In this document: positions 1 to 64,000 of the stretch, one piece after another
Layout of the letters: each line of letters begins with the position of its first letter
Numbering within the stretch: the stretch's first letter is position 1
Assembly (NCBI GenBank): GCA_013178415.1
Contig: JABLXA010000003.1
Span: 188,815-252,814, forward strand
Length of the DNA stretch: 64,000 nucleotides
Source: Bacillota bacterium
GTDB taxonomy: Bacteria; Bacillota; SHA-98; Ch115
Direction of reading: 5' to 3'
Program-made: the position numbers and the translations under genes
Notes under the pieces: generated by a model
Seen by the model: only the letters and a program-made list of their open reading frames with translations
The model's database searches: none
Told to the model about the DNA's origin: nothing

Positions 1-156
1 TGGCCCTTGCGGGCGTAGTTGGCCGCTCCACCCCACCCGCCGCAGACGGGGTGCCATACGAAGGCAAAAAATAGGGCATTGTCTGCCGATGATTTTCGCG
101 TGACAGTAGAATAATAAATACTGAAACCGAGTTCATTGCGCGAAGGTGTCATATTC

Positions 157-1554
157 ATGGGGCTATGGAGCAAGAAATCCGTTGAAACTCTCCGCAGGGA
201 CAGCGCCTATCATAAAAGCGCCCTGAAACGTAATTTGGGCCCCACAGACCTTACCGCTCTTGGAATAGGCGCGATAATAGGGACAGGAATCTTCGTCCTG
301 ACTGGCGTTGCTGCGGCGAGATATGCGGGGCCTGCCGTGCTTATATCTTTCATGATTTCTGGGACAGCAGCCGGGCTTGCGGCCCTGTGCTATGCAGAGC
401 TCGCCTCGATGGTCCCGGTGGCAGGAAGCGCGTATACCTACTCCTACATAGCCCTGGGCGAGATAATCGCCTGGGTGATCGGCTGGAATCTCATCCTGGA
501 ATATGCGGTATCCGCCGGAGCCGTATCCATAGGGTGGTCCGGATATTTCGTAAATCTCCTCCGTGCGGCGGGGATCCATCTACCCCGGTGGGCAATCGCA
601 TCGCCGCTTTCAGGAGGAGTGGCAAACCTGCCGGCCGGCATCATAGCCCTGGCCATAACAGCGCTTCTCGTCTTCAGCACGAGGGAAAGCTCGCATGCCA
701 ATAAGCTCATCGTGGCCATAAAGCTTGCGGCTGTCCTGTTCTTCATTGGAATAGGAATATTTCATATAAAACCTTCAAATTGGACGCCATTCGCCCCCTA
801 TGGGTGGTCAGGAGTCATGCGAGGATCCGCCATTGTGTTCTTCGCGTATATCGGATTTGACGCAGTTGCGACTGCGGCTGAAGAAGTGGAACGACCTCAA
901 CGTGATCTTCCAATCGGGCTAATCGCCTCTCTTGGCATCTCAACGATCCTATATATACTGGTGACAGTCATACTGACAGGGGTGGTAAATTATAGACGGC
1001 TCGACACCCCTGCGCCGGTGGCGTTTGCTCTTCTCCAGGCCGGCGTTCCCTGGGGCACGGCCATAGTCTCAGTCGGCGCCCTCACAGGCCTGACCAGCGT
1101 CCTGCTGGTAACCATTTTCGCCCAAAGCCGCGTCTTTTTCGCCATGGCAAGAGACGGCCTCCTGCCGGCAGCCTTCACCAAGATACATCGTAAATTCGGA
1201 ACCCAGTATATGGTGACGATAGTGACAGGGATCGTGGTAGCTCTAATCGGAATGCTGCTTCCAATCGGAATGGTCGCGGAGCTTGCGAACATAGGGACCC
1301 TGACAGCATTTGTGCTGGTTTCCATCGGAATACTCATCCTTCGCAAAACCCAGCCCAATCTACCCCGACCATTTAAGACACCATTCATGCCATATACGCC
1401 GATCTTGACGATAATCTTTTGTGGCTATCTTGCCGCCAACCTTCCCCGCCTGACGTGGGTTCGATTTGTCCTCTGGCTCATCATCGGGATGTTCATATAT
1501 TTCCTGTATGGAAGGAATCATTCCCTGGCGGGCAAAAAGAAGGAGGGAACGTAA
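157..1554 (+). CDS. APC-family amino acid permease
   Basis: Integral membrane transporter of the amino acid-polyamine-organocation superfamily, closest in feel to the YhdG/cationic amino acid transporter branch; substrate cannot be fixed. The N-terminal helix carries the family glycine signature GIGAIIGTGIFVLTG (about residues 35-50), and about twelve hydrophobic segments follow, including an FAYIGFDAVATAAEE segment typical of helix 6 in this family. Length of 465 residues is normal. I chose ATG 157 because GAAGGTG lies 8 nt upstream; an in-frame TTG at 136 has no ribosome site. It stands alone, followed by two tRNA genes on the other strand. Family confident, substrate unknown. Confidence 0.9.
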   Translation: MGLWSKKSVETLRRDSAYHKSALKRNLGPTDLTALGIGAIIGTGIFVLTGVAAARYAGPAVLISFMISGTAAGLAALCYAELASMVPVAGSAYTYSYIALGEIIAWVIGWNLILEYAVSAGAVSIGWSGYFVNLLRAAGIHLPRWAIASPLSGGVANLPAGIIALAITALLVFSTRESSHANKLIVAIKLAAVLFFIGIGIFHIKPSNWTPFAPYGWSGVMRGSAIVFFAYIGFDAVATAAEEVERPQRDLPIGLIASLGISTILYILVTVILTGVVNYRRLDTPAPVAFALLQAGVPWGTAIVSVGALTGLTSVLLVTIFAQSRVFFAMARDGLLPAAFTKIHRKFGTQYMVTIVTGIVVALIGMLLPIGMVAELANIGTLTAFVLVSIGILILRKTQPNLPRPFKTPFMPYTPILTIIFCGYLAANLPRLTWVRFVLWLIIGMFIYFLYGRNHSLAGKKKEGT

Positions 1555-1594
1555 AAAAGCCTGCCGCGGATTTCCGGCAGACTGCGATAAACTA

Positions 1595-1671
1595 TGGTAG
1601 CGGCGACTGGATTCGAACCAGTGACGCCACGGGTATGAACCGTGTGCTCTGACCAGCTGAGCTACGCCGCC
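1595..1671 (-). tRNA. tRNA-Met (CAT), elongator
   Basis: Full cloverleaf on the minus strand: acceptor GGCGGCG, D arm GCTC/GAGC, anticodon stem CACGG/CCGTG with loop TTCATAC (anticodon CAT), T arm with GGTTCGAATCC, and encoded CCA. Position 1 pairs (G-U) with position 72, so this is elongator Met rather than the initiator. It sits 45 nt from the initiator tRNA, probably in one transcript. Confidence 0.95.
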
Positions 1672-1716
1672 AGCACATTCATCATAGATTCAAAATGCTA
1701 CTTGAAATAAAAAAGT

Positions 1717-1792
<76 letters not shown>

Positions 1793-1993
1793 ATGACATT
1801 TGGCGACATCTTACTTGTGCGCGTACCAAGTGCCATAACTTAGTATAGCACAAATCTCAGGAACGTCAAGACCCGGCTGCAGGATATTTGAAAGCCGCAG
1901 AGAAAAGTAAGAACGCAAAGCGGCGCTCCGACAGTCTCCACGGAATTCTTCAGCAGCATCTGATTTCAGGAGGTCTCGAAAGGAGAGCAGACA

Positions 1994-2953
1994 TTGGGAA
2001 AGATTCGCTATTCCATCCGACAGACGGCAGAAAGGCTTCCCAGAGAATTCGTCGATCGACTCTATCTCTTATTTGGGCCATCTATTGCTGACAAGATCTT
2101 ACACGGCTTTGGTGCTGCAAGATTCACAACCCTGAGGGTCAACACCCTTAGATCAGACATACGCAGTGTCATGCGATATCTTCGAGATCTTGATGTAAAA
2201 TTTGACAGGGTCCAGTGGTATGATCTCGCCCTGGTGATAAAGAACAAGCGGGAGCGGGATCTCGAAGGTCTGGACATCTATAAGCAGGGGCATATCTATT
2301 TGCAAAGCCTTTCAAGCATGATCCCGCCGCTGGTCTTGGTCCCGGAGCCTGGGGAAAAAGTGCTCGACATGGCCGCGGCGCCCGGAAGCAAAACCGCCCA
2401 AATGGCTATGATGATGGGAAATCAAGGGTACATCCTGGCAAACGATATCAACTCCGTACGAGCAAAAGTGCTTGAATATAATATAAGGGTCCAGGGTGTA
2501 GAGATCGTGGAAATCTCCATTCAGGACGGCGCATCTCTCGGCAAAGCCTACCCCGAATATTTCGACAAGGTGCTGCTAGATGCTCCCTGCAGCGGTGAAG
2601 GCCTGTTTCTGGCCCATAACCCAAGGACATATGCAGGGTGGAACACGAAAAAGATTAAACAATTTGCTTCCCTTCAAAGGAGGCTCCTCGAAAGCGCCGT
2701 AAAAGCCCTGAAACCAGGTGGCATCTTGGTCTATTCCACCTGCACCCTCTCCCCTGAAGAAAATGAAGAAAATATAGCCTGGCTCCTTGAAAATCACGCA
2801 GAATCGGTGACAATTGATGAAATCCCTCTATCGATCCCGGAACGCGTGAATGGCATCGTCCCTCCTGATGACATGAGGAAATGTATGCGCATCCTGCCAT
2901 CCGATACCATGGAAGGGTTTTTCGTGTGCAAGCTGAGAAAACGCCTGACCTAG
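1994..2953 (+). CDS. RsmB/RsmF/NOP2-Sun-type RNA m5C methyltransferase
   Basis: SAM-dependent RNA cytosine-C5 methyltransferase of the NOL1/NOP2/Sun family. Visible motifs: SAM-binding loop VLDMAAAPGSKTAQM (about residues 117-131), the DAPCSGEG catalytic motif IV (about 195-202), and the STCTLSPEENE motif VI with the nucleophilic cysteine (about 249-259). It lacks the extra C-terminal PUA-like part of RsmF, so it is a compact member (319 residues). TTG start at 1994 is supported by AAAGGAGAG about 8 nt upstream. It ends convergently with cbiO, the two stops overlapping by 4 nt. The rRNA or tRNA target is not decidable here. Confidence 0.9.
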   Translation: MGKIRYSIRQTAERLPREFVDRLYLLFGPSIADKILHGFGAARFTTLRVNTLRSDIRSVMRYLRDLDVKFDRVQWYDLALVIKNKRERDLEGLDIYKQGHIYLQSLSSMIPPLVLVPEPGEKVLDMAAAPGSKTAQMAMMMGNQGYILANDINSVRAKVLEYNIRVQGVEIVEISIQDGASLGKAYPEYFDKVLLDAPCSGEGLFLAHNPRTYAGWNTKKIKQFASLQRRLLESAVKALKPGGILVYSTCTLSPEENEENIAWLLENHAESVTIDEIPLSIPERVNGIVPPDDMRKCMRILPSDTMEGFFVCKLRKRLT

Positions 2954-3792
2954 CCCCCGATCATGCGTTCCAACTGGTCTGCAGCCTCGGGGATGGTAAG
3001 GGGCATGGTCACCGGCCAGTTGCGTTCCCTGAGCGCGTCAAAAAGCTCAACCAGCGAAGGAACATCCAGGTTGTTTTCCCTGAGAAGGTCCCCTCTCGAA
3101 AAGACCTCGCGTGGGGTCCCCTTGAGCGCTATGCCGCCTTTCTTTATCACATAGACATAGTCGGCCACTTCCGGCACAAGCTCCACCTCATGCAACGCCA
3201 TTATATATGTGAGACCCGATTCGCGGTTCAACTCGGATAGCAGACTGATGAGCTCTCGTCTAGAACCGGGGTCTACCCCAGCAAAAGGCTCGTCAAGTAT
3301 CAGGAGCTCAGGTCGCCTTATCAGTGCTCCAGCCAACGCGACTTTCCGCTTCTCCCCACCGCTAAGATAATGTGGAATCCGCTTCGTCAGGTGACTGATT
3401 CCAAGCCTTCCCAAGACTTCACCCACACGCGCGTCCACTTCGCTTCGCGAAAGGCCTTGGCTCTTGAGGCCAAAGGATACGTCATCCCATACCGTAGGGC
3501 CTATTATTTGTTCATCGAGTTCCTGCAACACGACACCGATACGGTCACGGATACGCCAGAATTCCTTGGCGGGATCCATGCCGAAAACCTGCACATTTCC
3601 TTCCAGAGGTTTCAATATCCCAACAATATGAAACAGCAAAGTAGTCTTGCCCGATCCATTCGCCCCAAGCACTACGACGCGCTGCCCCCGGCGAACGGTG
3701 AAATCAAGGCCACACAGATCCACCTGCGTTCGGTCAGGATAGGTATGCTTTATGCATTGTACCTTGACCAGCGGTTCTCCTAGATCTTTCAA
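2950..3792 (-). CDS. cbiO: Cobalt/nickel ECF transporter ATP-binding protein CbiO
   Basis: ATPase subunit of a group I energy-coupling factor importer. Walker A GANGSGKTT (about 43-51), Q-loop VVLQELDEQ, signature LSGGEKRK (about 144-151) and Walker B LLILDEPFAG (about 164-173) are all present, with the switch histidine in MALHEVE. The TTG start overlaps the cbiQ stop (TTGA), suggesting translational coupling. Third gene of the cbiM-cbiQ-cbiO set downstream of a Fur-family regulator, so it energises uptake of a divalent metal, most likely Co2+ or Ni2+. Confidence 0.92.
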   Translation of the reverse strand: MKDLGEPLVKVQCIKHTYPDRTQVDLCGLDFTVRRGQRVVVLGANGSGKTTLLFHIVGILKPLEGNVQVFGMDPAKEFWRIRDRIGVVLQELDEQIIGPTVWDDVSFGLKSQGLSRSEVDARVGEVLGRLGISHLTKRIPHYLSGGEKRKVALAGALIRRPELLILDEPFAGVDPGSRRELISLLSELNRESGLTYIMALHEVELVPEVADYVYVIKKGGIALKGTPREVFSRGDLLRENNLDVPSLVELFDALRERNWPVTMPLTIPEAADQLERMIGG

Positions 3793-4562
3793 TGGATCAT
3801 CACCAACCCTACAATCGCGACAACCCCGGCGGCAAGCGGCATGAGATCATAGATCTTCAGATGAAATCTCCCCTGAGGATGACGCCGAATATCGCAACTT
3901 TCATTCGATATAGGGCCATTTGCCGCAGCATCTTTTACATGACCCCTCATATTCCCTGGTTCAATTCCCCTGAGCTCCATGACCATGTAGACTCGCTCCA
4001 TGAGATCAAAGGACGAAAGGACAAGAGCGCCGAGGCTCTGCGCCCCCCTATAATAACCGTGGATCGCTCCATAAATTCCCCGGCCTCTCCGCAATTTCAC
4101 GGCAAGCATGAGCCCTTCCAGTCTATCTACAAGAAGGAAAAACCCGCGGTATGCCATAAAGAGCATCTCCACCAGCGGCTTCGGCATGATCCTGGCCAAC
4201 GTCGCGAATACATCGATATATGAGGTAGTCACCATCAGCGTAGCTAGCATGAGCCCCGCGGCAACCCCCTTCAAGATCACCAGGACCGCCAGCATAGGGG
4301 CATTCCTCGCCTGGCTTATCGCGAATAAAACCCCGAAGAGCAATGGATATGCCGCGATAGAGGCTACGGGCCATGTCAGTGTCCTGTTGAGCAGTGAGAT
4401 CAACAATTGGACTGCCAAGATAAAGCCGATAAGCGCTGGATTCCTCGATACTATTATGACAATGAGGACCATAGCGACCCCGAGCAGCTTGGACCACGGG
4501 GCGGCCCTATGCAAAGGGGAATTACCACTATTTGCAAGATAGTCTACGACTCTGAGCTCCAA
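3789..4562 (-). CDS. cbiQ: ECF transporter transmembrane protein CbiQ
   Basis: T-component (EcfT/CbiQ) that couples the ATPase to the CbiM substrate subunit. It has five or six hydrophobic segments and the coupling-helix region ending VKLRRGRGIYGAIHGYYRG (about 147-165), with a second arginine cluster MVMELRGIEPG near residue 200, both characteristic of CbiQ. 257 residues. The TTG start at 4562 lacks a convincing ribosome site, so the exact N-terminus is uncertain. It lies about 95 nt after cbiM and overlaps cbiO. Confidence 0.88.
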   Translation of the reverse strand: MELRVVDYLANSGNSPLHRAAPWSKLLGVAMVLIVIIVSRNPALIGFILAVQLLISLLNRTLTWPVASIAAYPLLFGVLFAISQARNAPMLAVLVILKGVAAGLMLATLMVTTSYIDVFATLARIMPKPLVEMLFMAYRGFFLLVDRLEGLMLAVKLRRGRGIYGAIHGYYRGAQSLGALVLSSFDLMERVYMVMELRGIEPGNMRGHVKDAAANGPISNESCDIRRHPQGRFHLKIYDLMPLAAGVVAIVGLVMIH

Positions 4563-4657
4563 GGCAACTCGCGGCCATCATCGCGGACTCACGAATAGCA
4601 TTCGGGATAAGCCAGAAGCTTGAGTCTGCGAAATCGGCCGCAATCTCCCTACCTTTC

Positions 4658-5410
4658 CTAATTATGAATCACATCAAAAAAGCCCGGCCTGACCGAGGCA
4701 ATATATGACACCATAGCTGCCACTAATATGGATTCCGCTGGCCACCCTACAAGCGCTGGAATCGCCATGACTTTGACGAAATTCGAAAGGGAGAAGGACG
4801 AGATATTGCTCTGATCATGGGGCTCCGCCTGAGATTCCAGATGATTGTGATTGTGCGCCAGGGTCTCTGATACCGCATCCCATCCGCCCAGACTGAAGCC
4901 TACTGCAGAGACCATGAAAGAAAAAGAGATCATAAGTGAAATGATTGTTGCAACAAATGCTGATAGGCCGAGCCGACGAGGGCGCCTATGTTCAGGGACG
5001 GGCCTACCCGACCACGCCCGCATCATAAGCAAAGACATAGCCTTGAAGATCAAATATCCTACCATGGCCTCGGTTCCAACGATTACTATGTTCAATCCGA
5101 GGGAGGTGATGCCCCCATGCCCCATGAGAGCCAGTATTACGTTAGCCAGGGCCTGGGCAATGAATCCCGCCCATGGTCCCAGCAAAATCCCGGCCAGGAC
5201 AGCGAGATTAAGATGATAGACCCCGAACCATTCTACAGACATCGCTAAGATCATAACTGCGGCGAATATACTGATCCTCGCGATGATGCGCGCGCCCCAG
5301 TTCCGCCGAAGCATATACATCGATATCATGAAAAACGCGATCGCAAAAGCAGACCAGACGGCGACCCAGGTCATTGGAAGGAGCCCATCTGGTATATGCA
5401 GGTGAGACAT
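4658..5410 (-). CDS. cbiM: Cobalt/nickel ECF transporter S component CbiM
   Basis: Substrate-specific membrane subunit. The N-terminus reads MSHLHIPDGLLP, the HIPDG signature whose histidines coordinate the metal in NikM/CbiM; here two residues precede the usual Met-His. About six to seven hydrophobic helices follow. A loop at about residues 186-202 is rich in histidine (HNHNHLES...) and is a plausible extra metal ligand. No cbiN gene is visible, and no CbiN-like extension is obvious. The start lies 7 nt after the stop of the Fur-family gene, so the two are co-transcribed and metal-regulated. Co versus Ni cannot be told. Confidence 0.88.
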   Translation of the reverse strand: MSHLHIPDGLLPMTWVAVWSAFAIAFFMISMYMLRRNWGARIIARISIFAAVMILAMSVEWFGVYHLNLAVLAGILLGPWAGFIAQALANVILALMGHGGITSLGLNIVIVGTEAMVGYLIFKAMSLLMMRAWSGRPVPEHRRPRRLGLSAFVATIISLMISFSFMVSAVGFSLGGWDAVSETLAHNHNHLESQAEPHDQSNISSFSLSNFVKVMAIPALVGWPAESILVAAMVSYIASVRPGFFDVIHN

Positions 5411-5417
5411 GCCAAAA

Positions 5418-5930
5418 TCAACCCTTTCCCCTGGCGGGGTCCATGCCCGTCGTGGATTTCGCGTCCGTAACAGTGTTGGAGTCAGTGTCAGAAGATTCCT
5501 GGCACTCTGGACATATTCCTATAACCTGCAAATGATGTCCCTTGATTTGAAACTTCGTTCGTCTAGCAAGATTTTCCTCGATTTCCCCCACACTACAATC
5601 CTGAAATCCGACAGCCCGGCCACACGATTCACATACCAGATAATGATGATGCTGATCTGCCTTACATATCAATTCATACCTCGCTATCGCCCCCGAGACA
5701 TCCACCCTTCTCAAAATATGCCCATCAACCAGGGTCTTCATGTTTCGGTAGACGGTACTGACATCCATGGGGATGCCTCTTCGCGATATTTCAGAGTAAA
5801 CCTCTTCCGGTGACAGATACCCTTCCGTCGCCAGAAACGTATCTACGATCTCCCGGCGCTGCCTTGTCAATCTAAGGCCATGCTGCTTGAGCAATCTATC
5901 AGCATCGAGTTTGAGTCCCTCATCCGGCAT
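5418..5930 (-). CDS. Fur-family metal-dependent repressor (Zur/Nur/PerR type)
   Basis: Ferric uptake regulator family: winged helix (GLRLTRQRREIVDTFL, then DVSTVYRNMKTL recognition helix) followed by a dimerisation domain with the HHHYLVCESCGR metal-binding motif and a second CPEC pair near the C-terminus, making the structural CxxC zinc site. 170 residues from ATG 5930 (MPDEG...), which has only a weak GGAAA ribosome site; a strong AGGAGG farther upstream instead faces an out-of-frame ATG at 5986. It heads the cbiMQO operon and has a perfect 7-1-7 inverted repeat over its promoter, so it very probably represses itself and the importer in response to Co/Ni or Zn. The metal sensed is inference. 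Confidence 0.88.
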   Translation of the reverse strand: MPDEGLKLDADRLLKQHGLRLTRQRREIVDTFLATEGYLSPEEVYSEISRRGIPMDVSTVYRNMKTLVDGHILRRVDVSGAIARYELICKADQHHHYLVCESCGRAVGFQDCSVGEIEENLARRTKFQIKGHHLQVIGICPECQESSDTDSNTVTDAKSTTGMDPARGKG

Positions 5931-6006
5931 GATTTCCAGGCTTGGGCCGCACCATACATGAAATAGGACATGCAGTCCGCAGCCATATACCTCCTGAAAT
6001 ACTTTC

Positions 6007-6021
6007 TGCAAATCATTTGCA
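6007..6021 (-). promoter_or_regulatory. Fur-family 7-1-7 operator
   Basis: TGCAAATCATTTGCA is a perfect 7-1-7 inverted repeat with the AAT-N-ATT core shared by Fur, Zur and PerR boxes. It sits just downstream of the -10 of the fur-cbiMQO promoter, overlapping the expected transcription start. Confidence 0.75.
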
Positions 6022-6026
6022 AGTAC

Positions 6027-6055
6027 AAAATAACACGAAGCCCCAACAAAGTCAA
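6027..6055 (-). promoter_or_regulatory. Promoter of fur-cbiMQO operon
   Basis: Minus-strand TTGACT (6050-6055), 17-nt spacer, TATTTT (6027-6032). Expected start near 6020, inside the Fur-type operator. Confidence 0.6.
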
Positions 6056-6254
6056 GTATGATGAAGATAATGGAGATTCATTTTCGGAGATGATACTGTC
6101 TGGTGAAGCAGGTTGTATTGGGGTCCCTGTCGAAGACATTATCTGCAGCGTGGTAGCTAGTAGTGCGAAAGGATTCAGACAACAAGAGAAGGAGGGAGCG
6201 GCGTCTCTCCCCAGATATAAACGTCGGGGCTTCCTTCCGGCGCCGCGTGAGTCG

Positions 6255-7298
6255 ATGGCTAATCTAAAGTCCCCAGATTTCTCTCGTCTACGAAAAGTCC
6301 TAAAGCGAGAAGGAGAACCGGATCGAGTTCCATTCTATGAACTATTTGCGGACCAGGAGGTCATGGAGGCTATCCTGGGACGCCCGGTCCGGACCCTGCA
6401 GGATAGAATCGATTATCATGTCAAACTCGGTTATGACTATGTGGTCTGTTGGGTCAAAGGCGTGGATTTTCCCACCAAAGGGCGCGCTTCCACGGCAGAC
6501 ACTGCCTATCTCGCGAGAGCAGAGCGCACTTTTAACGTTGCTTCTCAGGGAATGATCAGAAACTGGGATGATTTCGAACAGTATCCCTGGCCAGATCCAG
6601 CGCAAGCGGATTATTCAGAGATCGAGGAAGCCGAGCGCATAACCCCAGAGGGAATGAAGGTCATCGTCCTCACAGGGCATGTATTGGAAGATCCAATGGC
6701 TATTATGGGATATGAAGGATTGTCATATGCTTGTTACGACCAGCCAGACTTGGTGGAGGCGGTATTCGACCGGGTAGGACAGACCTATTTGTCTATATAC
6801 CAAGATCTTGCCGGAATGGACGCTGTAGGGGCTGTTCTTATTAGCGATGATCTTGGCTTTAAGACTCAAACCCTCATGCCGCCGGATTTTCTCCGGAAAT
6901 ATGTCTTTCCCTGGTATCGTAAATATGTCGAGACGAGTCACGCCAGCGATCTGCCAGTTATCCTCCACTCATGCGGAAACCTTTCCGCTATAATGGAGGA
7001 CCTCATCGATTGCGGCATTGACGCGAAGCACTCATTTGAGGATCGTATAATGCCGGTTGAGGAGATGAAAAAACGCTATGGTCACGCCATGACCATGCTA
7101 GGAGGTATAGATGTCGATTTCCTCTGCCGCTCTACCCCTGATGAAGTAAGAGCCCGGACACGTCAGGTATTAGAAGCCTGTATGCCAGGTGGCGGTTATG
7201 CCTTAGGAACCGGAAACACCGTAGCGAATTATATACCGCTGGAGAATTTCCTTGCTATGCTAGATGAAGGACTCAAAGTAGGTGTATACAGGAAATAA
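6255..7298 (+). CDS. URO-D-fold methyltransferase-like protein (MtaA/CmuA superfamily)
   Basis: TIM-barrel protein of the uroporphyrinogen decarboxylase superfamily. It begins MANLKSPDFSRLRKVLKREGEPDRVP and carries the zinc-site region LHSCGN (about residue 237), followed by KHSFED and MLGGID strands and the terminal GGGYALGTGN motif. This arrangement matches corrinoid/methyl-transfer members (MtaA, CmuA) rather than true haem-pathway HemE, which needs a different N-terminal active site. An upstream in-frame extension of 95 codons covers the fur regulatory region and is unlikely to be coding. The ATG at 6255 has only a weak ribosome site. Stand-alone gene; no methylamine or methanol partner genes nearby, so substrate is unknown. 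Confidence 0.8.
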   Translation: MANLKSPDFSRLRKVLKREGEPDRVPFYELFADQEVMEAILGRPVRTLQDRIDYHVKLGYDYVVCWVKGVDFPTKGRASTADTAYLARAERTFNVASQGMIRNWDDFEQYPWPDPAQADYSEIEEAERITPEGMKVIVLTGHVLEDPMAIMGYEGLSYACYDQPDLVEAVFDRVGQTYLSIYQDLAGMDAVGAVLISDDLGFKTQTLMPPDFLRKYVFPWYRKYVETSHASDLPVILHSCGNLSAIMEDLIDCGIDAKHSFEDRIMPVEEMKKRYGHAMTMLGGIDVDFLCRSTPDEVRARTRQVLEACMPGGGYALGTGNTVANYIPLENFLAMLDEGLKVGVYRK

Positions 7299-7302
7299 GA
7301 TA

Positions 7303-7388
7303 TGGTGCCGGAGGCGGGACTCGAACCCGCACGCCATTGCTGGCAGAAGATTTTAAGTCTCCAGCGTCTGCCATTCCGCCACTCCGGC
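7303..7388 (-). tRNA. tRNA-Leu (TAA)
   Basis: 86-nt class II tRNA with long variable arm, anticodon loop CTTAAAA (anticodon TAA), T loop GGTTCGAGTCC, acceptor GCCGGAG and encoded CCA. Minus strand, immediately after the URO-D-like gene. Confidence 0.93.
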
Positions 7389-7604
7389 AATGAAACGCTA
7401 TCGTCACGAGAATGAATCTACAGCTTACATTGTAGCAAGCAGATAGGCTCTGGTCAAGATCACAAACTGGCTGGCATAAATTGAATCATTATTGTGTCCA
7501 AGATTTGGAGAGGGATAGCCAACCATATTATAAGGATAATCTAAAAGCAAAAGTTGGAAATTCAGGAAGGAATCTCGCCTGCCATCAAAAAGGAGGCTTC
7601 GTCC

Positions 7605-7928
7605 GTGAGACCCCGTCCCGAAGATCTGGCAGTCGCACAGGAAGTGAAAAGACGATTGGCGCGGCATGTTCGCCTCTATGACTTTCGTCTCTTCGGTTCC
7701 CGTGCACGGGGAACGGCCAATTCAGAATCCGATATGGATATCTACCTTGAAACGGATGATTTGACGGAGGAACAGCAGCAGATCATTCGTGATATTGTCT
7801 GGGAAATCGGGTTTGAACGGAATATTGTTATCGTGCCTTCCATTTTCACCAAAGCGGAGGTGGAGAATTCCCCTCTGAAGGCTTCACCATTTTATAAGAC
7901 CGTCAAAAGAGAAGGAGTTGCACTATGA
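7605..7928 (+). CDS. Minimal nucleotidyltransferase (MNT, MntA-like)
   Basis: Small nucleotidyltransferase of the MNT/KNTase fold. The catalytic signature GSRARG with SDMDIYLE (GSxxxG...DxD, about residues 32-48) is intact. Such proteins normally pair with a HEPN protein; in the best studied HEPN/MNT toxin-antitoxin pairs MntA adds AMP to the HEPN toxin. GTG 7605 has AAGGAGG 8 nt upstream and is preferred over an in-frame TTG at 7554, which lacks a clear site. Its stop overlaps the ATG of the adjacent HEPN-like gene (ATGA), the usual paired layout, but that partner is broken, so the antitoxin may now be an orphan. Confidence 0.85.
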   Translation: MRPRPEDLAVAQEVKRRLARHVRLYDFRLFGSRARGTANSESDMDIYLETDDLTEEQQQIIRDIVWEIGFERNIVIVPSIFTKAEVENSPLKASPFYKTVKREGVAL

Positions 7929-8211
7929 GCCTGGACGAAAATGTAAAAACGCTAATCAGCTATAGATTAACGCAGGCGAAAGAATCTCTTGAGGATGCCC
8001 GAAAGCTTCTACAGGCTGGCGGCACACCCAAAGGTATCTTGCCCCAGTCTCCCATATGGGGTAGAATAAGTCTGATGCTTGCTTCCGTTCAAGTTCCGGC
8101 GCCATATGCCATGTTGTAGCATGGCGGATGGAGAAGGCCGAGATTTGCCTGAAGGAGTTTCTCAACGAGAATAAGATCATGTATTCAGACATAGAGAAAT
8201 GGGAGGCATAA
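7925..8211 (+). pseudogene. Degraded HEPN-domain gene (partner of MNT)
   Basis: The first 34 or so codons read as a normal HEPN N-terminus (SLDENVKTLISYRLTQAKESLEDARKLL region) and start at the ATGA overlap with the MNT gene. After the AGGTPKG turn the frame runs into unrelated sequence and stops at 8117-8119. A different frame downstream (8119-8211) again reads like a HEPN C-terminal helix (EKAEICLKEFLNE region, ending KWEA). The conserved Rx4-6H catalytic helix pair and the NRAYYA segment are missing. This is best explained by an internal deletion or rearrangement plus frameshift. A 64-residue product could still be made but should be inactive as a nuclease. Confidence 0.65.
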
Positions 8212-8228
8212 TTCCTGGAGCGACCCCC

Positions 8229-8246
8229 GTGCCGCCAGGGCGGCAC
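8229..8246. other. GC-rich hairpin before ABC exporter
   Basis: GTGCCGCC-AG-GGCGGCAC is a perfect 8-bp stem with a two-base gap between the HEPN remnant and the ABC exporter genes. No T-run follows on either strand, so it is not a classical terminator; it could slow or attenuate read-through into the exporter. Confidence 0.5.
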
Positions 8247-8308
8247 CGTTAGACGGATGAAAATCGAGGCGCGCATTTCCCGGGGTAGAGGTAGAACGCC
8301 GGATTGCC

Positions 8309-9325
8309 ATGATTGAATGCAAAAAGTTATGTAAGAGCTTTAATAGCCACATTGCCGTGGACTCAATTTCATTCCATATTCCTCCAGGACAAATCCTGGC
8401 CCTTTTGGGCCCCAACGGCGCTGGGAAGACGACCACGGTGAGGATGCTATCATGTCTGATCACCCCTGATTCAGGTGATGCCATGGTAGCGGGATATTCT
8501 ATTCTTTCTGATAAAGACAAAATAAGGAGCCAGGTTGGGCTTCTCACAGAGAATCCAAGCCTTTATGACAAGATGCGGATCAAGGACTATCTGGTCTTCT
8601 TCGCCAGACTCTATGGAATGCCAGCGGGGGAAATCCAGGAGCGGGTGGGAAGATTCCTCAGGCTCTTCGGCCTTTCTGAGCATGCAGAAAAGCGTATCGG
8701 CAATTTCTCCAAAGGCATGAAGCAGAAGGTCGCTTTAGCACGCGCCCTCCTTCACGACCCAAAAGTTATCTTCCTGGACGAGCCAACATCAGGGTTGGAT
8801 CCGGAAAGTGCCAAGATACTCCGTGATTATGTAATCTCCTTGAAAGAAGAACAGAAAAGGACCTTCCTCCTATGTACTCACAACCTGGACGAGGCGCAGC
8901 GACTTTCTGATTGGATCGGCATCATAGATCATGGCAGGTTGAGATATTTCGCAAAAACGCAGGATATCATTCGAGGCGGCGGAGCGAGCAGAGAGTTTCA
9001 TATAGAATGCGTTTTGGATACAACCCACACGGAGGTGGACGTGAACCCGGCAATCCGGGGGCTCGAACGTATCCCCGGCGTTGATGGGGTAAGCGCCAAC
9101 CGAGAAGATGGGGATGTCATCAGGATCACCTTTTCCACGAAGCGCCCTGAAACCACAAATCCTGAGGTTCTGAGATCCCTTATGGGCGCGGGGTTTGGTG
9201 TCGTTACATGCGAGGAATCGGCGAAAAGTCTTGAGGAAATCTATATGACCATAATCAAGGGGGATAGCAACGGGTCATCCAGCCTACCGAGACAGCAGGT
9301 CGAGTCTCCCGAAGCCGACTTATGA
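8309..9325 (+). CDS. ABC-2 type transporter ATP-binding protein
   Basis: ATPase of a two-component exporter. Walker A GPNGAGKTT (about 33-41), a degenerate signature NFSKGMKQK (about 131-139), Walker B VIFLDEPTSGLD (about 151-162) and the switch histidine in CTHNLDEAQ are present. After residue 220 a roughly 115-residue regulatory tail follows, of the kind seen in CcmA/NatA/YhaQ-type exporters. The gene overlaps the permease start by 4 nt (ATGA). Nearest ribosome-site candidate is GAGGT, rather far upstream of the ATG. Cargo cannot be inferred. Confidence 0.88.
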   Translation: MIECKKLCKSFNSHIAVDSISFHIPPGQILALLGPNGAGKTTTVRMLSCLITPDSGDAMVAGYSILSDKDKIRSQVGLLTENPSLYDKMRIKDYLVFFARLYGMPAGEIQERVGRFLRLFGLSEHAEKRIGNFSKGMKQKVALARALLHDPKVIFLDEPTSGLDPESAKILRDYVISLKEEQKRTFLLCTHNLDEAQRLSDWIGIIDHGRLRYFAKTQDIIRGGGASREFHIECVLDTTHTEVDVNPAIRGLERIPGVDGVSANREDGDVIRITFSTKRPETTNPEVLRSLMGAGFGVVTCEESAKSLEEIYMTIIKGDSNGSSSLPRQQVESPEADL

Positions 9326-10044
9326 ACCGCAGCATAATCATAGCATCGAGAGAGCTAAGAGAGATGCTCTCGGATACCAGGTTTGTATATACTATCATCG
9401 TAACCGGACTTGTTCTGCCCGTATTTTACGCGTTCGTCGGGATGAATGCAGTAAAGGTGGCGCCCGGGGGAATAAAAAGCGCTACGTTCCCCCTCATGTT
9501 TCTCCTTTCCAGTATCCTTCCAGCCACATTTTCTATGCAGCTTGCCGTGATAAGCTTTGTGGGTGAGAAAGAAGCGCGCACCATCGAGCCGCTGCTGGCC
9601 GCGCCAATCACCAATATGGAGCTCTTTACAGGCAAAGTGATCAGTTCCTTTTTCCCGCCTTTGGTGCTGGTGGTCATGGTGCAGGCCATCTTCCTTACGG
9701 CAAGCTATATCCTTGCACGGGTCAAATTCGGCATGAATTTCTCGCCAGACTTTGAATCCATTATTGGCGCCGTGATACTGGTTCCCTTAGTAGTGCTTAC
9801 CATGGTAAGCCTCGCGGTGGTGATTTCATCGAAGATAAATACCGTCAGAGCCGCCCAACAGATAGGAGCATTCATCAACCTTCCGATTTTGCTGCTCGTG
9901 GTATACAAGGCGCCCATGCTGCTGCACTATGCGACAAGCGCCCCCGGGCAAGTCATAGGGGCAGGGCTTGCCATCAATGTGATCTTGTTGCGCGCCGGAG
10001 CAAGATCTTTTAACCGTGACAAGGTCCTAACCCAGATTGGGTAG
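9322..10044 (+). CDS. ABC-2 type transporter permease
   Basis: Membrane partner of the preceding ATPase. 240 residues with about six hydrophobic segments; the second region reads GEKEARTIEPLLAAPI, the conserved cytoplasmic ABC-2/NatB motif (E-T-x-E-x-LL..P) after helix 2. The start overlaps the ATPase stop, so both are co-translated. Shorter than NatB and lacking its large external domain. Substrate unknown. Confidence 0.85.
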   Translation: MNRSIIIASRELREMLSDTRFVYTIIVTGLVLPVFYAFVGMNAVKVAPGGIKSATFPLMFLLSSILPATFSMQLAVISFVGEKEARTIEPLLAAPITNMELFTGKVISSFFPPLVLVVMVQAIFLTASYILARVKFGMNFSPDFESIIGAVILVPLVVLTMVSLAVVISSKINTVRAAQQIGAFINLPILLLVVYKAPMLLHYATSAPGQVIGAGLAINVILLRAGARSFNRDKVLTQIG

Positions 10045-10253
10045 CATAAAGACATGCCAGGGAGAGTAATATAATTGGACTATCCTCTTTGGACCATTCT
10101 CTAAGGGCAGCATCAATGTGATTCCCATATCCGCCTAATAATTCCATTGTTCCTTTAGACTCCATTAGAGGGAAAAAGCAACACAACCGCGAATGAATAT
10201 AGAGGTAGAAGATCCTTTGAGTGCGAACAGCACGTCGAGAGGGGGAAACATAA

Positions 10254-10325
10254 ATGTTGGAGCTCGTAGGGCTCATAGTGGTCATCTGGTTCATCTTGTA
10301 TTTTCTTGAGAAGAATGTCAGGTAG
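10254..10325 (+). CDS. 23-residue putative membrane peptide
   Basis: Short ORF not found by length-filtered ORF calling. ATG 10254 is preceded by a strong GAGGGGG ribosome site 8 nt away. The product MLELVGLIVVIWFILYFLEKNVR is a single hydrophobic helix with a basic tail (Lys-Asn-Val-Arg), consistent with a one-pass membrane peptide oriented by its positive C-terminus. It follows the ABC-2 exporter by about 210 nt on the same strand and is followed by a GC-rich hairpin. Similar in size to small regulators such as KdpF, but there is no sequence basis for assigning a partner. Confidence 0.55.
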   Translation: MLELVGLIVVIWFILYFLEKNVR

Positions 10326-10347
10326 GGTCGAATCGTGTATCGAGTAG

Positions 10348-10368
10348 GAGGGGGCGATGGGCCCCCTC
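10348..10368 (+). terminator. Hairpin after small membrane ORF
   Basis: GAGGGGGC-gatgg-GCCCCCTC, an 8-bp perfect stem directly after the 23-residue ORF, followed by a mildly T-rich run (TCGTCGTTCC). Weak as an intrinsic terminator because the T-tract is broken. Confidence 0.45.
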
Positions 10369-10466
10369 TCGTCGTTCCATGCGATGATCAACTCCATCTG
10401 TGCCTGACAGTCCGCGTCCGCTGTGCCCAGCGGTCTGCGCCCATCGATCCTTATCCCCGCAATTTC

Positions 10467-11609
10467 TCAATCCTTTGTTACAGGACACTTCCCGGCGTCA
10501 TGTCTGCAGCCACCTTCGCACTGGCGGCATCTGACAATATCGCTGTCGTGCCCTGAAATCGCCTTGCCAGCCCAATCGGGGTCGGCAAGCATAGCGCGAC
10601 CTATGGCTACCATGTCGGCGAAACCCCGGGCGAGAATGTCCCGGGCAGTATTAGGTAGCCTTATTCCGCCAACCGCCACTACTGGTACTCGGACCACTTC
10701 CTTTATTGATGCGGCAAGATCTACAAGATGGCTAAACTCGCCTGTTCCGGGAGCCTGCGCTGGAGAGCCGTCGGAAAATCCTCTAGATACATGAATCAGA
10801 TGGACCCCTTCGGCCTGGAGCTTCCCGGCGGCGATTTTCCCTTCTTCGATGGTGAGCCCCCCATCAATGAGATCAGATGCCCCGAGACGATACCCGATCA
10901 GAAGACCGGGACTCAGGCGCGCCATGACCTCCCGCACAACTTCCAAAGGGAACCTCAACCGGTTCTCCAAGGACCCTCCGTATTCATCAGTACGCTGATT
11001 GGTAAGCGGCGACAAGAATTGGCTCAAAAGAAATCCATGAGCTCCGTGGATTTCTACACCATCAAAACCAGCGCGTTCCGCCCTTTCGGCAGCGAGGCCG
11101 AATTCTCGCACAATTGCCCGTATCTCAGATTGCGTCAATGGATGAGGCACCGCTGAGGATCTTCTTCCCGGCACTGGGATCGCAGAAGGTGCGACCAACG
11201 TCCCTCCTACATTCTCGGGATTGGTGTTCGCCCCGGCGTGATGGATCTGAAGGACGATTCTAGCTCCAGCGCGATGACAGGCCCTGACTATCTTCTGCAG
11301 ACCCGGAATGTGCGCATCGTCCCATATGCCAAGCTGAGACGTTGAAAGTCTGCCAGCGGGTGAGACTGCTGTAGCTTCCACGATAATGAGGCCTGCTCCT
11401 CCTCGCGCTCGCCTTGCGTAATGCTCGATGTGCCTGTCCGTGGCCATTCCAGAGGTCCCAGCCCAACCAAAACGAACCATGGGAGGCATTACGATCCTGT
11501 TCCGTATCTCTATCCCCGAAATAGTGATAGGACTATCTAGATGCGGAATGCCAATCAAGCGATCACCCTCTTTCGCCTGCCCCCATCTTACCCGATATCC
11601 GTGGTACAC
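10467..11609 (-). CDS. Old Yellow Enzyme-family NADH:flavin oxidoreductase
   Basis: FMN-dependent (beta/alpha)8 ene-reductase. Signs: NRIVMPPMVRFG at the N-terminus, QIHHAGANTNP (strand 3), the substrate-site pair in GVEIHGAHGFLLSQFLSP, NQRTDEYGGSLENR, and the phosphate-binding VAVGGIRLP / DMVAIGRAMLADPDW segments. The tail RCRQCEGGCRHDAGKC keeps only part of the CxxC cluster seen in the 4Fe-4S/FAD-containing 2,4-dienoyl-CoA reductases, and the FAD/NAD domain is absent, so this is a single-domain member (380 residues) with a Cys-rich tail. GTG start at 11609 is uncertain; TTG about 17 codons later has a GAGGGTGAT site. Substrate unknown. Confidence 0.85.
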   Translation of the reverse strand: MYHGYRVRWGQAKEGDRLIGIPHLDSPITISGIEIRNRIVMPPMVRFGWAGTSGMATDRHIEHYARRARGGAGLIIVEATAVSPAGRLSTSQLGIWDDAHIPGLQKIVRACHRAGARIVLQIHHAGANTNPENVGGTLVAPSAIPVPGRRSSAVPHPLTQSEIRAIVREFGLAAERAERAGFDGVEIHGAHGFLLSQFLSPLTNQRTDEYGGSLENRLRFPLEVVREVMARLSPGLLIGYRLGASDLIDGGLTIEEGKIAAGKLQAEGVHLIHVSRGFSDGSPAQAPGTGEFSHLVDLAASIKEVVRVPVVAVGGIRLPNTARDILARGFADMVAIGRAMLADPDWAGKAISGHDSDIVRCRQCEGGCRHDAGKCPVTKD

Positions 11610-11796
11610 GCAAGAACCCTGCCGCCACGTCTATCAAGCAATTTGGGCGGCAGGGCCCTTTGAAAAAGGCCGCTGCGCCTTCTTCTTCAGCCTTGCCGGG
11701 GGACTGGGGGAATCGGGGGATCAGAGACACCTGGCGCAGCGAACCATCAACCGGTTTTTGGAGCCAATGTGTGTGAACATATATTGAACGAAAGCA

Positions 11797-12330
11797 TCAG
11801 TAGTTTTCGGCCATTATCTCAAAGTACCCCTTGGGGAATGTACAAGATGGGCACTTCTCCGGGGGTTCGGTGCCCCTGTGGACATACCCGCAATTCCGGC
11901 ACTTCCACGCCACAGGCTGGGGCCTCTTGAATACTACTCCATTCTTGACGTTCTCCAACAATTTACGATATCTCTTCTCGTGCTCTTCCTCTACCTCTGC
12001 GACTTCCTTGAAGAAATCAGCTATATCAGTAAATCCCTCTTCCCTCGCAGTCTTTTCGAAGTCCTTATACATCGTAGTCCACTCGTAATTCTCTCCTTCC
12101 GCTGCCGCAAGAAGGTTATCGGGGGTCTTACCCACGCCATTTAGGAACTTGAATATCCTCCTGGCATGCTCTTTCTCATTATCCGCGGTCTCTCGGAAGA
12201 TCGCCCCTATTTGCTCATATCCCTCACGCTGAGCTACCTCCGCGAAATAGGTGTATTTATTTCTGGCCTGGGATTCACCAGCAAAAGCTGCCTTGAGATT
12301 TGCCTCTGTTTTGCTGCCCCTCAATTCCAT
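11797..12330 (-). CDS. rbr: Rubrerythrin
   Basis: Non-haem di-iron peroxidase protecting anaerobes from H2O2. The ferritin-like domain shows two ExxH-type pairs ([34 protein letters not shown]), and the C-terminal rubredoxin-like domain has [10 protein letters not shown] and CPSC iron ligands (about residues 143-164). 177 residues, typical length. AGGAGG lies 7-8 nt before the ATG. Just upstream is a TTAGA/TCTAA palindrome overlapping the likely promoter, and the next gene upstream on the same strand is a MarR-type regulator. Confidence 0.96.
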
Positions 12331-12345
12331 TTAAATTACCTCCTT

Positions 12346-12359
12346 TTAGATTAGTCTAA
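12346..12359. promoter_or_regulatory. Palindrome upstream of rubrerythrin
   Basis: TTAGATTAGTCTAA: five-base arms around four bases, about 6 nt upstream of the rbr ribosome site. A plausible operator; the binding protein is unknown. Confidence 0.4.
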
Positions 12360-12443
12360 TATCCAGTATACGATGGGGAGATTGGACGGATACAGGTGAA
12401 AGTCCTTTTTATTGACACCCCCTTAACATGAAATATTATTAGC

Positions 12444-12455
12444 ATGGTTTACCAT
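12444..12455. promoter_or_regulatory. ATGGT-TT-ACCAT inverted repeat between marR and rbr
   Basis: Five-base arms around TT. The TGGTTTA half recurs twice in front of the MarR gene (13094-13100 and 13110-13116), suggesting a shared binding motif for that regulator. Confidence 0.4.
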
Positions 12456-12494
12456 ATGTTGAGGATCATCCGCTATTCGCCTCCAGCAAGCGCC

Positions 12495-13070
12495 CTATAC
12501 TCTACTCACGGTCTTACCCGTCAAGCTCTCATAAATCCTGCTGCCCGGGCAATTCGGTTGATGCGCCCAGCCACACCTGAGACAGATACGTTCTATATCT
12601 TTTGGAGAAGTCAGGCTGGCTTTGAGGAAATCTTTCATACCGCATTCCAATGCTTCTCTGCTTGATGCGGGCATACGCTCAAGTATCTCATCGAACCGCC
12701 CTTGTTCCCTTCGCATTATGTCCTCGGTTATGCTCCGGCCTTCATCCGTAAGCACGAGTCGGAGTGTACGACGATCCCCCGGGTCCGGTTTGCGCGCAAT
12801 CAATCCTTTACGCTCCAGCCGATCGGCAAGCTTGGTTACGGCCGCGCCGCTTATCCCCAGCCCTTCGGCTAGCTCACTCGCAGCTGGCGGGTCATGAAGA
12901 AATATGTACCGCAAGGCAGCAAATTGCACATCCGTTAGAGCAAGTTTAGCTATCTCCTCAAGGGCAGGGCCTGTCACAGCCACAATAAGCGCCGAACAAA
13001 ATAATTTGGCTGTAGTCAGGAGCAATGCATCATCAAGCGGTATAGTCGCTCTTTCCTCTTTTCCTTCCAT
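12495..13070 (-). CDS. MarR-family regulator with Cys-rich tail
   Basis: Winged-helix MarR protein: the HTH (PPAASELAEGLGISGAAV, then TKLADRLERKGLI) and wing (DPGDRRTLRLVLTDEG) are clear around residues 60-115. After the normal MarR end the protein continues with CLRCGWAHQPNCPG (about 163-176), three cysteines and a histidine that could bind a metal or sense thiol oxidation. It is transcribed toward rubrerythrin, and TGGTTTA boxes occur both before this gene and before rbr. I infer redox- or metal-responsive control of rubrerythrin; this is not shown by the sequence. Confidence 0.82.
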   Translation of the reverse strand: MEGKEERATIPLDDALLLTTAKLFCSALIVAVTGPALEEIAKLALTDVQFAALRYIFLHDPPAASELAEGLGISGAAVTKLADRLERKGLIARKPDPGDRRTLRLVLTDEGRSITEDIMRREQGRFDEILERMPASSREALECGMKDFLKASLTSPKDIERICLRCGWAHQPNCPGSRIYESLTGKTVSRV

Positions 13071-13093
13071 TCAGCACATCCTTTTGTTTAATC

Positions 13094-13116
13094 TGGTTTA
13101 ATATTATCATGGTTTA
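13094..13116. promoter_or_regulatory. Two TGGTTTA boxes upstream of marR-type gene
   Basis: Direct repeats of TGGTTTA at 13094-13100 and 13110-13116, 16 nt apart (about one and a half helical turns), in an AT-rich stretch 24-46 nt before the MarR start. Candidate autoregulatory site. Confidence 0.35.
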
Positions 13117-13745
13117 TTTTCTTTGTCAACAGGTCCAAGACAAATTTCTTGAAACGGACACGCCCTTTGTTCCACGTGAAATCTCCCATATTTGTCCCGT
13201 AGAATCCCCATTTCCTGCAATTTTCGTTCAACTACCTCGCCAACGGGATTCTCTTTTCCGGAAAGAAAATGAGCGTAGTGGCCATGCAGGCATTTGACGC
13301 CCCGTGCATTTTCATCCTGATATCGAACGCCAGCCACCCCCCGCCCGGAGAGCGCGGTCCAAAGCTGCGGCCTTTCCCTAGATAGAATCGCTCTTTCCTC
13401 TTCACTCAAGAGGGAAAGCCTATCCTCAGCGTATAACCTGTGTGCTTCTATGAGCCGGGAATATAGCTCTTTATCCTCGGAGAACTCCTGGCTGATCCTG
13501 GCTATCTCTCCTTCTGATTCTAGCTTTGCTATGGCCTTGACTAGAAAAGGACAAGTAAGCCAGTAAATGGTGGGAAAGATCCGACGACCTTCAAACAGCG
13601 GATGGGTTATCACCACCATAGGCGCGCCCCAGGGGCATCTCCTGGCGACACCTGCGAGGCCCCTTGGCCGCCTCCGGAGTTGTCGCGTGATGATTTCTTC
13701 ATCCCCAGGTGATATTGGCGAATAAGACCCTATCATATATCCCAT
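13107..13745 (-). CDS. DUF501-family protein
   Basis: Matches the DUF501 family (PF04417) by its core: FEGRRIFPTIYWLTCPFLVKAIAKLE near the middle and GVKCLHGHYAHFLSGKENPVGE near the C-terminus, with conserved Cys and His residues that look like a metal site. Function unknown. In Clostridia and Actinobacteria it is regularly found by divIC and an S1-domain gene, as here. 212 residues; ATG 13745 follows GGAAGGGAT. It is separated from the S1 gene by a terminator hairpin. Confidence 0.8.
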   Translation of the reverse strand: MGYMIGSYSPISPGDEEIITRQLRRRPRGLAGVARRCPWGAPMVVITHPLFEGRRIFPTIYWLTCPFLVKAIAKLESEGEIARISQEFSEDKELYSRLIEAHRLYAEDRLSLLSEEERAILSRERPQLWTALSGRGVAGVRYQDENARGVKCLHGHYAHFLSGKENPVGEVVERKLQEMGILRDKYGRFHVEQRACPFQEICLGPVDKENKP

Positions 13746-13884
13746 ATATCCCTTCCTGATGTCCGAAATGCCCGAACCCCGACTCCTCTTCTATCGATGG
13801 CCTGCAGCAGCTATAGCCAAGATTATGATTGCCTGAACGGCAAATGGAAACACCAGCCCGGGTAAATAAAACTAACCCAGATAA

Positions 13885-13914
13885 ACAAAATAAGGGCACC
13901 TATTTCCGGTGCCC
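13885..13914 (-). terminator. Intrinsic terminator after S1-domain gene
   Basis: On the minus strand GGGCACC-ggaaata-GGTGCCC (7-bp perfect stem) is followed by TTATTTTGTTT. It ends the yab/divIC transcript about 80 nt past the S1 gene. Confidence 0.8.
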
Positions 13915-13995
13915 GCTGAATATACCTTCATATCGTTCCGCAATGCCAAATCCGTCTCTACCAGGATCAGGATAGGGCGTTGGCTGGGATGTAGA

Positions 13996-14439
13996 CTAAA
14001 AGTTTTCAGATCGGGAGGCCCTTGTTCCCCTACCACCCCGTTTGGAATCTAGGAGTTTTTTCAGGTCCTGCTGTCGCTCTTCACTTTCTTTCATAAATCG
14101 GGCAAGCTTTTCCTCGAAGGACTGACGCGAAGCCCGAGAGTCTCCACGGCTCTTGGGTGGCCGGTAGTTTTCGTCAGCTTGCTTGATTGAAAGGGCCACG
14201 CGACCATTCTGGACAGATATGACCTTTACCTTCACAATATCATTTTCCTTGAGGAAATCCTTGATATCCCGAACATAAGTATTAGCGATCTCGGAAATAT
14301 GAACAAGACCTGTTTTCCCCGGGGCCAATTCCACAAAGGCCCCAAAAGGAGCGATGTTCGTCACTCGACCCTCGATGATACTGCCCACCTCAAAGGTAGA
14401 TTCCCGTTGGGAAACATCATTTGTGGTTGATTCCAGCAT
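13996..14439 (-). CDS. yabR: S1 RNA-binding domain protein (YabR-like)
   Basis: One S1 domain at residues 18-88: VGSIIEGRVTNIAPFGAFVEL, GLVHISEIA, VKVKVISV and GRVALSIKQ are the canonical strands. A charged low-complexity tail (arginine/serine-rich, ending SRSENF) follows. 147 residues. It lies downstream of divIC, as yabR does in Bacillus subtilis. Presumed ribosome- or RNA-associated; exact role unknown. Confidence 0.9.
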   Translation of the reverse strand: MLESTTNDVSQRESTFEVGSIIEGRVTNIAPFGAFVELAPGKTGLVHISEIANTYVRDIKDFLKENDIVKVKVISVQNGRVALSIKQADENYRPPKSRGDSRASRQSFEEKLARFMKESEERQQDLKKLLDSKRGGRGTRASRSENF

Positions 14440-14573
14440 AAATCAGAGACCGACCCCCGCAAGCCATTTTATGTGCGCCGACCATTTCTTTTTATTTGAA
14501 ACCGTATGATCCGAGCGCACTCATATTATAACAATGACAGATTCAACATGTCAACGAGGCTTTTCGCTCGCAA

Positions 14574-14912
14574 TCAGTCACCGAATATCAAACGCGGATC
14601 CTTAGGCCTCTTCTTCACCGGCGACGCGGCCTCGGGTCTCACAGGCTCGCATACGATGACCGCAGTCTCTCCAGGGCGCACGAGACCAAGCTTCTCCCGG
14701 GCAGTTTTTTCTATATACTCATCGCTTTTGAGAAATTCGATCTCCTTGGCCAGTTTTTGGTTCTCACTCTGCCATAGTTCTATCTCCGCCAGGGTTGCGC
14801 GCACATCCTGGCGGGTGCGGACCAAACGAACATAACCTGTCACATAGGCAATACAAAGTATTATCAGAGCGACTACCGTGAGGACCTTCCGAATGGCATC
14901 ACGCATATTCAT
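14574..14912 (-). CDS. divIC: Septum formation initiator DivIC/FtsL-like
   Basis: Bitopic division protein: short cytoplasmic N-terminus, one membrane helix (VLTVVALIILCIAYVTGYV), then a coiled coil (QDVRATLAEIELWQSENQKLAKEIEFLKSD) and the conserved YIEKTAREKLGLVRPGE motif of the DivIC family. 112 residues from ATG 14912; the ORF is open 13 codons farther to 14951 within a repeated leader element shared with the lacI-type gene. Part of the divisome FtsL-DivIB-DivIC complex in Firmicutes. Placement before the S1 gene is as in B. subtilis. Confidence 0.88.
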   Translation of the reverse strand: MNMRDAIRKVLTVVALIILCIAYVTGYVRLVRTRQDVRATLAEIELWQSENQKLAKEIEFLKSDEYIEKTAREKLGLVRPGETAVIVCEPVRPEAASPVKKRPKDPRLIFGD

Positions 14913-14982
14913 CCCATTTCCGCCATGGCGGATACCCCTGTATTCACGCATAAGGAGAAGCCATGGTTCCCTCCCTTCTGAT
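14911..14982 (-). repeat. Leader repeat copy A (upstream of divIC)
   Basis: About 72 bp nearly identical (roughly 85 per cent) to 43091-43161. Reading on the minus strand it has a GGGAGGG ribosome-site-like stretch, an ATG, a stem CTCC...GGGG and the palindrome CCGCCATGGCGG, then the gene start. In this copy the first ATG (14964) opens a six-codon frame ending in TGA that overlaps the ATG at 14951 in the divIC frame. Confidence 0.75.
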
Positions 14983-15198
14983 CAGACCAACGACTTCCTA
15001 TGTATGTCCACCAGGCAGGTGGCCTCTTTTAGGCATATTCGCATCTCAGCGATATTTCTACATCTGATCGGTTTCTCCTTCCAATATTTTGGGGAAACCA
15101 TAAGAAACTTGACCAGATTTCCTTAAATCGCTACATAGTTAATGACTGCAAAGAAGGAATTCTCGAACCTGTGGCGTATTCAGAAGTTGGTATATAGG

Positions 15199-15219
15199 AC
15201 TAGTGGCCAGACCAGTAGT
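15199..15219. promoter_or_regulatory. Candidate GntR/FadR-type operator
   Basis: Near-palindrome with half-sites ACTAGTGG and CCAGTAGT (7 of 8 positions symmetric) around CCAGA, 23 nt upstream of the GntR-type gene. The TGG...CCA core resembles FadR-subfamily operators. Confidence 0.5.
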
Positions 15220-15241
15220 CAGGTGATCAGGGGAGGATAGC

Positions 15242-15955
15242 TTGTCGTCTGAAGCCTTCGGAAAACTAACCAAGATCAAGAAACCTCAAATGCTCGATTT
15301 GATTATTGAGCAATTACAGAATTCTATCCTTGATGGTCGGCTGCCCATAGGCACTCAGCTGCCTCCGGAACGGGAACTCGCGAACATGTTGGGGGTCAGC
15401 AGGGCTTCTGTCCGGGAAGCGCTAAGAGCGATGGCACTGATGGGTTGGATTGAGATACGCCCTGGCGAGGGAAGCTTTGTGTCCAGGGCTACAGCGGAGA
15501 GGGTTCTCCAGCCCCTTTCATATGTGCTGATGCTGGATCGAGACAATGTGAAGGATCTCCTGGAGCTAAGAGCGATCCTCGAGGTTGAAACCGCTGGGCT
15601 TGCCGCCATCAGGAGAACGGATGAATGCCTAAATGATATCAAAGATACGATTCACAATATGGAGGATAGTGCCTCCACCAATGTGGAGGACTTCTTGAAT
15701 TACGATATGCTGTTCCATAAAAAGGTAGACCAGGCGGCGGCTAATCCTATTCTAGCGAAAACAAACATGATCCTCCGAGAACTCCTCCTGGAGGCTAACC
15801 GAAGGGTTGCGCGCCTTCCAGAGGGGCGCAATACCGCCATCCAATCACACCACGAAATCGCAGAGGCTATAGAAAGGAGGGACGAAGAGGCTGCACGACT
15901 TGCAGCCACCAAGCATCTCAGGACTGTGGAAGGGTTCGTACTATCCCTAACATAA
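15242..15955 (+). CDS. GntR-family (FadR subfamily) transcriptional regulator
   Basis: N-terminal GntR winged helix (QLPPERELANMLGVSRASVREALRAMALMGWIEIRPGEGSFV, about residues 40-80) and an all-helical FCD effector domain with the metal-ligand pattern D..H...H (NYDMLFHKKV, SHHEIAEAI, TKHLRT). 237 residues. TTG start at 15242 is preceded by GGGGAGGA. It is the first gene of a three-gene plus-strand cassette with a TIM-barrel isomerase-like protein and a 2-hydroxyacid dehydrogenase, so a sugar acid or hydroxy acid is the likely effector. Confidence 0.9.
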   Translation: MSSEAFGKLTKIKKPQMLDLIIEQLQNSILDGRLPIGTQLPPERELANMLGVSRASVREALRAMALMGWIEIRPGEGSFVSRATAERVLQPLSYVLMLDRDNVKDLLELRAILEVETAGLAAIRRTDECLNDIKDTIHNMEDSASTNVEDFLNYDMLFHKKVDQAAANPILAKTNMILRELLLEANRRVARLPEGRNTAIQSHHEIAEAIERRDEEAARLAATKHLRTVEGFVLSLT

Positions 15956-16019
15956 AAAGAAAGGGGTGCTGATTGCCATCAGCCATCGGAGATGTGATGG
16001 CGCAAATGGCAGGCGTACC

Positions 16020-16934
16020 ATGAGAGACAACATCTACAAATATGTCAAAGTAGGGATTATCCATTTCATGGCCTATCCGCAAGTCATGAAAGGCGAGGGG
16101 CCGATTCTCGAAACCCTCACAAGAATAGCGGAAGACCCTTATTTCAATGCCGTAGAGATTTCTTGGATCAAAGATCCCGAAACCCGAAAGGCGGCAAAAC
16201 AGGCATTAGATACCGCCCATATGACCGTGGCATATGGGGCACAACCTCGCACCCTCACCACCGGGCTGGACATCAATTCTCTTGATTCCGCGGTCCGGGA
16301 GAAGACCATACAGACTCTGAAAGAAGGAATCGACGAGGCTTATGAAATGGGTGCCTGCGGTCTTGCTTTCCTTTCCGGAAAATACCCAGGCAAGGATAGG
16401 GAAGATGCAGCCTGCGAGGCCCTTATTGATTCTATCAAACAATTGTGTGCCCATGCCAAAGCCAAGGGCGATATGCGCGTTGTCCTGGAGATCTTCGATA
16501 GAGATATTGAGAAGAAGGCGCTAGTAGGTCCAAATGACATAGCGCTCAGAATAGCCGAGGGAGTGAAGAAGGAATTTGATAACTTCGGCCTTATGGTTGA
16601 CCTTAGCCACCTCCCCCTCTTGCGCCAGACCCCGCATGAGGCACTGGCACCGGTAAAAGACCACCTTGTGCATGTACATATCGGCAACGCAGTAGTCAAA
16701 GATCCATCCCACCCCGCCTATGGTGACGCGCATCCGCGCTTTGGCATACCCGGGGGAGAGAATGACGTAAAAGAGCTCGTGGATTTCCTCAAGGTTCTCT
16801 TTGAGATTGGCTATCTGAATGAGAGCGAGCCAAGGATCGTAAGCTTTGAGGTAAAACCGCTCCCTGGCGAATCATCTGAGCTGGTCATCGCTAACGCGAA
16901 AAGGACCCTGAACGAGGCCTGGGCAAGACTGTAA
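16020..16934 (+). CDS. Sugar phosphate isomerase/epimerase-like TIM barrel
   Basis: AP endonuclease 2/xylose isomerase-like TIM barrel. Visible metal-site strands: VVLEIFD (Glu), GLMVDLSHLPL (Asp/His), LVHVHIGN (His) and VSFEVKP (Glu), the usual order of ligands. 304 residues from ATG 16020; an in-frame GTG at 15966 also follows a G-rich stretch, so the start is uncertain. Co-oriented with the GntR regulator and a hydroxyacid dehydrogenase. Substrate not identifiable. Confidence 0.8.
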   Translation: MRDNIYKYVKVGIIHFMAYPQVMKGEGPILETLTRIAEDPYFNAVEISWIKDPETRKAAKQALDTAHMTVAYGAQPRTLTTGLDINSLDSAVREKTIQTLKEGIDEAYEMGACGLAFLSGKYPGKDREDAACEALIDSIKQLCAHAKAKGDMRVVLEIFDRDIEKKALVGPNDIALRIAEGVKKEFDNFGLMVDLSHLPLLRQTPHEALAPVKDHLVHVHIGNAVVKDPSHPAYGDAHPRFGIPGGENDVKELVDFLKVLFEIGYLNESEPRIVSFEVKPLPGESSELVIANAKRTLNEAWARL

Positions 16935-16996
16935 GGATATATGCACAGAATATTTCTATATTCATTCTCATTCTATGATGGAGGTAAGATCTTATT

Positions 16997-17983
16997 ATGC
17001 CACGCTTCAAAGTCTACGTTACCAGAAGAATTCCAGAACCAGGTTTGGATATCTTAAAAAAGGAAGCAGATGTCAAAGTATGGGATGGGGAACTTCCACC
17101 GCCGCGCGAGGTACTATTGAAAGAGGTTGAGGACATAGATGGCCTAGTGGCGCTACTCACCGATAAGATTGATGGGGAACTTATGGATAAAGCCAGGCGC
17201 TTGAAGGTGGTCAGCAACTATGCCGTCGGCTTTGATAACATCGACGTCCCTGAGGCAACTAAGCGCGGTATTCTTGTCACCAATACCCCTGGAGTCCTGA
17301 CCGATACAACCGCCGATTTTGCGTTTACACTGCTCATGGCAGCGGCCAGACGAGTCGTGGAGGCAGACCGCCATACACGGGAAGGTAAGTGGAAAACATG
17401 GGTTCCAACGGGGTTTTTGGGACAAGATATACATCACGCTACGCTAGGGCTTATAGGTCTCGGGCGAATCGGTTACGAGATGGCAAGGCGTGGCTCGGGT
17501 TTTTCAATGAAGCTCCTTTACTATGACGTCGTAAGGAATGAGAAGGCTGAGAAAGAACTTGGGATCCAGTACGTCAGTCTCCCTGAACTCCTGAAACAGG
17601 CGGATTTTGTCAGCATACATGTCCCGCTGACAAAGGAAACGCACCATCTTATTGGCAGAGATCAGTTGAAACTGATGAAAAAGACAGCGATCCTGATCAA
17701 TACGTCGAGAGGGCCAATAGTAGATCTGGAGGCGCTCTATGAAGCCCTCAGGGATGGAACGATCACAGGGGCAGGCCTGGATGTGACTGAGCCGGAGCCT
17801 ATTCCTGCTGACCATCCTATCTTGAAGCTCAACAATCTCACTATTGCGCCGCATATAGCTAGCGCCAGCGTAGCTACTCGCACAAAAATGGCAACAATGG
17901 CCGCAGAAAATTGTATGGCAGCCCTTAAAGGGGAGACGCCGCCAAATCTGGTCAATCCTGAGGTCATGAAAGACCGGAAGTGA
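16997..17983 (+). CDS. D-isomer-specific 2-hydroxyacid dehydrogenase (glyoxylate/hydroxypyruvate reductase type)
   Basis: NAD(P)-dependent dehydrogenase. Rossmann motif GLIGLGRIGYEMARR (about residues 153-167), catalytic Arg in NTSRGPIVD (about 235), Glu in DVTEPEPIPADHP and His in IAPHIASAS (about 288). FDNIDVPEATKRGILVTNTPGVLTD matches the glycerate dehydrogenase/glyoxylate reductase (GyaR) subgroup. GGAGGT lies about 12 nt before ATG. Last gene of the GntR cassette; with the isomerase it probably handles a hydroxy- or keto-acid from sugar catabolism. Confidence 0.9.
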   Translation: MPRFKVYVTRRIPEPGLDILKKEADVKVWDGELPPPREVLLKEVEDIDGLVALLTDKIDGELMDKARRLKVVSNYAVGFDNIDVPEATKRGILVTNTPGVLTDTTADFAFTLLMAAARRVVEADRHTREGKWKTWVPTGFLGQDIHHATLGLIGLGRIGYEMARRGSGFSMKLLYYDVVRNEKAEKELGIQYVSLPELLKQADFVSIHVPLTKETHHLIGRDQLKLMKKTAILINTSRGPIVDLEALYEALRDGTITGAGLDVTEPEPIPADHPILKLNNLTIAPHIASASVATRTKMATMAAENCMAALKGETPPNLVNPEVMKDRK

Positions 17984-17999
17984 TCAACAACACCATTGT

Positions 18000-18446
18000 T
18001 CAACGGGAAGCTGGGGGCCGGCGTCTCAAACGGCCGGCTAGCCGTGAGAGCCTGCCCCCCACCCCCTCCAAGATGTAGGCGCGTGCCAGGTCAGACGCTT
18101 TGTACCGTATATTTTTCGCTCTATGAGAAGCAAGCCTTCCGGCATCATATATCCCGAGGAACATGTTGATGATCAACCTGCTCATGAGAGCCCTGTAAAT
18201 ATTGAACCCAATCAAAAAGCCCAGGAATACATAGAAACGCATATCCGCCCAAGTGGCCCTCAATAAGAGGCAGAATGAAAGGGTCGTCGCGATGATCCAA
18301 AACAAGATGTCACCTATTGTTGTCGTAACCGGAGTTGGGGAGGTTATGCCGCGAATGACCCGGTAAAGGTCAAAGATCATTCCAAGCAATGCCCCGATCA
18401 ATATGGTCACGGCAAATGAAAAGACCTGCAGGATTAGAGAATCCAT
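18000..18446 (-). CDS. yabQ: Spore cortex biosynthesis protein YabQ
   Basis: Membrane protein of the YabQ family, needed for spore cortex formation in Bacillus. 148 residues with about four hydrophobic segments; starts MDSLILQVFSFAVTILIGALLGMIFDLYRV, with the conserved FDLYRVIRG turn after helix 1. The basic tail ends RRRPPASR. Located in the yab block, but separated from yabP by a lytic transglycosylase gene and from divIC by a 3-kb oppositely oriented cassette. Confidence 0.85.
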   Translation of the reverse strand: MDSLILQVFSFAVTILIGALLGMIFDLYRVIRGITSPTPVTTTIGDILFWIIATTLSFCLLLRATWADMRFYVFLGFLIGFNIYRALMSRLIINMFLGIYDAGRLASHRAKNIRYKASDLARAYILEGVGGRLSRLAGRLRRRPPASR

Positions 18447-18491
18447 AATCCTACCGCATTAAGCGAAGGCGCCAAGATTCCTTAAATGCGG

Positions 18492-19415
18492 TTACCTTCC
18501 TTTCGTACGGAGGATGATCCAGACAAAGAGCAATCCCCATGCGCCCAGATTGGCCCATGCTGAGATAGTGACTACCTTCGTGAGGATAGAGATGATCCAT
18601 AGTCTGGCATGGACATTTCGACTTCTGAATTCCGGCCAGAATAACGCTATTCTGCGCACATATTGCTGGGTTTCCTTATAGGGCGGGAGCCCCTCTGACG
18701 CCGTCTCTCCCTGGTATCGCTTTACCGCTCTACCGCCGGCATTATATGCGGCAAGAGCCATGATGATATCCCCATGAAATTCCTCTACCAAAGAATGCAG
18801 GAGCTTGACCCCGGTCTTGATATTTGTCGCAGGATCGAATATGCATTGTTCCCCGCAGGCAGGAGGGGCATGATCACCACTGCATGGTGAATCAGGATTC
18901 AGTTCCTTGAATACGGCCGGCATGATCTGCATAAGCCCCCTTGCGCCTGCCGGGGAGACGGCATTGGCATTGAAGGAGCTTTCCTGGGAAATCACGGCGG
19001 CCACCAGGGACGGGTCAATATCTGCGCGCAAGGCATAATAGTTTATCTCAGCCGCAAACGGGCAATTATACGCTTCTGATTTCGATTGCGAAAAGTGGCT
19101 GAGAGCCGCGACTGCCTGCCTTTCTCCCTTTACAACATATGAGGACGCGCCGATCCATGAGCAAAGAAGCGCAAGACTGAAGATCATGTAATAGGAAATC
19201 CAACCACGGCCAACCCTGGGCCTCCCCCTGAAGATCTCCCAAATAAGCCCAAATGGGCTGAAGACCACCATGGGAATATTTCTGAACAAGAAATCCAGGG
19301 GCCATAAGAGATCAAATCTCCGGGTACGCCTCCCCCTTCTGCGTTTCCTCGTAAAATGAAAGGAAATCCTTCTGAAACCCCTCACGCGATGCCCGAGGGG
19401 TCTTGCCCGCCTCAT
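18492..19415 (-). CDS. SLT-family lytic transglycosylase, membrane-anchored
   Basis: Soluble-lytic-transglycosylase (GH23-like) domain at about residues 120-255: catalytic glutamate in SQESSFNANAVSPAGARGLMQIMP, then the IFDPATNIKTGVKLL and ALAAYNAGGRAVKRYQG motifs, and the PPYKETQQYVRRI end motif. A very basic cytoplasmic N-terminus (to residue 35) is followed by hydrophobic segments at about 43-62 and 73-93; another hydrophobic pair ends the protein (residues about 270-300), so it is anchored at both ends. It sits between yabP and yabQ with short gaps (12 and 45 nt). That placement suggests a role in cortex or septal peptidoglycan during sporulation, which is inference. Confidence 0.88.
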   Translation of the reverse strand: MRRARPLGHRVRGFRRISFHFTRKRRRGRRTRRFDLLWPLDFLFRNIPMVVFSPFGLIWEIFRGRPRVGRGWISYYMIFSLALLCSWIGASSYVVKGERQAVAALSHFSQSKSEAYNCPFAAEINYYALRADIDPSLVAAVISQESSFNANAVSPAGARGLMQIMPAVFKELNPDSPCSGDHAPPACGEQCIFDPATNIKTGVKLLHSLVEEFHGDIIMALAAYNAGGRAVKRYQGETASEGLPPYKETQQYVRRIALFWPEFRSRNVHARLWIISILTKVVTISAWANLGAWGLLFVWIILRTKGR

Positions 19416-19427
19416 ATGCCTGCCAAC

Positions 19428-19715
19428 TCACTTAAGTAATCGCCCAAAGAAGCCACGCCCTCTCTTGCCTCCGGCCTCATCCATGTAGTCAAGTCCCTGT
19501 ATGAATCCCTCGATCGCAAGGTTGCCATCATCAAGATTTAGCTGCTTAACGTGTAATTCCCTTCCCCTGATCAAAAGAACACCGGCGCTTGTCTCGAGAA
19601 CTATCTCTTGATCGTCGAAACTCTCGACATTTGAGACTCCACTCACTATCACAGACTCCCGCTCAGTGATCTCTATCTTGTGTTGAAGGGTTATGGGCTT
19701 CTTCTTGTCGTCCAC
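19428..19715 (-). CDS. yabP: Sporulation protein YabP
   Basis: 95-residue YabP-family protein. ITERESVIVSGVSNVESFDDQEIVLETSAGVLLIRGRELHVKQL contains the family core pattern (GVxxVxxFD...I.L.T..G.L.I.G..L.I..L). GTG start with GGAGGGGAG upstream. Directly upstream of the transglycosylase. Note that the RqcP (yabO) S4-domain gene usually found just before yabP is not here. Confidence 0.88.
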   Translation of the reverse strand: MDDKKKPITLQHKIEITERESVIVSGVSNVESFDDQEIVLETSAGVLLIRGRELHVKQLNLDDGNLAIEGFIQGLDYMDEAGGKRGRGFFGRLLK

Positions 19716-19791
19716 ATGACTCCCCTCCCGTCCAAGTCCGCCTCACCTCCATATCTATGCCTGTCCTCGGTGAAAGATGACATCCTTTATC

Positions 19792-20778
19792 TCAATCCCA
19801 AAGCTTCACCACTTTTACCCCTTTAAAATAATGGGTTACGATTTCCTCAGGCGATTTCCCCTGCTTGGCGAAGGCGTAAGCCCCCCATTGGCACATACCA
19901 ACACCATGTCCAAATCCCTTCCCCTCCACGTAGAGCGTGCTACCATCAAAGGTCATGGTGGAAATGATTGTTGACCGCATTCGGTCACTTCCTAGGGCAA
20001 CGCGGAAATCGTTGCCAGCTATATCTGTGGATCCGCCAGTATGAGAAATCCTGAACAGGGTGACACGATCATCTGGGCTTCTCCGAATTATACGGATGCT
20101 CCTGATATCGCCGATATTGAGACCTACCTTGGCTAGAGCGGATTTGATATCGCTGGCTGTGAAACTGGCCTTCCAGTAAAATTCCCCAGGAGGCGTATAT
20201 TTGGGGCATGGACAATCCACGCGGGCAGTATAAGGGGGCTCGGGCTTAGGGTATGACAATCCATCGCGAGCTAGAGAGGTCTCGCCAGCGCACAGCGCGC
20301 TAAACCAGCCATGTATGTAATGTCCCCTGTAACTCAAAACCTCCCCGCGCGTCATTTGTACAGCTTTCTTGATATCAGGCGTGACAGCGGCCGCATTGTA
20401 TGCCTGGGTCTCTTCAGGTTTTGTGGAAATATCCGTGCCATGCAGCTTGCGTGTCCCGCCCCTGCTCAAGAACTCAAGGGTGAAGGTCCTTGCGATTATA
20501 GCCTGGGCAGCATATGCGTCGACCGGCCAATCTGGTTTCATCTCCCCTGCGACTACGCCCTCGATGTATGTTTCTAAGGGCATCTTGACGCGCTGACCGG
20601 TATCATGAAAATATACGCTCAAGATCGGCTCTTTATCCATCCTGGGTATTGGCTTTTCAGTAAGCCTTCTTTCTGGCCCGGGGCAACCTCCTATGCTAAA
20701 GACCAGGATGTATGCCAAAACTACAGACCCTATCCCAAAAGCTAGATAGTACCACTTGCTTCTCTTGCCAAAACTCAT
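19792..20778 (-). CDS. SpoIID/LytB-domain protein
   Basis: SpoIID-like peptidoglycan-active protein (328 residues). One N-terminal membrane helix (YYLAFGIGSVVLAYILVFSIGG), then the SpoIID domain: LETYIEGVVAGEMKPDWPVDAYAAQAIIARTF (SpoIID-type start) and the C-terminal GFGHGVGMCQWGAYAFAKQGKSPEEIVTHYF motif. SpoIID itself is a lytic transglycosylase of the engulfment DMP machine. Here it lies between mazG and yabP rather than with spoIIM/P, so it may be a paralogue. Start ATG 20778 has GGAGGGTATGAT upstream; the 26 codons farther out have no site. Confidence 0.88.
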   Translation of the reverse strand: MSFGKRSKWYYLAFGIGSVVLAYILVFSIGGCPGPERRLTEKPIPRMDKEPILSVYFHDTGQRVKMPLETYIEGVVAGEMKPDWPVDAYAAQAIIARTFTLEFLSRGGTRKLHGTDISTKPEETQAYNAAAVTPDIKKAVQMTRGEVLSYRGHYIHGWFSALCAGETSLARDGLSYPKPEPPYTARVDCPCPKYTPPGEFYWKASFTASDIKSALAKVGLNIGDIRSIRIIRRSPDDRVTLFRISHTGGSTDIAGNDFRVALGSDRMRSTIISTMTFDGSTLYVEGKGFGHGVGMCQWGAYAFAKQGKSPEEIVTHYFKGVKVVKLWD

Positions 20779-20882
20779 ATCATACCCTCCTGAATGTAGA
20801 TCGAAATGACTATCGACATTAGTATTCCAAAGAAAAGGCGCAGAAATTTGCCTCACAGTTACATTCAGGAGAGCGTGACAAT

Positions 20883-21716
20883 CTAAAGATCTTCTGACTC
20901 TTTGGCCTTATCCCATAGCGAATCCATTTGTTTGAGGGTCATGTCTTCCACGTGCATGCCCATATCCTTTGCCTGGGCTTCGATGAAGCTAAATCTCTTG
21001 ATGAACTTATCCACCGTATCCATTAAGGATAATTCAGGTTGGACACCCAAGTGCCTCGCGACATTCACTATGGCAAATAGAAGATCTCCAAGTTCCTCAG
21101 AGATACTTTCCTGATTCTCCGAATCCATCGCCTCGCGGAGTTCATTGGTTTCCTCTACTACTTTCTCAAATGCATCCTTTGCCTGGGCCCAATCGAACCC
21201 GACCCTGGCAGCCATCTCTTGCACTTTATGCGCGCGCATCAAGGCTGGGAGACTCCTTGGAACCTTCGCCAGGATTCCCGTTTCCTGAGACGCCTCGTCC
21301 TGTTTGATTCTCTCCCAGTTCCTGAGGACCTCAGCCGTACTCTTCACCGTCGCATCTCCAAATACATGAGGGTGCCTCCGTATCATCTTGTCCTCGATTG
21401 CATGAATCACATTCCCCAGGTTGAAGGCGCCCTCTTCTGACCCCAGCTGAGAATGAAAGACCACGTGTAGAAGCACATCGCCCAGTTCCTCGATGAGTGC
21501 CTGTGTATCATGACTATCTATGGCATCTACAACCTCGTAAGCCTCTTCAACAATATGGGGTTTGATTGATTCATGGGTCTGCTTGCGATCCCATGGGCAC
21601 CCGCCTTCGCCCCTCAGCCGGGCCACGATGTCCGACAACTTGTCCAGAGAATACTTATCGCTGCTCATACCATTGCCATGATTCCCTATCTCGTCTCCAG
21701 AGACAAAGGAAATCAT
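20883..21716 (-). CDS. mazG: Nucleoside triphosphate pyrophosphohydrolase MazG
   Basis: House-cleaning NTP pyrophosphatase. Two MazG units are visible: the first with GGCPWDRKQTHESIKPHIVEEAYEVVDAI and EELGDVLLHVVFH (EExx...ExxD metal motifs), the second with FEKVVEETNELREAM and EELGDLLFAIVNVARHL. 277 residues, so it lacks the N-terminal SAM-methylase-like part of B. subtilis YabN. AAAGGAGG precedes ATG 21716. Position between spoVB-like and spoIID-like genes matches the yabN slot. Confidence 0.93.
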   Translation of the reverse strand: MISFVSGDEIGNHGNGMSSDKYSLDKLSDIVARLRGEGGCPWDRKQTHESIKPHIVEEAYEVVDAIDSHDTQALIEELGDVLLHVVFHSQLGSEEGAFNLGNVIHAIEDKMIRRHPHVFGDATVKSTAEVLRNWERIKQDEASQETGILAKVPRSLPALMRAHKVQEMAARVGFDWAQAKDAFEKVVEETNELREAMDSENQESISEELGDLLFAIVNVARHLGVQPELSLMDTVDKFIKRFSFIEAQAKDMGMHVEDMTLKQMDSLWDKAKESEDL

Positions 21717-21743
21717 ATTTCCTCCTTTGCTTGCACAACTCTA

Positions 21744-23390
21744 TCATAGATCCCGAATAAGACCCAATTTCACAAGGATCTTGGATATTTTCGCGCCCAT
21801 GGGAAGCAATGCTATATCACGTGAACTGATGGCCCCGGTCACTAATAGGAGCAGACCGTAAATTGCAGCCCCGATCGCTGTGGCAGACAATGTGGCCAGG
21901 GTATTGCTCCCCAGCGCGTCATGAGCGAGCCTATACGTTAGGGTCACCGCAATCCCCATGACGCATGTGGCTATCAAAGGCTTTATCAAGTGTTTTTGAA
22001 TATCCAAGGCAAGCCCAAGCTTTCGCGAAAGGTAAAGCAGATTCAATATAGAAGAAATCGCAAATCCGATTACGGTGCCCCATGCAGCGCCCTTGATCCC
22101 AATGGCAGGGATGCCTGTAAATACATAGTTTACTATGGCCTTCAAAATGGCGCCGACAAAGAGATTCCTGACTGGAACGGTCACCTCACCAAGCCCCTGG
22201 AGGACGCCCGAACTCGTCTGTTGGAGACATAGGAAAAGGGTGCCGAAAGCTACTGCCCTGAGGGACACTCCCGCTGCGGGCAACCTGTAGAACATGGCGC
22301 AAAACTCGTCAGCCAGCAGAAACAGGCCAAGGGATGAAGGTAATCCGATGAGAGCACCAAACCATATCACATCCTGGGACCGGCTGATCAGCATACGGCG
22401 GTCCTTGTATGCCAAAGCCTCAGAGACGGCAGGTACGGCGCTTGCCGCGAGAGCCGTGGTTATAACGGTCGGGAAATAGACAAGGGGTAATGCCATGCCG
22501 GTGAGTTGTCCATAGAGCCTTGTGACTTGCGTCCCCACCACTCCCGCCGCATTCAAACGCATGGGAATCAACACGGCATCCACTACCTGCATTAGCGGCA
22601 TGATGGAAGCCCCTATTACGATAGGTATCGATAGGGAAAAGATGCGCCCAGCGATAGCCGCAGATGATACCATATAACCCTCGGACAAAGGGTCAACAGA
22701 ATCACCTTGACCTCCGCGTAATCCAAGATTCGAATTGGCGCCCCTTTTGTCTGAACCGGAAGACTGCCTGTAGTATGGAATAAGAATCACTATAAGGCCC
22801 GCTATGCCTCCCAGCACCGCTCCGAAGGAAGCTCCGGCGGCTGAGAAGTCTATTCCCTTCGGGAGAAGGAAATAGGCAAGAGATATCATGGAAAACACTC
22901 TGATGAGCTGCTCAGCGATCTGTGAGTTGGCGCTCCGCTCCATCTCCTGCAGCCCCTGGAAATAACCGCGAAAGGCGGACATAAAGGATAGAATGAGAAC
23001 GGCAGGAGCTGTGGCTATGATGGGCAGCGCTGCACGCCTATCTCTGAGCACCGCAGAAGACAAGACATCTGCACTGGCTACCAGGATCAGAGTGCCGATA
23101 GCTCCTGTAAGGAAGAGTATAGTTGCGGCAACCCTGAGGATTCTCCTAGCCCCGTGAGAATTGCCCTTTGCAGCCTGTTCGGCGACAAGCTTGGATACCG
23201 CTACTGGGACGCCAGCAGTAGAAACTACCAAGAATATCGAATATATTGGATAGGCCATCTGGAAAAGGCCCATGCCCTCGTCCCCGATGAGAGCCGGAAG
23301 GACGATCCGGGACACGGCGCCCACAACCCTGTTGGCGAGCCCTGCAATTGCCAGGATCGCGGCGCCACGGACGAAAGATTTCTTTGTCAT
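21744..23390 (-). CDS. MATE/MVF-superfamily flippase, SpoVB/YabM-like
   Basis: Polytopic lipid flippase (548 residues, about 14 helices) of the polysaccharide export / MurJ-like group. It starts KKSFVRGAAILAIAGLANRVVGAVSRIVLPALIGDEGMGLFQMAYPIY, the typical stage V sporulation protein B N-terminus. It occupies the yabM slot between spoVT and mazG. Likely moves lipid-linked peptidoglycan or cortex precursors; whether it is SpoVB, YabM or MurJ in role cannot be told. Confidence 0.88.
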   Translation of the reverse strand: MTKKSFVRGAAILAIAGLANRVVGAVSRIVLPALIGDEGMGLFQMAYPIYSIFLVVSTAGVPVAVSKLVAEQAAKGNSHGARRILRVAATILFLTGAIGTLILVASADVLSSAVLRDRRAALPIIATAPAVLILSFMSAFRGYFQGLQEMERSANSQIAEQLIRVFSMISLAYFLLPKGIDFSAAGASFGAVLGGIAGLIVILIPYYRQSSGSDKRGANSNLGLRGGQGDSVDPLSEGYMVSSAAIAGRIFSLSIPIVIGASIMPLMQVVDAVLIPMRLNAAGVVGTQVTRLYGQLTGMALPLVYFPTVITTALAASAVPAVSEALAYKDRRMLISRSQDVIWFGALIGLPSSLGLFLLADEFCAMFYRLPAAGVSLRAVAFGTLFLCLQQTSSGVLQGLGEVTVPVRNLFVGAILKAIVNYVFTGIPAIGIKGAAWGTVIGFAISSILNLLYLSRKLGLALDIQKHLIKPLIATCVMGIAVTLTYRLAHDALGSNTLATLSATAIGAAIYGLLLLVTGAISSRDIALLPMGAKISKILVKLGLIRDL

Positions 23391-23515
23391 ACTGCACCCC
23401 CGAAGTTATGCCATACAGCGACAGTATACAACAATAGAAAACAAAAGAGCAAGGCGCCTATGCTGGCGCCCTGCCCGGCATCTGATCAATGTTGATCAAC
23501 AAACGTTACCCGACC

Positions 23516-24079
23516 TTATTGTTCCATCTGTTTTGCCAGGAAACCGGCCGCGGTTTCCGTGAGCTTCAACTCAAGATCCCCCATCTTCACATCCGGGGTC
23601 ATCGATGTGAGGATCACGGCGCCAATCGGGTCTCCCTCCGCTATTATTGGAGCTATCACCTCAGCCGTGAACTTGCAGTCCTCCCCATCCTCGAGGACGG
23701 GGCAGGTCTCACAATATTCATGTTTCCCGGGTTCGTTAATAATGAGCGATTTCCTTTCTTCCATGGCTCGCTCGACAGCAGGTGAAATCCGCTTGTCCAT
23801 AAATTGCTTCTTAGGCGCTCCCGCTACCGCAATTATGGCATCGCGATCAGCGATACATGCAATATGGCCTGTGGCCTCATAAAGAGAATCCGCATACTCC
23901 TTCGCGAAGTCCCCGAGTTCGCCTATAGGAGAATATTTCTTCAGGATGACCTCGCCCTCTCTATCGACAAAGATCTCAAGAGGGTCGCCTTCGCGGATTC
24001 TCAGAGTTCTCCTAATTTCTTTGGGAATTACAACCCTTCCAAGGTCGTCTATTCGCCTTACAATACCAGTTGCCTTCAT
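23516..24079 (-). CDS. spoVT: Stage V sporulation protein T
   Basis: Sigma-G-dependent regulator of forespore genes. N-terminal AbrB swapped-hairpin DNA-binding domain MKATGIVRRIDDLGRVVIPK...EGDPLEIFVDREGEVILKKYSP, followed by a GAF-like domain to residue 187. The ATG at 24079 is preceded by GGAGGGGTGGCA; the 39 codons farther out are not typical of the family. Position directly after mfd is as in B. subtilis. Confidence 0.96.
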   Translation of the reverse strand: MKATGIVRRIDDLGRVVIPKEIRRTLRIREGDPLEIFVDREGEVILKKYSPIGELGDFAKEYADSLYEATGHIACIADRDAIIAVAGAPKKQFMDKRISPAVERAMEERKSLIINEPGKHEYCETCPVLEDGEDCKFTAEVIAPIIAEGDPIGAVILTSMTPDVKMGDLELKLTETAAGFLAKQMEQ

Positions 24080-24266
24080 TGCCACCCCTCCTTCTCCATC
24101 GTATAGTCTTGTCCAGCCACACCCAAGATATTCCCGCACCCTGTTTCCCCTTCCATAGTATATAAGGACGCTAACAATATTATTCAGTCTTACCACTAAT
24201 ACGAATCGCTTCTATGAAAAGTATTCGGTAAAGGAATCCCTTACCTGACCCGGTATGTCCCCTTGG

Positions 24267-27200
24267 TTACTCTCCACTGACAGCCCTGGTCCTGGCGCCG
24301 ATGCCGCTGATACAGGATTCTATGAAACTGAGCAACTCCCCATCCTGCAGACCTCCGACCCGGAGTTTGAGCGAAGGAGACCGGGCGAAATCTGCCTTTA
24401 CCCTGCCGCGGTGTTGACGGACTACGGACATAAGATCCTCTCCAGAGACTTTTGCAAATGGTGAAAGCCTGACTGTCACACCGTCGCGTTCAGCCGTCAC
24501 GGACACAACCTTCACGGCCTTACATATGGCCTTTATCTTGGCTACCATGAGCAGGTTGCGGGCAGGCTGCGGGATGTCCCCAAATCGGTCAATGAATTCC
24601 TCCGCAAGCGCATCAGCCTCTTCGGCGTCTGTCACTCTATTGATCTTTTTATACATCTCGATCTTTTGCCTGCCATCAGGGATATAATCATCAGGTATAA
24701 AGGCGCTCACAGGAAGCTCAATGACCGGATCAGGCGTTTCCTCATCAGGTTTCTCACCCCTGAGCTCCTTGATAGAATCGCGCATAAGTTTGGCATATAA
24801 CTCAAATCCGACTGCCGCGATATGACCGTGCTGCTCCGCACCAAGAATATTTCCGGCGCCCCTGATCTCAAGGTCCCTCATGGCGATCTTGAATCCAGAG
24901 CCAAGCTCTGTAAATTCCTTGATAGCCTGAAGCCTCTTTTCACTTTCTTCAGTGAGGATATGGTCGCGCTGATACATGAAATAGGCGTACGCAACGCGAT
25001 TGGACCTGCCAACCCGCCCACGTAGCTGGTAGAGCTGCGCCAACCCCAGATTTGCGGCATCTTCAACAATGATAGTATTCACATTTGGTATGTCCAGCCC
25101 ATTCTCTATTATGGTGGTACATACCAACACATCAAATTCCCGGTCAAGAAATTGCAGCATCGTGCTCTCGAGTAGATCCTCAGGCATCTGCCCATGAGCC
25201 ACTTTGATTCGGGCCTCAGGCACCAGTTCAGCGAGTCGAGATGCGCATGATTCAATGGACTGAATCCTATTATGGACGAAGTACACCTGCCCGCCCCTAT
25301 CTATTTCCCGGGTAATAGCGTCCCTGATGATGCTGTCATCATATTCCATGACGTAAGTCCTCACCGGGAGCCTGTTCTCTGGCGGGGTCTGTATCAAACT
25401 CATGTCACGGATGCTGACCAGGGACATGTGAAGAGTCCTGGGAATAGGTGTTGCAGTCAATGTAAGAACATCGACGTTCTTTTTCAGCTCTTTCAACGCC
25501 TCCTTATGCATGACACCAAACCGCTGTTCCTCATCAACTACAAGAAGGCCCAGGTCCTTGAATCTCACGTCCTTTTGCAGCAGTCTATGGGTTCCAATGA
25601 TTATGTCGATCTCCCCATGTTTTAGCTTCCTGAGGATCTCCTGCTGCTCTCTGGCTGATTGAAATCGACTGAGGACAGCTATCTCTACCGGGAACCCCTG
25701 AAATCTATCCTTGAATGTCATATAGTGCTGTTGCGCCAAGATTGTAGTTGGTACAAGCACCGCAGCCTGCTTGCTATCCATGACGCATTTGAACGCCGCA
25801 CGTATGGCTATCTCTGTCTTGCCGTATCCAACATCCCCACATAGAAGTCGATCCATGGGACGCGGGCTTTCCATGTCACGTTTGACCTCTTCGATAGCCC
25901 GCCATTGATCTGGTGTCTCCTCATAAGGAAACGCTTCCTCGAACTCCTTCTGCCATATGGTGTCAGGCGAGAAGGCATGCCCCTTAGAAGCCTCGCGCAC
26001 CGAATAGAGCTCTATGAGCTTATTTGCCACATCTTTAACGGTCTCCCTGACCCGATTCTTGACCTTGGCCCATTCGGAGCCTCCAAGCTTATATATCTTT
26101 GGAGGCATATCGTCCAGGCCAATGTATTTCTGAAGCAGGTTAACCTGGTCAGTGGGAACATACAGGCGATCCTCACCAGCATATTTCACCACTAAATAAT
26201 CCTTCTTGACCCCTGCTACTTCTAGAGTCTGAATCCCGAGATACTTTCCAATACCATGGTTTATATGCACGACATAGTCTCCGGGGGTGAGAGAAGTATA
26301 GGATGATAGCGGACTCACATCCTCTGATTTAGGCGCGATGCGGCGTTTTTTCCTTGTTGCGCCATAGATTTCCGTGTCGGTGAGGACAACCAGCCTGAGC
26401 GAAGGGAATTCAAACCCATTTTCCAGTTCACCAGAAGTAATCACCACATTCCCGGGCTTGATGGACTCCTTTGGCCTTTCCTCGAATATAGCCGGGATTC
26501 CCGCCTGCTTCAATGTATCCAAAAGGGCCCGGGCTCTCGTGGGAGTCGATATATAGAAAACAATCCGGTAAGCCTTACGACGCCATGCAGATAAGCTCTT
26601 TGTCATCATCTCCACGTTGCCATTGAAGGCTTCCCCCATCCTGGCGGGGAAGTTCCAAATACGGCGTCCCTCGTAGATATCCATTCCTTTTGACATAAAA
26701 GTGATATGAATCGTCTGATATCTACCGAGGAGCCCGGTTATCTCGTCTGACTGGTAGAAGATATGTGCCTGCGACGGGAGGATCGTCCCCTTCTCAAGAA
26801 GAGAGAAATAACTCTCCTGCGATTCCTTGAAGACGCCTGACAGACCTTCCCTGATCCGCCCTGGTTCATCGAGAATGAGAAGAGGATCGTTCATCCTATC
26901 TAGCAAAGATCCCATTTTAGGATAGAAGAAGGGAGCATATTGTTCATCTGAGTCAAAGTAAATGCCGAAAGCCAGCTTCTCTAAATGAGCCTCGACCCTG
27001 GCGGCAAGGTTGCGAGACCTCTCGGAGAGTCCCATCCCGGCCAGCTTGCCGCAAGTTCGATCCAATTCCGCCCTTATCCGTCCGAGACATTTCTTTTTCT
27101 CATCATCTGGCATATCTAATAGAAATTCGCGGGCTGGAGGGATAGCAACCACATCAAGGTGAGATATCGTAACCTGCGTGGCCGCATCAAATTCCCTGAT

Positions 27201-27809
27201 GGATTCGATTTCGTCACCAAAGAATTCTATCCGGATAGGCCTTTCAGCCGTAACTGGAAATACATCGACGATACCTCCCCGGACGCTCATCTGTCCCCTT
27301 TGTTCAACCATGTCAACTCTCTCGAAACCGCAAAAAACAAGCCGGTTTACAAGTTCATCGAAATCCATCGCCATGCCCGGATGTAAGCGCAAAACATGGC
27401 ATTTGAATACTTCCCCGGGGATGAGCTTGCGAACTAATGATCTTATGGGTATTATGACAACAGGATTTTCACCTTCTGCAAGCAGCTGCTGAACCCTTAA
27501 TCGTTCATACAATATATCCGGGCTTTCCCGGGCTTCCTCATGGGGCAGGAGCTCCAATGGAGGAAAGATCACAGCCTCCTGTGGCTCAAGAAATGTATGG
27601 AGATCCACCAAGATCTTCTCTGCTTGCTGGAGGCTATAGGTCACAAGGGCGATGGGTCTTGAAACGGCTTTATGCAATCCGGCGATGATATAGCTTTTCT
27701 GGGATCCAGACAACCCCTGAATGATCCCGTCTCCGGTCCCTGAAGAAATACTCCTGCTCATCATCTTAAATTCGCTGGATTCCATCAAGATAGCCAGTAT
27801 CCCGTCCAT
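24267..27809 (-). CDS. mfd: Transcription-repair coupling factor
   Basis: ATP-dependent translocase that removes stalled RNA polymerase and recruits UvrA. In order: UvrB-like N-terminal module ([23 protein letters not shown]), the CarD-like RNAP-interacting domain ([24 protein letters not shown]), RecG-like helicase with Walker A [38 protein letters not shown] and [12 protein letters not shown], then the TRCF C-terminal domain. About 1180 residues, close to the usual length. ATG 27809 has AAGGGAT upstream and is preferred over 27830. Confidence 0.97.
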   Translation of the reverse strand: [1180 protein letters not shown]

Positions 27810-27986
27810 GCAATCCCTTCTTCTGAACATGATCCTTTATCCTTGACCGTTCTTCTGTACATGATAATTGTACATAGCGAGATAAGGACGCAGGCAGAAA
27901 TAGAACCCGCCCGCGCATCCGCAAACCGCTACCGCTAGACGGCGGAATTCAACTTTTCCATGACTTTACATATTTGAAAAGCAAAT

Positions 27987-28424
27987 TTACGTTATTCTTA
28001 ATATTCTTGCTACCAGGACATTCCATATAACATGAACTGTCGCAGAAACCGCCATGCTTAGGATCAGATCGGATGTGGCGGAAAACACCACCGCAGTTAG
28101 CAAACCAAATGTAAAATGGCCTATGGTACCCGAAACTGCTGCAAGGCAACCCGACTGCCCGGCCGGGCCACGAACCCGGGCACCTGCTATATCGAAAAGG
28201 CCTTCGATCATCCCAAATATAGCATGAGTCCAGACAATGGCAGCTCCGAACAGGATTGCGGTCCCAGTTTTCATAACTTCTTCAAGCACTGGCAAAACCT
28301 CTATGGCGCCTGCCATCCCAGCATGGTATTTCCTCATGATGCGCATAGTCGCCGTATTCACGCCAAAGGCCAATAATGCAGAAATGATGGCCGCAGCGAA
28401 AACCTTACCAGCTCCTAGTATCAT
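27987..28424 (-). CDS. Small membrane protein with PrsW-like protease motifs
   Basis: 145 residues, about five hydrophobic segments. The order of motifs EEVMKT (EExxK type), FGMIEGLFD, GHFTFG (HxxxG) and HVIWN (HxxxN) follows the pattern of PrsW / type II CAAX intramembrane metalloproteases, although the protein is shorter than PrsW. No database check was possible. It overlaps pth by 4 nt (ATGA) and lies before mfd, the place where B. subtilis carries fin (yabK), an anti-sigma-F factor. Inference: a small intramembrane protease or a relative that has lost activity. Confidence 0.6.
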   Translation of the reverse strand: MILGAGKVFAAAIISALLAFGVNTATMRIMRKYHAGMAGAIEVLPVLEEVMKTGTAILFGAAIVWTHAIFGMIEGLFDIAGARVRGPAGQSGCLAAVSGTIGHFTFGLLTAVVFSATSDLILSMAVSATVHVIWNVLVARILRIT

Positions 28425-28999
28425 TTTCCCTCTACGAAGAGACCATTATAACGGTTCATGGCCCGATTCACATCTTCAATGATACAAAGCTCTGCGGCGT
28501 CTGCAGCCATTTCAATTACATCATTTACCACCGGCATTTCTTCTGGTGAAAACCAGCCAAGCACATGCTGAATGCTGTCGAGGCCCGGGGCGGGCCTCCC
28601 GATTCCGACCCTGATCCTGGCAAAATCTTCGGTGCCGATCATCTCTATAATGGATTTCAGGCCATTATGACCACCGGAACTCCCCTTCTGGCGAATCCTA
28701 ACCCTTCCAAGATCTAGATCCATGTCATCACATACTACCAGCAAGCTATCAATGCCGACGCAATAGCCATCCAGGATTTCCTTCACAGCCACCCCGCTGT
28801 TATTCATATATGTGAGTGGCTTCACAAGAAGCACTTCTTGCTGTTTAAATATTCCTAGACCAAGGAGTGAATGAAAGCGGCGTTCCTTTACGGGGATCCC
28901 GAGCCTTGAGGAGAGGGAGTTCACGACTCTAAACCCCACATTGTGCCGGGATCCCTCATAGTTGCTTCCAGGATTACCTAGGCCTATGACTACCTTCAT
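28421..28999 (-). CDS. pth: Peptidyl-tRNA hydrolase
   Basis: Recycles peptidyl-tRNA released from ribosomes. GLGNPGSNYEGSRHNVGFRVV carries the catalytic His about residue 20; KPLTYMNNSG, CDDMDLDLGRVRIRQKGSSGGHNGLKSI and FARIRVGIGRP are the other family blocks. 192 residues. Called spoVC in B. subtilis, where it has the same neighbours (rplY/ctc and mfd). It starts about 20 nt after the rplY stop. Confidence 0.97.
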   Translation of the reverse strand: MKVVIGLGNPGSNYEGSRHNVGFRVVNSLSSRLGIPVKERRFHSLLGLGIFKQQEVLLVKPLTYMNNSGVAVKEILDGYCVGIDSLLVVCDDMDLDLGRVRIRQKGSSGGHNGLKSIIEMIGTEDFARIRVGIGRPAPGLDSIQHVLGWFSPEEMPVVNDVIEMAADAAELCIIEDVNRAMNRYNGLFVEGK

Positions 29000-29020
29000 G
29001 CCGCAAATCCGAGCCTCCTG

Positions 29021-29662
29021 TTACTCCCGAGCCTCGGCCTCAGTTTCCGGCGTTTCAGCTTCCTCAGCGGCCTCTTTCGGAGCCTCCTCCTCAGCCTTGG
29101 TAGGCGACAGTATAGAAACTACAGGAGTATCAGGATCAGTAAGAATCTTGACATTCGGACCTACATTGCACTCCGCGGCTTTGATCACATCACCGATTCT
29201 AAGCCCTGAAACATCCACCTCGACCTTTTCAGGGATATCCATGGGAGTGGCCTGGATCTCGAGCTCCCACAGCGCATGCTCCAAAATGCCGCCATCATTC
29301 GTCCGACGATCTTCTCCGACAAGGACGACCGGGACCTTGGTCACGATCTTATCCGCTAAAGAGACTTCCTGGAAATCCACGTGAATCACATTGCCCTTGG
29401 TGAAATCACGCTGGACTTCCTTGACGACCGCAGTCTTTTCAATCGTGCCCTGCTCTCCGCCAGCCACCTTGAGCCTGACGATTTTGCCGGTCAGACCCTG
29501 AGCCAACAGATGAGAGAGCGTCCTGCCGTCAACTGTAATGGGGCTGGCTTTGGTTCCCTTTCCATAGACTATTCCAGGAATTTTCCCTTGCTGGCGGGAC
29601 CTCCGGCTCGCCCCCTTACCCAGGGTATCCCTGGCCTCACAAGAAAGTACCACTTCTTTCAT
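29021..29662 (-). CDS. rplY: 50S ribosomal protein bL25, Ctc form
   Basis: 5S rRNA-binding protein of the TL5/Ctc two-domain type. LSCEARDTLGKGASRRSRQQGKIPGIVYGKG opens the N-terminal L25 domain; the C-terminal beta domain includes VHVDFQEV-like (HVDFQEVSLADKIVTKVPV) and EVDVSGLRIGD blocks. The last 25 or so residues are acidic, rich in Glu/Ala. 213 residues. Lies between prs and pth as in B. subtilis. Confidence 0.95.
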   Translation of the reverse strand: MKEVVLSCEARDTLGKGASRRSRQQGKIPGIVYGKGTKASPITVDGRTLSHLLAQGLTGKIVRLKVAGGEQGTIEKTAVVKEVQRDFTKGNVIHVDFQEVSLADKIVTKVPVVLVGEDRRTNDGGILEHALWELEIQATPMDIPEKVEVDVSGLRIGDVIKAAECNVGPNVKILTDPDTPVVSILSPTKAEEEAPKEAAEEAETPETEAEARE

Positions 29663-29790
29663 AAGATCTCATGGCGCCACCAACGGCGCCCCATACCTCC
29701 TCTCAAAACAAAGACAGGTTACATAAGAAGAGAAAGTCACATGAGAAGTATAACATATAAAGCCCGCAAGGTGAATGCAGAGCTCTCGAC

Positions 29791-30735
29791 TCAATCAAAA
29801 AGCACGCTCACAGACAATTCCTCGTATATGCGCCGGATCGCCTCCGCCAATAGCGGAGCCACCGATAATACCTTGATCTTATCACTCATTTTAGAAGGCG
29901 GGATCGGGATTGAGTTAGTCACCACTAGTTCCTTGATCCCGGACCTCTCCAACTTCTCTGTTGCATTCCCCGAAAGGACGGGATGGGTGCAGCACGCATA
30001 TATTTCAGTCGCACCAGCCTTGTGGAGTCTATCTGACACGGCCACGATAGTGCCTGCTGTATCAATTATATCATCTACTAAAAGCACTCTTTTGTCCTCT
30101 ATATTGCCTATTATATGCAAAGCCTCGGCCACGTTCGGTTCAGGTCGGCGCTTGTCCACTATGGCCAATCCCACGTGCAGCCTTTCGGCAAAGGCTCTAG
30201 CCCGGGCAGCTCCGCCAATATCCGGAGAAACCACCACGCCGTCGAAGTTTGCGGCTTTATAATAGTCTGCGAGAATTGGGGCAGCCAGCAGCGGATCTAC
30301 CGGTATATCGAAAAACCCCTGAATCTGGCCAGCATGCAAATCCAATGTCACGATTCTTTGTATACCAGAATTTACCAGAAGATTAGCCACCAATTTCGCT
30401 GTGATTGGATCTCTTGGGGCGGTCTTGCGGTCCTGACGAGCATAGCCATAGTACGGAATCACGGCGGTAATGCTCTTGGCTGAAGCCCGCCGCATGGCAT
30501 CGGAAATAATCAGGAGTTCCATGAGATTGTCATTTACAGGCCAGCAAGTTGGCTGAATTATGAAAACCTCTGCGCCTCTTACGGTCTCCTCGATCCGAAC
30601 CCTGGTCTCTCCATCTTGAAACCTGTCTACTTTCATTTTCCCAAGCTCAAGACCAAGATGAGAGGCTATTTCCTGAGCAAGAGGGAGATTCGCGGTTCCG
30701 CTGAAAACCTTCAGTCTCTTATAACACAAAAGCAT
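29791..30735 (-). CDS. prs: Ribose-phosphate pyrophosphokinase
   Basis: Makes PRPP from ribose 5-phosphate and ATP. FSGTANLPLAQEIASHLG at the N-terminus, the flexible-loop/ATP region YGYARQDRKTAPRDPI, the LDLHAGQIQGFFDIPVD signature and the PRPP-binding VLLVDDIIDTAGTI motif are all present. 314 residues from ATG 30735, which has GAGGGGGTGAG upstream; the longer frame to 30795 runs into the glmU end. Same order (glmU-prs-rplY) as B. subtilis. Confidence 0.97.
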   Translation of the reverse strand: MLLCYKRLKVFSGTANLPLAQEIASHLGLELGKMKVDRFQDGETRVRIEETVRGAEVFIIQPTCWPVNDNLMELLIISDAMRRASAKSITAVIPYYGYARQDRKTAPRDPITAKLVANLLVNSGIQRIVTLDLHAGQIQGFFDIPVDPLLAAPILADYYKAANFDGVVVSPDIGGAARARAFAERLHVGLAIVDKRRPEPNVAEALHIIGNIEDKRVLLVDDIIDTAGTIVAVSDRLHKAGATEIYACCTHPVLSGNATEKLERSGIKELVVTNSIPIPPSKMSDKIKVLSVAPLLAEAIRRIYEELSVSVLFD

Positions 30736-30791
30736 CTCAGACTCACCCCCTCGGGAAATGCTCTTGCATTCGGATTCCGCCGTATTCAGCT

Positions 30792-32195
30792 TCACTCTTG
30801 AGACTCATCTCTCTTTCTACGTCTTCCCACCCAACCTTCTATGTTCCTCTGCAGGCCGCGAGCGATGCCCAGAGCACCTGAAGGGACATCTTGTGTTATC
30901 GTAGACCCTGCCGCCACATATGCTCCCTTTTCGACACGCACGGGGGCCACGAGATTGGTATTGCTCCCAATGAATACCTCATCCCCGATGATCGTGGGAT
31001 GTTTCCGCTTTCCATCATAGTTACAGGTAATTGTGCCGGCGCCCACATTTACATCTTTACCTATGGTAGCGTCACCAATGTAGCTTTGGTGAGGGACCTT
31101 GCTATTCTTGCCTATCGTCGACTTCTTGACTTCCACGAATGTCCCGACCTTTGCCCCTTCCTGCAGGATCGTGCCAGGACGAAGGTATGCGAAAGGTCCT
31201 ACAGAGGCTCTAGGCCCAATCTGGCTCTCATATGCGACAGCTTGCTGCACAACCGCGTCATCATCAACGAAAGTATCTACCAGCCGTGCCCCGGGTCCTA
31301 TTGTGCACCTTTGTCCTATGGAGCTGTTCCCTTCAATAATGGTGAAGGGATATATTATCGTGTCATTTCCTATCTTTACATCTGCATCAATGAAGACCGA
31401 GGACGGATCTATGATCGTGACTCCATCCAGCATGAGTTTCTCGCGAATTCGCTGTCGCAGAATTCCTTCTGCCTCAGCCTGTTCTAAACGAGTGTTTATC
31501 CCCATGACCTCCACCGGGTGCGGCCAAACAACAGCCTCCACATCAAGGCCTTTGCTCACCATGACCTTTACGACATCCGTCAAATAATACTCGCCTTGCG
31601 CATTTGCGCGATCCACCTGCCCGAGCATCTGGAACAATATTTTCGATTGAAAAGAATAGACAGCACTATTTATCTCACGTATCGACTTCTCAGCAGGTGA
31701 AGCATCCTTGTCCTCAACTATCTTTACCACCTTGCCATCTGCCCCGCGGACTATATGCCCGTACCCGCTCGGATCGTCCATCACGGTAGTAAGGACAACC
31801 GCCGAGGCCGCTTTAGCCTCGAGGGAAGCAACAAGCTCCTTGACAGCATCTGATGGCAGGAGCGGGACATCCCCCGCAGCGATCACAACAGGGCCATCAT
31901 AATCTTTCATCAGATTTTCGGCCTGCATCACCGCATGCGCTGTTCCGAGCTGTTCTTTTTGATATACACACTGTAGTTTGAATGGAGCAACGCCTATAGC
32001 CTTCACCGCTTCCTCCACCATCTCCCCCTGATGCCCTACAACGATGACAATAGAATCAGCCCCCGCACCTAACAAAGAGTCAACCACATGGTATAGAATT
32101 GGTTTCCCGCAAACCTTATGCAGGACTTTTGGAAGCGCAGATTTCATCCTCTTGCCGAGGCCGGCGGCCAGCAAGATCGCCCTGAATCCCGACAA
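30792..32195 (-). CDS. glmU: Bifunctional UDP-GlcNAc pyrophosphorylase / GlcN-1-P acetyltransferase
   Basis: Final two steps to UDP-GlcNAc. N-terminal pyrophosphorylase with LLAAGLGKRMKSALPKVLHKV, then a left-handed beta-helix of hexapeptide repeats with the acetyltransferase residues in YLRPGTILQEGAKVGTFVEVK, HQSYIGDATIG and NYDGKRKHPTIIGD. 467 residues. It is the first gene of the spore/housekeeping block proper here; spoVG, its usual upstream neighbour, lies 20 kb away beyond accessory genes. Confidence 0.97.
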   Translation of the reverse strand: MSGFRAILLAAGLGKRMKSALPKVLHKVCGKPILYHVVDSLLGAGADSIVIVVGHQGEMVEEAVKAIGVAPFKLQCVYQKEQLGTAHAVMQAENLMKDYDGPVVIAAGDVPLLPSDAVKELVASLEAKAASAVVLTTVMDDPSGYGHIVRGADGKVVKIVEDKDASPAEKSIREINSAVYSFQSKILFQMLGQVDRANAQGEYYLTDVVKVMVSKGLDVEAVVWPHPVEVMGINTRLEQAEAEGILRQRIREKLMLDGVTIIDPSSVFIDADVKIGNDTIIYPFTIIEGNSSIGQRCTIGPGARLVDTFVDDDAVVQQAVAYESQIGPRASVGPFAYLRPGTILQEGAKVGTFVEVKKSTIGKNSKVPHQSYIGDATIGKDVNVGAGTITCNYDGKRKHPTIIGDEVFIGSNTNLVAPVRVEKGAYVAAGSTITQDVPSGALGIARGLQRNIEGWVGRRRKRDESQE

Positions 32196-32227
32196 GCCAA
32201 GTACCCCCTCGTTGTATGATCATAACC

Positions 32228-32245
32228 AGGAGGGTTCACCCTCCT
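32228..32245. other. Hairpin between L,D-transpeptidase and glmU
   Basis: AGGAGGGT-tc-ACCCTCCT, an 8-bp perfect stem. A T-rich run (TATTTATG) follows only on the plus strand, where no gene ends, so its role is unclear; on the minus strand it lies in the glmU leader and contains an AGGAGG that the stem would hide. Confidence 0.45.
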
Positions 32246-32386
32246 ATTTATGCATTTTCGTACCCATGCTTATTTCTCCGGGGATGGAGGAAGTCCTTTT
32301 TCAGCTCTAGGCAAAACTGTGAAATATAGCTCCGGACCAAGATCTCCGCATGCCGAAGGAAAAGGCGAATGACTGATGTCCTCCTC

Positions 32387-33445
32387 TCAATCTACCAGGT
32401 ACATTCCCAGGGCATCGTAGACCTCGTCCGTTATTTCACCTGTCACACGCAGACCTCTCTTCCGCTGAAATTCTTTCACGGCTTTTACCGTATCATCATC
32501 ATACAGACCATCTATCTTTCCCACCGAATAGCCGAGATGGGCAAGGCGACGTTCGGCAAGCAGGACATCGGCTCCCCTCTCCCCCGGTCCCAAAAGACGC
32601 CTCGGATTCCTGAGGGGGTCATAAGGATGACTTACTATCTTCACCAATGTGCCAGGTTTCACTAGATTAAATAATTCCTCCACATGCTGATTGTGCATCC
32701 TGATGCAGCCGCCAGAGGCGGCATCGCCAATGGACCAGGGTTTGTTGGTGCCATGAATGCCGTAGATGCCCCAGGGGACATTGAGCCCCATCCATCTTGT
32801 GCCAAATCCCCCGCTCCAGCTTGCCTTTCGGGTAATTCTCCATTCTCCCGGAGGGCTTGGCGTAGCTGGTTTACCCACAGCTACAGGATATTGTTTTATC
32901 GGCCTACCTTGTGAGTACATAGTGAGAGTTCGTTCTTGGGTATCAATGACCAAGATTATGGGCTCAGCTAGCTGTGTATGCCAGGCACCAGCTTCCAGAG
33001 GGAACGGAGACTCAGGGCCCCTGGGGGCCGCAGGCTTCCCCTGAAGGGATTGGCTCGTTATTGGAGCAATACAACCGCAGGGGAGAGTGACAACTCTTTC
33101 TAAATGTGAAGCTGCTTGACCCTTGGCCAAATCTCTCTCATGCGTTCTGTCAACCCTGGTCTTCTCCGACGCAACAAGTTCGGGTTTTGGCGCTTTCTGG
33201 ACATTATGTCGCATAGAGTTGGACTCTGCGCCAGAGTCATCATGGCGAGACTCCTCTCCGCTGGGAGGGGAGGGTTTTACCTCCTGATAAGACCTGATGG
33301 CGGCCATGGTGATCCCGGCTATCAAAATGATGCCGATAGATGTCAGGATCATCCTCTGTCTCATGCTAGATGTTCTGAGAAGACTCCCAAATGTGGCTGG
33401 AAGCTGCCGTACAAATCCCTTGAGGGAGCGAAAAGACATCCCCAT
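32387..33445 (-). CDS. L,D-transpeptidase (YkuD) with peptidoglycan-binding domain
   Basis: Cell-wall cross-linking or lipid/protein attachment enzyme. After a membrane anchor at about residues 30-50 (MILTSIGIILIAGITMAAI) comes a linker, a YkuD catalytic domain with HGTNKPWSIGDAASGGCIRM (catalytic Cys and His, about residues 243-262), and a C-terminal PG_binding_1 domain (AERRLAHLGYSVGKIDGLYDDDTVKAVKEFQ region, about 308-340). ATG 33445 is the likely start, GGAGG lying 13 nt upstream; the frame is open much farther but overlaps the divergent cca region. A second YkuD protein is at 57359. Confidence 0.88.
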   Translation of the reverse strand: MGMSFRSLKGFVRQLPATFGSLLRTSSMRQRMILTSIGIILIAGITMAAIRSYQEVKPSPPSGEESRHDDSGAESNSMRHNVQKAPKPELVASEKTRVDRTHERDLAKGQAASHLERVVTLPCGCIAPITSQSLQGKPAAPRGPESPFPLEAGAWHTQLAEPIILVIDTQERTLTMYSQGRPIKQYPVAVGKPATPSPPGEWRITRKASWSGGFGTRWMGLNVPWGIYGIHGTNKPWSIGDAASGGCIRMHNQHVEELFNLVKPGTLVKIVSHPYDPLRNPRRLLGPGERGADVLLAERRLAHLGYSVGKIDGLYDDDTVKAVKEFQRKRGLRVTGEITDEVYDALGMYLVD

Positions 33446-33729
33446 ATCAATCAGATTTCCTCCTCTTCCAATTTCGATCTGTGAGATATTATTCCCAATA
33501 GATCTGTCCCTAATAGCTCGTTCGATGCCCGGCTCCCGGCTGATTCGGGCTCGACGGGCAGGGGCGAGTGGTAAAATGGGAGGAATGGGAGGATGGCGGA
33601 ATGCCCGAACTTGCGCATGGGATTGCAGAGTAGTATCATCATGTGTATAACCTATATATATTTGCCCATATGATCCGTTATCAGATCCAGGCAAAAGTAT
33701 TGAAATCCACATACCCCCATATCCTGGGC

Positions 33730-35202
33730 ATGCAGCGACCGCGTCGCCGAGGATGGGAAGATCAAGGTGGTTTTAGAAGATTGTGCTCTGAGTCCTTTGC
33801 TCTCAAACTAGAAATTCCTTCGCCTGTTCTTGAGATAGTCAATGAACTCCATCATCATGGCTATCAAGCTTTCATAGTCGGCGGCGCAGTCCGGGACATC
33901 CAGCTTGGGCAGAGGCCCAAAGATTGGGATATTGCTACAGATGCCTTGCCTGAAGATGTCGAGTCCATTTTCGGAGAAAGGGCCATTCCGACAGGAGAAC
34001 GTTTTGGCACGATCACCGTGGTCTTCCACAGGGGAGAAAAGGCAGGCTCTGGCCAGGCCAAAGGAGCCGACTACCTGGAGGAGGATGGTCATGCAGCAGA
34101 GGTGACGACCTTCCGGAGCGATGGGATATATAGCGATGGGAGGAGGCCTGACAGCGTATCTTTTTCCAGCAGTATCGAGGAGGATCTGGCAAGACGAGAT
34201 TTTACAATAAACGCCCTTGCTTATGATCCTTTTCGCCACGAAATCGTCGATCCGTTCAATGGGATGAGAGATCTCCGTGAACGGAGGATATCATGTGTCG
34301 GCAAGCCTGAAGCTAGATTTAAAGAAGATGCCCTCAGAATGCTAAGGGCAGTGCGCCTGGCCGCTGAACTCTCCTTTGAGATTTGCCCTGACACTAAACA
34401 TGCCATCCTCAGCATGGCCCATTCGATCACAAAGATCTCGAAAGAAAGGATCCGGGCTGAGCTCGACAGGATGCTTGTCTCTCCGGACGTAAAGAGGGGG
34501 CTTGACCTCCTCCAGGGGACGGGCCTTCTGGGACATATCATCCCAGAACTCCAGCAGACTGTAGGAATGGAACAAGGCTCAAACCATATCCACACTGTAT
34601 GGCGTCACACCATGGATGCGGTTTGCAGGATCGAGCCAGCCTTGGCCCTGCGCCTTGCTGCTTTATTACATGATGTCGGGAAACCGGCCACCCTGTCCCG
34701 CGATGAGCAGGGCCGGATCTGGTTCCACCATCATGATATCGTAGGGGCGGAAATTGCAGCCAGCATCATGCGGAGGCTTGGCTATCCATCGGATCTCATA
34801 ACCCATGTCTCCTCCCTTATCAAGTATCACATGTTCCGTTTCAACACTGAAGCTACCGACGGGGATATTCGCAGGCTGGTAGCGCAGTTGGGCCTCGATT
34901 TCATATACGACCTCGCAAAACTTCGAGAAGCGGATCGGGAAGCAACGGGGACCATGCATGGGATGGGTGAAAACATGACGCTTCTCTTGCATCGAATCCG
35001 CGAAGCGCTTGCCAGGGGGCCTATTCTGCACCTCAAAGATCTGGCGATAGACGGGAGCGACATAATGGACATATTGAATATCCCTCCCGGTCCCAAAGTA
35101 GGTGCGATCCTGCACAGATTACTTGATATGGTTATGGACGACCCGTCACTCAACACAAAGGAGAAGCTCTTAGAGCTCGCAAGAGAACTCAATAACCATT
35201 AA
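33730..35202 (+). CDS. cca: CCA-adding / poly(A) polymerase-family tRNA nucleotidyltransferase with HD domain
   Basis: Class II CCA-adding enzyme. [30 protein letters not shown] holds the GG..R and DxD catalytic motifs; [33 protein letters not shown] and [11 protein letters not shown] are the neck motifs. A C-terminal HD phosphohydrolase-like domain starts with LLHDVGKP and has [11 protein letters not shown]. About 490 residues. Because the tRNAs in this window encode CCA, the enzyme probably serves repair. The start is uncertain: ATG 33730 has no good ribosome site, and TTG 33781 follows AAGGTGG. Confidence 0.88.
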   Translation: [490 protein letters not shown]

Positions 35203-35206
35203 TGGG

Positions 35207-36130
35207 TCATCTCCTCCTCATTATCAGCGCTTCTCGCACATTTCCCCCTGCGGCATCAAGAAGCTTACCCGCTTCCTCCGCGTTCACACCGGCTTTGAGC
35301 ATGACTATGGCTCTTTTGACATTGAGCCCCGCATCCTCGAGAATCCTGGCAGATTCCGCATAGCTCGCGCCTGTGGCGATCATGATGAGACGTCTGGCCC
35401 TGTCGACAAGTTTGGCGTTAGAAGGCCTCATGTCAACCATGAGATTGCTGTAAACTTTGCCGAGCTTGATCATCACTGTAGTACTTATCATGTTGAGCAC
35501 CATCTTTTGGGCCGTGCCGGCCTTCATCCGAGTAGAGCCCAGGATAACCTCAGGCCCCACAACTGGAGCGATCGCTATGTCCGCTATCTTGGCCATTTCA
35601 GATTCGCGATTGCAGGTAAGCGAGATAGTCAACGCGCCGAGCCGCCTTGCTGCTTCGAGAGCGCCTATGACATAAGGAGTCCTCCCGCTAGCCGCTATTC
35701 CCACTACGGCATCATGTGCATTTACACCTCGTCCTATGATGTCTCGCTCCCCCTGCCCTGCATCGTCCTCAGCCCCTTCACTAGAATGACTTATAGCCTT
35801 TTCACCGCCAGCGATGATGGCCTGAACTAGAGATGGATCCACGCCAAAAGTTGGAGGACACTCAGAGGCATCGACGAAGCCAAGTCGCCCGCTGGTGCCG
35901 GCGCCCACATAGAAAAGACGCCCTCCCTTTGCTAGCCTATCAGCTATCCCATCGACCGCCCTCGCAATAGAAGGCAATTCCGCCTCAACCGCGAAAGCTA
36001 CCTTTTTGTCCTCATCGTTTATGAGACGAAGGACTTCTATAGTAGGCAGACAGTCGATTTCCACGGTCCTTTCGTTACGCTCTTCAGTTGCAAGCCTTTT
36101 CAATTGCTCTGTGATATCATGTCTCATCAT
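35207..36130 (-). CDS. murQ: N-acetylmuramic acid 6-phosphate etherase
   Basis: Cleaves the D-lactyl ether of MurNAc-6-P in cell-wall recycling. SIS-domain sugar-binding loop [33 protein letters not shown] (catalytic Glu region), [15 protein letters not shown] and [16 protein letters not shown] are diagnostic. 307 residues including the C-terminal UBA-like helices. It converges with cca (4-nt gap). No murP or murR is next to it, so the MurNAc-6-P source is unknown. Confidence 0.95.
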
Positions 36131-36200
36131 GCCTGAAATTCACTGCTCCCCCATCAAAAGCATTACGATCCCCGGCGCGCCGAATCCTGTGATGGGGGTG

Positions 36201-36219
36201 GGCGCAGGAGTCCTGCGCC
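36201..36219. other. GC hairpin between trpB2 and murQ
   Basis: GGCGCAGG-agt-CCTGCGCC, 8-bp perfect stem just past the trpB2 stop on the minus strand. No T-tract follows, so it may stabilise the trpB2 transcript end rather than terminate. Confidence 0.4.
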
Positions 36220-36262
36220 TTCACCGCCTCATCACTCGTGTCCTTCGTGCCGCAGTCGAATG

Positions 36263-37624
36263 TCAACTCGTCGCCGGCACCTTGGGAAGTTTGGCAAGCG
36301 CCTCGTCGATGAGTTCTTGCGGATGCTGGTAGTCTTCCAGCTTTCCAGCGAAATAAATGTCATAGGCCCCCAGGTCCAGAAGTCCATGGCCGCTGAGATT
36401 GAATACTACCGTCTTGGCTGTCCCGGCCTCTTCACATTTCTTGACTTCGTCAATGACACATGCAATGGCATGGGCTGATTCTGGAGCTGGAACGATTCCT
36501 TCAGCCCTGGCGAAAAGGCAGGCGGCCTGAAACACCCTGGTCTGCATGAACGATTGGGCTTCGATAAGGCCATCTTTGAGAAGCTGGCTTGCGATTGGCG
36601 CAGCGCCATGATATCTCAATCCTCCGGCATGGATGCCGGCGGGAACGAAATCGTGGCCCAATGTATACATTGGCATCAATGGCGTAAGGCCAACGGTATC
36701 GCCGAAATCATAGCCAAACACGCCCCTTGTCAGAGTCGGGCAGGCCGCTGGTTCAGCCGCTATCACCTTTATATCTCTCCCATCGATCTTATCTGCCACA
36801 AAAGGTAGCGCAAGGCCAGAGAAATTGCTGCCCCCGCCGAAACAACCTATTACGACATCGGGGTAATCGCCGACCTTGGCGAATTGCTCCTTGGTCTCCA
36901 AACCTATGATGGTCTGGTGCAGCAAGACATGATTCAGAACGCTGCCCAACGAGTAGTTACTATCTGAATGAGAAGCCGCGTCTTCTACTGCCTCGCTTAT
37001 GGCAATCCCAAGGCTGCCCAATGAGTCAGGATGCTCCCCCAGTACCTTGCGGCCTGCAGCCGTCCTGGGACTCGGGCTCGGAATCACCTCCGCGCCGTAT
37101 ACCATCATTTGCGACTTACGATATGGCTTTTGCTCATAACTTACCCGTACCATATATACCGTACATTCGAGACCAACGAAATTGCATGCGAGAGCCAATG
37201 CAGTGCCCCACTGCCCAGCGCCTGTCTCGGTGGTAAGACGCTTTATGCCGGCCTGTTTGTTGTAATAGGCTTGTGGAATGGAGGTATTGAGCTTATGGCT
37301 GCCGGTAGGGCTTACGCCTTCATATTTATAATAGATTCGGCAATGCGTGCCCAAAGCCTCCTCGAGGCGATGGGCTCTATAAAGTGGAGTAGGCCTCCAT
37401 AGGGACAATAGCTCCATTACCTTCTCCGGGATATCGATCCATCTTTCCTGACTCATCTCTTGCTCGATCAAAACAGGCGGAAATATCGCAGATAGATCCT
37501 CTGGTTTCGCAGGTTCTAACGTGGCTGGATTGAGCGGCGGCCCTGGCTTCGTTGGCATGTCGGCGACAATATTATACCACTTCCTAGGGATATCCTTTTC
37601 CTCTAATATGATCTTGGTAGTCAT
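36263..37624 (-). CDS. trpB: Tryptophan synthase beta chain, TrpB2 type
   Basis: PLP enzyme converting indole (or O-phosphoserine/serine plus indole) to tryptophan. The long N-terminal extension and [39 protein letters not shown] (PLP lysine in the last four residues) mark the TrpB2 group; GGGSNFSG is the phosphate loop. 453 residues from ATG 37624 with GAGGGGGAAAG upstream. It is single: no trpA or other trp genes nearby, and a tryptophan T-box precedes it. TrpB2 typically works without TrpA, so indole salvage is likely. Confidence 0.93.
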
Positions 37625-37654
37625 ACAACTTTCCCCCTCTGGTTGCATAAGAAT

Positions 37655-37980
37655 ATAAAAAAACCCTCGTCCTGTAAGGGACGAGGGTCGATTCCCGCGG
37701 TGCCACCCTGATTAGTCAGTAGACGCATTGCGCCTTTGGCTCACTCAAAAAGGCACAGGCTTATCGAAGTCGATGCCCTCCCCCTTGTAACGGCGAGGGC
37801 CCCCGCAGGCGCCTACTCACAGCGTATACGCTTACCGCGCATACTCATCAGGTATCGAGCTTTCGGGCCTGAGCTCGCGGATCCATTCAGTGCCGGCCTG
37901 ACGTCGAGTTTCCACCGTCCCCGACTCTCTTCATAGTCAGCGGGCGGCACCTACTATTTCCGGTCACAGCTTTTGACCAT
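37655..37980 (-). ncRNA. T-box leader, tRNA-Trp responsive
   Basis: Minus-strand leader of trpB2. Stem I contains an AGTA motif and, on its 3' side, GAA-TGG-A in the specifier loop, so the specifier codon is TGG (37883-37885), matching tryptophan. The T-box sequence AGGGTGGCACCGCGG is at 37695-37709. The terminator stem ACCCTCGTCC/GGACGAGGGT (37663-37688) is followed by seven Ts. Uncharged tRNA-Trp should favour the antiterminator and trpB2 expression. Confidence 0.93.
37663..37688 (-). terminator. T-box-controlled intrinsic terminator
   Basis: Ten-base-pair stem (GACGAGGG core) with loop CTTACA and a run of seven Ts on the minus strand, 31 nt before the trpB2 start; competes with the T-box antiterminator. 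Confidence 0.92.
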
Positions 37981-37998
37981 CTGATAAATGTTGACTTT

Positions 37999-38027
37999 AT
38001 TATATTACCCCATGGAAAGACTGTCAA
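37999..38027 (-). promoter_or_regulatory. Sigma-A promoter of T-box-trpB2
   Basis: Perfect consensus on the minus strand: TTGACA (38022-38027), 17-nt spacer, TATAAT (37999-38004), placing the start a few bases before the T-box stem I. Confidence 0.85.
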
Positions 38028-38118
38028 TATCGGGTTTTGCGATGTTTGCGATCATATTCACACAAAGTCTGCCCAAAAACAGGCGACCCCTAATCTATGA
38101 AATAGACAATTTTCCGCA

Positions 38119-39066
38119 TCAGTACATCCTGTGTTTCAGGTAATAATCATGGATCGTGAGATAGCTATCTAATGGCATGCCCTTGAATGCAACATTGGAC
38201 GTGGAAAAGATATATCCCCCGCCGGGTTTGCCATGCTCCATGGCATATGCAGCGCTCGCCAGCATCTCCTCTTTGGTTCCAGTCTGTAGAAGAGCGCAGT
38301 TGACATTCCCTATCAAACACACCTTTCTGCCATAACGTTCTTTCATGACAGCCATGTCTATGCCACCTTGGGGATCAAGGGAATGGAGCGCGTGTGGGCC
38401 GCATTCTACTATTTGATCCACGATTTTCATTATGTCGCCATCTGTATGTTTGATAACATATGCGCCCATATTCCGCTGCCCTTCTATGAGTCTGGCGAGA
38501 TATGGGGTTACGAACTCCCGAAACATCGCAGGCGATAGAAACGGTCCTTTATTGAAAGCATAGTCAGAGCAAAGGGCGAAACCATCAAAGCCCCCGTCCA
38601 TCAGACGGCGACATTTCTGCAGTTGGCGTTCCACAATATTGGAGGCCTGCTCCTTCATTTCGTCTGGCCGATCATGTAGATTATAGACAAATTCGGTCAT
38701 GGTCGAGCCATCCGGAAGCGCATAAGTGGCATCTCCATGGCAGACAAAGAGCCGCTCACAAGAGAGATATTCTTCTACCCTTTTGCGCAGATCTATCAGG
38801 GTCTCTACATGGTCCTCCCCTTCGAATCTCGGGACCCCATAGCTCAACATGACGATAGCATAGTCCAGACGATCGGCTACCTTTGCCATGAGCCTCGCAT
38901 TATGATCAATGATTTCTTCCCTGGATTTTCCCTGGGCGACCTCTTCGCCAGTGTAATAGCTCTCCCCAAACAATTCTTCAACAAGCTGAAATTCCAGTTC
39001 CATCGTCGGGACGTAATCGGGTTGCCCGAGCGTGAGCGCGATTATGGCCCTTTCTTTCGGAGTCAT
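38119..39066 (-). CDS. URO-D-superfamily protein
   Basis: Second uroporphyrinogen-decarboxylase-fold protein in the window (315 residues). It starts MTPKERAIIALTLGQPDYVP and has GFALCSDYAFNKGPFLSP, VIKHTDGD and LHSLDPQGGID blocks. The zinc-site segment reads HTDGD instead of the HSCGN of the copy at 6255, so the two probably act on different substrates. Such proteins are common in operons for methyl transfer or sugar-derivative use. Good ribosome site AGAGAGGATC before ATG 39066. No partner gene is obvious. Confidence 0.78.
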   Translation of the reverse strand: MTPKERAIIALTLGQPDYVPTMELEFQLVEELFGESYYTGEEVAQGKSREEIIDHNARLMAKVADRLDYAIVMLSYGVPRFEGEDHVETLIDLRKRVEEYLSCERLFVCHGDATYALPDGSTMTEFVYNLHDRPDEMKEQASNIVERQLQKCRRLMDGGFDGFALCSDYAFNKGPFLSPAMFREFVTPYLARLIEGQRNMGAYVIKHTDGDIMKIVDQIVECGPHALHSLDPQGGIDMAVMKERYGRKVCLIGNVNCALLQTGTKEEMLASAAYAMEHGKPGGGYIFSTSNVAFKGMPLDSYLTIHDYYLKHRMY

Positions 39067-39414
39067 GATCCTCTCTCCTTCAGAAAGACATCTCCTGGCA
39101 GGCTAGGCCAGGCCTCATTCGGCTTATGCACCACTTGAACCTCTCCACGACTGAAGTCACGGGATCCTGCAACCCTTAACCTGATCACCTCAATCAATGT
39201 ATCACAAGCAGGAAATCGATACAAGAGATCTACTATAAACTGAAAAGACAAGCATGGGCCGTTTTCACGGAGAGACGAGATGTCGTGGAATAACGCCTTC
39301 GTAATGGGCTGCCTATTTGCAGAAGATTATATGCACGCACCAATGGAAATAATCCTATGGTGAAGAGGCAAATAAAGCACTCGAAATCTGCACATAGTTG
39401 AGAGGTGCTGAGCC

Positions 39415-39678
39415 ATGGCGGAGGATATCCAAAAAAGAAGGCCGGTGCATGTAGTTGGTATTCGAGTTGAGGACAGGGTAAAATATGCGCCCGAAGTCCA
39501 GGAAATATTGACGAGATATGGGGATGTCATCGTGAGCCGGGCGGGATATCACAATCCGCAGAGCCCTGACGGCATCATTACGATGGTCGTTGAGGCAGAG
39601 CCAACGATCGTCCAAAATCTTGCGAAGGACCTGCGAAAAATCGAGGGCGTGTCAGCTGAAACGTGCCGGTTGACCTAA
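39415..39678 (+). CDS. TM1266-family ACT-like protein
   Basis: 87-residue protein resembling the TM1266 family, often annotated as iron-only hydrogenase system regulator. Pattern: VVGIRVEDRVKYAPEVQEILTRYGDVIVSRAGYHNP then IITMVVEAEPTIVQNLAKDLRKIEGVSAE, a ferredoxin-like ACT/NikR-C fold. GAGAGGTGCTGAGCC precedes the ATG. No hydrogenase genes occur in the window. Followed by the large palindromic element. Confidence 0.75.
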   Translation: MAEDIQKRRPVHVVGIRVEDRVKYAPEVQEILTRYGDVIVSRAGYHNPQSPDGIITMVVEAEPTIVQNLAKDLRKIEGVSAETCRLT

Positions 39679-39747
39679 GGCACGCCGAATGCGGGGTGCT
39701 CCTCCCATCGGCATTTGTCTGAGAGGCCGCGGTATGGGTGCAGGTGG

Positions 39748-39954
39748 TACCGGCCCAGCGGCTTTGATCCGAGGCCGGTAGACCCGGGGTTGGGATACTC
39801 CGATCGGCGGCATTGATCCGAGGCCATATAGCCCGAGGGCCTCGGATCACTGAGCAGCCTCGCAGCAAGGCTGCGTCCGCCAAGAGGAGTATCCATACCC
39901 CGGTCATGCTGCGTCCGACGGGACGAGTACACATTCCCACCGCCGCCTCGGATC
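39748..39954. repeat. Complex palindromic element / possible structured RNA
   Basis: GATCCGAGGC occurs four times, twice direct (39766-39776, 39815-39825) and twice inverted (39838-39848, 39945-39954). Long-range pairing: GGATACTCC (39793-39801) with GGAGTATCC (39886-39894), GGCGG (39806-39810) with CCGCC (39877-39881), and GACC..GGGGT (39781-39790) with ACCCCGGTC (39897-39905). Inside are hairpins 39815-39848 (11-bp stem) and 39854-39874 (GCAGCC/GGCTGC). Outside are hairpins 39748-39780 (TACCGGCC/GGCCGGTA) and 39912-39925. No credible ORF. Either a miniature palindromic repeat or a structured RNA. Confidence 0.7.
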
Positions 39955-40969
39955 ACAGAGCGACCCTAACGCCTTTCTTCGACGACTCATATGCCGCGAG
40001 GGCTATCCGAAGAGATTCATAACCGTCTTCCGCTGTAGCCAGCAACTCCTCCCGGCCAAGAAGGGCCCTGACGAAATTGGCGACCTCAGCGTCCCATCCG
40101 CCGCCTCCTACGTCATCCGGGAGGATCCAGCCAGATTTACCCAGATCAGTCTTGGTTTTATAGATCTTCAGCGGAGTCACGTAATCGGCCACAATGGTTC
40201 CTTCAGATCCGTAAATTTCTACGCCAAGGGGTCCCGCCTGGCTGCTCCAACCAACCTCAAAATAGGCCAGGAGCTTGGGATCCTTAAATTCCATGATGCC
40301 AACCGCCCAGTCTTCCACACTTATATCCTTCCCGAGAGTAGCGGTCTTCGCTGAAATGGAGGTTACATCCCCGCCGAAGTAGCGGCAAAGGTCGATAGCG
40401 TGAATGCCCATATCCAAAAGGGCCCCGCCCCCCGCCATCTCTGGTTTGAAGAACCAATCGCTCATAGCTGACCAGGAAAGATAAGGACCATTGTGCGCGA
40501 ACCTCACCCGCATCATCATAGGCTGGCCGATAAGGCCTTTCTGTATGTATTCTCTGACCTTGCGATTGAAATTGAAGTATCTGTGAGTGAAGCCAACCAT
40601 CAGCGTTACCCCAGCCTGCTTTGCTGCATCTATCATGGCACGGGAATCCTCGAGGCTCGTAGCCATGGGTTTTTCGCATAGCACATGCTTGCCAGCATTG
40701 ATGGCGTCAATGGTCTGCTGAGCATGCAAGCTATTGGGGGTGCAGACGCTCACTGCATCAATATCAGCCTTTGCGAGCATATCCCTGTAATCAGTATAGA
40801 CTTCCGGGACATTGTAAAGCTCCGCCGCTGTCATTGCTCTTCCTTCATGGACGTCGGCAACCGCTTGTATCGTAACTAGATCCCGCAGCTTTGCATAGGA
40901 AGGGAGATGCGCATTCCTGGCTATCGCACCACAACCGATTACCCCTACTCTGAGCTTGTTATCTGACAT
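39953..40969 (-). CDS. Gfo/Idh/MocA-family oxidoreductase
   Basis: NAD(P)-dependent sugar or inositol dehydrogenase family. N-terminal Rossmann fold RVGVIGCGAIARNAHLPSY (about residues 7-25), CTPNSLHAQQTIDAINAGKHVLCEKP with the family EKP motif, and the C-terminal domain GGALLDMGIHAIDLCRYFGG carrying the catalytic DxxxH pattern. 338 residues from ATG 40969 with GAGGGGG upstream. Probably co-transcribed with the isomerase (about 90 nt apart) and the LacI-controlled sugar operon; the two make a typical dehydrogenation/isomerisation pair for an unusual sugar. Confidence 0.9.
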   Translation of the reverse strand: MSDNKLRVGVIGCGAIARNAHLPSYAKLRDLVTIQAVADVHEGRAMTAAELYNVPEVYTDYRDMLAKADIDAVSVCTPNSLHAQQTIDAINAGKHVLCEKPMATSLEDSRAMIDAAKQAGVTLMVGFTHRYFNFNRKVREYIQKGLIGQPMMMRVRFAHNGPYLSWSAMSDWFFKPEMAGGGALLDMGIHAIDLCRYFGGDVTSISAKTATLGKDISVEDWAVGIMEFKDPKLLAYFEVGWSSQAGPLGVEIYGSEGTIVADYVTPLKIYKTKTDLGKSGWILPDDVGGGGWDAEVANFVRALLGREELLATAEDGYESLRIALAAYESSKKGVRVAL

Positions 40970-41058
40970 TAGACTAACCCCCTCATTTTGATGTGGGAGG
41001 GACATGTCAAGTCCCTCCTTATCTAGTATGAGATCCTTTGCTTTGGTGGTCCATGACC

Positions 41059-41886
41059 CTAGAACCGCTGAAGGTATTCCACGCTCTTCCTGGTTCCCTC
41101 TTTGGGGTCCCCAAGCCCTTCAAACTCAACCGACAGATATCCGTTGTAGCCAGCTTCTTTTAGGAGCCTGACCACTTCATCGATCTGAACATCCCCTTCG
41201 CCTGCGACTGTTCCAATGTAGCGCGTGCCATCGAGAGCAGTGTAAAACTCCGTGACATCGCCATCGTCGATCTTCTTCATGTCCTTGAAATGAACATGGG
41301 CGGCAAGGGAGCCAAGTGTACGCACCGCATCTACAGGCTTCTCATTTACTAGGAGGAAATTGCCTGTATCAATAGTGGATCTCAAACTGGGTGACCCAAC
41401 GGTCTCAATGATCTCCTTGACCTGGGAGCTCTTTCCGGCCAGAAGCCCATGGTTCTCCAGGGCAAGAACGACCCCCTTTCTTTCCGCATATTTTGCGCCC
41501 TCAGAAAGCCCTTCCAATATCCAATTCTTAGCATCCTCGAATTTGATTCCAGGAACTAGATCTCCGCTGAAAACCCGCACTATCTTAGTCTCTAGGTCAA
41601 CAGCCATGTCCACCCCATTCCTGATTTTTTCCACCTCGGCCATCCTTTTGTTGACATCAGGGTTTACAAAATTATTGCCGATGGCATAAGCTGCAACCTT
41701 AAGCCCCCTGGACTTCACGCGGTCCAAGGCTTTCTTTGGCTCAGAGGAGATATCTTTCCAGAAGAAATCAAGAAGCTCGACTCCATCTACGCCCAGTTCC
41801 GCGGCATAATCGATGAACCCGAAGACATCCATTTCTCCCTTTCGATAGAGTTTGTGAAGACTCCACATACTAACAGCAACTTTCAT
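41059..41886 (-). CDS. Sugar phosphate isomerase/epimerase-like TIM barrel
   Basis: Xylose isomerase-like barrel (275 residues). Metal-site strands: VLALENHG (Glu), STIDTGNFLL (Asp), AHVHFKDM (His) and LSVEFEGLG (Glu). Starts MKVAVSMWSLHKLYRKGEMD with GAGGGC upstream. Sits between the LacI regulator and the Gfo/Idh/MocA dehydrogenase. Probably converts the oxidised sugar. A related protein occurs at 16020, but the two are clearly different sequences. Confidence 0.85.
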   Translation of the reverse strand: MKVAVSMWSLHKLYRKGEMDVFGFIDYAAELGVDGVELLDFFWKDISSEPKKALDRVKSRGLKVAAYAIGNNFVNPDVNKRMAEVEKIRNGVDMAVDLETKIVRVFSGDLVPGIKFEDAKNWILEGLSEGAKYAERKGVVLALENHGLLAGKSSQVKEIIETVGSPSLRSTIDTGNFLLVNEKPVDAVRTLGSLAAHVHFKDMKKIDDGDVTEFYTALDGTRYIGTVAGEGDVQIDEVVRLLKEAGYNGYLSVEFEGLGDPKEGTRKSVEYLQRF

Positions 41887-42000
41887 TCCAAATGCCCTCC
41901 ATTCGTATCTCGTCTTATCTTAGAGATTTAGCGCAAAGCCCCCGTTCATCGAGGGGAAACCGGGAGGATGGCCGCGCCCAATACCATCCGAATCCATTGT

Positions 42001-43143
42001 TTATCCCTCAGTCTCAGCAACCGCATATCTCACCATGCTCAAGGATCTTGGCCTGCTCGTCGACTCTCTAACCACAAGCGTCGGGGTGATGACCTGGTCT
42101 TTGACTTCGCCTGATGTCATCGCCTCTAGAAGCGCCAGCATGCTTATACGCCCTATTTCATATTTCGGCTGATCCACCGTGGTGAGCGGCACCTCCATCT
42201 GCGATGTGATCGCTAGATTATCATAGCCAACAACCGATACATCGTGAGGTATAGATAGCCCCAGTTCCCTGATTGCCCTCATCGCACCCCAGGCGTCCAT
42301 GTCGCCGCAGGCGAAGATAGCTGTAGGCGGATTCCTCATGGCAAATAATTTCCTGGCCGCAGCATAACCCTTTTCCCAGCTATAATCGGTGTCTATCACA
42401 AGAGTGTCGTCAGGCTCCAGGCCATGTTCACGAAGAGCTTCACTGTAACCTTTGAATCTGCTGAGCCCTTGATCAAACTCCTGGCCGCGCGCGCCTAAAT
42501 GGGCAATCCGCCTGTGTCCCAGTTCGATCAGGTGCTCCGCCGCGACAAAGCCCCCGTGAAAGTTGTCAACAGAGATCTGCGGGTATATCGCCTTCTCTGA
42601 TATATTTAGAATTCCGACAATAGCTGTGCCTCTTTCATAGAGCTCATTCAGCAGCTCGACATTTCTCGCGCCATTTGGACATATGATGATGCCGTCGACA
42701 CCTCGTTCCTCGAGAATCCGCAGGAAACGAGCCTCTCTATCTATATCATCGTTGGTAGTGTAAAGGAGCATATTATATCCCTTTTGTTCAGATACATCCT
42801 GGATTCCCTGAATCACCTCCGCAAAGAAGGACGCAGCTGCGGATTGAATGACCAGGGCAAAGAGACATGTTTGTCTTGTCTTGAGTCCCCGCGCGATGAA
42901 GTCCGGCCTGTAATTTAGCCCACGAGCCACCGCCCTTACTCTCTTCCTCGTCGCTTCACTTACGCGCCCCTTATCTTTGCTGCTGAGCACAAGGGAAGCG
43001 GTGCAGACCGATACACCGGCCTGCTCTGCGACATCTTTCAACGTCACACGCCTTGTAACTGATTTCTGGCGACTTCCCAATCTATGCGTCATCCCTTTTT
43101 CGCCATGGCGGATACCCCTGCGTTCACGCATCAGGGGAGCCAT
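42001..43143 (-). CDS. LacI-family transcriptional regulator
   Basis: HTH VTLKDVAEQAGVSVCTASLVLSSKDKGRVSEATRKRV (about residues 33-68, with hinge helix) followed by a periplasmic-binding-like effector domain ending with VGYDNLAITSQMEVPLTTVDQP and TPTLVVRES. 380 residues. ATG 43143 has AGGAGGGAAGGAACT upstream and lies in the leader repeat, so the protein has an unusual N-terminal extension MAPLMRERRGIRHGEKGM. It probably represses the sugar ABC operon via the GGATAATCGATTAACC-type sites. Confidence 0.93.
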   Translation of the reverse strand: MAPLMRERRGIRHGEKGMTHRLGSRQKSVTRRVTLKDVAEQAGVSVCTASLVLSSKDKGRVSEATRKRVRAVARGLNYRPDFIARGLKTRQTCLFALVIQSAAASFFAEVIQGIQDVSEQKGYNMLLYTTNDDIDREARFLRILEERGVDGIIICPNGARNVELLNELYERGTAIVGILNISEKAIYPQISVDNFHGGFVAAEHLIELGHRRIAHLGARGQEFDQGLSRFKGYSEALREHGLEPDDTLVIDTDYSWEKGYAAARKLFAMRNPPTAIFACGDMDAWGAMRAIRELGLSIPHDVSVVGYDNLAITSQMEVPLTTVDQPKYEIGRISMLALLEAMTSGEVKDQVITPTLVVRESTSRPRSLSMVRYAVAETEG

Positions 43144-43161
43144 AGTTCCTTCCCTCCTGAT
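43091..43161 (-). repeat. Leader repeat copy B (start of lacI-type gene)
   Basis: Second copy of the 72-bp element seen before divIC (14911-14982). On the minus strand: GGAGGGAAGGA, ATG (43143), CCCCTG...CAGGGG stem, CCGCCATGGCGA, GGGATG. Here the first ATG is in frame with the LacI-type protein, and both copies encode MREXRGIRHGXXGM. Confidence 0.75.
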
Positions 43162-43247
43162 TCTTAACTATGGGGTGGTTGACTGCTGAAGCATGCGCAC
43201 TGCGCTCAGCCTCCACTTTTTAAGCGACATTGGGCCCTTGCATATTG

Positions 43248-43265
43248 ATGCGCACTGTTGCGCAT
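43248..43265. promoter_or_regulatory. ATGCGCA-ctgt-TGCGCAT inverted repeat
   Basis: Perfect 7-4-7 inverted repeat between the aminoglycoside-acetyltransferase-like gene and the LacI-type gene; a similar TGCGCACTG sequence recurs at about 43195. Could be an operator for the LacI-type gene or a short hairpin ending the upstream transcript. Confidence 0.4.
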
Positions 43266-43276
43266 TGATCCTTTGC

Positions 43277-44065
43277 TCATTGGCAAAGATAATGAGGGTC
43301 ATTACGGAGCTTCTCCACCAGAAACTCTATCATAGGCAAAGATTTAATCAATCGTAGAGTAGAGGCTCCCACTTTGCCCATACGCATGATCCCAAGGTTG
43401 AGCAATTCTTCATCTATGCGTTCAAATCGGCGGGGGGTACCCCAGTCATGCAGATATAAACGCTCCATATGCCGATTTCCGTCATAGTCAATGATGACGG
43501 TATCCGTCGGCACTTTCTGCATGTGGTATGGGACTCCGGCAAGTTCCTCCGCTGTATGGATCGTTGTATTCGACCCCTGACCAACGCCAATCAGCAGTAT
43601 ATATCCACCCCTTTGGGCCAAACGATAGTATGGTGTTTCTTTACCACAAGGGGTAGTGGAATGCTCATGTCCTGCTATCAGATCGGGGACAGAAGGTCCT
43701 ATGCCAGAAACTGAATGAGTAGGGTGCAGGCTCCGCCGCGCTTCCGGTCTTTTCATGAATTCTGAGGGAATCCGGCCAGTCCAGCATGGCGAATGCCTCA
43801 CATCAAAGATAGGGGGATTATCCGGCCCGTCCTCTCGTCTGCCCGTCAGGGTGGGAACAAGTACTGTTCCCTCAGGGCCAACAGCCTCGAGCATAGCATC
43901 GATCACGGTATCAGCTCCGCCTGCCACATATCCGAAGCTGCTGAGTGAACTATGAACGAGAAACCCATCACCCTCCTTGATGCCTAATTCTCTGAGGCCA
44001 GCCACAATCATTTCTTTGGTGACCGTTTCCTTAGCAAGACCGGGATTATCATCCAATTTTCTCAT
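43277..44065 (-). CDS. Aminoglycoside N3-acetyltransferase-family (AAC(3)/YokD) protein
   Basis: 262-residue member of the antibiotic_NAT family: FLVHSSLSSFGYVAGGADTVIDAMLEAVGPEGTVLVPT (CoA-binding), HPTHSVSGIGP with the active-site His, and GYILLIGVGQGSNTTIHTAEE. ATG 44065 has GGAGGGGCTATAT upstream. It lies inside a sugar ABC operon, where such proteins often act on amino sugars, so it should not be read as proof of aminoglycoside resistance. Confidence 0.85.
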   Translation of the reverse strand: MRKLDDNPGLAKETVTKEMIVAGLRELGIKEGDGFLVHSSLSSFGYVAGGADTVIDAMLEAVGPEGTVLVPTLTGRREDGPDNPPIFDVRHSPCWTGRIPSEFMKRPEARRSLHPTHSVSGIGPSVPDLIAGHEHSTTPCGKETPYYRLAQRGGYILLIGVGQGSNTTIHTAEELAGVPYHMQKVPTDTVIIDYDGNRHMERLYLHDWGTPRRFERIDEELLNLGIMRMGKVGASTLRLIKSLPMIEFLVEKLRNDPHYLCQ

Positions 44066-44176
44066 ATATAGCCCCTCCAACCCAGACTCTCTACGGCGCC
44101 AAGAACGCCCATATGTCGAATCCTCAGTGATTTCTCGGCGACCCCATCCATGGGCGACAGAGCCCTGGCTTACCTC

Positions 44177-45046
44177 TTAACCCTTCATTCCGGTGAGTGT
44201 AATCCCCTGGATAAATGTCCTCTGAGCAAAGAAGAAGAGAATGACAGTGGGAATTACCATCACGGAAGCCACAGCCATTACGAGGGACCACGGGGTATCA
44301 TATCGCCCCTGAAATTGCTGCAACCCTACAGCCAGGGTATACATTGACTCATCAGTAAGATAAATCAAAGGCCCCATGAAATCATTCCAGCTTCCCAGGA
44401 ATGTAAACAGACCTACCGTCGCCAGGGCAGGTTTGGCCAGCGGGAGCAATATTTTCCTGAAGATACTCCATTCATTGCAACCGTCTATACGGGCAGCGTC
44501 AGAAAGCTCCCACGGTATCGTCAAGAAAAACTGCCTCAGCAAAAAAATACTGAACGCGCTCCCGAAAAATGCGGGAACTATAAGCGGATAAAAGGTCCCG
44601 ATCCACCCAATTTTCCTGAATGTGATATACAAAGGGATCATGGTAGTCTGATAAGGTAACATGAGAGTGCTCAGCATGATCATGAATAGAGCGTCCCTTC
44701 CCCACCAGTTTATCCGGGAGAATCCATAAGCCACCAGAGAGGATGATATTAGATTTCCTATAAGGACAAACAAACAAATGGTCAATGTATTCTTGAGATA
44801 AAGAAGGAACGGTATCATCGTCAAAGCCTTGGGATAATTAGACCAGACAGGCGGCTTCGGTATCCATTCCGGCGGAAACCGGAAGATCTGGTAATCCGGT
44901 TTGAGAGATGTGGAGATCATCCAGAGAAAGGGCGCAAAGAAGAAGATCCCTATCCCTATGAGCACGATGTGCGCCAAAACTTTTGAGAGTCTCCTGCGTT
45001 CTTTGATTCCTCTTACATAGCGCGCAGATGATATCGGCTGTTCCAT
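44177..45046 (-). CDS. Carbohydrate ABC transporter permease (MalG type)
   Basis: Inner membrane subunit, 289 residues with about six helices. The EAA-like loop AARIDGCNEWSIFRKILLPLAKPAL (about residues 189-213) is the ATPase-docking motif. FFFAPFLWMISTSLKP near the N-terminus is typical for MalG/UgpE-like permeases. ATG 45046 follows GGAGGTAAGATCGAA. No ATPase is encoded in the operon, so a shared MsmX/UgpC-like ATPase elsewhere is expected. Confidence 0.92.
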   Translation of the reverse strand: MEQPISSARYVRGIKERRRLSKVLAHIVLIGIGIFFFAPFLWMISTSLKPDYQIFRFPPEWIPKPPVWSNYPKALTMIPFLLYLKNTLTICLFVLIGNLISSSLVAYGFSRINWWGRDALFMIMLSTLMLPYQTTMIPLYITFRKIGWIGTFYPLIVPAFFGSAFSIFLLRQFFLTIPWELSDAARIDGCNEWSIFRKILLPLAKPALATVGLFTFLGSWNDFMGPLIYLTDESMYTLAVGLQQFQGRYDTPWSLVMAVASVMVIPTVILFFFAQRTFIQGITLTGMKG

Positions 45047-45087
45047 TTCGATCTTACCTCCGCAGAATCGACTCAACTATGTGCCAA

Positions 45088-46002
45088 CTAGCGCTGGTAA
45101 TGGACCCACTTCACAGAACTCCTGAATGTCAAGGCAGTCACCAGCAGCACAAGCAGGAAAAGGAGCCATGCCATGGCCGAAGCGTACCCCATCTTGAAAT
45201 AGACAAAGGCATTATTGTAAAGGTATAGAGAATAGAATAGCGTCGAATTTGCTGGCCCGCCCCTGGTCATGACGAATGCCTCAGTGAAGTATTGGAATGA
45301 CCAGATAAGCCCCATGACGAGATTGAAAAAAATCGTAGGTGACAAAAGGGGCAAAGTGATATGGATCGTCTTGTGCCAGCTGGTGGCGCCGTCGATTTCA
45401 GCAGCCTCATAGAGATGGTTTGGAATATCCTGAAGGCCTGCAAGGTATATGACGATGGATCCGCCAATTGTCCAAAGTCCCATCAGTATCAGCGCTGGTT
45501 TGGCCCATTTTGGGTCAGCGATCCACCCTATTGGAGGGAGATGGAGTTTCATCAGAAGCCCATTGATCAACCCATATTGGGGGTTGAGAAGCCACCTCCA
45601 CAGCACAGCCACGGCTACAGCAGGGACTATGGAAGGCAGATAATAAACCGTCCTGTAAAAGGCCATCCCTCCAACTTTCATATTTAACAACAGGGCTATC
45701 GCCACGCTTGCGATAAGCCCAAGGGGCACAGAGAACACTGTATAATACACAGTATTGTAAAGAGAAGTCCAGAACAGCTCATCATGTGTGAAAAGCTCAG
45801 CGAAATTCGCGAGCCCCACCCAGACAGGCGCCCGCATGATGTTATACTCAGTAAAACTATAATAGAGAGAACTCAGGATAGGGTATAGCGTAAACAACAC
45901 AAAACCAATAATCCATGGCGACACAAAAAGAAGGCCATTGCGGAAGTTTATGAGCGCAGTTCTCCGCCTCGTGATCTTCATTCTAATAGTATATAGGCTC
46001 AA
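45088..46002 (-). CDS. Carbohydrate ABC transporter permease (MalF/UgpA type)
   Basis: Partner permease, 304 residues with about six helices. FVSPWIIGFVLFTLYPILSSLYYSFTEYN at the N-terminus and the EAA loop EAAEIDGATSWHKTIHITLPLLSPT (about 217-241) are diagnostic. It lies between the solute-binding protein and the MalG-type permease. Confidence 0.92.
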   Translation of the reverse strand: MSLYTIRMKITRRRTALINFRNGLLFVSPWIIGFVLFTLYPILSSLYYSFTEYNIMRAPVWVGLANFAELFTHDELFWTSLYNTVYYTVFSVPLGLIASVAIALLLNMKVGGMAFYRTVYYLPSIVPAVAVAVLWRWLLNPQYGLINGLLMKLHLPPIGWIADPKWAKPALILMGLWTIGGSIVIYLAGLQDIPNHLYEAAEIDGATSWHKTIHITLPLLSPTIFFNLVMGLIWSFQYFTEAFVMTRGGPANSTLFYSLYLYNNAFVYFKMGYASAMAWLLFLLVLLVTALTFRSSVKWVHYQR

Positions 46003-46157
46003 CCTCCAGCCCCCCTCAGCATCCCGGAATTCTGGACGCCGAAAACTTCATTTTCAGGGGCGGGCCCCTGCGCCCTGGCACCGCAATTGAACAAGCAGAG
46101 GGCCCGCCGCTAGATCTTCAGGTATATGTGATTCGATCCGATATGGCACGTTGTTAT

Positions 46158-47435
46158 CTACCAGCGAACTTTATTAAGCTCAGCCTGGATCTTGGCGGTT
46201 ACCTCCTTCAACACATCGCCTGGAGAACTCTGGAGGTTATATGCCTTGTCGGCGGCCGCATAAAAATCATTAACATACATTTCTATGACTGGTATTGGCG
46301 GCACGACTCTGGCGTTCGGATTCTCTGAGAGATCTACAAAGAGCCTCACCTGAGGATCTTTGGTGAATGTATCCCCCAGTCCCTTCAGGTGGGGAATATT
46401 CGCGATAAATGCGCTGAATTCCTTTGCCACGGCCTTGCTTGTGGAAAGCCACTCGACAAACTCCCACGCTTCCTTAGGATGCTTTGCGCCCTTCGGAATT
46501 ATGATGGGGTTCGTGCCTACAACATTTGTGCCCTTGAGCTCCGGATGGCCATCAAGGTATGGGAAGGATGCCACTCCGAAGTTGAGTTTGGGCGCATACT
46601 TGGGAATGAAAGCCAGTTGCCACACGCCATCCAGTGCCATGGCGAGTTTGCCAAGATAGAATGGGTTGTCACCAGCCCCACCTTTGCCGAAACCTGAAGC
46701 AAAGTTCTGGATCGCCTGGACTCCATATTTCTTAATCAGACCCACTTCCCATTCGAGGGCTTTTACATTTTGAGGATGATCTGCTGTAATCTTATTAGCT
46801 GCCGCATCATAAAGGGAGCCGCCAAAGAAATATGACATATTGACAAGATCGGTCTGAGGGATGAAGCCTATCTGCTGGATTACCTGTCCTTTCTTAACAG
46901 TGAGCTTCTCGATGTAATTTGTCAGTTCCCCGATAGTCTGAGGCGGTTTCTCTGGATTGAGGCCAGCTGCCTTGAATAGATCCTTGTTCCAATAAAACGC
47001 CTGGTTATAAAGGACAAATGGCATGGCCCACTGATGGTTGTTGATTTTGGTCAGCTGAATGCCAGCCGGGACAAAAGCATTCATGTCTGTCTTGGATTTC
47101 TTGATGAAATCATCAAGGGGCGTCAAAGCGCCGTTATAAGCCCATGAGGCGATGGGAGCGGAATCCCATAGAATTGCCACATCTGGAGGATTTCCACCCG
47201 CTATGCTCGACAGGATCTTTTCAGGACTTACCGGAGCAAGCGTGTCTATCTTTATGTTCGGGTGTGATGGAGTGAATTCTTTATCCACGAGCTCCTGCAG
47301 CTTCGTGATTTCATGAGCATTGAACCCATGCCAGAATTTCAATGTCACTGTGCCGGCAAAAGCAAAACTCGTCATCGCGAACCAGATCCCCAGCAAAGAG
47401 ACAAGGAACACAAGAGATCTTCTACGTGAATGCAT
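46158..47435 (-). CDS. Extracellular sugar-binding protein (SBP family 1)
   Basis: 425-residue solute-binding protein. Signal peptide MHSRRRSLVFLVSLLGIWFA... ending SFAFA-G, then TVTLKFWHGFNAHEITKLQELVDKEF, typical for cluster B/UgpB-like sugar receptors; NVVGTNPIIIPKGAKHPKEAWEFVEWLST is the conserved late motif. There is no lipobox cysteine, odd for a Gram-positive receptor; perhaps it is held by other means. First gene of the operon, with two LacI-type operator copies upstream. Confidence 0.92.
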   Translation of the reverse strand: MHSRRRSLVFLVSLLGIWFAMTSFAFAGTVTLKFWHGFNAHEITKLQELVDKEFTPSHPNIKIDTLAPVSPEKILSSIAGGNPPDVAILWDSAPIASWAYNGALTPLDDFIKKSKTDMNAFVPAGIQLTKINNHQWAMPFVLYNQAFYWNKDLFKAAGLNPEKPPQTIGELTNYIEKLTVKKGQVIQQIGFIPQTDLVNMSYFFGGSLYDAAANKITADHPQNVKALEWEVGLIKKYGVQAIQNFASGFGKGGAGDNPFYLGKLAMALDGVWQLAFIPKYAPKLNFGVASFPYLDGHPELKGTNVVGTNPIIIPKGAKHPKEAWEFVEWLSTSKAVAKEFSAFIANIPHLKGLGDTFTKDPQVRLFVDLSENPNARVVPPIPVIEMYVNDFYAAADKAYNLQSSPGDVLKEVTAKIQAELNKVRW

Positions 47436-47601
47436 CCTTATTCCTCCTTTGGCTTATCAATCTTGCCGGATCCCATATCCATCCGGGTCAATACATGGAC
47501 TTGTTGAGAACCCCGAGCTAGTCACAGAGGAAACGCCCCGAGCACCACCACCTTTGCCTGGCCACTCGCAGCCCCCTATAATACGCTCCCCCATAACATT
47601 A

Positions 47602-47617
47602 GGTTAATCGATTATCC
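47602..47617 (-). promoter_or_regulatory. LacI-type operator 1 at sugar operon promoter
   Basis: GGTTAATCGATTATCC contains the perfect palindrome TAATCGATTA with a central CG, the LacI-family hallmark. A minus-strand promoter candidate TTGTCT (47624-47629)-17 nt-TAACCT (47601-47606) overlaps it; an alternative is TTAACC-18 nt-TATTAT. Confidence 0.6.
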
Positions 47618-47742
47618 TGGGAGAGACAAAAACCTTATCATTGAATGGAGGGACACTATACCGCTGCATTTACGGTAATTCCGAGTCTGCCGATAAACCA
47701 CATATCGGCATTCATATGACTTTTCAATGGTATACTTCTACA

Positions 47743-47758
47743 CGTTAACCGATTATCC
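47743..47758 (-). promoter_or_regulatory. LacI-type operator 2 (upstream copy)
   Basis: CGTTAACCGATTATCC matches operator 1 at 13 of 16 positions and lies 141 nt upstream, allowing looping between two sites. Confidence 0.55.
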
Positions 47759-47808
47759 TTCTATGCCACATCAAAAATCTGTCTCTCTATAGTGTTATCT
47801 TTCCGAAT

Positions 47809-48095
47809 ATGGTCCAAGGAGGTGGGAATAGGCCAGACATTGTCACATATACACGCAGGGGGACATCGCATTTCTGCTCAAGAAGCTGGGTATGGTGCCC
47901 CTCAAAAAGGGAAGCACCATCTACGGAGGAATAGGGACTAATGGTATATTCAGGACTTGCAAGTTCGATTACCATTCCGATAGGACTCCGGTGGCCAGTG
48001 GGACTGCCAGCGCAATCGCCAGGGCCCTGAAATTTAAAGATGTCAAGGAGATGAAGGACTATCTCGATACTGCCGGCTGGAGGAGGAAGCGGTAG
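47809..48095 (+). pseudogene. Frameshifted ORF of unknown family
   Basis: From ATG 47809 the frame reads MVQGGGNRPDIVTYT, and after about 47852 the reading continues plausibly in another frame as QGDIAFLLKKLGMVPLKKGS, then GGIGTNGIF, CKFDYHSDRTPVASGTASAI and MKDYLD, stopping at 48095. Joining the two needs one missing base near 47850. Composition looks like real protein, but I do not recognise the family. No ribosome site is visible at either ATG (47809 or 47892). Probably a decayed gene fragment. Confidence 0.4.
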
Positions 48096-48116
48096 TAATC
48101 TCCCAGAAAATTCTTC

Positions 48117-48146
48117 TTGACAGTCCAAGCACATCCAGAATATAAT
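48117..48146 (+). promoter_or_regulatory. Sigma-A promoter of SAM-riboswitch operon
   Basis: Perfect consensus hexamers TTGACA (48117-48122) and TATAAT (48141-48146) with an 18-nt spacer, about 40 nt before the riboswitch. Confidence 0.88.
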
Positions 48147-48188
48147 AGCGGCAATAAATATTACGCTTTGAAATTTCATAATGACGAA

Positions 48189-48281
48189 CCTCGCATCGAG
48201 AGTGGCGGAGGGACTGGCCCGATGAAGCCCGGCAACCGGCAACCTGAGTGTTGCAGTGGTGCCAAGTCCTGCAGAGCGAGG
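48189..48281 (+). ncRNA. SAM-I (S-box) riboswitch aptamer
   Basis: P1 is CCTCGC (48189-48194) with GCGAGG (48276-48281). Between them are the invariant S-box blocks GAGAGTGGCGGAGGGACTGG, CCCGATGAAGCCCGGCAACC and GTGGTGCCAAGTCC. Binding SAM should lower expression of the homocysteine/methionine genes downstream. A nine-base-pair hairpin, GTCCCGCAA (48281-48289) with TTGCGGGAC (48310-48318), touches the 3' side of P1 and may belong to the switch. Confidence 0.95.
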
Positions 48282-48371
48282 TCCCGCAAGATTCGTTTCC
48301 AGGAGAGTTTTGCGGGACAGGAGTTCTGAGAGATGGGAGGGAGGAAGTCTGAAGTTCGATGAATATGACGG

Positions 48372-48404
48372 CCTCTCCCGATCTCGGGAGGGGCTGAAAA
48401 TTTT
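48372..48404 (+). terminator. Riboswitch-associated intrinsic terminator candidate
   Basis: CCTCTCCCGA (48372-48381) pairs with TCGGGAGGGG (48384-48393), a ten-pair stem including one G-T, followed by CTGAAAATTTT. The T-tract is short, so termination could be partial. About 190 nt of leader without a recognised element separate it from the first gene. Confidence 0.6.
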
Positions 48405-48593
48405 ATGCACAATGCAGCGATGTTGATAAATGGTATGATATCCAACGAAGACACAGCCGGGGCAGCAATTGAACAGGGCCAATAAGGGCATGACACACAG
48501 GCGAGACGGCAATCATCAAGTTTACCGGGCGAAAAGGTCGCCAGATAAAGTGGCATCGAAATCGCGGGACCAGAACATAATCGAGGTGATTAA

Positions 48594-49970
48594 ATGAAAG
48601 AGCTGATCTTTCTGGACGGGGCCATGGGAACGATGCTCCAGACCATGGGGCTTAAACCCGGTGAGTGTCCTGAGCTTCTTAATATCTCCCATCCGAACCG
48701 GGTCAAGGATGTACATAGGTCATATGCAAACGCAGGGGCAGATATCGTAGAGACTAATACCTTTGGCGGGAATAGGATCAAACTTGGCGAGCACGGCTTG
48801 TCAGATAGGGCCTATGAACTCAATTACGCTGGGGTTCGACTCGCCAAGGAGGCAACGCAAAACATGGAAGTCCTGGTGGCCGCCTCTATGGGCCCTACGG
48901 GTAGACTGCTGGAACCCTTTGGGGACCTTGATTTTGACACTTGCTACGAGGCTTTCAAGGAACAAGCGCAGGCCTTCCATGATGCTGGCGCTGACATCAT
49001 TTCCATCGAGACGATGTCCCAACTGGGTGAAGCCAGATGCGCCCTCATAGCAGCAAAGGACGCGACAGATCTGCCAATCATATGTCATATGTCCTTTGAA
49101 CAGGGCGGCCGGACCCTGATGGGCACTGATCCAATAACCGCTATCAATGTGTTTGAGGCCATAGGCGCCTCTGCCGCAGGGGCCAACTGTTCAGTCGGTC
49201 CTTCTGATATGATCGGCGTAATCCGCGCCATGGCGGAATCTGGCGAAATACCTTTATCCGCTGAACCCAATGCAGGCCTTCCCGAATTTGTCGACGGCAC
49301 CACGGTCTATCCGGAATCGCCCGAGACAATGGCCGAACACGCAGAGGAGCTTTTCCTGGCCGGCGCAAGCATCATAGGCGGCTGTTGCGGGACCAGGCCC
49401 GAGCATATCAGCGCCATACGGCGCAGGCTCGGGAAGCTGCGCGGCCAGAAACCGGCAAAGGAAATGCTTCAAAGGATCCTGGGGAAGGGGTCTTCCGGAG
49501 GGAACCCCAAGATGCGCATCTCAGGGCGGACTCTTACTGTAGACCTCGGGGAGAAAGATACCCCGGGTATCATCGGCTTCAAGATAGATGCCCATCTACC
49601 CGAAGTGGCAGAACGGTTACGAAACAATGATATGGACTTTATAAGCGCCAAAGCGCGGGAACAATTCTCTTCCGGCGCGAGAGTATTAATGGTCCGGCTA
49701 GATGCACCAGGAGTGGATGAAGTGGCTCTGATGAAAGATGCAATAAATGCTATCCAGATGGCAACAGGGGCCCCAGTCGCAATCGTAAGCCAGAATCCAG
49801 CGGCGGTAGAAGCTGGAGTGAAGGCGTTTTGGGGAAGGGCCCTCATCTGCACTACGGATGGCGCGCGGGATACCACAATAGAAACCATTGCCCGGCGTTT
49901 TGGCGCTGCGATCGCCCCATTCAGCGCGCTTAGAGGAGGTATAATACATGGCAATTCAGAAGACCATTGA
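48594..49970 (+). CDS. Homocysteine methyltransferase-domain protein with truncated pterin-binding domain
   Basis: Residues 1 to about 285 are a MetH-type homocysteine-binding barrel: LDGAMGTMLQTMGLKPGECPE at the N-terminus, GANCSVGP with the first zinc Cys and GGCCGTRPEH with the second and third. Residues about 300-458 resemble the start of the methyltetrahydrofolate (DHPS-like) barrel of MetH (SGARVLMVRLDAPGVDEVALMKDAI, then APVAIVSQNPAAVEAGVKA), but the domain stops about halfway, with no room for the remaining strands and no cobalamin module. GAGGTGATTAA precedes ATG. The stop overlaps the next gene by 23 nt. Methyl donor and need for a partner are open questions. Confidence 0.85.
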   Translation: MKELIFLDGAMGTMLQTMGLKPGECPELLNISHPNRVKDVHRSYANAGADIVETNTFGGNRIKLGEHGLSDRAYELNYAGVRLAKEATQNMEVLVAASMGPTGRLLEPFGDLDFDTCYEAFKEQAQAFHDAGADIISIETMSQLGEARCALIAAKDATDLPIICHMSFEQGGRTLMGTDPITAINVFEAIGASAAGANCSVGPSDMIGVIRAMAESGEIPLSAEPNAGLPEFVDGTTVYPESPETMAEHAEELFLAGASIIGGCCGTRPEHISAIRRRLGKLRGQKPAKEMLQRILGKGSSGGNPKMRISGRTLTVDLGEKDTPGIIGFKIDAHLPEVAERLRNNDMDFISAKAREQFSSGARVLMVRLDAPGVDEVALMKDAINAIQMATGAPVAIVSQNPAAVEAGVKAFWGRALICTTDGARDTTIETIARRFGAAIAPFSALRGGIIHGNSEDH

Positions 49971-51144
49971 GGAAATAAATGAAAAGATAAAACAGGGGAA
50001 AGCAATAGTAGTCACCGCTGAAGAAGTAATATCCATCGCCCAGGAAAAGGGGATTTCAAAAGCAGCGTCCCAAATCGATGTGGTAACCACGGGAACATTC
50101 GGCGCCATGTGTTCGTCTGGGGCCTTTCTCAACTTCGGCCATTCGAGCCCGCGTATGAAGATGCAAAAGGTTTGGTTGAACGGCGTGAGGGCCTACGCTG
50201 GTCTTGCGGCCGTAGATGCGTATATCGGAGCGACCGAACTCCGCGATGATGATACACTGAATGATCCATATCCGGGACGGTTTCCTTATGGCGGAGGGCA
50301 TGTGATCTCAGATCTCGTTGCGGGCAAGGAAATCGAGCTGGTCGCCACAGCATACGGCACCGACTGCTATCCGCGGAAAGAGCTGAGGAAGATGATAACA
50401 ATCAATGACCTCGGCTATGCAGTCTTGTTCAATCCGCGCAACGCTTACCAAAACTATAACGTTGCCGTGAATCTTTCAGATAGGCCGATTTACACTTACA
50501 TGGGAGTGCTCAAACCTAATCTAGGTTCGGCTAGCTACTCAAGCGCAGGGCAATTGAGCCCACTCCTCAATGATCCACTATACAAGACCATAGGAGTTGG
50601 CACCCGGATATTCCTGGGCGGCGGAGTGGGATATGTAGCCTGGCATGGTTCCCAACATTCTCCTGATGTCCCGAGGACCCTAAATGGCGTTCCAAAGACA
50701 GGTGCAGGCACATTGGCGACAATAGGGGACCTTAAGGGAATGAGCCCTGATTGGCTAATGGGTGCTAGCTTCATAGGTTACGGCGCAACTCTAATGGTGG
50801 GCGTTGGGATCCCGATTCCCATCCTAAATGAAGAAATTCTGCAGTATACTGCAGTAAAAGACGAAGATATAGTAGCTCCGGTCGTAGACTATAGTAGCGA
50901 TTATCCATCGAAAAATCCGAAGATATTAGGTGAGGTTACCTATGCTCAACTGAAATCCGGCACTATCACCGTCCTCGGAAGAGAGGTGCCCACAGTGCCG
51001 CTTTCCAGCTACGCCAAGGCAAAGGAGATTGCCAATATTCTGAAGCAGTGGATATTACATGGCCGTTTTACTTTGACAAGTCCCGTCAAGCCATTTCCAG
51101 GGGCTATCAACGCTCTTTGTTCAGCATCGGGCCTGGAGGAATGA
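49948..51144 (+). CDS. Homocysteine biosynthesis protein, COG1900 (DUF39)
   Basis: 398 residues matching the COG1900/DUF39 family (MA1821-like). Key blocks: VVTTGTFGAMCSSGAFLNFGH with Cys55, ATAYGTDCYPRKEL with Cys140, and FLGGGVGYVAWHGSQHSP. In methanogens and other anaerobes this family, with a ferredoxin and COG2122, converts aspartate semialdehyde plus sulfide to homocysteine; the two cysteines are candidates for persulfide chemistry. GAGGTATAATAC-type ribosome site before ATG 49948, inside the end of the previous gene. Next gene starts 3 nt after its stop. Confidence 0.9.
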   Translation: MAIQKTIEEINEKIKQGKAIVVTAEEVISIAQEKGISKAASQIDVVTTGTFGAMCSSGAFLNFGHSSPRMKMQKVWLNGVRAYAGLAAVDAYIGATELRDDDTLNDPYPGRFPYGGGHVISDLVAGKEIELVATAYGTDCYPRKELRKMITINDLGYAVLFNPRNAYQNYNVAVNLSDRPIYTYMGVLKPNLGSASYSSAGQLSPLLNDPLYKTIGVGTRIFLGGGVGYVAWHGSQHSPDVPRTLNGVPKTGAGTLATIGDLKGMSPDWLMGASFIGYGATLMVGVGIPIPILNEEILQYTAVKDEDIVAPVVDYSSDYPSKNPKILGEVTYAQLKSGTITVLGREVPTVPLSSYAKAKEIANILKQWILHGRFTLTSPVKPFPGAINALCSASGLEE

Positions 51145-51147
51145 TCG

Positions 51148-51345
51148 ATGATACAGATCAAGCAGATATCACTAGATATCAGGAAATGCGTCCAGTGCGG
51201 AGCGTGTACAGGGATTTGCTCTTACGGAGCCCTGACTCTAAAACGACCTGAAATGACCTTGCAGTTTAGGCCCGAGCATTGTGTCGGCTGTGAACTATGC
51301 ATAAAGATCTGCCCGATTCACGCCATCGAGAGCGGATCGCAATGA
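51148..51345 (+). CDS. Small 2[4Fe-4S] ferredoxin of homocysteine operon
   Basis: 65 residues with two clusters: CVQCGACTGIC and CVGCELCIKICP. In methanogens the partner of COG1900 is a ferredoxin with an N-terminal NIL domain; here only about 13 residues precede the first cluster, so the NIL domain is missing. It would supply electrons for the reductive step of homocysteine synthesis. Located between COG1900 and COG2122 genes. Confidence 0.92.
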   Translation: MIQIKQISLDIRKCVQCGACTGICSYGALTLKRPEMTLQFRPEHCVGCELCIKICPIHAIESGSQ

Positions 51346-51421
51346 ATGAAGATCAGTCATAGGCGGCGATGGTAAACATAACCGCGACGCGCCGGATGAA
51401 TTGGAGAGCGGTGTTCAGGGA

Positions 51422-52174
51422 ATGGGTAAGGCCTATGTTGAAAGGACATACCGAAATCTGACCAGGAGCGGCGACCTTGCCAGTTTTACCATAAAGGTGA
51501 AAGAAACAGACCTGTACGTGGCGGTTGATGAATCATTGAGACCCGCTCTCGACCGTCTGTCCTCCCGGTTGATCGAAACGATCAGGAGAAATATGAGTGA
51601 GCTTGAGCGATACATAGTGAAGGATCCCGGGTTCTATGTATCACTCATCCCCTATGAAATCATGTCAGATGCGCCGCAAGTCGCAAAGTTGATGGCGAGG
51701 GCCGCGGCCCTCGCCAGTGTAGGCCCTATGGCTGCGGTGGCAGGCGCCTTCGCGGAAATCGCAGGCCATGCTCTCCTAGAAGATTCTAGGCAAGTGATCG
51801 TTGAAAATGGAGGGGATATTTTCATCCAGACTTCAAAGGAGAGAGTCGTGGCCATCTTTGCCGGTGAATCTAGATTCTCAAACAAAGTCGGCATTCTGGT
51901 AAAGCCCTCAGACACTCCAGTCGGCATATGCACCTCTTCGGGAACTGTAGGGCCATCTCTTAGTCTGGGGGAGGCCAATGCCGCAGTTGCCATAGCAAAA
52001 TCGGCGCCGCTGGCTGATGCAGCCGCAACCGCGCTGGGAAACATGGTGAGATCAGATGATGACCTGGAGAAAGCGCTAGATTTCGCGAGGAAAATCCCAG
52101 GCATAATAGGAACGGTCATCGTGAAGGGAGATTCACTGGGGGCATGGGGACAAGTAGAACTCGTCGAAATCTGA
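51422..52174 (+). CDS. UPF0280 / COG2122 family protein
   Basis: About 250 residues; YVERTYRNL at the N-terminus and the GPMAAVAGAFAEIAGHALLE, VIVENGGDIFIQ, GICTSSGTVGPSLSLGEANAAVAIA blocks are diagnostic of UPF0280, related in fold to ApbE flavin transferases. Genetic work in methanogens links COG2122 to homocysteine synthesis along with COG1900. ATG 51422 is chosen over an in-frame TTG at 51401, neither having a strong ribosome site. Last gene of the SAM-riboswitch operon. Confidence 0.9.
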   Translation: MGKAYVERTYRNLTRSGDLASFTIKVKETDLYVAVDESLRPALDRLSSRLIETIRRNMSELERYIVKDPGFYVSLIPYEIMSDAPQVAKLMARAAALASVGPMAAVAGAFAEIAGHALLEDSRQVIVENGGDIFIQTSKERVVAIFAGESRFSNKVGILVKPSDTPVGICTSSGTVGPSLSLGEANAAVAIAKSAPLADAAATALGNMVRSDDDLEKALDFARKIPGIIGTVIVKGDSLGAWGQVELVEI

Positions 52175-52188
52175 CGAGGAAAACAAAA

Positions 52189-52263
52189 TGGCTGGGGCGG
52201 TAGGATTCGAACCTACGCATGCAGGATCCAAAGTCCCGTGCCTTACCACTTGGCTACGCCCCA
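52189..52263 (-). tRNA. tRNA-Gln (TTG)
   Basis: 75-nt cloverleaf: acceptor TGGGGCG/CGCCCCA, anticodon loop CTTTGGA (anticodon TTG), T arm with GGTTCGAATCC, discriminator G and encoded CCA. Minus strand, convergent with the end of the UPF0280 gene. Confidence 0.94.
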
Positions 52264-52384
52264 GCGAGGCGGCGGAGTCCACCGCCGCACATAATCATAT
52301 ACTTGATGCTACATAAACAAAATATAGCAAAAACTCGGGCCTTTGTCAATGAATTCGAGACGGCGAAACGGCTGGGCCACTATA

Positions 52385-52771
52385 TCAGTTCGATAGTTGA
52401 GCATCCGGCGGCTGCGCTTCCGCACCCAATGGCTGCACACCCGGTGACTGCGGCGGCTCCGGATCTGGCGGCTGCGAATCTTTAGATTCCGCCACATAGT
52501 GCACTCCCCCGGCATCAGATTGGCCCTGAGCGAATTCCTTAAGAATTGCAGTCTGTATGGCAGTCCTCGCTGCCGCTGTTACCGGATGCGCAATATCCTG
52601 GAAATCTCCACTGGGTGTCCTTCGAGCAGGCATGGCGACAAAGATCCCCTTTGCGCCGTCCACGATACGGATGTCCTTAACAACGAATTCGTCATCAATA
52701 GTTATTGAAGCTACCCCCTTTGTCTTTCCATCCCCATTGAATTTCCTGATCCTAACGCTCGTGATGTTCAT
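52385..52771 (-). CDS. spoVG: Septation / sporulation regulator SpoVG
   Basis: Small conserved regulator. MNITSVRIRKFNGDGKTKGVASITIDDEFVVKDIRIVDGAKGIFVAMPARRTPSGDFQDIAHP is the canonical SpoVG core (residues 1-62). ATG 52771 has AGGAAGGTGG upstream. After residue 85 there is a Pro/Gln/Ala-rich tail (about 40 residues) not present in the 97-residue B. subtilis protein. Follows purR as in B. subtilis, but glmU is not next. Confidence 0.95.
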   Translation of the reverse strand: MNITSVRIRKFNGDGKTKGVASITIDDEFVVKDIRIVDGAKGIFVAMPARRTPSGDFQDIAHPVTAAARTAIQTAILKEFAQGQSDAGGVHYVAESKDSQPPDPEPPQSPGVQPLGAEAQPPDAQLSN

Positions 52772-52952
52772 TTTACGCCACCTTCCTGAAAGATTCTCCC
52801 TGCTGCAATCCCATGCCCGCATACCGCACCGGTCATCCCGAACGCTGGTATGCCGCATGATGCAACAGAAAATTTCCTTTCCAGGAAGATTATTCTATGA
52901 AACTATGGGAATTCCTTCTACGTCAAAAAAATTTTTCCATGGAAATAAAGTA

Positions 52953-53774
52953 TCACTGAATTGTAGGTCTCATGGCAATCCGTCCCGATGCCTCATCCAA
53001 TCCTTCAAGCATGAGTATGGAGAGGTAATCATTTACAAGCTTCTGCCTGGGTTCTAAGGTCTCTATCAGTACACCAACTCCCGCGACCTGAGCGCCGATT
53101 TCATTTGTGAGCTCCACCATACCGTGAGCCGTGCCGCCACCTTTCATAAAGTCGTCGATGATCAGCACTCTAGCTCCTTCAGGAATGGCCCTTCGAGCGA
53201 TGGACATGGTTTCAACCCGCCTGGCGGAACCCGATACATAGTTTATAGTCACAAGTGGGCCTTCAGTTACCTGAGCATTGCGCCGGGCTATGGCAAGCGG
53301 CACATTGAGGGCCCAGGCTGTCATGAAGGCCAAAGGAATCCCCTTGGTCTCCACCGTCAGCACACAGTCGGGCGATAGATCCGCAAATCTCGTAGCGAAG
53401 ATGAGGCCAGCCCTCGACATGTGCTTGGGAGAGAACAGGATATCCGTCATATACACAAAACCACCCGGCAGGATCCTGGAAGGCGATGAAAGCTCAGAGG
53501 CCAGCCATTCTGCCGTCCGCGCTTGCTCCTCAGCGGACAAGAACGGAACATATCTCACCCCGCCGGCCGCGCCAGCTTGAGTCTCGATCCGCCCCAGATG
53601 GAGGCCATCAAATGTCTGATGTAGAAGGGCAATATCCTCGCTGGTCGTTGATTTGGCGGAACCGAAGGTATCACAAAAGTAACTAAGGCTAATGAGTGAA
53701 TGGGGATGGTCCAGCAAGTATTTTGTCATCGCTACGAGTCTTTCGCTTCTCGACAACTTGCCCAATCGATTCAA
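52953..53774 (-). CDS. purR: Pur operon repressor PurR
   Basis: N-terminal winged helix (KLSRSERLVAMTKYLLDHPHSLISLSYFCDTFGSAKSTTSEDI) plus a phosphoribosyltransferase-like effector domain with the PRPP motif VLIIDDFMKGGGTA (about residues 203-216). 273 residues, typical of Firmicutes PurR, which senses PRPP to control purine genes. TTG 53774 overlaps the upstream stop (TTGA), with AAAGGAG just before it; a TTG three codons later is also possible. Confidence 0.95.
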   Translation of the reverse strand: MNRLGKLSRSERLVAMTKYLLDHPHSLISLSYFCDTFGSAKSTTSEDIALLHQTFDGLHLGRIETQAGAAGGVRYVPFLSAEEQARTAEWLASELSSPSRILPGGFVYMTDILFSPKHMSRAGLIFATRFADLSPDCVLTVETKGIPLAFMTAWALNVPLAIARRNAQVTEGPLVTINYVSGSARRVETMSIARRAIPEGARVLIIDDFMKGGGTAHGMVELTNEIGAQVAGVGVLIETLEPRQKLVNDYLSILMLEGLDEASGRIAMRPTIQ

Positions 53775-54616
53775 GCTCCTTTCCTTGCGGAGGTATTACC
53801 TATGCCGGACCTGTTATCTCCAAGCCTTCCAGAGCTTTGGGTTAGATGGGACCGCACCAATTCCAAATGTCCTGGCTTATCAACGTCAACTGCGATCTCT
53901 GCATAAGGGGAGAAAACACCATATCCCGTAAGTCCGGTTATCTTCCGGAACCTTTCTTCCACATCTTGCACGCGGAGGATGCCAAAGATGAACCTGAAAA
54001 TGCATTTCGGACCCAGTACCGCGGCCATGAGCCACGGCTTTTTCCGGGATGCTATACCCATCTCTATCAATTTGCGGGCCTGGATCAGGGCCGCTGGGTG
54101 TATGATGGCGAGGTTGCCGCCGGTCAATATCCCTTCCTTTAGCTTCTGATAAGTCCTTTTCATACCGGGAAATCTGGCTTCATTCGTTTCCTTCGTTATA
54201 ATAGAGTAGAAAACTTGTGCGGTTCCTCGCGATCTGCAGCGGGATATAAAGTCATCAATCGCGTCCGGAGTTATAAGAGGCAGATCCGAAGTTATGAGCA
54301 ACACCGGATCCTGAGTTGCAAGGGCATTGATGCCCTTCCCGATATTGCCAAATAGGGAGTCTCCTGATTCTACAAGCATCACTTTCTTATCGATCAAATC
54401 AAGAAACCCTTGGATGTCTCTTATTAGCGCTGTCTCAAGTTCATGCCGTGGCCCGACCAGGACGACCCTACCTATTTCCTTGGATTTGAGCAGAGCATCA
54501 ACAACATACGACACCATTGATTTACCGCATATATCTATCAGGGCTTCGTAAATAGCAGAATCCACATCCTTTAATCGGCCGTCATTCCTGGCGCCGGCCA
54601 GTACAACAGCGTCCAT
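53771..54616 (-). CDS. MobA-like NTP transferase family protein
   Basis: 281 residues. Starts MDAVVLAGARNDGRLKD, a modified nucleotidyltransferase loop (LAGG normally); SKEIGRVVLVGP, LLITSDLPLITPDAIDDFI with the metal Asp, and AEIAVDVDKPGHLELV near the end fit the NTP_transf_3 family. A gene of this kind is regularly found between ispE and purR in Clostridia; its substrate is unknown. GAGAGGAG precedes ATG 54616. Stop overlaps the purR start. Confidence 0.8.
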   Translation of the reverse strand: MDAVVLAGARNDGRLKDVDSAIYEALIDICGKSMVSYVVDALLKSKEIGRVVLVGPRHELETALIRDIQGFLDLIDKKVMLVESGDSLFGNIGKGINALATQDPVLLITSDLPLITPDAIDDFISRCRSRGTAQVFYSIITKETNEARFPGMKRTYQKLKEGILTGGNLAIIHPAALIQARKLIEMGIASRKKPWLMAAVLGPKCIFRFIFGILRVQDVEERFRKITGLTGYGVFSPYAEIAVDVDKPGHLELVRSHLTQSSGRLGDNRSGIGNTSARKGA

Positions 54617-54687
54617 GAAATCGCTCCTCTCCAGACGAAGGCCTCCATAACACAATCAAAACAGACGCAGCATGAGTTTCGGCACGG

Positions 54688-55674
54688 TCAAAACTCCCCC
54701 GGTGTCAGGCGCAGAGCCACACCCGAAGCCGCGGGCCTCGCGATCTCGATCCTCCACCCATGCGCCCTTATAGCCTCCCATGCCTGTTCTCCTGGAGTCG
54801 CATCCGCCGGAAACAGGCCGAAGACCGTGGGGCCACTCCCTGACATGATAACCCCCAGGGGCTCCAAATCCTTCAGGATCCGCAGGATGATCCCAATCTG
54901 CGGCCTGAGCCTGATGGCTACCGGCTCCAATGCATTATACAAATTTTCCCCGATTCCCGCAAGATGACGATTCCGCAGGGCATCAATCATAGCACGCATC
55001 TTTCCTTTGGTTCCCCAATCAGATTGAATTCTGCTCTTAGGACCATCTCGGGAATGTGTATGCCCGGCAGGGTGTCCATTTGTCATATTCATTCTATCAT
55101 ATTCTTCATAGACCTCTTTTGTGGAAAGGCCAAAATCCGGGATAGCCAGCACAAAAACAGCGCCAGGAATGGGCGGGAGCGGCGCAAGTTTCTCGCCGAC
55201 TCCGGTTACCAGGACCGTGCCCCCCGTAAGGCAAAATGGAATATCAGATCCGAGGCCCGATCCGATCTCCAGCAGATCCTGCAAGGTCATTTGTAATCTC
55301 AAAAGCTTATTTAGCGCAAGAAGCGTCGCGGCGGCATCGGCGCTGCCACCCGCAAGGCCTGCAGCAACAGGGATACGCTTTTTTATCGTCACCTGAACCC
55401 CTGGGGCTTCAAGCTTGATCCCCCTCATCTTGGCCGCCGAGATGAGCCTCGTAGCAGCCTTTACCACGAGATTCTCATATCCTTTGGGAACACCTGGATG
55501 ATCACATATGATCTCGACCCCTGGCTCTTCTCTTATACTAAATGCCAATTCATCTGCAAGATCCAGAGATTGCATCACTGTCTCAATAAAATGATATCCG
55601 TCTGACCGACTGCCAACGATCTCCAGGCTGAGATTGACCTTGGCCCTAGCATACGCCAAAATCCTCTCTGCCAT
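54688..55674 (-). CDS. ispE: 4-diphosphocytidyl-2-C-methyl-D-erythritol kinase
   Basis: MEP isoprenoid pathway kinase of the GHMP family. YARAKVNLSLEIVGSRSDGYHFIETVMQSLDL (substrate site), PVAAGLAGGSADAAATLLALN (ATP loop) and VIMSGSGPTVFGLF (C-terminal glycine loop). 328 residues, about 40 longer than usual, owing to an insert around residues 195-235. ATG 55674 follows GGAGGTGTGAT. Upstream of purR cluster as in B. subtilis. Confidence 0.95.
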   Translation of the reverse strand: MAERILAYARAKVNLSLEIVGSRSDGYHFIETVMQSLDLADELAFSIREEPGVEIICDHPGVPKGYENLVVKAATRLISAAKMRGIKLEAPGVQVTIKKRIPVAAGLAGGSADAAATLLALNKLLRLQMTLQDLLEIGSGLGSDIPFCLTGGTVLVTGVGEKLAPLPPIPGAVFVLAIPDFGLSTKEVYEEYDRMNMTNGHPAGHTHSRDGPKSRIQSDWGTKGKMRAMIDALRNRHLAGIGENLYNALEPVAIRLRPQIGIILRILKDLEPLGVIMSGSGPTVFGLFPADATPGEQAWEAIRAHGWRIEIARPAASGVALRLTPGEF

Positions 55675-55764
55675 ATCACACCTCCGGCTCTCCCTCTCCG
55701 GCATCATCCAATGGATAAAACTGCAGGGTTTCCTTATAGATACCTGGGCCACAATGCCGGTCAA

Positions 55765-57000
55765 TTATCGGCCCAAGCCGAATAAGCCCTTGAAGAAATC
55801 CCTGATGGCCCTGATTATCCTTACTACGAAATTCGCCCTTCCCACATCCTCTGTTGACAAAAGGTCTACCTCCCCCAATTTCTTCTTCTCAAGGTTGACC
55901 TCCAAAACTCCAATCTTCTCGCCCTTCTTCACCGGCGCTTGTCTTTCTACACTCTTCACCGTCTTGTCAATCATCTGCTCCTTGCCTTTTTCCACGAAAA
56001 CCGAAAGGTCGTCCGCAGCTAACACTGTCACCATTTCCTTGACGCCGCCAGGGACCCTCACCTTGCCAGCCTCTTGGCCTTTTGAGATAATGTGGACGGA
56101 GGCGAAATTTCTGAACCCGTAATTCAGGAGTTTGATAGTCTCCGTGAGCCTAGCCTCATCAGAATCGGTTCCTAACACTACTGAAATGAGACGCGCTCCA
56201 TTCCTCTTTGCCGTCCCCACCAGGCAGTACCCTGCTTCTTCGGTCATGCCCGTTTTGAGCCCATCAGCGCCGGGATAACGTTGAATAAGCGCATTGGTGT
56301 TCTTCAGAGGATACACCCCCTCCGGCACAGCAGGGCGCGGTATATTCTCGATCCATTTCGATGTCCATTCGAGAACTTTGGGATGCTTTAAGAGTTCTCT
56401 CGCCATTATGGCTATGTCATATGCGGTACTGTAATGGTCAGGAGCCGGAAGGCCATCGGGATTTACGAAATGCGTATCTTTCATCCCCAGTTCATGGGCC
56501 CGGCGGTTCATCATCTTTACGAAGTCTTCCTCTGAGCCTGCAACGAATTCTGCAACTGCTGTAGACGCATCATTGGCCGATACGATCGCTATGGCCTTCA
56601 ACATGCTTTCAAGAGGGAGCTCTTCCCCTTCCTTCAGCCATATCTGCGACCCGCCGATACTGGCGGCATGCGCGCTTGTCCTGACAGTGTCAGACAAGCT
56701 AATTTGTTTTGCGTCGATGCCTTCCATCGTAAGGAGCATAGTCATTATTTTAGTGATGCTGGCGGGTGGGAGCTTCATGTTAGGATTAAGGCTATATAAT
56801 ACCTGTCCGCCTCCAAAATCCACCAACACCGCGGACTTCGCATGGACAGTAGGAGTATAGCTTACCGCCTCTGCCCGGGCGCATATGAGGCCTATTCCTA
56901 CCTGCGTGGCAAATATGATCAATAAAGTTTGTATAAAAATAATAAATCCATTATGGACAAATTTGCATCTCTTTTGTGGATTTAAATATCTGTTCAGCAT
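55765..57000 (-). CDS. dacF: D-alanyl-D-alanine carboxypeptidase (PBP5/DacF type)
   Basis: Trims stem peptides in peptidoglycan. Signal peptide/anchor to about residue 44, then the three serine-peptidase motifs: SITK (about 82-85), SAN (about 140-142) and KTG (about 247-249). The PBP5 C-terminal beta domain (residues 290-370) and a terminal amphipathic membrane helix (VRIIRAIRDFFKGLFGLGR) follow. 411 residues. Symbol by family similarity; DacF and DacB are hard to separate. Confidence 0.88.
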   Translation of the reverse strand: MLNRYLNPQKRCKFVHNGFIIFIQTLLIIFATQVGIGLICARAEAVSYTPTVHAKSAVLVDFGGGQVLYSLNPNMKLPPASITKIMTMLLTMEGIDAKQISLSDTVRTSAHAASIGGSQIWLKEGEELPLESMLKAIAIVSANDASTAVAEFVAGSEEDFVKMMNRRAHELGMKDTHFVNPDGLPAPDHYSTAYDIAIMARELLKHPKVLEWTSKWIENIPRPAVPEGVYPLKNTNALIQRYPGADGLKTGMTEEAGYCLVGTAKRNGARLISVVLGTDSDEARLTETIKLLNYGFRNFASVHIISKGQEAGKVRVPGGVKEMVTVLAADDLSVFVEKGKEQMIDKTVKSVERQAPVKKGEKIGVLEVNLEKKKLGEVDLLSTEDVGRANFVVRIIRAIRDFFKGLFGLGR

Positions 57001-57278
57001 CTTCTAAATCTCCCCTCTACTACCTCCAACTTACACTACTGGAAAACAGTCTTTACTTCTATAATATCACCATCTAATCCTCTTTTTATAAGAAACCAAA
57101 CTCTACCTCAAAAATAGACGGCTACCATTTCATCCTTCTGATGGTGCTGCCGCAGCAGCATGGACGTCTGCCTGATACATTCAGACCAATAGTAATTCGA
57201 CCGGACCAACAAGAATCCGCCGACAATCATTCAACACATCAAGGCCAGGTTCATATATTGATCGAGGGAGGCTGAATA
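57001..57278. other. Intergenic region between dacF and L,D-transpeptidase leader
   Basis: AT-rich stretch between divergent genes. It must hold the dacF promoter (minus) and that of the plus-strand genes, but I see no convincing consensus hexamers. A small hairpin TGCTGC-cgca-GCAGCA lies near 57150. No ORF of note. Confidence 0.5.
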
Positions 57279-57362
57279 ATGCTGCACATATCTTTACCGC
57301 TCTCCATCAAGCCGGTAAGATTTCAGCGCCTCCTGTTTCTCATTTTCGCGGCTTTATTGTGA
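57279..57362 (+). CDS. 27-residue signal-peptide-like ORF overlapping L,D-transpeptidase
   Basis: ATG 57279 has a strong GGGAGG ribosome site. The product MLHISLPLSIKPVRF... ends with a hydrophobic run LLFLIFAALL and stops at TGA 57360-57362, which overlaps the GTG start (57359) of the L,D-transpeptidase. It looks like the n- and h-regions of a signal peptide detached from the enzyme by a frame change. Either a coupled leader peptide, a frameshift in the genome or the assembly, or a site of ribosomal frameshifting. Confidence 0.5.
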   Translation: MLHISLPLSIKPVRFQRLLFLIFAALL

Positions 57363-58390
57363 AATCTGGGAAAGTGAGGGTAGTGAAGATGACCGCGAAA
57401 TTCGGATCATGGACCTTCAGACTGGGTTCTCGAGGCCCTGGTGTTGATGGCGCACAAGAATGCCTGATCAAGCTTGGGCTCGATCCAGGGCCAAACAGGG
57501 GCTGGTTTGGACATAAAATGAGGGAGGCGGTCAAGGCATTTCAATCGCAACATGGCCTGCCCGCTACAGGCGAGCTGGATGCATTATCCCTGAAGAAGCT
57601 TTATGAATCTGCCTATCCTGAGGATTATCCTCAAGGCCTGGTTAAATACCTGGAAAAGGAGGCATCCCCTGACTTAAAACAAGGTGAAGCCGAAGAGCAC
57701 ATACGAGCCCTGGGGCTGGGGCCACGAGGCGCGGCGATCCAGTCAGAGGTAAAAGGAGCCTCTCAGCAGCCAGCCAAGACCATTGTCATCAGCGTCGGGG
57801 AAAAGGCCCTGGGACTCTTTGAGGACAAAAGGCTTATAAGGAAGTATCCTGTGGCGGTTGGAAAGCCATCAACCCCGACCCCTATTGGAGCATTCAGAGT
57901 CCTGGAGAAAGTAATGAACCCTGGTGGCGCTCTGGGTACCAGGTGGCTTGGTTTTACCTATGAAATGCATGGAATTCATGGCACCAACCGTCCCGACCTC
58001 ATAGGTCAGGAAGTATCAAATGGGTGTGTCAGGATGTACAACCAGGATGTAGAAGAACTTTATGACATGGTTGAAATTTCAACCCCTGTTATAGTGATTG
58101 AGGGGGCTATAGAGAATTGGGCCGGGGGCGGCAGTGCATCCCATGAGCCCGGCGCGCCAGCCCATCCAGGAACGCCTGTCTTTGGCGGAAGCGGTTCCCC
58201 ATCACCAAAAGACCCGATCAAACCTGAGGGACCGCGTGAACAGAGCGAAACAAGCTATGTAGTAAGACCTGGAGATACGCTCTGGAGCATAGCTCAGCGG
58301 TTCGGGACCACAGTCGACCGCCTCGTGAAACTCAATAACATAAATAATCCTGACCTGATATTTCCCGGGCAAATATTGCGCATATCGTGA
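57359..58390 (+). CDS. L,D-transpeptidase with PG-binding and LysM domains
   Basis: Residues about 17-70: PG_binding_1 (GSRGPGVDGAQECLIKLG, then REAVKAFQSQHGLPATGELD). Residues about 130-235: YkuD catalytic domain with HGTNRPDLIGQEVSNGCVRM (catalytic Cys). After a Pro/Gly linker, LysM at about 297-343 (YVVRPGDTLWSIAQRFGTTVDRLVKLNN). 343 residues. The frame itself has no signal peptide, though the enzyme must act outside; the overlapping 27-residue ORF just upstream looks like the missing export signal. Confidence 0.88.
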   Translation: MKSGKVRVVKMTAKFGSWTFRLGSRGPGVDGAQECLIKLGLDPGPNRGWFGHKMREAVKAFQSQHGLPATGELDALSLKKLYESAYPEDYPQGLVKYLEKEASPDLKQGEAEEHIRALGLGPRGAAIQSEVKGASQQPAKTIVISVGEKALGLFEDKRLIRKYPVAVGKPSTPTPIGAFRVLEKVMNPGGALGTRWLGFTYEMHGIHGTNRPDLIGQEVSNGCVRMYNQDVEELYDMVEISTPVIVIEGAIENWAGGGSASHEPGAPAHPGTPVFGGSGSPSPKDPIKPEGPREQSETSYVVRPGDTLWSIAQRFGTTVDRLVKLNNINNPDLIFPGQILRIS

Positions 58391-58518
58391 TTTACGATGG
58401 TTCTCTAGCCAGATCCAGCAAAAATGGCAGCGGCCTCACCACTGGGTCCATTCCGCTCGGTCTATTATATACAGGCTCAAATTCAAAACATGCAAGAGCT
58501 CAGGCACTCGATATGACC

Positions 58519-59472
58519 TTATACCAATCTCAGCGCAAATTGCGGACATTCCGGATAGCAATAGCCACATAAGATACATTTGGTGTGATCTACCTGAGCC
58601 TTACCATCCATTACAGCTAGTGCGCCATTGGGACAGGCCTCAACGCATGTTCCGCATCCTTTACAAACGTTCTTTATCACCACTAACCTTTTCGTGTCTC
58701 TTTTACATAGTTGTCTGAGATCATCTGGGATAGGCATGTCGTTAAACACGGCAAGGTCCGCCATCAGCTCAGGCTCTCGCACAACCCCGACCGCTACAGA
58801 TGAGACACCCCTGATCTTACGAACGAAATCTATCGCTCCTTCAATGTCTGAAACCAGGTGGCCGCCGGCGAGAGCTTTCATAGCATAAACACCTTTACCT
58901 GAGTCAGCCGCCTCGCCAATTGCCGCAATCATCTCCCCGACAGTCCCGTCTATTATGCCTGTTCCAGTCCTGTTAATCAAAGGAAAGATCACGTCGATCT
59001 CAGGACATCTGGCTGCCCTTCTTACGGTGGCTATCGAATGGGTTGATATCCCTACCGCGCGAATGACTCCTTTTTGTTTTTGATCAAGCAGGCATTCCAA
59101 GGCTCCGCGTCTCTTATCCAGGACTTCAGGCCCCGTTCTTGCCGCGTGCAAAAGGAAGATATCGATATAGTCTCGGCCCAGGACGTCAAGAGCTAGCTGC
59201 ACACTTTTCTCCATATCAAGATACAAGGCAGCCGGTGATTTTGTGGCAATTATGACCTCCCCTCGATATCCCTTCAATGCCCGCTTGATATATGAATAGG
59301 TGCGATAGGTTTCCGCGGTATCAAGGAAGTTTATTCCTGATTCGATCGCCTTCCTTATTATAGCCGCGCCTTCAGGCTCCGGAATATTAGCCTGTAGTGG
59401 CCCCATAGGGAGGATTCCTAGACACATTTCGCTTACCTTAAGGCCGCTACGGCCCAACATATTGTATTTCAA
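58519..59472 (-). CDS. Aldo/keto reductase with C-terminal 4Fe-4S domain
   Basis: AKR barrel: LGRSGLKVSEMCLG, FLDTAETY (catalytic Asp and Tyr), and IIATKSPA with the Lys. A ferredoxin-like domain at the C-terminus has CKGCGTCVEACPNGAL and CILCGYCYPECP. 317 residues from TTG 59472, which is 7 nt after AGAGGT. This AKR plus ferredoxin layout is common in anaerobes; substrate unknown. Confidence 0.9.
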   Translation of the reverse strand: MKYNMLGRSGLKVSEMCLGILPMGPLQANIPEPEGAAIIRKAIESGINFLDTAETYRTYSYIKRALKGYRGEVIIATKSPAALYLDMEKSVQLALDVLGRDYIDIFLLHAARTGPEVLDKRRGALECLLDQKQKGVIRAVGISTHSIATVRRAARCPEIDVIFPLINRTGTGIIDGTVGEMIAAIGEAADSGKGVYAMKALAGGHLVSDIEGAIDFVRKIRGVSSVAVGVVREPELMADLAVFNDMPIPDDLRQLCKRDTKRLVVIKNVCKGCGTCVEACPNGALAVMDGKAQVDHTKCILCGYCYPECPQFALRLV

Positions 59473-59510
59473 CCGACACACCTCTCATGACAGTATAGAA
59501 TACTCATCGA

Positions 59511-60851
59511 CTAAAACCTCAATCTGAACATGGTCAGCAGCAACACGCCAGCCTGGACGATTCCTGCTGGACACCAAAGCATGTTTTGTACTTTCGAAAA
59601 CCTGGCCTTAAAATAGTCGATCGACAGCACCAAGCATAAATGGGCAGGTGAAAGCATAGTGCCCACATAGCCGCTTACAAAAGCAAATGTGGCAAGAGCA
59701 AGGTTTGCATTCCCGCCGATGCCGATGATGCCCGCAATCAATGGAAATGCGACGCCAGGAACAGAGACTGCAAGGCCGGTTGAAAACCCCACAAGAAAGG
59801 GCAACGCGAACAGGATGACAAGGGGCGGTATTCCGGTCGCTGTAAGTGCTGGAGAGATGCGCTCAAGCGCCCCGCTCCTAACCATCACGTCACGGAAGAA
59901 CATAACTCCATAGACCAACAGCACGATGTTGAGAGAAAATCCCTCTTTTAACAGCTTTGTCACATCAGTAACAGTATAGCGACCCCAGATGATCATGATG
60001 ATCAACACTATAGCGACTGCAAGGGCAACACTTAGTTTGAGCACCATAACCCCGAGCAGGATGCCAATGACAGGCGAAAGTGAATATGCGGCATCTAGAA
60101 TGTCTTTTGACCGGTTAGCTGAAACGGGCATGGTCTTTGGCAAGACGGAAGAAACATCACCCACTTCCCCGCGTCCATCTCGCGGATCCTGATCCCGAGG
60201 ATCCTGATCTTGAGAATCCTGACCTTGGTGATGGACCATATTTTGAATAGAGTTCTGTTGGCCCGAGATACCCTTAAAAGCTGGGATCAATCCCGCCAAG
60301 ATTATGATTGGTGTCATAGGAACAGTAGCGACCAGAAGACGGTCCATGTTCAGGCCGAGCACTTGGGTAGTCACGATGAGAGAAGGATATATTGGCATGA
60401 CGCATTCCCATAGATGCCTATACCAATAATTTATGAATGCCTTCCGTTCAGGGGGTATCTCAAAATCCCTTGTGACCTGATCCACCAGGGGGCATGAAAA
60501 TCTGGCCCCTCCCGCCGAGGGGAGGAACCCCAGGAAGGCCGGCAATGCTGCCATTATGATGCGTGGGTCATGAATCAAATCCCGGAGCGCCCCCACCATC
60601 CGTTCCATCATCCCTGCATGCCTCATGGCATGTTCTAGAAACGCAATAAAGATAAGGGCCAACACCAGGTTGATGGAATCACTGGCAGTCAGAGTGCGCC
60701 AGGCTACGGACAGCAAAGCATAGGGTCCGAGGCCGTAAATGAGGGCCAACAGAATAGCGGCCCCTGCCATAACCAGGCCAAGGTTGAGCTGTCTTCGCAG
60801 CAAGATTACCATCAAAACGCAGACCAAAATCAGCCGTAGCAAATCTGACAC
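59511..60851 (-). CDS. DUF401-family integral membrane protein
   Basis: 446 residues with about ten to twelve hydrophobic segments. Conserved blocks GFLPSAGGARFSCPLVDQV and MLSPAHLCLVLSIDYF match the DUF401 (TIGR00529) family, related to gluconate/anion permeases. GTG start at 60851. A hydrophilic loop at about residues 204-235 contains a QDPRD repeat encoded by a 15-bp tandem DNA repeat. Probably an organic anion carrier; not certain. Confidence 0.85.
   Translation of the reverse strand: MSDLLRLILVCVLMVILLRRQLNLGLVMAGAAILLALIYGLGPYALLSVAWRTLTASDSINLVLALIFIAFLEHAMRHAGMMERMVGALRDLIHDPRIIMAALPAFLGFLPSAGGARFSCPLVDQVTRDFEIPPERKAFINYWYRHLWECVMPIYPSLIVTTQVLGLNMDRLLVATVPMTPIIILAGLIPAFKGISGQQNSIQNMVHHQGQDSQDQDPRDQDPRDGRGEVGDVSSVLPKTMPVSANRSKDILDAAYSLSPVIGILLGVMVLKLSVALAVAIVLIIMIIWGRYTVTDVTKLLKEGFSLNIVLLVYGVMFFRDVMVRSGALERISPALTATGIPPLVILFALPFLVGFSTGLAVSVPGVAFPLIAGIIGIGGNANLALATFAFVSGYVGTMLSPAHLCLVLSIDYFKARFSKVQNMLWCPAGIVQAGVLLLTMFRLRF
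60184..60228. repeat. 15-bp tandem repeat, three units, inside DUF401 gene
   Basis: Units GGATCCTGATCCCGA, GGATCCTGATCTTGA and GAATCCTGACCTTGG, encoding QDPRD-like repeats in a cytoplasmic or external loop. In frame (15 bp), so length changes would be tolerated. Confidence 0.8.
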
Positions 60852-60881
60852 GCATGCTTCAACTCCTGCCCGTATGCTAAT

Positions 60882-61025
60882 TCAGTTGAAAGTACCCTTC
60901 ACTGGCACATAGTGCTCAGCGTTCGGATCCTTAGGCTCATAAAGCTCATTCCCGCCGCACCAGGCAACCAATGCCGGGTGATGACGCCTTCTCCTGTTAT
61001 AGGCGTGCCCTAGTAGATTCCATGC
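60882..61025 (-). pseudogene. Glycoside hydrolase (GH2-like) gene remnant
   Basis: In frame with, and directly after, the stop codon of the upstream gene, 47 codons read AWNLLGHAYNRRRRHHPALV..., continuing WCGGNELYEP and ending in TGA. RRHHPALVAWCGGNEL strongly recalls the acid/base region of GH2 beta-mannosidase/galactosidase catalytic domains (RxxxHPSLxxWxGxNE). N- and C-terminal parts are missing, so this is a short remnant left by deletion. Confidence 0.5.
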
Positions 61026-63596
61026 TCAAATCCCGGTGATAGTCCTGACCTTACTCTCATACTCATCCGCCCGACCTAGGGCCGCCTCATCGCTGATAGC
61101 TTCTGAATAGATATGGATGAACGGCTCCGCCGGGTCGGGAAGGACAAGGAGCCACCCGTCTTCAAAGAACAGGCGCAAGCCATCGATGAATTCTCGCCTC
61201 ATGTCACTGGTCTCCTCAGCAAGCACGCGCATCACGCGCCCCTTTTGTTCCCATGGACAAGGCACGGATCTACGAACCATCGGGGGGATTGCAAGCGCGT
61301 CCACAACCTGCGATAACTTCACATTATGCCTGGCAAGAAGTTCAAAAACCTTCGCCATAGAAAACATAGCGTCAAAGGCTGGCTGAAACTTCGGGAAGAC
61401 GAACCCCCCTTCAGAATCGCCGGCAAAAAGGATATTCTGAGCAGCCTTCGCCGCAAATTCCATAAGTGAGCGGGCATCCTGCCTCGTGCGGACGATCCTT
61501 GCGCCGCTCTCTGCAGCAATATGTTCTATAGCTCCGGTAGCGGCTATGGTCACTGCGACAAGCGGAGTCCCGCCCCCAGGATCCCCAGCGTTCCCAGTGG
61601 ATGGAGAATGCTCACGCGCATCCTGCAACGCCAATGATGATACGACCGCAAGCAAAGTGTTCCCATCTACTACCCTGCCCTTTTCATCCACTAGGGCCAA
61701 GCGCTCGCCATCACTTTCAACCAGAACCCCTATATCAGCTTTTAGGGTGCTCACAGTCTCTGACAGCTTCTTCAAATGAAGCGCTCGGTCTTCAGGCGTC
61801 TTGGGAGCGCGTGAATGGTCAGAATAAGCATTTAAGGCGACCATATCACACCCGAGCCTCCCGAATATGCTGGGCAAGAACATGGAAAGTCGGCTATAAG
61901 CGTAATCCACCACCACACTGAGGCGCGAAGCCGCAACCACCTTTGCATCAATATGGTTGAAAAAGGCCTCGGTATAAGGCTCGAGCACCCTTCCGGGAAA
62001 CTCAAGTTTCCCCACTTCATCAGCATCTGTGCGGCGGAAATCCTCGCGGAAGAAGATGTTTTCGATTTTGCGTTCATGCGACCTAGGCAGGCTTATGCCT
62101 TGACTATTGAAGAGCTCGATCAATGTAAGCCGCGGGTTGTCAGGAGAGACACGAATGTGGACTCCTCCATCGACTCCCAGGGTCTTGATATTATAGCGAC
62201 TGACAGGAAGTGGCGTGGACCGAAGGTCAAATATATTCACGCCGACAGTCATCAATCCGCAGATGATCGAGCGGAGAATCATTCTCGAAGCCGGATGGTC
62301 ATCCCTGCTGGTCGTGACAGTCGCGCCCTTGCCAATGGAACTCCCGAAAGAAGCGCCTAATTTCATAGCGAATTCTGGTGTAAGCTCGATGTTGGTGAGG
62401 CCGGTGACCCCTCTATCTTTGAAGATGGACCCGGGCCATTTCGTGCCCCATATAAGGCTCATGGTTACACGCGATCCGGGCTCGATGACCTTATTGGGCC
62501 AAACCTTGATCTGAGGCTGCAATATTGCGCCCTGCTCGATCCTGCACCTATCGCCCACCACCACGCCTTCATGGCAAGTAACGAAGTCCTTGACTATAGC
62601 ATGCTGGCCGATGATAGCCCCTCTCACTTCTGCATTTTTACCCACGAAGCAATCCTGCCACAGGATACTCCTCTGGATTACGGTATCCTTTTCGATTATG
62701 CAGTTATCGCCTATGAATGTATATTCAAAGCAGCCCGCGCCTGAATTTATCTTACAATTCCTGCCTATTACCAGCGGCCCACAAAGATGAGCGCCGGGAA
62801 GGATCTCGGTCCCCTCGCCTACCCAAATATCAGCGCCGACTTTGTTCCCTGGGATCTTCACCTTTACTTTACCGGCTACCGCATCCACCTGGGCCTGCCG
62901 GTATTGCCGGAGGTTCCCCACATCGCACCAATAGCCCGACGCCACATGCGCATAGAGCCTCTTGCCATCGCGAAGCAGCGCAGGAAATACATCCTGGCTG
63001 AAGTCCGAGGGCTTTCCTGGCTCTATATAGTCAAGCACCTCTGGCTCAAGAATGTATATGCCAGTATTGACAGTATCGCTAAATACCTCACCCCAGCTCG
63101 GTTTCTCGAGAAACCGGCGGATCCTGCCTTCATCATCGGTGACGACGATGCCATATTCGAGAGGGTTATCTACCCGCGTAGTGACGATGGTGGCGACAGC
63201 GGACTTCGACTCATGAAATCTGATGGCTTGCTCAAGGTCGATGTCCGTGAGGGCGTCCCCGCTTATCACAAGCACCCGTTCGCGCCCAAACACCTCTGCT
63301 GCCTTTTTGACACTGCCAGCAGTGCCAAGAGGCACATCCTCTACCGAATAAGATAAATGCAGCCCTAATTCCACCCCATCACCAAAAAAACTCTCGATCT
63401 CATCGGCGAGGTAATATAGCGTGACCGCGATGTCGATGATCCCATGGCGCTTAAGTAATTCGAATATATGTTGAATGATAGGTTTGTTAACCACGGGCAC
63501 CATCGGCTTTGGACGGTTGCAGGTAAGTGGACGCAGTCTGGTTCCTTCTCCCCCAGCCATGACCACCGCTTTCACCTTAAGCCCCCCATTCGCCAT
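61026..63596 (-). CDS. Nucleotidyltransferase / beta-helix / phosphomannomutase-like fusion protein
   Basis: Residues 8 to about 240: sugar-1-phosphate nucleotidyltransferase ([36 protein letters not shown] metal Asp). Residues about 250-370: left-handed beta-helix of hexapeptide repeats. Residues about 385-840: alpha-D-phosphohexomutase-like domains ([57 protein letters not shown]). The canonical mutase serine loop (TASHNP) is not present, as in other Mpg-like fusions of Firmicutes and cyanobacteria, so the mutase part may be inactive or altered. 856 residues. Likely GDP-mannose or a related sugar nucleotide for cell-wall polymer or glycogen-linked use; next to a GH57 gene. Confidence 0.88.
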
Positions 63597-63636
63597 AAGT
63601 TAGGGAAATAGGCCATTATCTTTCCAAACGCCGCCA

Positions 63637-64000
63637 TCATGATTCAATAGGCGACTCCAGGAGCGAAAAATCAAGCCATGGGAACGGATCGTCGACCTCG
63701 CGCACTTCCTCCAAATAGCGTTCCGCTCCCGCACGCTCTTTCTCCTCCAATTCACCCGCGAGAAGCCTTTCGGCATAGTCCATAAGTCTATCGAATCTAT
63801 CTGTGTGTTCCCTGAAACGCTTCGCTCCATACTCGGTAGCCTGCCGTTCTGTCACAAGGAATGGCCAGTCGCTGGCCGTCAGGAGGAAGAACTCCCTTAG
63901 CGCCTGGACCTTTAGGGCCTCCAAGAGGTCTGAGGAAATCATGTTGGCGTCGACACCAATGAGTGGGCCAACCGCTCCATCTCGACTTTCTCGCGCTACT
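63637..64000 (-). CDS. GH57-family 1,4-alpha-glucan branching enzyme, C-terminal part (partial)
   Basis: Open to the right edge of the window; about 121 codons visible. LREFFLLTASDWPFLVTERQATEYGAKRFREHTDRFDRL matches the C-terminal helical DUF1957 domain of GH57 branching enzymes (the RELLLAQSSDWPF motif). The gene starts beyond 64000, so the catalytic barrel is not visible. It ends 40 nt before the sugar nucleotidyltransferase fusion gene, suggesting a glycogen or surface-glucan operon. Confidence 0.8.
   Translation of the reverse strand, partial: VARESRDGAVGPLIGVDANMISSDLLEALKVQALREFFLLTASDWPFLVTERQATEYGAKRFREHTDRFDRLMDYAERLLAGELEEKERAGAERYLEEVREVDDPFPWLDFSLLESPIES

Follow-up and report, generated by a model that had tools for sequence, protein, structure and literature searches.

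The window analyzed here, a 64,000-nucleotide stretch of a Bacillota genome (contig JABLXA010000003.1, positions 188,815-252,814), contains a palindromic element at approximately 39690-39965 that nearly fills the gap between two convergent genes. One of these (39415-39678, plus strand) encodes a TM1266-like regulator of the iron-only hydrogenase system (PF21699, E = 4.7e-11), and the other (39953-41005, minus strand) encodes a Gfo/Idh/MocA oxidoreductase (PF01408, E = 8.8e-35). Both genes lie outside the element proper, and the stop codon of the oxidoreductase gene is supplied by the rightmost arm of the element, in agreement with the first-pass annotation, in which the last of four repeated boxes was said to overlap the stop codon of a dehydrogenase gene. 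The box, GATCCGAGGC, indeed occurs twice in each orientation, with exact matches at 39766 and 39815 on the plus strand and at 39839 and 39945 on the minus strand. The same annotation placed a nested palindrome with an outer stem and two hairpins at 39748-39954. The palindrome is present there: the fold of 39730-39970 yields z-scores of -6.8, -6.6 and -6.8 against dinucleotide shuffles (the two strands and DNA energies), and in each case none of the 200 shuffles reaches it. The extent was underestimated, given that another arm lies further to the left.

The center of the element is a core hairpin with arms of type A (39784-39903, plus strand; inverted repeat I1) that scores 114.8 and 99.3 bits against the covariance models R1 and R2, respectively. 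Its closing stem (39784-39810/39877-39903) consists of 27 nucleotides, is imperfect (81% complementary) and leads into a three-way junction. The TG opposite AT in this stem, which the first-pass annotation took for a compensatory mismatch, forms an internal loop in the window copy; real compensation is found only between copies. The tip that follows consists of hairpin 1 (39811-39852, plus strand), in which the pairing of 39811-39825 with 39838-39852 gives C-N-T, a 12-bp stem with a 12-nt loop, and C-N'-G, and of hairpin 2 (39854-39874, plus strand; GCAGCCTCGCAGCAAGGCTGC), after which come a conserved GT and the closing stem. To the left of the core are two more arms on the plus strand. The outermost one, of type D (39690-39729, GGGGTGCTCCTCCCATCGGCATT...), is identical over 22 nt (39694-39715) to the left arm, also D-type, of another copy, L006 (0 expected by chance), and the second one (39730-39783, GGCTTTGATCCGAGGCC) is a B-type arm with the 5' half of its own hairpin 1, matching the B-type left arms of L002, L004, L006 and L047. 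To the right of the core, also on the plus strand, there is an extra right arm (39904-39944, GCTGCGTCCGACGGGACGAGTACAC...), a direct repeat of 39870-39900 (77%) with right-arm matches in most copies, and then a truncated B-type right arm (39945-39965, GCCTCGGATCACAGAGCGACC; direct repeat D3), the full version of which is present in L007, L008 and L010. The order in the window copy is, accordingly, D-left, B-left, A core, extra right arm and truncated B-right.

As noted in the first-pass annotation, no open reading frame explains the element; the short ORFs that cross it show no Pfam match, and a coding function was dropped. Several other features of the window can be mentioned. A T-box leader (37674-37976, minus strand) precedes a tryptophan-synthase-beta-like gene, and a SAM riboswitch is located at 48190-48297 (plus strand). 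A 50-nt repeat (14909-14958 and 43089-43138, 88% identity) contains the palindrome CAGGGGTATCCGCCATGGCGGATACCCCTG and overlaps the predicted N-termini of two unrelated minus-strand ORFs, a small protein of 125 amino acids and a LacI-type regulator; it may be a further dispersed repeat or a leader common to both.

A search of the window's own genome (3.57 Mb in 57 contigs) with the 241-bp element sequence returns long copies at approximately 20 loci, together with numerous fragments, and the covariance model R1, built from 16 cores, detects 18 full cores at E < 1e-8. In all, this bacterium has about 18-25 copies of the small non-coding repeat to which the structure belongs. A chance palindrome, the refutation named in the first-pass annotation, is ruled out. 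All copies examined are located between ORFs or at the 3' edges of ORFs, as called mechanically with the short ORFs inside the elements ignored. The orientation relative to the neighboring genes is mixed; a hand count gives about 10 opposite and 3 same, a tendency too weak to use. No match to the element was found among phages, plasmids and viral contigs. The region between gap and pgk is about 330 bp long with the element in this genome, whereas the orthologous region is short and element-free in three relatives (about 50 bp in G001 and about 90-130 bp in G002 and G003), which is direct evidence of insertion at that one locus, distinct from the window locus. The window locus itself was compared with UBA6811 (locus L031), which encodes an oxidoreductase ortholog (84% identity) with no element after it; the oxidoreductase gene is the only shared gene seen there, and no empty site is readable. 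Next to this ortholog, UBA6811 carries a purine riboswitch (L031:4096-4199; RF00167, 49.3 bits) upstream of a gene whose start resembles a 2Fe-2S protein; provided that the gene is called correctly, this would be an unusual target.

The cores share one layout: left arm; C-N-T; hairpin 1 (12 bp, loop of 11-12 nt); C-N'-G; A; hairpin 2 (about 7 bp); G-Y; right arm. Four types of arms, each internally complementary, are found in this genome, namely A (GGATACTCC/GGAGTATCC), B (GGTGATACCGTCCC/GGGACGGTATCACC), C (GACGGTATCCC/GGGATACCGTC) and D (GGGTGCTCC/GGAGCACCC). Most loci possess extra left arms upstream and extra right arms downstream of the core. In L004, a B left arm, an A core and a B right arm follow one another in nested order, and in L007, L008 and L010, the right side of B, including its hairpin 2, comes after the A core, as if A were located in the hairpin-1 loop of B. 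The nesting in this genome is irregular: on one reading, the outer shell of the window copy misses parts of its own hairpins, so that simple insertion into a loop requires later deletions.

Relatives of the element were identified in two of the three other genomes of the order that were examined, G002 and G003, both from another family of the same order. The models R1 and R2 detect 8 copies of the tip in G002 (E from 8e-13 to 4e-9; R1 was not trained on this genome) and one in G003. The tip was detected in no other of 17 genomes of the class and no other of 398 genomes of the phylum, with strict filters that may miss weak relatives. In G002, the tip is part of a 232-bp palindrome (type 1) with the terminal inverted repeats (TIRs) CTAAGTTAGTGCGCAAAAAT, the full copies of which are mostly 91-97% identical. 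A second element (type 2), of approximately 198 bp and with the ends CTAAGTGTAGGTTC, is represented by 126 TIR sites in G002 and 13 in G003, with 0 in the control. Its stem sequences are unrelated to those of the other tips, whereas the junction letters and segment lengths are identical; the junction nucleotides C-N-T ... C-N'-G-A ... G-Y are common to three families. A descriptor of this geometry retrieves 20 distinct sequences from 654 kb of partly overlapping DNA, all of them in these element families, and 0 from 512 kb of random sequence; having been composed after all three families were known, it gauges specificity rather than discovery. Many type 1 copies in G002 carry a type 2 element at one and the same position of their hairpin-2 loop, which makes it probable that the two have spread together as a composite.

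Dozens of G002 contigs (e.g., C28, C42, C43, C47, C51 and C79) start or end inside the 198-bp element; these palindromes probably broke the assembly, and the copy numbers are minimum values. Among the otherwise similar copies L103, L104 and L105, the tip of the 198-bp element is seen in both orientations, a loop inversion due either to genuine recombination between arms or to an artifact of the assembly. An apparent 6.4-kb transposon bracketed by the TIR motif on contig C18 of G003 was rejected because each of its TIRs is part of a small element of its own, and the genes lying between these elements are ordinary.

Nearly all copies in G002 and G003 are flanked as C-TA-[element]-TA-G, without any longer duplication; L103 and L136 hinted at a 7-bp target duplication, which other copies do not show. 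The interrupted type 1 copies read CTCGAC-TA...TA-GCCGC, and the uninterrupted copy L080 reads CTCGACTAGCCGC; this single copy is the source of the empty CTAG site. An IS630 composite reportedly prefers CTAG, to judge by the title of a 1991 paper by Tenzen and Ohtsubo that PMC2170065 cites. The C-TA...TA-G ends are the signature of IS630/Tc1 elements, and IS630 elements are described as duplicating TA (PMC2170065). In G003, CTAAGTTAGTGTCC and CTAAGTTAATGCAC flank an IS630 transposase copy with an interrupted frame (NF033545, E = 2.6e-45), and one end of a second IS630 copy matches the TIR of the 232-bp element in 18 of 20 positions. The window's own genome has, at the end of a contig, a fragment 97% identical to this second copy, with its left TIR, and G001 carries a 74% identical IS630 copy, the end of which resembles that of the 198-bp element (12 of 14). 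No intact IS630 with matching ends on both sides was found, the copies seen being broken, truncated or at contig ends, and G002 yielded no DDE_3 match. Among the copies of types A-D, the window's own family, no recognizable TIRs of the CTAAG type were found; the only copy in this genome that combines the tip with CTAAGTGA-type ends is L064, in which the left end is diverged. The probable membership of A-D among the IS630-derived elements draws on the shared tip and on L064.

Taken together, these observations best fit a family of IS630-type MITEs, palindromic and non-coding, of which the window element would be a composite and decayed copy and which is confined, as far as sampled, to one order (probability of roughly 0.7). 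The first-pass annotation read a high copy number as indicating a MITE/REP-like repeat, and of its alternatives the MITE branch stands. On this reading, an IS630/Tc1-type transposase that cuts at TA would have acted in trans on the A-D family, and the loops of older units, as harmless targets, would have tended to receive the new ones, giving rise to the nested palindrome. It would be processes at the DNA level, either template switching or selection acting on a hairpin in the DNA, and not function as an RNA, that preserved the complementarity of the paired arms. Having since been truncated, the window copy now occupies the space between the two convergent genes. Our confidence in the components of this scenario falls from the movement of A-D by IS630, through loops as preferred landing sites, to a DNA-level role of the tip.

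A familiar example of an IS630/Tc1-mariner-derived MITE is RUP of Streptococcus pneumoniae. The elements described here resemble such MITEs in being short and non-coding, in the TIRs and C-TA...TA-G flanks of the G002 and G003 relatives, and in the presence, within the order, of a putatively cognate IS630 that matches their TIR at 18/20 positions of one end, a fragment of which exists in the window's own genome. They differ in being almost wholly palindromic, with a conserved T-shaped three-way-junction tip and nested units, and in that the A-D family has lost, or never had, recognizable TIRs. Another comparison is with the fold-back MITE QMITE2 of Coxiella (as reviewed in PMC10969869): full-length fold-back and intergenic location are shared, as is, putatively for the window family, movement in trans, but the present element lacks direct repeats of 7-9 bp and shows a conserved three-way junction with covariation and repeated self-insertion.

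The tip itself could be a DNA structure under selection, a T-shaped cruciform that is bound by a transposase or a host protein, or that aids the survival of long palindromes in replication, with the mobile element organized around it. This possibility, which is tentative, is compatible with the MITE explanation and adds a function for the tip. It is consistent with the junction geometry being common to families with unrelated stems and arms, and with the stem changes being nearly all two-sided and Watson-Crick. Across the cores, 92.7% of the cells are paired, and two-sided changes occur in 18 pairs, comprising 66 cells, compared with a mean of 21 in shuffles (0 of 500 reach the observed count) and at most 10 when the pairing is slid; the pattern of compensation also holds across the element families. 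Furthermore, in some tips, namely those of most A-type copies, two Watson-Crick pairs of hairpin 1 are replaced by a tandem G-A mismatch. At this position the window copy is Watson-Crick paired, unlike L002 and L004, its nearest relatives, which show the tandem G-A; a template-switch correction or an exchange with a B copy would produce such a change. However, template switching is described as a mechanism that yields two-sided changes without selection (PMC8794818), common descent could account for part of the shared geometry, and no binding partner of the tip is known. The outline of the fold resembles the AAV-type T-shaped terminal hairpins, in which a long stem ends in two small hairpins, but this is an analogy only, with no shared sequence, genes or demonstrated mechanism. 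The more far-reaching proposition that the T-junction was selected for mobility or tolerance and was retained in three or more MITE families through the replacement of stems and terminal repeats, with the loops serving as landing sites for growth as a nested tree, is speculative.

The covariation and the conserved junction nucleotides of the three families could also point to a structured non-coding RNA with the three-way junction as its functional core, acting in cis as a regulator or in trans, of which the genome has accumulated copies; transcription downstream of genes is plausible. Strong covariation, which the first-pass annotation proposed as the mark of a structured RNA, is indeed observed; the single conserved copy that was to accompany it is not, and the pattern looks DNA-level. 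One-sided departures from pairing are rare, and G-U mismatches are as rare as A-C mismatches (9 vs 13 of 592 cells; 3 vs 4). Because the G-U count does not exceed the A-C count, no strand is favored by the mismatches, which argues against an RNA. In addition, the orientation relative to genes is mixed, the copies nest and truncate freely, and there is no Rfam match at the gathering level, the remaining ones (mir-1266 and others, E = 0.04-10) being taken as chance. A relationship to T-boxes, considered on account of GGGTGGTATCG, which resembles a T-box motif, was rejected, with no T-box match on the element or at 17 other copy loci. An RNA is thus an improbable explanation.

Finally, these elements share with REP/BIME/REPIN sequences (GTAG- or CGTC-tagged), which are described as multicopy intergenic palindromes in mosaic clusters near the 3' ends of genes (PMC3733652), all of these features, and the GCGTCC beside hairpin 2 recalls the CGTC tag, but mobilization by a RAYT (Y1 tyrosine) transposase is highly unlikely and this explanation is largely refuted because no Y1_Tnp (PF01797) or RAYT/IS200 transposase was detected in the four genomes of the order that were searched, with positive controls, and, besides, the units are 100-230 bp rather than 20-40 bp long, the CGTC is inside the junction rather than at a terminus, and the related elements possess TIRs and the TA signature.

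In the usual portrayal of MITEs, the middle between the transposon ends is dispensable. Here, it is the T-junction in the middle that is most conserved, and the arms and terminal repeats turn over; in our partial coverage of the literature on MITEs, REPs and IS630, mostly titles and abstracts, no conserved three-way-junction tip is described. If the tip is selected, cruciform-like DNA would have a structural role in the spread or tolerance of palindromic elements. The nested copies also preserve a natural history of insertions into hairpin loops. Moreover, the family illustrates clearly that strong 'RNA-like' covariation can arise in mobile DNA, which calls for caution when RNAs are sought by covariation.
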